DNA of 15,541 nucleotides, from the NCBI GenBank assembly GCA_017379255.1, contig JAFNWZ010000057.1, positions 1-15,541 on the forward strand, given 5' to 3'. Shown one piece after another: positions 1 through 15,541 of the stretch (its first letter is position 1; each line of letters opens with the position of its first letter). The translations under genes were made by a program, and so were the position numbers. Origin of the DNA: Akkermansia sp. GTDB taxonomy: Bacteria > Verrucomicrobiota > Verrucomicrobiia > Verrucomicrobiales > Akkermansiaceae. The notes beneath the pieces were generated by a model. It made no database searches and was not told where the DNA came from. It worked only from the letters and a program-made list of their open reading frames with translations.

Positions 1-132
1 AAATTAAACAAGCTCTTGTTAAGATGTACTTTAATCAAATATCCTTTGTTAAAGGGTATTTTGTTAAAGCGTTCTTTAACGCTCTACATTTAGGGTAAAT
101 GGCATAAATATAGTTTATCCTGATATTTCTTA

Positions 133-162
133 TTGACAAGCGAACTTGTTATATACTATAAT
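133..162 (+). promoter_or_regulatory. Sigma70-type promoter with overlapping inverted repeat
   Basis: TTGACA (133-138) and TATAAT (157-162) are both perfect matches, with an 18-nt spacer; the predicted start is near 169, about 44 nt before the 74-aa gene. The inverted repeat ACAAG-cgaa-CTTGT (136-149) overlaps the -35 and spacer. A related palindrome AACAAG-ct-CTTGTT lies at 7-20. Direct TGTTAAAG copies near 48-55 and 62-69 and a hairpin AGCGTT-cttt-AACGCT (68-83) precede the promoter. The sequences are seen directly; autoregulation by the small HTH-like product is inference. Confidence 0.6.
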
Positions 163-212
163 TCGTCCGACAGCTAAAATAGCTTCTAACTAAAACAAAA
201 ATTTAAATTACT

Positions 213-437
213 ATGACTACTACACAGCTAGCAAAGACACTGGCAGATATGTATGCCAACGCCCCCAAGGGGGATAAAGTAACCATGATTCACCTTTTTG
301 GTGTTCGATATGCACCAGACATCGCCTTTTGCGGAGATAGTGTGACAAGAATTGTCGAATTATCGAAGATAGGTACTTCTTATGTAACGGAAGTTCATAA
401 AGGTATTCGCCTCAGTAAGTATGTAACTGCAAACTAA
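213..437 (+). CDS. Small HTH-like protein (74 aa)
   Basis: The protein is 74 residues. Its first half has the helix pattern LAKTLADMYANAPKGDKVTMIHLFGVRYA, followed by a second helical segment VTRIVELSKIGTSYVTEVHKGIRLSKYV. It resembles the short HTH-like proteins of many gut bacteria that are sometimes found beside restriction or defence genes; that match is from memory. It has no signal peptide or membrane segment, so it is probably a cytoplasmic DNA-binding protein. The ATG has an A/T-rich leader without a Shine-Dalgarno. The strong promoter at 133-162 drives it, and the palindromes there are candidate operators. It is AT-rich compared with the GC-rich genes after 1539, in line with acquired DNA. 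A partner enzyme, if any, would lie upstream of the window. Confidence 0.6.
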   Translation: MTTTQLAKTLADMYANAPKGDKVTMIHLFGVRYAPDIAFCGDSVTRIVELSKIGTSYVTEVHKGIRLSKYVTAN

Positions 438-458
438 ATTGAGGTAAAAACCTAAAAA

Positions 459-494
459 TCTTCCTGCGTCTGGCCGCTACCAGACGCAGGAAGA
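459..494. terminator. Strong 15-bp stem-loop between two genes
   Basis: The arms at 459-473 and 480-494 pair perfectly around a 6-nt loop CCGCTA. On the plus strand it follows the 74-aa gene by about 20 nt but is followed by AAGAATG rather than a T-run. On the minus strand the stem is followed by ATTTTTAGG, a better intrinsic-terminator shape. It could end an antisense transcript, protect the 3' end of the upstream mRNA, or attenuate transcription into the next gene. The hairpin is certain; its function is not. Confidence 0.5.
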
Positions 495-566
495 AAGAAT
501 GAATACACAAGAAGAGCCACCTGATGGCTCATACCATATAAGCAAGAGAATACGCCTCGTCTTAAT

Positions 567-1193
567 ATGGAGAAGACCATCGTGCAATTAGAGTCAAAAA
601 AAAATCCCCATCGTATGGCTATACGGAATGAATCCGGTTACGATTTCAAGGTTTATGGCTACATCTGTGACATTCGTGATTCAAAAATAAAAACACCATA
701 TGGATATGGGTTGTGCTTACCTTCTGGCTATAACAAGGATGTAAAAGAAGCTACAAAGTTGGTCTCCCAGAGATTAATTAATTGTGGAATCAGCTGTATA
801 GATATGTTTTCATCCAACCTTACTTTGAGTTCATGGGTTGAATTAAGGGAACATGAGGTTTGGAATACGCGTCCAGAGATGGAGCTTGCAGAAAGAATGC
901 GTTTCTACATCAGGCAGTCGTCGTGTATGATTGCATCAAAGGATTTTACCCAGGATTTGATTATGTATCTGGTTACTGGAGATCAAGCAAATCTCCCCAA
1001 AAATTCTGATGATAGTCAGAACATTTCTGATTCGGCATGTGATATTGAAAACACAAGGGATTCTAACTCTACATCTTTTCGGGCTAGTGAAAAGGTCACA
1101 TCGCGTAATTTTTTTTATCAATGGCTGCTACAGGTATTTTATAAATGGCTTTCATTCATTAGAAATCCTGCCCGGGGATATCGTTCCATATAG
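567..1193 (+). CDS. Uncharacterised 208-aa protein
   Basis: I do not recognise this family. The N-terminal half (about 1-135) looks like a soluble mixed alpha/beta domain: FKVYGYICDIRDSKIKTPYGYGLCLPSGYN, then an amphipathic stretch KDVKEATKLVSQRLINCG. Residues about 140-170 are polar, Ser/Asn/Asp-rich and probably disordered. The last 28 residues (FFYQWLLQVFYKWLSFIRNP) are aromatic and hydrophobic with basic residues, suggesting a membrane-associating tail. The ATG at 567 has no clear Shine-Dalgarno. The gene is AT-rich like its upstream neighbour and unlike the riboflavin/antiporter genes, consistent with lateral acquisition. It may be read through from the promoter at 133, although the hairpin at 459-494 lies between. 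Confidence 0.55.
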   Translation: MEKTIVQLESKKNPHRMAIRNESGYDFKVYGYICDIRDSKIKTPYGYGLCLPSGYNKDVKEATKLVSQRLINCGISCIDMFSSNLTLSSWVELREHEVWNTRPEMELAERMRFYIRQSSCMIASKDFTQDLIMYLVTGDQANLPKNSDDSQNISDSACDIENTRDSNSTSFRASEKVTSRNFFYQWLLQVFYKWLSFIRNPARGYRSI

Positions 1194-1337
1194 TGAATAG
1201 GAAGATGTTTTCTTCTATGCAACATTTAGCACAGGAATTTTCCTAAAATCAAATAGCATAAATCTGAAATGAAAAATCGCTTCGGCAAGGGCGAACGCAG
1301 TCCGAAAGTCCTCACCACCACAAGGCGCAGGTTTTAT

Positions 1338-1430
1338 TCGGAGCGGGGGGCTTTCCTGTCGGCGTAGGCGAAGACGAAGACGGAAGTCCCCCAATGCTTA
1401 TTTTTTCGGGACTAAAGTCCCGTGCTCCGA
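1338..1430. other. Foldable three-way-junction element in the 1194-1538 intergenic gap
   Basis: The 345-bp gap contains no convincing gene. An outer stem TCGGAGC (1338-1344) / GCTCCGA (1424-1430) encloses two further hairpins. A long imperfect stem runs from GGGGG at 1346 to CCCCC at 1388-1392. A perfect one is CGGGACT-aa-AGTCCCG (1407-1422). Nested perfect pairing of this kind suggests a structured RNA or a REP/REPIN-like dispersed repeat. There is no adjacent transposase. The structure is seen in the sequence; the class is not known. Confidence 0.45.
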
Positions 1431-1486
1431 CAGATATGCACCCCGCCAATTCCTTATTTTTAGATGATTGGCTAATTATGCAACAC

Positions 1487-1524
1487 AAAAACCCGCCGCC
1501 CGTGTTACTCTGGGCGGCGGGTTT
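1487..1524 (-). terminator. Rho-independent terminator after ribE
   Basis: A 13-bp GC-rich stem (1489-1501 with 1512-1524) has a 10-nt loop. Read on the minus strand it ends in TTTTTG. It lies 14 nt after the ribE stop codon and closes the minus-strand gene run. Confidence 0.9.
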
Positions 1525-1538
1525 GGTATGATGAAAAG

Positions 1539-2129
1539 TCAGTTTTGGAGTTTGAGTTTTTCCACATACTTGGCAATCATGTCGACCTCGATATCGACAA
1601 TGCTGCCGGGGGCGTAGCAGTGCATGATGGTGCGCTCCCAGGTGTGGGGGGTAATCCAGAATTCGAGTTCATCCGGCCCGGTGATGTTGGCCACGGTGAG
1701 GGAGACGCCATCGATGGCGATACTGCCTTTGTCGATGACGTAGCGCATGTATTCCTGCGGGATGCGGATGCGGACCATGTGGTCCTGCCCCACGGGGGTG
1801 ATGCTGGTGACGCTGCCGGTGGTATCGACATGGCCCATGACGAAGTGGCCACCGAAGCGGCCGTTGCCGCCCATGGCGCGCTCCAGGTTGCAGAGTGAGC
1901 CCACCTGCAGCTGCCCCAGGCTGGTGACACGCAGGGTCTGGGTGAGGAGGTCGAACTCCACCCGGTTTCCGTCAATCTTATCGACGGTGAGGCAGCAGCC
2001 GTTCACCGCCACAGAATCCCCCAGCGCCAGTTCTGCCGCAAAGGGGATTTCCACCGCATAGCGCGCGCCGCTTGCCACGGCGGTGCGCTCCAGCACCTTG
2101 CCGGTGCATTCCACGAGTCCTGTGAACAT
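1539..2129 (-). CDS. ribE: Riboflavin synthase, alpha chain
   Basis: The enzyme dismutates two 6,7-dimethyl-8-ribityllumazine molecules to riboflavin and a pyrimidinedione, the last step of riboflavin synthesis, in the cytoplasm. At 196 aa it has the usual length of about 200. Two lumazine-binding Greek-key barrels are visible. The first opens with the invariant MFTGLVE and has ALGDSVAVNGCCLTV (36-49) and LRVTSLG. The second starts around GGHFVMGHVDTTG (93-105), then KGSIAIDGVSLTVA (134-147). The C-terminal EVDMIAKYVEKL is the family trimerisation helix region. The ATG at 2129 fits the conserved N-terminus exactly. It starts 12 nt after the antiporter gene and is followed by a strong terminator, so it is probably the last gene of an operon. 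The ribD gene lies about 5.4 kb away on the same strand. No ribB/ribA or ribH is in the window. The E. coli riboflavin synthase locus is also called ribC. Confidence 0.95.
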   Translation of the reverse strand: MFTGLVECTGKVLERTAVASGARYAVEIPFAAELALGDSVAVNGCCLTVDKIDGNRVEFDLLTQTLRVTSLGQLQVGSLCNLERAMGGNGRFGGHFVMGHVDTTGSVTSITPVGQDHMVRIRIPQEYMRYVIDKGSIAIDGVSLTVANITGPDELEFWITPHTWERTIMHCYAPGSIVDIEVDMIAKYVEKLKLQN

Positions 2130-2141
2130 AAGTCGTTTTCT

Positions 2142-4067
2142 TTAATCGCCGAAGTAGATGAAGTTATACAGGCAGAAGATGATGAAGGTGGGCAGTGCGG
2201 CCCAGAGGAAGAGCTGCAGGGCGCTAATGCCGTCCTTGAAGTATTTGCCCAGAATGGCCTGGCCGGCGGGGTTGGGGGCGTTGGCGATGACGGTGAGACC
2301 ACCACCGGTGACGGCACCGGCTACAATGGCGTAGCGGATGTGCTCCGGCAGGTTGGGCACGGTGCTGGAAAGGAAGGTGACGGAGGCGTTGTCGTTGAAC
2401 GCGGTGAGGATGCTGGCCAGCCCCATGGTGGCGGTGGCGCCCAGGTCAGCCAGGGCCTGCAGCACGGGCTGCATCCACCAGCCCTGCACGCCGCCCAGGA
2501 TGAGCAGCCCGGCAAGGAAGAAGGCTACCAGCAGCGGCACTTTGATGGAAAAGGCGTTCTGGTACTGCGGGGTGGCCATGGTGAAGCCCAGGAAGAAGAG
2601 GAAGCCACCCACGAAGATGGCCGGGTGGTGGGCGAAGTACACCGTCCACACCAGGAAGAAGATGGAGACGCCGTAGACCCAGGCGGGGATGACGTCCTGG
2701 CGGTCTTCCCAGGAGGTGGGCACGGTGGTGTCAAACGCGCTGTTGGCGCGGTGCACTTCTGCCAGGCGCTTGAATTCCTTGGTGAAGATGAAGAAGTAGA
2801 TGGTGTTGGCGATGATGATACCCACGATGGCTTTCCAGCCGAAGTGGGTGAACATGTGGGCCATGTCCCAGTTCCACTTGCCGGCTACCATGACGATGGG
2901 CGGCGCGGCAAAATGGGTGAGTGTGCCGCCCACGGAAACGTTCACAAAGAGCAGCGCCAGGGTGGCATAGCACAGAGAGGGTGCGGGTTTGAGGTGGTAG
3001 AATTTCTTGGCCAGCAGAATGGCGGCCAGGGTCATGGCGGCGGGCTCGGTGATGAAGGAGCCCAGCAGCGGCGCAATGCAGAGCACGGAGAGCCACCAGG
3101 CGGCCGGGGTGCTGCCGCCCATGCTGGCGGCGAATTTGAGGGTGTTTTCTGCCAGGCGGTAGATGGGGCGCGAGGAGGCAATGACCATGATGACGGCCAC
3201 GAAGAGGGGTTCGGTGAAGCTGGTGTCGTGGTCAATGTAGCGCAGGAAGTCATCCATGCTGTAGTAGTGCTGGCAGACGAAGGCGAAGGGGATAATCCAG
3301 AGGCCGAAGACTACTTCCACTTCTCCCAGGAAATGGCAGAGGGTGCTGCCGAAGGAGACGGGCATGCGCTGCTCCGGGTGCAGGATGCGGAATTTGGCAT
3401 CGCGTAGTTTCTGCTTGTGGGCTTTTTCCATGTGGTGCGCCCATTTCTGGAACATGGGGGCCATGAAGGTGTGCAGAATGGCGAGCAGGAAGATGATGGT
3501 GGCGGCCAGGTTGAAGTTATCTACCTTGACGCGGTGCACGAGCTTGTCCCACAGCCCCATGCCTTCTTCTCCCTTGGCGTAGATCTGCAGGGGGATGGGG
3601 AAGCGGCTGTACTGCAGCTTGCCGTTGGTGTAGTGGTGGGTCCAGGCGGCCAGCTGGCCATCCGGGTCGGCATGGTAGACGGTCTTGCCGCATTCCGGGC
3701 AGGGCTTGCGCGTCATGGGCAGGGCAAATTTCACCTTCATGGCGGCGTGTTCCAGCACGGTGTGGCCGTCATAGGCGTGGTGCTCCTGGGCCAGGTATTG
3801 CTGCAGGGCTTCCAGGCTCATGGATTCTGCGGCTATCATCAGCGCATTCTGGGCATGGGTGCAGAGGTTGAGGCTCTTGATGAGGGTGTCCTTGGCCTCC
3901 GCTTCGGCGCGGAGTTCCTCTACGGTGGGAACGGCGCTTGTCCCGTGGCTGGTGCATGCGGGCTCCGGCAGTGCCACCACTTCTGATACCACTTCTTCCT
4001 GCGCATGCACACTGCCCAGCAGCACCATGCTGCACCAGATGAATGTTCCGATTATCCACTTACGCAT
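2142..4067 (-). CDS. Putative Na+/H+ antiporter (PF07399-type), 641 aa
   Basis: This is a large inner-membrane ion transporter of the putative Na+/H+ antiporter family known from Chlamydiae, Verrucomicrobia and Planctomycetes. Residues 1-22 form a cleavable signal peptide (hydrophobic core, SVHA-QE site). Residues 23-180 are a soluble, presumably periplasmic, domain with a CPEC motif at 123-126 (MTRKPCPECGKTVYHADPDG), like half of a zinc ribbon. Transmembrane helices start near 186 and run to the C-terminus. Transport-core motifs are SFITEPAAMT (337-346), NVSVGGTLTHFAAPP (376-390), AFNDNASVTFLSS (556-568) and GGGLTVIANAPNPAG (588-602), which recall ArsB/NhaD-type ion transporters. The physiological ion is inferred from the family only. 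It lies 68 nt after the Sel1 gene, a gap with an extended -10-like TGCTAGTAT but no good -35, and 12 nt before ribE. Confidence 0.85.
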   Translation of the reverse strand: MRKWIIGTFIWCSMVLLGSVHAQEEVVSEVVALPEPACTSHGTSAVPTVEELRAEAEAKDTLIKSLNLCTHAQNALMIAAESMSLEALQQYLAQEHHAYDGHTVLEHAAMKVKFALPMTRKPCPECGKTVYHADPDGQLAAWTHHYTNGKLQYSRFPIPLQIYAKGEEGMGLWDKLVHRVKVDNFNLAATIIFLLAILHTFMAPMFQKWAHHMEKAHKQKLRDAKFRILHPEQRMPVSFGSTLCHFLGEVEVVFGLWIIPFAFVCQHYYSMDDFLRYIDHDTSFTEPLFVAVIMVIASSRPIYRLAENTLKFAASMGGSTPAAWWLSVLCIAPLLGSFITEPAAMTLAAILLAKKFYHLKPAPSLCYATLALLFVNVSVGGTLTHFAAPPIVMVAGKWNWDMAHMFTHFGWKAIVGIIIANTIYFFIFTKEFKRLAEVHRANSAFDTTVPTSWEDRQDVIPAWVYGVSIFFLVWTVYFAHHPAIFVGGFLFFLGFTMATPQYQNAFSIKVPLLVAFFLAGLLILGGVQGWWMQPVLQALADLGATATMGLASILTAFNDNASVTFLSSTVPNLPEHIRYAIVAGAVTGGGLTVIANAPNPAGQAILGKYFKDGISALQLFLWAALPTFIIFCLYNFIYFGD

Positions 4068-4135
4068 AACTTTTCAAAACGTTCAGAGTCATACTAGCAC
4101 ATGCGCGCCCGCGTTGGCGAGCAAAAAAGCACTTT

Positions 4136-4546
4136 TCAGCGGCGTTTGCGCGCCAAATTCAGCAATTTATCATACGCGCGGCTTTCTCCGCGGGCGGCGG
4201 CCTTGCGGTACCAGTAGGCGGCCAGCTCCGAACTGGCAGGGGCACCCAGACCTGTCTCGAAGCATTCGCCCAGTTTGAGGGCAGCGGCGGCGTGCCCCTG
4301 CAGGGCAGCGCGCTCCAGGCAGCTGCAGCCACCGGCGGCATCGCGGGTGCAGCCCAGGCCTTTCAGGTAGCACTTGCCCAGCCAGTACAGCGCATCGGCG
4401 CTGCCGGCGCGGGCGGCGCGGTCAAACCACTCGACGGCTTCTTCAAAGTTGCGCCCCTCGCCGCGGCCGCGGATGAGTTTCTTGGCCAGGTGCAGGCAGG
4501 CTTCCGCATCACCTGCGGCGGCACGGGTTCTCAAATCATCCGCCAT
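4136..4546 (-). CDS. Sel1-like repeat protein (136 aa)
   Basis: Three consecutive Sel1-type (TPR-like) repeats of about 36 residues cover almost the whole protein, at roughly 16-50, 51-86 and 88-122. Each shows the pattern LG..Y..G.G.......A..W..RAA..G.A (for example WLGKCYLKGLG and CLERAALQGHAAAALKLGECFETGLG). Such solenoids are usually protein-interaction adaptors. There is no signal peptide or membrane helix, so it is probably cytoplasmic. It starts 4 nt after the stop codon of the ABC permease, which implies co-transcription and likely translational coupling; it may serve the permease complex, but that is inference. The C-terminus is basic (LARKRR). Confidence 0.85.
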   Translation of the reverse strand: MADDLRTRAAAGDAEACLHLAKKLIRGRGEGRNFEEAVEWFDRAARAGSADALYWLGKCYLKGLGCTRDAAGGCSCLERAALQGHAAAALKLGECFETGLGAPASSELAAYWYRKAAARGESRAYDKLLNLARKRR

Positions 4547-4550
4547 GGGC

Positions 4551-5465
4551 TCAAAATTCTTTCTTGCTGAATATCCAGGTGGCGGTGAGCAGGTGCAGCA
4601 GCATGTAGCCCACTGCTATGAGCGCCAGCCACCCCAGCAGCGCCCAGCTCATCTCTGCCCCGGCGGAGGCGGTGTCTGCCACGCTGAAGAGCGCGAAATC
4701 CGGCAGTAGCACAGCGCAGCATTGTTCCACCAGGCGCATGGCCGCTGTTGTGCCCTGCCCTGCGGTGAGGGCTGCAAAGAGGGTGCCCTGGAACATGCCG
4801 ATGAAGTAGGCCCCCAGGCCGAAGATGATGCTCACGATGGTGCCGCTGGTGAAGCAGGAGATAAGCAGGGTGAGGGTGGTGAGCACGCTGTAGCCCAGCA
4901 GGGTGGCCAGGATGCCGCGCTGGGTGTTCCAGGTGTTGCCGGCGGCTTCCACCTGCTCCAGATACGGGGCCATTTCTGCCGCGCTGAATCCATTGGCAGC
5001 CAGGGCGGTGCTGAGCTCTGCACTGATGCTGGCCACGCGCTGCGCCAGCAGCAGGCTCATGAGCCCATCCAGCACGCCGAGCATGAGCACCAGCAGGGCC
5101 AGTACTCCCAGTGCTTTGCCTGCCAGGTAGTCAAACCGCGGCACGGGTTTGCAGAGGATGGTGTAGAGGATGCGGTCCTCGGTATCGCGCGGCAGCAGCA
5201 GCGCGGTGGCGGCCACGCAGAAGATGAGGGCAAAGAGCTGCATGCAGCCCAGGCTCACATCCTTGATGAATTGCAGCTGCGCTACCCCCTGGAACTCGGC
5301 GCCTATGTTCTCCTGGTATGGGATGAATTGCAGGCCCAGAAACAGGAAGGCCAGCACGGCGGGCACCAGAAACAGACGCATGCGCACCAGCTGGGTGAGG
5401 GTCACGCCGGCAACGGCTGCCACGCGCCCGGGCATGTGCGCCAGGTTCTGAATCACCCCGAACAT
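4551..5465 (-). CDS. ABC-2 type transporter permease (304 aa)
   Basis: This looks like an inner-membrane ABC export permease. Six hydrophobic segments lie at about 29-47, 73-92, 113-140, 183-204, 208-233 and 274-298. The segment DTEDRILYTILCKPVPRFDYLAGK (94-117) between helices 2 and 3 is the characteristic coupling region of ABC-2 permeases (family pattern: E..tgtle.lLs.PvsR..yllGK). The C-terminal FSKKEF is also typical. A soluble insertion of about 40 residues (142-182) sits between helices 3 and 4. No ATP-binding subunit is encoded in the window, so the partner must be elsewhere or this protein works with a shared ATPase. It starts 12 nt after the RelE-like gene and is followed after 4 nt by the Sel1 gene. 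The substrate cannot be told. Confidence 0.85.
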   Translation of the reverse strand: MFGVIQNLAHMPGRVAAVAGVTLTQLVRMRLFLVPAVLAFLFLGLQFIPYQENIGAEFQGVAQLQFIKDVSLGCMQLFALIFCVAATALLLPRDTEDRILYTILCKPVPRFDYLAGKALGVLALLVLMLGVLDGLMSLLLAQRVASISAELSTALAANGFSAAEMAPYLEQVEAAGNTWNTQRGILATLLGYSVLTTLTLLISCFTSGTIVSIIFGLGAYFIGMFQGTLFAALTAGQGTTAAMRLVEQCCAVLLPDFALFSVADTASAGAEMSWALLGWLALIAVGYMLLHLLTATWIFSKKEF

Positions 5466-5477
5466 GCCGCTGCTTAT

Positions 5478-5867
5478 TTACTTGCGGGCAGCTTTTTCGC
5501 CGTCCTCGATGAATTTCCAGAACGTGCGGGACTTGCCCAGCTTGCGGTCTTCACTGTCGGAACCCATGCCGCTGCGGAAGAAGAAGTCCTTAAGCGTATC
5601 GGCATGCAACACGCGCTGCACCACCACCACGTTGTCGCCGTCCTCATTCTGCTCCACGGTGAAGTAGATGCGGTAGTCATCATCATCCGAACGGAAGCGG
5701 AAGATGCGGCGGCCGTCGCGTTCCAATACGCCAAAACGGGGGTCGGTCGGGGTGCCATTCAGGCAGCCTTCATCCACCTTGAAGGAGAAGAAAAGCTTCA
5801 GCTGCTTCATGGCGGGAATGGCAGATACTTCTGCCGCACTGATTTCATTGAAAGCGATTTGTTGCAC
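5478..5867 (-). CDS. RelE/ParE-like small protein, no antitoxin seen (129 aa)
   Basis: The central part, RRIFRFRSDDDDYRIYFTVEQ followed by VVVVQRVLHADTLKDFFFR (about 53-95), follows the beta-strand order of the RelE/ParE fold: a basic strand, a YRI.Y strand, then a strand ending in a V.H.. motif. The N-terminal extension and the C-terminal tail (DRKLGKSRTFWKFIEDGEKAARK) are not typical. No antitoxin gene lies next to it, so a housekeeping or regulatory role is as likely as a toxin. The start is GTG at 5867; the only internal ATG (residue 20, MKQLKLFFSF) is an alternative start. It is the first gene of the run leading to ribE, with 12 nt to the ABC permease. A possible promoter is at 5896-5925. 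Confidence 0.6.
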   Translation of the reverse strand: MQQIAFNEISAAEVSAIPAMKQLKLFFSFKVDEGCLNGTPTDPRFGVLERDGRRIFRFRSDDDDYRIYFTVEQNEDGDNVVVVQRVLHADTLKDFFFRSGMGSDSEDRKLGKSRTFWKFIEDGEKAARK

Positions 5868-5895
5868 GCGCCCAGTTTAGGGGAACTTTCGCCCA

Positions 5896-5925
5896 ATAGC
5901 AAGAAAAATGTGCGCTTGCATTCAA
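5896..5925 (-). promoter_or_regulatory. Possible promoter of the 5867-to-1539 gene run
   Basis: On the minus strand, TTGAAT (5920-5925) and TGCTAT (5896-5901) are separated by 18 nt, placing the start about 22 nt before the GTG at 5867. It is the only promoter-like pair in the 92-bp gap. Confidence 0.35.
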
Positions 5926-5959
5926 TTTGCTAGAGTATTCTCTATCTGTTTCAGATTTC

Positions 5960-6703
5960 TTAATAATCAATCGGTTTCCCGTTGCGGCGCCGCATGCCCT
6001 GCTTCATCTGCTCCTGCATGTGGAGCCACTGGGGTGTGCCCTTTGCTTCCGGCGTGTGGCTGAACACGTAGTCGTTATAACGGGTGCTGCGGCGTATCAT
6101 AGCCCAGTGCTCCAGCGGGAGTCTGTGCCCTTCCGGGTAAATGAGGTTCAGCGCCCGGGCCATGGCGGGGGTGTCCACCCATTCATCGCCCTGCCAGTCT
6201 TCGATGATGTGGGTGCGACCGGCATAGCGCCAGACCTCGAGCAGCACGGCCTTGGGCCACTTCTCGTGGCGGGAGGTGATGTAGACCACATGGTGCTCGC
6301 TGCCGGAGGCGGCATCGCGCACGCAGCACCCCAGGCGGAAATATTGCAGGGGACGGCGGCGCAGCTCGCGGTAGAGGTCATGCTGGTAGTGCCAGCAGAG
6401 CCCGCGGTGGCGCCAGTGGTTGCGGGTGTTCACGGTGCGGTTGTTGAACCAGCCGGCCAGGATGGGGTCATTGTACCGGGCAATGGCTGCCCCGCCTGCC
6501 ACAGCAGTGTGTGCCAGCCAGGCGGCTTCCTGGCGGGCGGCTTTCCTCTCATGCTCCGGCAGAAGCTGCAGCAGTTGCTGCTGGATGCCATGCTGCCGTT
6601 CTACGACAGCGGGCTCTTTTTCGTACCCGGGTCGGGGGGCGCTCTGGCAGGCTATGTGCAGCAGCGGCAGCAGCAGCAGAATGAGGCAGCGGAGTACGTT
6701 CAT
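5960..6703 (-). CDS. Putative lipoprotein, Cys-His-Glu papain/transglutaminase-like core, paralogue A (247 aa)
   Basis: The N-terminus MNVLRCLILLLLPLLHIAC is a signal peptide with a weak lipobox (Cys19; His at -3 is unusual). The protein shares long blocks with its upstream neighbour: RGLCWxYQHDxYRELRRRPLxYFRxGCCVRD, SEHxxVY, and EGHxxPxEHW. The spacing Cys103 - 34 residues - His137 - 19 residues - Glu156, with the Cys at a helix start and the His and acid in strand-like segments, is what papain-fold transglutaminase-like enzymes show. Here the third residue is Glu (LLEVW) where the paralogue has Asp. No family name is recognised, so the enzyme idea is inference from spacing. The ATG follows the upstream stop codon by one base (TGA-G-ATG), so the pair is translationally coupled. 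No clear terminator follows. Confidence 0.75.
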   Translation of the reverse strand: MNVLRCLILLLLPLLHIACQSAPRPGYEKEPAVVERQHGIQQQLLQLLPEHERKAARQEAAWLAHTAVAGGAAIARYNDPILAGWFNNRTVNTRNHWRHRGLCWHYQHDLYRELRRRPLQYFRLGCCVRDAASGSEHHVVYITSRHEKWPKAVLLEVWRYAGRTHIIEDWQGDEWVDTPAMARALNLIYPEGHRLPLEHWAMIRRSTRYNDYVFSHTPEAKGTPQWLHMQEQMKQGMRRRNGKPIDY

Positions 6704-6704
6704 C

Positions 6705-7451
6705 TCAATAATTGGTCAGCAGTCCGGGGTGTTCTTTCTTACCCTGCAGGATGTTGTTGTACATGCGGCGGTACTGAGGAGAACGCCGCATCTCCGGCAT
6801 CCAGTACCCTTCGTAGTCGCCATCGGCCCCGCGCAGCACGCTCCAGTGCTCCATGGGCCACTGGTGCCCCTCCTGGTAGTAGATGGCCTGCACGCGGCAG
6901 ATGCCAGGCAGATCTGCCCAGCGGGTGGGGCTGAGCTTGCGGGCATCATCCACCTTCAGGCGGCCATTCCACATCCAGGCATCCAGCACCCAGGCCTGCG
7001 GCCAGGCTGCACTCCTGGGCGCCACGTACACGCAGTTGTGCTCAGAGGCTTTGCCGCCGTCTCGCACGCAGCAGCCAATGCGGAAGTAATTCAACGGCCG
7101 CCGGCGTAACTCGCGGTACATGTCGTGCTGGTATTGCCAGCAGAGTCCGCGGTCCTGCAGGCGGGCATTGATGAGCGCATTGCCCGCCCAGCCCGGGAAG
7201 CAGGAGCCGTTGATTCGCGCAATGCCGGCGGCGGCCTTGTACGCCGTGTCAGCCAGCCAGGTGGCTTCCTCGTGCGCGGCAAACTGTTCCTGCTGCTCCA
7301 GCGGCAGCAGCGCCACCAGATTATCCTTGAGCTGCACGCGGCGCCTGGTCACAAATTCGGTATAGGGGTATTGCACCGAGGGGGGGTAGCACGATGTCAC
7401 CCCAAGCAGCACCAGCAGCATCAGGCATATCTGTTCCAGTTTCTTGACCAT
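6705..7451 (-). CDS. Putative lipoprotein, Cys-His-Asp papain/transglutaminase-like core, paralogue B (248 aa)
   Basis: From ATG 7451 the protein starts MVKKLEQICLMLLVLLGVTSC, a classic lipoprotein signal with lipobox Cys21. The open frame extends upstream to 7502. An ATG at 7475 has a good GGGGGAG 10 nt ahead, but a promoter (-10 TAGAAT at 7474-7479) overlaps it, so 7451 is preferred. It is a tandem paralogue of the next gene. Candidate triad: Cys104 (RGLCW), His138 (SEHNCVY) and Asp157 (WVLDAW, very like the LDxW of transglutaminase-like domains). The double-Cys motif GCCVRD is also conserved. It is probably anchored in the envelope. A parS-like site lies upstream (7532-7547). Confidence 0.78.
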   Translation of the reverse strand: MVKKLEQICLMLLVLLGVTSCYPPSVQYPYTEFVTRRRVQLKDNLVALLPLEQQEQFAAHEEATWLADTAYKAAAGIARINGSCFPGWAGNALINARLQDRGLCWQYQHDMYRELRRRPLNYFRIGCCVRDGGKASEHNCVYVAPRSAAWPQAWVLDAWMWNGRLKVDDARKLSPTRWADLPGICRVQAIYYQEGHQWPMEHWSVLRGADGDYEGYWMPEMRRSPQYRRMYNNILQGKKEHPGLLTNY

Positions 7452-7473
7452 GTTCCGTAAAAAAGGGAGGCGC

Positions 7474-7502
7474 ATTCTACAGTATCTCCCCCTGCTCCGC
7501 AA
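7474..7502 (-). promoter_or_regulatory. Promoter of the tandem lipoprotein pair
   Basis: TTGCGG (7497-7502) and TAGAAT (7474-7479) on the minus strand have a 17-nt spacer. The -10 is identical to that of argS. The predicted start is about 15 nt before ATG 7451. The -10 overlaps the alternative ATG at 7475, which argues against that start. Confidence 0.5.
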
Positions 7503-7531
7503 GTCTAAATCACTTAATATGCGTTATTTAC

Positions 7532-7547
7532 TGTTCCATGTGGAACA
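7532..7547. other. parS: parS-like site 1
   Basis: TGTTCCATGTGGAACA differs at one central base from the perfect parS palindrome TGTTCCACGTGGAACA used by Pseudomonas ParB. Its complement is identical to the sites at 10257 and 14116. It lies between the ribD stop codon and the lipoprotein promoter. Confidence 0.7.
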
Positions 7548-7552
7548 TTCGT

Positions 7553-8590
7553 TTACCCCAGTGTACCGCGTATAATTATATCTCTTTCACATTCAATAAG
7601 TTCCTCGCGCTGAAAAATAAATTCCTGCGGCAGGAAGTCTCCGGGTACCACATGGTCCGGCCCTGCACCCACCATGGGAGAGATGCTCTGCATCCACTCA
7701 TTCACAAGCCCTTCTTCCAGGAACCGGCGCAGGAGCTTTCCGCCGCATTCGAGCATCAGGTTCACAATACCGTACCGCGTATAAAGCTCATTCAGCAGGC
7801 CGCGCAGGTCGCGCACGTCTTCCCACACCAGGGTGCGCTTGTGGTATTTGTCAGAAAAGAGCTTGGCCATCGGCGGCAGGGAGAGCATGTTATTGGTGAG
7901 CACGATGCGCCAGGGTTGTTCCTTGCGCGGTGAGGGTGTTTTCAGCGGGGTGCGGATGGTCAGCTGCGGATCATCGGTGCGCAGCGTGTTACCGCCAATG
8001 AGGATGGCATCGCTCTCCAGCCGCAGCTGGTGGGCATATTGCAGGGTCTTCACCCCGCTCAGCCAGAAACTCTGCCGCCGGGTCATGCGTCCATCAAGTG
8101 TGGTGGCCACCTTGGCAGTGACCCACGGCCGCCCGGTCATGACGGCATGGAACCAGGAACGCAGGAAACGGTCACAGGCGGCCTTGCACACGCCCGGGCA
8201 CACTTCTATCCCCGCGGCGCGTAAAAGCGCGTCTGCGCGGCCCTGGTGGCGCATATCGGGGTCTGTGGAGCCATAGACCACACGCGCGAGGCCGGCTTCA
8301 ATGATGGCATCGGTGCAAGCGGGTGTGCGGCCCACGGTGGAGCATGGTTCCAGGGTCACGTAAATGGTGGCGCCTTTCATGAGGCCGGCATTTCCGCGGG
8401 AGCGCGCATCGGCAATGGCCCGGCGCTCGGCATGGGCCTCCCCTGCCTTTTCGTGGAATCCCTGTCCCAGGAGTGCACCATTGCGCACGATAACGGCACC
8501 TACAGGGGGATTAGGACTGGTAAGTCCCAATCCCATGCGCGCCTGCTCCAGCGCACATTGCATCCATTTTGTATCTTCCTGCTCCTGCAT
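7553..8590 (-). CDS. ribD: Bifunctional riboflavin deaminase/reductase RibD (345 aa)
   Basis: The enzyme carries out the second and third steps of the GTP branch of riboflavin synthesis: deamination of the diaminopyrimidine phosphoribosyl intermediate, then NADPH-dependent reduction of the ribosyl chain. The N-terminal deaminase has SPNPPVGAVIV (25-35), the zinc/proton-shuttle motif HAE (53-55) and YVTLEPCSTVGRTPAC (77-92) with both zinc cysteines; the usual His after PCS is Thr here. The C-terminal reductase starts near 155 with RPWVTAKVATTLDGRM (154-169), GGNTLRTDDPQLTIR (199-213) and LECGGKLLRRFLEEGLVNE. The ATG at 8590 lies 7 nt after a -10 box, so the mRNA is predicted to be leaderless, leaving no room for an FMN riboswitch. 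ribE is 5.4 kb downstream on the same strand, outside any obvious shared operon. Confidence 0.95.
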   Translation of the reverse strand: MQEQEDTKWMQCALEQARMGLGLTSPNPPVGAVIVRNGALLGQGFHEKAGEAHAERRAIADARSRGNAGLMKGATIYVTLEPCSTVGRTPACTDAIIEAGLARVVYGSTDPDMRHQGRADALLRAAGIEVCPGVCKAACDRFLRSWFHAVMTGRPWVTAKVATTLDGRMTRRQSFWLSGVKTLQYAHQLRLESDAILIGGNTLRTDDPQLTIRTPLKTPSPRKEQPWRIVLTNNMLSLPPMAKLFSDKYHKRTLVWEDVRDLRGLLNELYTRYGIVNLMLECGGKLLRRFLEEGLVNEWMQSISPMVGAGPDHVVPGDFLPQEFIFQREELIECERDIIIRGTLG

Positions 8591-8597
8591 GCAGGCT

Positions 8598-8625
8598 ATT
8601 GTATCAGCAGTTAGGCAGCTGTCAA
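8598..8625 (-). promoter_or_regulatory. ribD promoter
   Basis: TTGACA (8620-8625) and TACAAT (8598-8603) on the minus strand have a 16-nt spacer. The -10 ends 7 nt before ATG 8590, so transcription should start at or one base before the A of the start codon. Confidence 0.7.
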
Positions 8626-8898
8626 GATGAGCCCCCGGGTACTGACTATCTTTCTGTGATTGAATGATGCTATTATAGTATATTCAGAAACTCATCATCA
8701 TCTACCCTGTGAATAAGTGGATAAGTTTACCAGGCTGTTTATGGTTAATGTTTTATATAAGATGCTACCTGTTGACAACCTGGTTGAGAACCTCGCTCCC
8801 GGCGGTGAAGAAAACTTATCGACAGAGTTAAGAACCGCTTATTCACATACTTATTAACCATTTTTGTGAATAAGTATGTTAAAGTGTTTATGATGAGT
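8626..8898. other. oriC: Candidate replication origin (oriC) with DnaA-box cluster
   Basis: The gap has no gene. Within 166 bp there are three exact TTATTCACA boxes, matching the DnaA consensus TTATNCACA: 8708-8716 (minus), 8839-8847 (plus) and 8865-8873 (minus). Two more are one base from TTATCCACA: 8716-8724 (minus) and 8816-8824 (plus, TTATCGACA). AT-rich stretches lie at about 8658-8690 and 8737-8762, as expected of a duplex-unwinding element. An 11-bp inverted repeat (8845-8855 / 8869-8879) overlaps the right-hand boxes. Four parS-like sites surround the locus within about 5.5 kb. Against the call: no dnaA, dnaN, rpmH or gidA nearby, and genes on both sides run leftward. Box sequences are seen; function is inference. 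Confidence 0.5.
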
Positions 8899-9558
8899 TT
8901 ATTGAGCTTCTTCCGGCTGGGCGGTCTGGGTGGTCTCGGAAGACTGCGGCCCGAGGAGGATGCTGCCCGGCAGGTCAATCGCAATGGCGCTGAGGCCAGC
9001 CAGCGGGTACATGTAAACCGCGCTGAAATCAGCCGTCATTTCGCCAACACGGGCAAGCAGATAGCTCCGGCCGTCATTTTTCAGCAGGCGGTGGGAGGAC
9101 ATGTTGCGGAAGAAGGAAGGAGCTTCGGCTTTTGTGGTCTGTTCCTTTACTTCACCCTCCGGGAGGTGATTGCTCCACTTTCGGTTGATGAAGCTGATGG
9201 CATCGGAGTGGCTGTACTTGCCTTCCTTGAGGCTCTTGACCATGTTTTCGGGTACTTCAGCGTAACGGGGTTCAAACTCATCTTCATCCACGATGACGCT
9301 GTAGCGTTCCGGGTGTTCTTTTTCGACCTCGTTCTTGACGGGCTGGATGCAGGGAACGTTACTGCGCCGAACCTGGGCCTTGTATCCTTTCATGTACCAC
9401 TGGCCATTCACCTTGCAGAGTGTGGGGGTCTCCAGAGGCAGCAGAATGGCATCGCCGCTGCGGGCGGTGTCGGCTATGACCTCGTGCGTGCGCACGCTGC
9501 AGGAAACGCCAGCAAGAGCCAGCAGGGCTGTAAGGGTGTAATATGAAATCTTCTTCAT
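8899..9558 (-). CDS. Small lipoprotein, paralogue of the upstream gene (219 aa)
   Basis: The signal MKKISYYTLTALLALAGVSC has a textbook lipobox (LAGVSC, Cys20), so the protein is probably lipid-anchored in the envelope. The mature part is polar. It shares with its upstream neighbour the pattern PLxxxxLxxxxGQ(W/Y)Y near the N-terminus and, near the C-terminus, a hydrophobic I(A/V)IDxPG(S/T)(I/V)L segment (here AIAIDLPGSILLGP). The C-terminal tail is Gln/Thr/Glu-rich. No known domain is recognised. It starts 19 nt after the stop codon of the neighbour and is probably co-transcribed from the promoter at 10205-10233. It ends at the edge of the candidate oriC, where the inverted repeat has no T-run and so is not an obvious terminator. 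Confidence 0.75.
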   Translation of the reverse strand: MKKISYYTLTALLALAGVSCSVRTHEVIADTARSGDAILLPLETPTLCKVNGQWYMKGYKAQVRRSNVPCIQPVKNEVEKEHPERYSVIVDEDEFEPRYAEVPENMVKSLKEGKYSHSDAISFINRKWSNHLPEGEVKEQTTKAEAPSFFRNMSSHRLLKNDGRSYLLARVGEMTADFSAVYMYPLAGLSAIAIDLPGSILLGPQSSETTQTAQPEEAQ

Positions 9559-9577
9559 GGTGCGTGTCTGGTCGGGG

Positions 9578-10198
9578 TTACTCTTCGGTTAAAAATTGGT
9601 GGAAGAAAACAAAGGGGGCCATGAATGGGATGGCCGCATTGTAGAGAACGGTGCCCGGCCAGTCAATGACGACCTGATCCAGGGTGCTGAGTATGGTGGT
9701 TCCAATGCCGGGGTCTGTGGAGGCTTCCGGGGTTATCCATGTAGTGGAATCGCCCTGCACCGCGGCCTGGATGCGGCACTCTGTTGCGGCGCCGGGTAAA
9801 GTGGCGCTGCACGTGGCAGCGTTGTCCAGCAGTTCGCCTTTCAGTGTCTCGATCTCCACATAGCCATCCTGGCGCTGCATGACTTCACCCGTGCCACGGG
9901 AAATCGGGAAATAGACAGTGGTGTCTTTTCCGCCAGTGCTGGTGTATGTGGGGGCGTTATTCTCGTTCAGGAAAATGGAATCGTGCACGATGGGGTAATG
10001 AATGCGCAGTTGCTGCTGCTCAGCGGCCAGATAATACTGCCCCCCTGCCCTGTACAATTTGAGAGGGGCGACCAGGTGATACCCTGTGTTTTGTCTCCCG
10101 GCTTCCTCTATGTTTTTATGGGTCTGCATGTAGGCGCAAGAGGAAAGAAACGCCATCACTGCCACAAGCCCCGCCTGGGGAATAAACCGATAATTCAT
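9578..10198 (-). CDS. Small lipoprotein (206 aa), first gene of a pair
   Basis: The signal sequence MNYRFIPQAGLVAVMAFLSSC ends in a good lipobox (FLSSC, Cys21). The mature domain starts with helical HKNIEEAGRQNTG, continues with beta-rich sequence (HLVAPLKLYRAGGQYYLAAEQQQLRIHYP), and ends with VVIDWPGTVLYNAAIPFMAPFVFFHQFL, whose hydrophobic tail could be a membrane segment. It is related to the gene that follows it (shared GQ(Y/W)Y and IDxPG blocks). No known family is recognised. The promoter at 10205-10233 places the transcript start at or one base from the ATG, supporting this start and a leaderless mRNA. Confidence 0.75.
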   Translation of the reverse strand: MNYRFIPQAGLVAVMAFLSSCAYMQTHKNIEEAGRQNTGYHLVAPLKLYRAGGQYYLAAEQQQLRIHYPIVHDSIFLNENNAPTYTSTGGKDTTVYFPISRGTGEVMQRQDGYVEIETLKGELLDNAATCSATLPGAATECRIQAAVQGDSTTWITPEASTDPGIGTTILSTLDQVVIDWPGTVLYNAAIPFMAPFVFFHQFLTEE

Positions 10199-10204
10199 GC
10201 GCTT

Positions 10205-10233
10205 AATCTACCATATAAGCTGAACTTTGTAAA
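10205..10233 (-). promoter_or_regulatory. Promoter of the 206/219-aa lipoprotein pair
   Basis: TTTACA (10228-10233) and TAGATT (10205-10210) on the minus strand have a 17-nt spacer. Only 6 nt separate the -10 from ATG 10198, so a leaderless transcript is predicted. A parS-like site lies 23 bp upstream of the -35. Confidence 0.6.
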
Positions 10234-10243
10234 GAAAACCGTG

Positions 10244-10278
10244 AAAATTAAAAGCATGTTCCACATGGAACATGCTTT
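10244..10278 (-). terminator. Possible terminator of the argS-TPR unit, overlapping a parS-like site
   Basis: A perfect 13-bp inverted repeat (10251-10263 / 10266-10278) lies 9 nt after the TPR gene stop codon. Read on the minus strand it ends in TTTTAATTTT, so it has the form of an intrinsic terminator (12-bp stem, 4-nt loop). The core of the same palindrome is the parS-like 16-mer. Confidence 0.6.
10257..10272. other. parS: parS-like site 2
   Basis: TGTTCCACATGGAACA is one base from the perfect palindrome at 13479. The symmetry extends outward to 28 bp (10251-10278), longer than at the other sites, apparently because it doubles as a terminator stem. Confidence 0.65.
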
Positions 10279-10287
10279 CGAGGGATT

Positions 10288-11664
10288 TCACCTGCCGCCG
10301 GCCTGCGGAAGAATGGGCGGAAGCATCCTGGGCTCAGGGGTGTTCAGCAGCGCATCCAGGTGGGGTTGCCAGATGTCGGCGCTGTCTTTGTAGAGGGCTA
10401 CGCGTGCCCTGAACAAGGCAGCTGCGCAGGCACGCTCAGCGCGGATATAGCAGGTGCGTGTGATGCCTCCCATACGCTTCAGCGCTTCTCCTTCGCGCTG
10501 GAGACGCGCAAAGAATTGCTCGGCTTTGGGGAGTTGTTCTGCCGCGCTGGTGGTGCGCCCGCTCTCTGCGAGAGAACGAGTGCGAATGGCAGCCACAAGG
10601 CAGTCCTGCACGAGTTTGAGCGGACTATCCTCTGTTGCGTTGCAGCTCTGGGCTGCCATGTTGATGGCAGCGCCTGCGGGGGGTGTTTCCTGCAGCACCA
10701 GCAGGCGCAGCAGCATGGTGCGCCCCTCCCAGTGCAGCAGGGTTTCAGCATCGCTCGCAGAGGATTTGCCGGCGGCTTCGGTGCTGAGCTGGCGGGCTGC
10801 CTTGAGGGCTTGCACCCACTGCTTTTTATCGCCGCTCTGCACCCACACAGCTATCTGGTAAAGCCGGGCGGCCATGTACGCTTCTGTTGTGGGTCCAGTG
10901 TTTCGCAGGATGGCCTGGAAATGCGGCATGGCCTGGGGCGCTTTCCCGCTGCGGAAAAGGAGATGCCCTGCCAGCTGGTGAATGAGGGGATGCGGTGCCC
11001 GCTTCGAGAGTTGCGCGGCCTTTTCGGCGGCTGATATGGCTTGTTCGGAGGGGCTTTCGGAGCACTCCTCCACCAGGGCGCGGAGGTAGTGCGCCAGCGG
11101 GGAATCCTGCAGGCGCGCCTGCAGGGCATCTGCCCTTTTCAGGAGGCTATCCCCCTGCTCCCCTGCCTGGTGGTTCAGCACAATATCCCAGCAGGCGGCC
11201 ATATTGTCCCGGCGGTAGCGTGCGGCACGCTCCTTAAAGGCTTGTGCAGCCCCGGCATAATCACCATTCAGGTATTGCAGAAACGTGGCCAGGTACCATT
11301 CTTCAACCGGAGTGAGCACGGCATCCTGGATGCTGTTGTTGAGTTGCTGCAAGTGCTGGCGGTATGCCTCGCTGCGCAGGGGATGAATCATCATCATGCC
11401 GATGTGGGCCAGAATGCAATCTGGTTCTTCACGCAGCGCTTCTGCAAAGTGGTTATAGGCGCTTTCGTTGCAGCCATAAAGGCACTCTTTCAAGCCCAGA
11501 TTCACCAGGCGCTGGACTTCTGCGTCCGGGGTGGACAATGCCAGCTGCACGGCCGGATTCTCGTGAGTGAAAAAGTTGCCCTTATCAGAAAGTTTATCCT
11601 CTGCCCAGCAGATGCTTGCTGCCAGGCAGAGGATAATGGAAGTGGCGTTGTTCATGGGTGTCAT
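10288..11664 (-). CDS. Secreted or periplasmic TPR-repeat protein (458 aa)
   Basis: The N-terminus MTPMNNATSIILCLAASICWAED is a signal peptide with a likely cleavage at CWA-ED; the second Met (residue 4) could also be the start. The rest is alpha-helical with TPR-like pairs: LGLKECLYGCNESAYNHFAEALREEPDCILAHIGMMM (about 56-92), YLATFLQYLNGDYAGAAQAFKERAARY, and HLLFRSGKAPQAMPHFQAIL. The second half is degenerate and may be a tetratricopeptide-like solenoid. It ends in a Pro-rich tail. The ATG overlaps the argS stop codon by one base (TAATG), implying translational coupling with argS, though no functional link to tRNA charging is evident. The palindrome at 10251-10278 probably ends the transcript. 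Confidence 0.75.
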   Translation of the reverse strand: MTPMNNATSIILCLAASICWAEDKLSDKGNFFTHENPAVQLALSTPDAEVQRLVNLGLKECLYGCNESAYNHFAEALREEPDCILAHIGMMMIHPLRSEAYRQHLQQLNNSIQDAVLTPVEEWYLATFLQYLNGDYAGAAQAFKERAARYRRDNMAACWDIVLNHQAGEQGDSLLKRADALQARLQDSPLAHYLRALVEECSESPSEQAISAAEKAAQLSKRAPHPLIHQLAGHLLFRSGKAPQAMPHFQAILRNTGPTTEAYMAARLYQIAVWVQSGDKKQWVQALKAARQLSTEAAGKSSASDAETLLHWEGRTMLLRLLVLQETPPAGAAINMAAQSCNATEDSPLKLVQDCLVAAIRTRSLAESGRTTSAAEQLPKAEQFFARLQREGEALKRMGGITRTCYIRAERACAAALFRARVALYKDSADIWQPHLDALLNTPEPRMLPPILPQAGGR

Positions 11665-13418
11665 TACATACGCTCCGGCATCGTGATACCGAAGAGTCCC
11701 ATACCTTTCTTGAGCACGCTGGCGGTCAACTCGCAGAGGGCAAGACGCGTTTCGCGGGTAGCGCCTTCGCTCTTGAGAACCGGGCAGGCTTCGTAGAAGC
11801 TGTGGAATGCCTTGGCGAGCTCGTAGAGGTAAGCTGCCAGCAGGTTCGGTCGGCAGTCGTCAAGGGTGGCCGGTACAACTTCGGCGAAACGCACCAGAAG
11901 GCGTGCCAGGTTGATTTCGGCATTTTCAGCCAGCGTAAGGGAGGCCGTCGCTACAAAACTGCCCTCTATCTTGCGGAAGATGGAGCGAACGCGCACATAG
12001 GAGTTCTGGAGATACGGCGCAGTATCGCCGGTGAGGGCCAGCATCTTCTCCCAGTCGAAGATATAATCGCTCATGCGGTTCTGGGAAAGCTCTGCAAACT
12101 TGATGGCGCCGATACCCACAGCCTGCGCCACGGCGGCCTTTTCATCGGCCGGCATATCCGGGCTCTTGGCTTCCACCACGGCTGTGGCGCGGGTCACGGC
12201 CTCATCAATCACATCCTGAAGGCTCACGGTATCGCCGGAACGTGTCTTGAACGGGCGACGGTCCTTGCCCAGGATGGAACCAAACGCAACGTGACGGAAA
12301 TCACCTGTTACGCCGCGCATGCGTTCGATGTCGAAAATCTGCTTGAAGTGCTTTTCCTGCGGTGCGCCCACCACGTACCAGATAGCATCTGCCTTGAAGT
12401 TTTCGATGCGGTAATCCAGCGTGGCGAGGTCAGTGGTGGCATACAGGAAACCACCGTCTGCCTTGCGGATAATGGCCGGTACGGCGCACCATTCTCCATC
12501 TTTCTGTACCAGGAACGGGTCATTCTGCGGCTTGTGGAAACCATCGGAGAACACGCAGATGGCGCCATCACTCTCGCGGGCAATCCCCTTCCCTACCAGG
12601 TCTTCCACCAGGGGTGCGAGCGCATCATTATAGGCACTTTCACCCAGCCAGTAATCGAAGGTAATGTCCAGCTGGGAGTAAATCTTCTCCAGACCAATCT
12701 TGGTCACAGCAATGCATTTCTGCCAGATTTCCAGGTTCTCGGTATCGCCGCTCTGGAGCTTCACCAGTTCTTCCTTGCAGAGAGGAAGCAGCTTTTCATC
12801 TTCTTTGCAGCGGGTGTTGACGTCCTTGTAGACGCTGAGAAGTGCCTCAATGGGGTCTTTTTCCAGCTCTGCCTGGTCCAGAATGTTCTTCCAGCCCCAC
12901 AGAATCATGCCAAACTGAGTGCCCCAGTCGCCAATGTGGTTGTCCGTAATCACCTTGTGTCCCAGGAAACGTGCCAGACGTCCCAGAGTGTCGCCAATGA
13001 TGGTGGAGCGGATGTGGCCCACATGCATCGGCTTGGCTACGTTCGGTGCGGAAAAGTCGATGACAATCGATTTGGGTTCATCTACAAGGGATACCCCCAG
13101 TCTCTCATCACCCAGCATCGCGTGTGCGCGCGCGGCAAAGTATTCCGGTTTCACGCGGAAATTGATGAATCCAGGGCCTGCTATCTCAAGTGTGGCTACC
13201 TCGGATTCACCAAATTTCTCAATCACCTCTGTGGCCAAAGCGCGCGGATTCATCTTTGCCTGCTTGGCAAGCATCATGGCTGCGTTGCTCTGGTAGTCGC
13301 CGAATCGTAAATCCTGGGAAGGCGTTACAGTAGGGGTGAAACCTTCAGGAAGTGCCTCACCCAATACTGTGTGCAGCGCCTTTGTCAGCTGCTCTGAGAG
13401 TATCTTTGGTATCGTCAT
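11664..13418 (-). CDS. argS: Arginyl-tRNA synthetase (584 aa)
   Basis: This class I synthetase charges tRNA-Arg with arginine in the cytoplasm. Numbered from ATG 13418, the HIGH motif is HVGH (132-135) within SAPNVAKPMHVGHIRST, followed by DNHIGDWGTQFG. The KMSKS-equivalent loop is FKTRSG (390-395). The N-terminal additional domain (about 1-110) and the C-terminal DALR anticodon-binding domain, ending MGLFGITMPERM, are present. Length matches the family (about 570-590). The reading frame extends upstream to a TTG at 13460, but that codon is part of the -35 box of a near-perfect promoter, so the ATG is the start, with a leader of only about 6-8 nt. It overlaps the TPR gene by one base. A perfect parS site lies just upstream of its promoter. 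Confidence 0.97.
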   Translation of the reverse strand: MTIPKILSEQLTKALHTVLGEALPEGFTPTVTPSQDLRFGDYQSNAAMMLAKQAKMNPRALATEVIEKFGESEVATLEIAGPGFINFRVKPEYFAARAHAMLGDERLGVSLVDEPKSIVIDFSAPNVAKPMHVGHIRSTIIGDTLGRLARFLGHKVITDNHIGDWGTQFGMILWGWKNILDQAELEKDPIEALLSVYKDVNTRCKEDEKLLPLCKEELVKLQSGDTENLEIWQKCIAVTKIGLEKIYSQLDITFDYWLGESAYNDALAPLVEDLVGKGIARESDGAICVFSDGFHKPQNDPFLVQKDGEWCAVPAIIRKADGGFLYATTDLATLDYRIENFKADAIWYVVGAPQEKHFKQIFDIERMRGVTGDFRHVAFGSILGKDRRPFKTRSGDTVSLQDVIDEAVTRATAVVEAKSPDMPADEKAAVAQAVGIGAIKFAELSQNRMSDYIFDWEKMLALTGDTAPYLQNSYVRVRSIFRKIEGSFVATASLTLAENAEINLARLLVRFAEVVPATLDDCRPNLLAAYLYELAKAFHSFYEACPVLKSEGATRETRLALCELTASVLKKGMGLFGITMPERM

Positions 13419-13431
13419 ATTGCTGGCCAGG

Positions 13432-13460
13432 ATTCTACACTCTTTGCCTTCTTTTGTCAA
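13432..13460 (-). promoter_or_regulatory. argS promoter
   Basis: TTGACA (13455-13460) and TAGAAT (13432-13437) on the minus strand have the ideal 17-nt spacer. The predicted start is near 13425, 6-8 nt before the ATG at 13418. The promoter overlaps the upstream reading-frame extension and so fixes the start codon. Confidence 0.8.
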
Positions 13461-13478
13461 TGAAATGTACAGTCGTCC

Positions 13479-13494
13479 TGTTCCACGTGGAACA
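13479..13494. other. parS: Perfect parS site (site 3)
   Basis: TGTTCCACGTGGAACA is a perfect 16-bp palindrome, identical to the parS sequence described for Pseudomonas putida and one base from Bacillus subtilis parS. It lies between the argS promoter (18 bp from its -35) and the promoter of the non-coding RNA (19 bp from its -35). Confidence 0.8.
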
Positions 13495-13513
13495 ATTTTG
13501 TTGGTTAAAATTC

Positions 13514-13542
13514 TTGCAAATTCCCCTTCTCTGTGATATATA
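13514..13542 (+). promoter_or_regulatory. Promoter of the structured RNA
   Basis: TTGCAA (13514-13519) and TATATA (13537-13542) have a 17-nt spacer. The predicted start, about 13549, falls at the 5' end of the RNA's closing stem. Confidence 0.6.
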
Positions 13543-13548
13543 CATAAC

Positions 13549-13726
13549 CAGCTGCCGTGCTCGTGACGCGTGGTTTCACAGGCCCGGACCGTTATAGAAA
13601 CACTAGGGGCATTAAAGCTTATATGGGTATTATGTTCCGTCCAATGGATACCTCAGACGACCCAGGCTCCGCACCCACCTGATTACAGGGAACGTGGCTC
13701 TTTTACCACTGACGGCATGGTGGTCA
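13549..13726 (+). ncRNA. ssrS: Structured RNA, probably 6S RNA
   Basis: The RNA is about 178 nt, flanked by a promoter and a strong terminator, with no convincing protein. The ends pair: ACCA (13547-13550) with TGGT (13718-13721) and TGCCGT (13553-13558) with ACGGCA (13712-13717), forming a closing stem. The 3' half holds GCACCCACCT (13671-13680), which overlaps the small hairpin CCTG-ATTA-CAGG (13678-13689). This arrangement is familiar from 6S RNAs of several bacterial groups, where it forms the 3' side of the central bubble that mimics an open promoter and binds sigma70 RNA polymerase. A further helix GGTAT / ATACC lies at the apical end. Family assignment is from remembered motif and size, not a model search. 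Confidence 0.55.
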
Positions 13727-13736
13727 ATTTTTATAG

Positions 13737-13777
13737 AAGCCCTGATTTTCGTTCAAGAAAATCAGGGCTTTTTCTTT
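13737..13777 (+). terminator. Rho-independent terminator of the structured RNA
   Basis: A perfect 14-bp stem (13737-13750 / 13757-13770) with 6-nt loop GTTCAA is followed by TTTTTCTTT. It is about 10 nt after the proposed mature RNA end. Confidence 0.92.
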
Positions 13778-13913
13778 CTGTTCATTCACTGATTGCCAGA
13801 CGTTGCATAGGTGTAAGTACAGTAAATTGTGTAGATTTATAACGCTTTTGACCAGAAAGCATTATAGGTATTTAAGATAAGTTTAATATTTCGAAAAAAA
13901 TTGAAATAGAGGC

Positions 13914-13942
13914 TTGATTCAGAGCGGTTTTGTAAGTATAAT
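13914..13942 (+). promoter_or_regulatory. Promoter of the DUF805 genes
   Basis: TTGATT (13914-13919) and TATAAT (13937-13942) have a 17-nt spacer. Transcription should start near 13949, leaving a leader of about 8 nt with no Shine-Dalgarno. The rest of 13778-13913 is AT-rich, with nothing else recognised. Confidence 0.75.
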
Positions 13943-13956
13943 CTGCCTGTATCATT

Positions 13957-14748
13957 ATGAAAATTTACTATCTGAACAGTGAGAAGAAACCCGTTGGGCC
14001 GCACAGTAAAGAAGAGATTCTCTCCTTGAAAGAAACCGGGTTAATAAATGATGAGACACTTGCCGCCGTAGCTGGGGATAGTAAATGGAAGCCGTTATCG
14101 GAACTGCTCTCGGACTGTTCCACATGGAACACAGCAGAAAATTCCGGAAGCGAAATGAATTTGTGGCAATGTTTTAAAATGGCATTCCAGAAATATGCCG
14201 TATTCAGTGGACGTGCCAGCCGAAAAGAATTCTGGAGTTTTGTTCTTTTTTACATCATATTTAATTATGCGATTCATATTCCCATGAATCTAATGACCCG
14301 GCCAGTCACGGCCGCATACGAAGAAAAAATCAACGCCTGCGCTGATGAAGCTCCGCCTTCTGAAATTTTTGATCTGGTGGTCGAACTTTTGCAAGAGCCG
14401 ACTGTTCTCATTGCAAACGGAATTGGAATTTTCTACTGGCTTGTCATGCTGGTTCCTTTTCTCTCTCTGAGCGTACGCAGACTTCATGATACCGGCACAA
14501 AAGCGTGGGGTGTGATTGTTGGTAGTGTTTCATACATACTGATGATTGCTTCTACTTGTTTGCTGATTAAGTTTGTAATCCAGAATATCGACTTCTTGCA
14601 CTCCAACGTTGAACCGTTGTTTCCTTTAGTAATCAGTCTGGTTGGAGCATTTCTTTGCTTTATAGCTATCAGTATTTACTTGTTTATCAAAATGCTGCTT
14701 CCTGGTAACAAGGGTGAAAACAAGTATGGCGCCGAACCGAGAAACTGA
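13957..14748 (+). CDS. GYF_2-DUF805 inner-membrane protein (263 aa)
   Basis: Residues 1-50 (MKIYYLNSEKKPVGPHSKEEILSL...GDSKWKPLSEL) form a GYF_2-type domain, a small fold common at the N-terminus of membrane proteins in this group. After a polar linker, a DUF805 domain starts with the typical FSGRASRKEFWSFVLFYIIF (about 86-105) and has the hallmark VRRLHDTG (174-181). About four hydrophobic segments are visible, the last (CFIAISIYLFIKMLLPG) followed by the common ending GENKYG. DUF805 has no established biochemical role. The promoter at 13914-13942 gives a near-leaderless mRNA. A second DUF805 gene follows immediately. A parS-like 16-mer is embedded in the linker codons (STWNT). Confidence 0.9.
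   Translation: MKIYYLNSEKKPVGPHSKEEILSLKETGLINDETLAAVAGDSKWKPLSELLSDCSTWNTAENSGSEMNLWQCFKMAFQKYAVFSGRASRKEFWSFVLFYIIFNYAIHIPMNLMTRPVTAAYEEKINACADEAPPSEIFDLVVELLQEPTVLIANGIGIFYWLVMLVPFLSLSVRRLHDTGTKAWGVIVGSVSYILMIASTCLLIKFVIQNIDFLHSNVEPLFPLVISLVGAFLCFIAISIYLFIKMLLPGNKGENKYGAEPRN
14116..14131. other. parS: parS-like site 4, inside a coding sequence
   Basis: TGTTCCACATGGAACA is the same 16-mer as at 10257. It lies in the linker between the GYF_2 and DUF805 domains, where sequence constraint on the protein is low. Confidence 0.65.
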
Positions 14749-14749
14749 T

Positions 14750-15541
14750 ATGAGTTTGATGTCCGAAGATATGGCAGGGCAGGGGAGTGTACCCCCTGTG
14801 CCTGCTTTTAATATTCCGTGCGAAAAATGTAAAGCGGAAGTTTCCCTGGTAGATGGACAGATTCCGGTAACTTGCCCGCATTGCGGTTACCATCTTCGTC
14901 CACGGTCGGATTCAATGTGGAATCATTTTCTTTTCGTGCTTCGCTACCGTTATCTTGTCTGGCGAGGTAGAGCGACCCGAAAAGAATTCTGGAGTTTCAA
15001 TTTGTTCTCTTATATCATCTGGTTCTTGTTCCTGATTGGAATCTGCATGGTGATTGATTCCACAGTTCCAGAGTGTTCCTGTCCGGTAGGTCATTTAGGT
15101 GCTTTCGTGGTGGCATTGTGTTGCGCCCTTGTTGTGTATATTCCCTTAATTGCGATTCCTCAGACTTTTCTCATTGCGCGCCGTTTGCATGATATTGGCA
15201 TAAGTGGAATCACTGTTATTATTCAACTGGTTCTTGTAGCTCTTGTGTGTGGAGCCTTCATCTCAATTTTCTCAATCAAAGCAGTTGAGGAATATCCGAC
15301 TCACTCTTCAATAGTGACGGTTGATAATGAGGAAAATTCTGATGAACTTATCCATATTGTTGATGATGAGCTTGTGCATCCCCTTGATTTATCTGCTGAA
15401 AACGAACTCGCGATCACCGCGTTGTTCCGCGTACTGATGGAAGAGATCCCCGCCGACAGCGGCTCGTTTAAATGGGGCGGCACTACATCGCAGTCGTATT
15501 TCCCGAAAGACAACTCCGATTTCTTCGACGGTTGCGACCTC
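14750..15541 (+). CDS. Zinc-ribbon DUF805 membrane protein with long C-terminal extension, partial at 3' end
   Basis: The frame stays open to the window edge, so the C-terminus is missing. ATG 14750 follows the previous stop by one base (TGATATG); an in-frame ATG at 14726 would overlap the upstream gene, and ATGs at 14759 and 14771 are also possible. Numbered from 14750, CEKC (24-27) and CPHC (42-45) form a four-cysteine zinc ribbon. A DUF805 domain follows, with WRGRATRKEFWSF (71-83) and ARRLHDIG (143-150). About three membrane segments end near 176. Beyond this lies an acidic linker (VDNEENSDELIHIVDDEL) and a hydrophilic segment from about 217 (NELAITALFRVLMEEIP...) of GC-richer codon use that I do not recognise. 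With the previous gene it forms a tandem DUF805 pair with different N-terminal sensor-like domains. Confidence 0.85.
   Translation, partial: MSLMSEDMAGQGSVPPVPAFNIPCEKCKAEVSLVDGQIPVTCPHCGYHLRPRSDSMWNHFLFVLRYRYLVWRGRATRKEFWSFNLFSYIIWFLFLIGICMVIDSTVPECSCPVGHLGAFVVALCCALVVYIPLIAIPQTFLIARRLHDIGISGITVIIQLVLVALVCGAFISIFSIKAVEEYPTHSSIVTVDNEENSDELIHIVDDELVHPLDLSAENELAITALFRVLMEEIPADSGSFKWGGTTSQSYFPKDNSDFFDGCDL

What the first reader, a model, noticed from the sequence alone, without database searches (positions are those of the whole stretch)
7532..14131. Cluster of four parS-like centromere sites in 6.6 kb
Seen: TGTTCCACGTGGAACA at 13479, and the one-off variant TGTTCCACATGGAACA (either orientation) at 7532, 10257 and 14116. 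With equal base frequencies, about 0.0002 sites with at most one mismatch would be expected in a window this size. Known: this 16-mer is the ParB-binding parS of Pseudomonas, close to that of Bacillus, and parS clusters mark the origin region. Inference: this is the chromosomal centromere of a PVC-group bacterium, with no parAB next to it.
Basis: partly seen in the sequence, partly recalled or inferred. Interest (0 to 1): 0.85.

Follow-up and report, generated by a model that had tools for sequence, protein, structure and literature searches.

The report
Chromosome centromere and replication origin, Akkermansia
This stretch of a gut Akkermansia genome carries the DNA sites by which the chromosome is probably grasped and pulled apart at cell division, next to a likely start point of DNA copying, in a group of bacteria where the partner genes lie far away and a usual helper machine (the SMC condensin) was not found.

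Summary
Confirmed, and the inference largely holds. The four sites exist and are the only matches with up to 2 mismatches in the held 2.5-Mb assembly. The window is an Akkermansia (Verrucomicrobiota) contig. In three single-contig genomes of the genus the same 16-mer lies at the negative-to-positive GC-skew switch, far from dnaA (0.97-1.23 Mb), parB (0.81-1.40 Mb) and the best ParA candidate. In two of them the cumulative-skew minimum falls 0.1 and 0.5 kb from a DnaA-box cluster upstream of ribD. The window carries such a cluster too (8708-8873), between parS sites at 7532 and 10257, so it very probably holds oriC as well. The assembly encodes one full-score ParB, of the parS-binding type. SMC and ScpB were not found in 58 of 58 Akkermansia genomes, but in 34 and 33 of 36 genomes of other genera. 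A published Hi-C study already used parS and skew to place the A. muciniphila origin and found no condensin there (PMC10197239). New as far as my searches reach: oriC beside ribD, its rearrangement between clades, genus-wide lack of SMC-ScpB hits, and frequent off-palindrome centres.

The parts
7532..7547 (.). parS-like site, TGTTCCATGTGGAACA (1 mismatch, at the palindrome centre), intergenic, beside the 3' end of ribD
10257..10272 (.). parS-like site, TGTTCCACATGGAACA (1 mismatch, centre), intergenic
13479..13494 (.). parS-like site, exact TGTTCCACGTGGAACA, just upstream of argS
14116..14131 (.). parS-like site, TGTTCCACATGGAACA (1 mismatch, centre), inside the DUF805 ORF (reads C-S-T-W-N-T in frame)
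8591..8898 (.). putative oriC: intergenic region upstream of ribD with three DnaA boxes (8708-8716 and 8865-8873 on the - strand, 8839-8847 on the + strand)
8690..8703 (-). GAT repeat following the ribD-proximal DnaA box; adenines at 3-base spacing invariant in the Akkermansia origins that I aligned
7553..8590 (-). ribD; next to the DnaA-box cluster here and in the three single-contig Akkermansia genomes
11664..13460 (-). argS; 51 of 80 argS loci fetched have at least one parS-like site near it
13957..14748 (+). GYF_2/DUF805 membrane protein ORF that contains the fourth site

Best explanation
The four sites are the chromosomal parS centromere of an Akkermansia, lying around and beside its replication origin (oriC, upstream of ribD). 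Proposed mechanism: dimeric ParB, encoded elsewhere on the chromosome, nucleates at each parS, closes into a CTP-dependent clamp, slides out over the neighbouring kilobases and forms a partition complex that also covers oriC; ParA, also encoded elsewhere, then draws the two newly copied origin regions apart. Since no SMC or ScpB was found, the complex would act without the usual ParB-loaded condensin. Shown by sequence: the sites, their clustering, co-location with the skew switch and DnaA boxes in relatives, the ParB type, the distance of dnaA, parB and the ParA candidate in relatives, the lack of SMC/ScpB hits. Inferred from the known ParABS mechanism (PMC7333895, passages): binding, clamp sliding, ParA-driven movement.
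For: Sites and chance. Sites near argS in 51 of 80 argS loci. In 13 genomes listed in full (six of them picked because their argS locus has sites), all 28 sites with up to 1 mismatch, in 11 genomes, lie at one place per genome. Negative-to-positive skew switch at the sites in G052 (971-977 kb), G004 (1235-1240 kb), G015 (427-433 kb) and, within about 10 kb, in G063 of another family. Cumulative-skew minima near the box cluster: G052 0.1 kb, G004 0.5 kb, G099 0.7 kb. At least 2 TTATNCACA boxes within 450 bp upstream of ribD in 33 of 44 distinct loci (36 of 47 before removing three duplicates) against 1.7% of 9,400 random windows of the same loci. mnmG, holA and dnaN at the same place in G052 (families confirmed) and by homology in G004. 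Own ParB matches solved Spo0J/ParB and has the R173 and G201 equivalents of parS-binding ParB (rule from PMC7383237; residues placed by my own counting).
Against: No binding or replication experiment. The window contig (15.5 kb) cannot show its own skew switch, and its near relative G098:C24 has its minimum at 10.3 kb, far from its sites at 46-56 kb. G015's minimum is shallow and 7.6 kb from the boxes, G097's 5 kb. Of 44 distinct ribD loci 9 have no TTATNCACA box upstream and 2 have one; in argS loci L091, L092 and L097 (21-22 kb) no ribD is seen at all. G044 and G100 have no site with up to 1 mismatch, G005 none with up to 2. 106 of 193 distinct sites have an off-palindrome CA/TG centre, which I recall as uncommon in known parS. 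The 20-kb stretches at the sites of six genomes of other families hold no DnaA-box cluster (one single box in one), and of the five draft ones only G061 shows a negative-to-positive change there.
Confidence: 0.92

Rival explanations
1. Operators of a transcription factor: the palindromes are binding sites of a regulator of ribD, argS and neighbours.
For: Three of four sites are intergenic and one lies just upstream of argS.
Against: One site is inside a coding sequence. Site numbers and positions change between relatives. In G052 and G004, and in 6 of 6 genomes of other families that I examined (of 36 available), the same 16-mer sits at mnmG instead, and in the four single-contig genomes it is at or within about 10 kb of the skew switch. 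A regulon is not expected to follow the origin.
Confidence: 0.03
2. Nucleoid-occlusion (Noc-type) binding sites rather than parS.
For: The own ParB scores 226 bits against the NCBIfam Noc model, more than against the general ParB domain model (175 bits); Noc chains are among the best solved matches.
Against: 226 bits is below the Noc cut-off of 315. The protein has R and G at the two positions that separate ParB from Noc, and its two best solved matches are Spo0J/ParB. NBS differs from parS at two half-site positions (PMC7383237 passages), and these sites carry the parS letters.
Confidence: 0.02
3. The cluster is a real parS cluster, but replication starts elsewhere nearby and the DnaA-box run upstream of ribD is not oriC.
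For: 11 of 44 ribD loci have fewer than two boxes; the skew minima of G015, G097 and G098 are 7.6, 5 and over 40 kb from the boxes.
Against: In G052 and G004 the minimum lies within 0.1 and 0.5 kb of the boxes, and the boxes keep their place beside ribD in loci whose other neighbours (argS or mnmG) differ.
Confidence: 0.12

Closest known systems
Chromosomal ParABS centromere (parS) of the Bacillus, Pseudomonas and Caulobacter type
   Same: 16-bp palindrome of the TGTTNCACGTGNAACA type (consensus recalled and as printed in PMC10197239), several copies in a few kb at the origin, a chromosomal ParB with parS-type recognition residues
   Different: in relatives dnaA, parB and the ParA candidate lie far from the sites, and parA and parB far from each other; SMC and ScpB not found; the central CG is often CA or TG
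parS cluster and origin of Akkermansia muciniphila YL44 (PMC10197239; passages read)
   Same: clustered parS with GC skew and read coverage used to place the origin; the paper notes over its 12 genomes that the origin does not always go with dnaA, and reports no known condensin in A. muciniphila
   Different: one strain there; here a different clade with the sites at argS and ribD, up to eight sites per locus, the DnaA boxes, and SMC/ScpB tested over 58 genomes
oriC with a basal unwinding system (DnaA boxes, spacer, DnaA-trios; PMC8287927, passages read)
   Same: DnaA box, short spacer, then a trinucleotide repeat with adenines at 3-base spacing
   Different: the conserved adenines are on the strand that reads 5'-TTATTCACA-3', whereas published trios (3'-GAT-5', on a 5' tail next to the boxes) are, as I read those passages, on the other strand

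Membership tests
chromosomal parS (ParABS) | 16-bp palindrome matching the parS consensus | tested here: met
   three of the four window sites differ by one base, at the centre
chromosomal parS (ParABS) | clustered at one place of the genome, not scattered | tested here: met
   4 of 4 in 6.6 kb; 28 of 28 sites with up to 1 mismatch, 11 of 13 genomes; G044 and G100 have none
chromosomal parS (ParABS) | located at the replication origin (skew minimum) | tested here: met
   met in single-contig relatives G052, G004, G015 and within about 10 kb in G063; not testable on the window's own contig; not resolved in G098:C24
chromosomal parS (ParABS) | genome encodes a ParB with parS-type recognition residues | tested here: met
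   one ParB above the cut-off, with R173 and G201 equivalents (placed by counting)
chromosomal parS (ParABS) | genome encodes a ParA | tested here: inconclusive
   the AAA_31 hit ends 14 bases from a contig end in the window's assembly; near-complete hits in 5 of 5 relatives searched; that these are ParA rests on being the best hit
chromosomal parS (ParABS) | parAB operon close to parS (usual, not universal; recalled) | tested here: not met
   parB 0.81, 0.98 and 1.40 Mb from the sites in G052, G004, G015; ParA candidate 58, 86 and 367 kb from parB; no parA on the own 12.9-kb parB contig
chromosomal parS (ParABS) | ParB binds the sites | not testable with these tools
   needs ChIP or in vitro binding
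ParB-loaded SMC-ScpAB condensin | SMC and ScpB genes present | tested here: not met
   0 of 58 Akkermansia for ScpB, 0 of 58 above cut-off for SMC (57 of 58 have weak hits, best 55.8 bits against a cut-off of 567; 6 candidates scored per genome); 33 and 34 of 36 genomes of other genera. ScpA, MukBEF, MksBEF not searched
bacterial oriC | cluster of DnaA boxes at the skew minimum | tested here: met
   sharp in G052 and G004, within 1 kb in G099, 5-8 kb off in G097 and G015, not in G098; the window's own skew not testable
basal unwinding system (DnaA-trios) | 3'-GAT-5' trios next to a DnaA box, on the 5'-tail strand | tested here: inconclusive
   periodic adenines are on the box strand; by eye the window's other strand still fits the paper's loose rule (three NAN), that of G052 does not

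The most novel reading that the evidence does not exclude
Akkermansia segregates its chromosome with a condensin-free ParABS: ParB clamps on a cluster that in one clade has grown to several, often asymmetric (CACATG-centred) parS sites around a ribD-linked oriC, with dnaA, parA and parB all unlinked from it, and with a DnaA-trio-like element on the opposite strand from the known one.
Probability: 0.3. Interest if true: 0.72.

Novelty: new variant of a known kind. Interest (0 to 1): 0.52.

Why it matters
It places the origin and centromere of a much-studied gut genus next to ribD and argS or mnmG rather than at dnaA, which matters for anyone who takes dnaA as the origin, for example in growth-rate estimates from read coverage (general knowledge; PMC10197239 gives a like warning). 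It also offers a natural test of what ParB-parS does without SMC-ScpAB: the genus keeps, and in one clade multiplies, its parS sites although SMC and ScpB were not found. Whether ParB accepts the off-palindrome centre is directly testable in vitro.

Tried and rejected
Rejected: chance or a longer repeat family; transcription-factor operators; Noc sites; a mobile or plasmid centromere (neighbours are housekeeping genes, and in relatives the sites are at the chromosomal skew switch). No tRNA in the window. The window's skew profile is mostly weakly positive and uninformative at this length. Centre orientation: in argS-oriented loci with at least 3 sites, left half TG 32 / CA 10, right half TG 19 / CA 36 (Fisher p = 8e-5); the loci are related and the split is by cluster midpoint, not oriC, so I draw no conclusion.

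Limits of counts: the listing was truncated, so site positions come and the listed part; at 2 mismatches the reversed-pattern control also gives hits in many genomes (up to 8). The near-invariant core is partly built in, since sites were picked with up to 2 mismatches. In one search only 6 first-look candidates per genome were scored. L093 was dropped because its upstream region is cut off; L160, L165 and L170 duplicate L084, L056 and L065 there. The loci aligned (9 and 12 rows, the window in both) were chosen because they have box clusters. The six outgroup genomes were chosen from 36 for having few contigs. 'Single-contig' genomes are taken to be complete circles, which was not tested.
Full report
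OBSERVATION. No other match with up to 3 mismatches exists in the window, and 0 of 200 shuffles reach four. In the held assembly (2.515 Mb, 457 contigs, 90% complete) they are the only matches with up to 2 mismatches; the reversed control gives none. Three sites are intergenic; the one at 14116 is inside a GYF_2/DUF805 ORF.

WHOSE GENOME. argS of the window is 99% identical to that of an Akkermansia MAG from water buffalo caecum, and the next loci are Akkermansia MAGs, many from ruminants and other herbivores. Neighbours are ribE, a putative Na+/H+ antiporter, ribD and argS.

CONSERVATION. Of 80 argS loci fetched, 51 carry at least one site with up to 2 mismatches and 29 carry none. The 51 have argS at least 73% identical to the window's and are titled Akkermansia, Akkermansiaceae or uncultured bacteria; they include A. 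glycaniphila (L108). The 29 are six loci with argS 70-72% identical (L098-L101, L104, L105; three titled A. muciniphila) and 23 more distant ones (57-61%). Site number per locus varies from one to eight, and positions shift between relatives. Among 193 distinct contexts (window included) 87 have the CACATG and 68 the CACGTG form of the otherwise exact 16-mer; counting all forms, 106 have a CA/TG centre, 82 a CG centre and 5 a TA centre, and the flanks are little conserved beyond two A/T-rich positions on each side. The up-to-2-mismatch filter makes part of this core conservation automatic. In 13 genomes listed in full (six picked because their argS locus has sites), all 28 sites with up to 1 mismatch, found in 11 genomes, lie at one place per genome (G015 has just one such site, with a 2-mismatch site 6 kb away). 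G044 and G100 have none: G100 has four 2-mismatch sites around argS, G044 a single 2-mismatch hit. G005 (80% complete) has no site with up to 2 mismatches.

ORIGIN. In three single-contig Akkermansia genomes the GC skew turns from negative to positive at the sites: G052 at 971-977 kb of 2.650 Mb, G004 at 1235-1240 kb of 3.176 Mb and G015 at 427-433 kb of 3.497 Mb; the opposite switch lies roughly half a genome away. Skew was sampled in twenty 20-kb stretches per genome, not over the whole sequence. Along the circle dnaA is 0.97, 1.23 and 1.12 Mb from the sites, parB 0.81, 0.98 and 1.40 Mb, and the best ParA-type hit 0.87, 1.06 and 1.73 Mb; that hit and parB are 58, 86 and 367 kb apart. In the window's assembly no parA was found on the 12.9-kb contig that holds parB, and the ParA-type hit is cut by a contig end. 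Long contigs of window-like relatives: G097:C3 and G099:C66 change sign near their clusters; G098:C24, the closest of the three, does not.

oriC. A scan for DnaA boxes and gene mapping showed a box cluster directly upstream of ribD: window 8708, 8839 and 8865, in the 308-bp gap between ribD and the next ORF, with parS sites on both sides. The cumulative-skew minimum is 0.1 kb (G052), 0.5 kb (G004) and 0.7 kb (G099) from that cluster, but 5 kb in G097, 7.6 kb in G015 (shallow minimum) and over 40 kb in G098. At least two TTATNCACA boxes occur within 450 bp upstream of ribD in 36 of 47 loci, or 33 of 44 after removing three duplicates; 2 of 44 have one and 9 of 44 none; 1.7% of 9,400 random windows of the same loci reach two. 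In some argS loci (for example L091, L092, L097) no ribD lies within the stretch held, so the argS-ribD link is not universal.

REARRANGEMENT. G052 carries holA, mnmG, ribD, boxes and dnaN together, with one site inside mnmG and one just after dnaN; G004 has the same gene set by homology, and G015 all of it but dnaN. G013 (contig of the same length and site positions as A. glycaniphila Pyt, L108) has sites near argS and inside mnmG, with one DnaA box and ribD in between; its 5-kb skew goes from -0.11 to +0.25 there, though it dips again at 35-40 kb. So the argS side and the mnmG side look like two flanks of one older origin region; the window's clade keeps argS beside oriC (mnmG was found in 1 of 100 stretches examined, 27 kb from the nearest site in G097) and G052 and G004 keep mnmG. 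In six genomes from other families, 6 of 6 have one site inside mnmG and one just outside it, 0.8-1.0 kb apart. In the single-contig one, G063, the skew minimum is 8 kb from the nearest site, dnaA-dnaN are 0.48 Mb and parB 1.50 Mb away. In the other five the sites, dnaA and parB lie on different contigs; only G061 shows a negative-to-positive change in the 20 kb around the sites, and no DnaA-box cluster was seen in any of the six stretches. That an mnmG-parS origin unlinked from dnaA and parB is older than Akkermansia is therefore a suggestion resting on one genome for the distances. It is not phylum-wide: in Methylacidiphilum infernorum the origin was mapped 250 nt upstream of dnaA (PMC2474590, passage).

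ParB. The assembly has one ParB above the family cut-off, and 58 of 59 genus genomes searched have one or more. It aligns with Spo0J/ParB of known structure and keeps the GERR and ENLQR motifs (their role in CTP binding is recalled). It has R and G at the two positions that are conserved in ParB and changed in Noc (PMC7383237, passages); I placed these residues by counting along the aligned helix-turn-helix.

CONDENSIN. ScpB (PF04079) was found in 0 of 58 Akkermansia and 33 of 36 genomes of other genera; SMC (TIGR02168 above cut-off) in 0 of 58 and 34 of 36. 57 of 58 Akkermansia do have weak matches to the SMC model (best 55.8 bits, cut-off 567), which I take for other coiled-coil proteins but did not examine. 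G067 and G082, one other genus, lack both, which suggests a second loss. PMC10197239 (passages read) reports no known condensin in A. muciniphila YL44, a barely visible secondary Hi-C diagonal, and parS clusters used with GC skew to place origins.

MECHANISM. Best reading: ParB clamps nucleate at the parS cluster, spread over the oriC region and are moved by ParA. Steps after site recognition are inferred from ParABS in general (PMC7333895, passages). Without SMC, several sites would serve to build a larger partition complex rather than to load condensin; this is inference.

NOVELTY. Searches of the held open-access library for Akkermansia with parS and ParB, with dnaA, GC skew and origin of replication, with oriC and DnaA box, and with condensin and SMC, and for Verrucomicrobia with parS and ParB and with SMC, ScpB and chromosome segregation listed few papers; of these I looked into passages of three and found only PMC10197239 directly relevant. 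Subscription papers were not searchable.

Noticed in passing
window 8690-8703 (- strand): GAT repeat after the ribD-proximal DnaA box; adenines at three-base spacing invariant in alignments of 9 and 12 chosen Akkermansia origins, on the strand opposite to published DnaA-trios as I read them.
   Followed up: partly
L053-L132, parS centres: Orientation of CA/TG-centred sites differs between left and right halves of the cluster; not corrected for relatedness.
   Followed up: partly
window 5960-6703 and 6705-7502: Two neighbouring related ORFs, apparently a tandem duplication (repeats D1 and D4; cross-matches), lipoprotein-like by eye.
   Followed up: no
window 14215-14240 and 14972-14997: 26-nt repeat, 92% alike; perhaps a second DUF805-type ORF begins near the window's end.
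   Followed up: no
window 5478-5867 (- strand): Small ORF with a sub-threshold ParE_toxin Pfam match (E = 7e-4, 20.6 bits against a cut-off of 23).
   Followed up: no
G067 and G082 (another family, genus g9): No ScpB hit and no SMC hit above cut-off: a possible independent loss of condensin in the order.
   Followed up: no
G044:C5:73316-73331 and 78655-80031: The only hit with up to 2 mismatches in this 82%-complete genome lies 5.3 kb from dnaA; probably chance, but it is the one case seen near dnaA.
   Followed up: no
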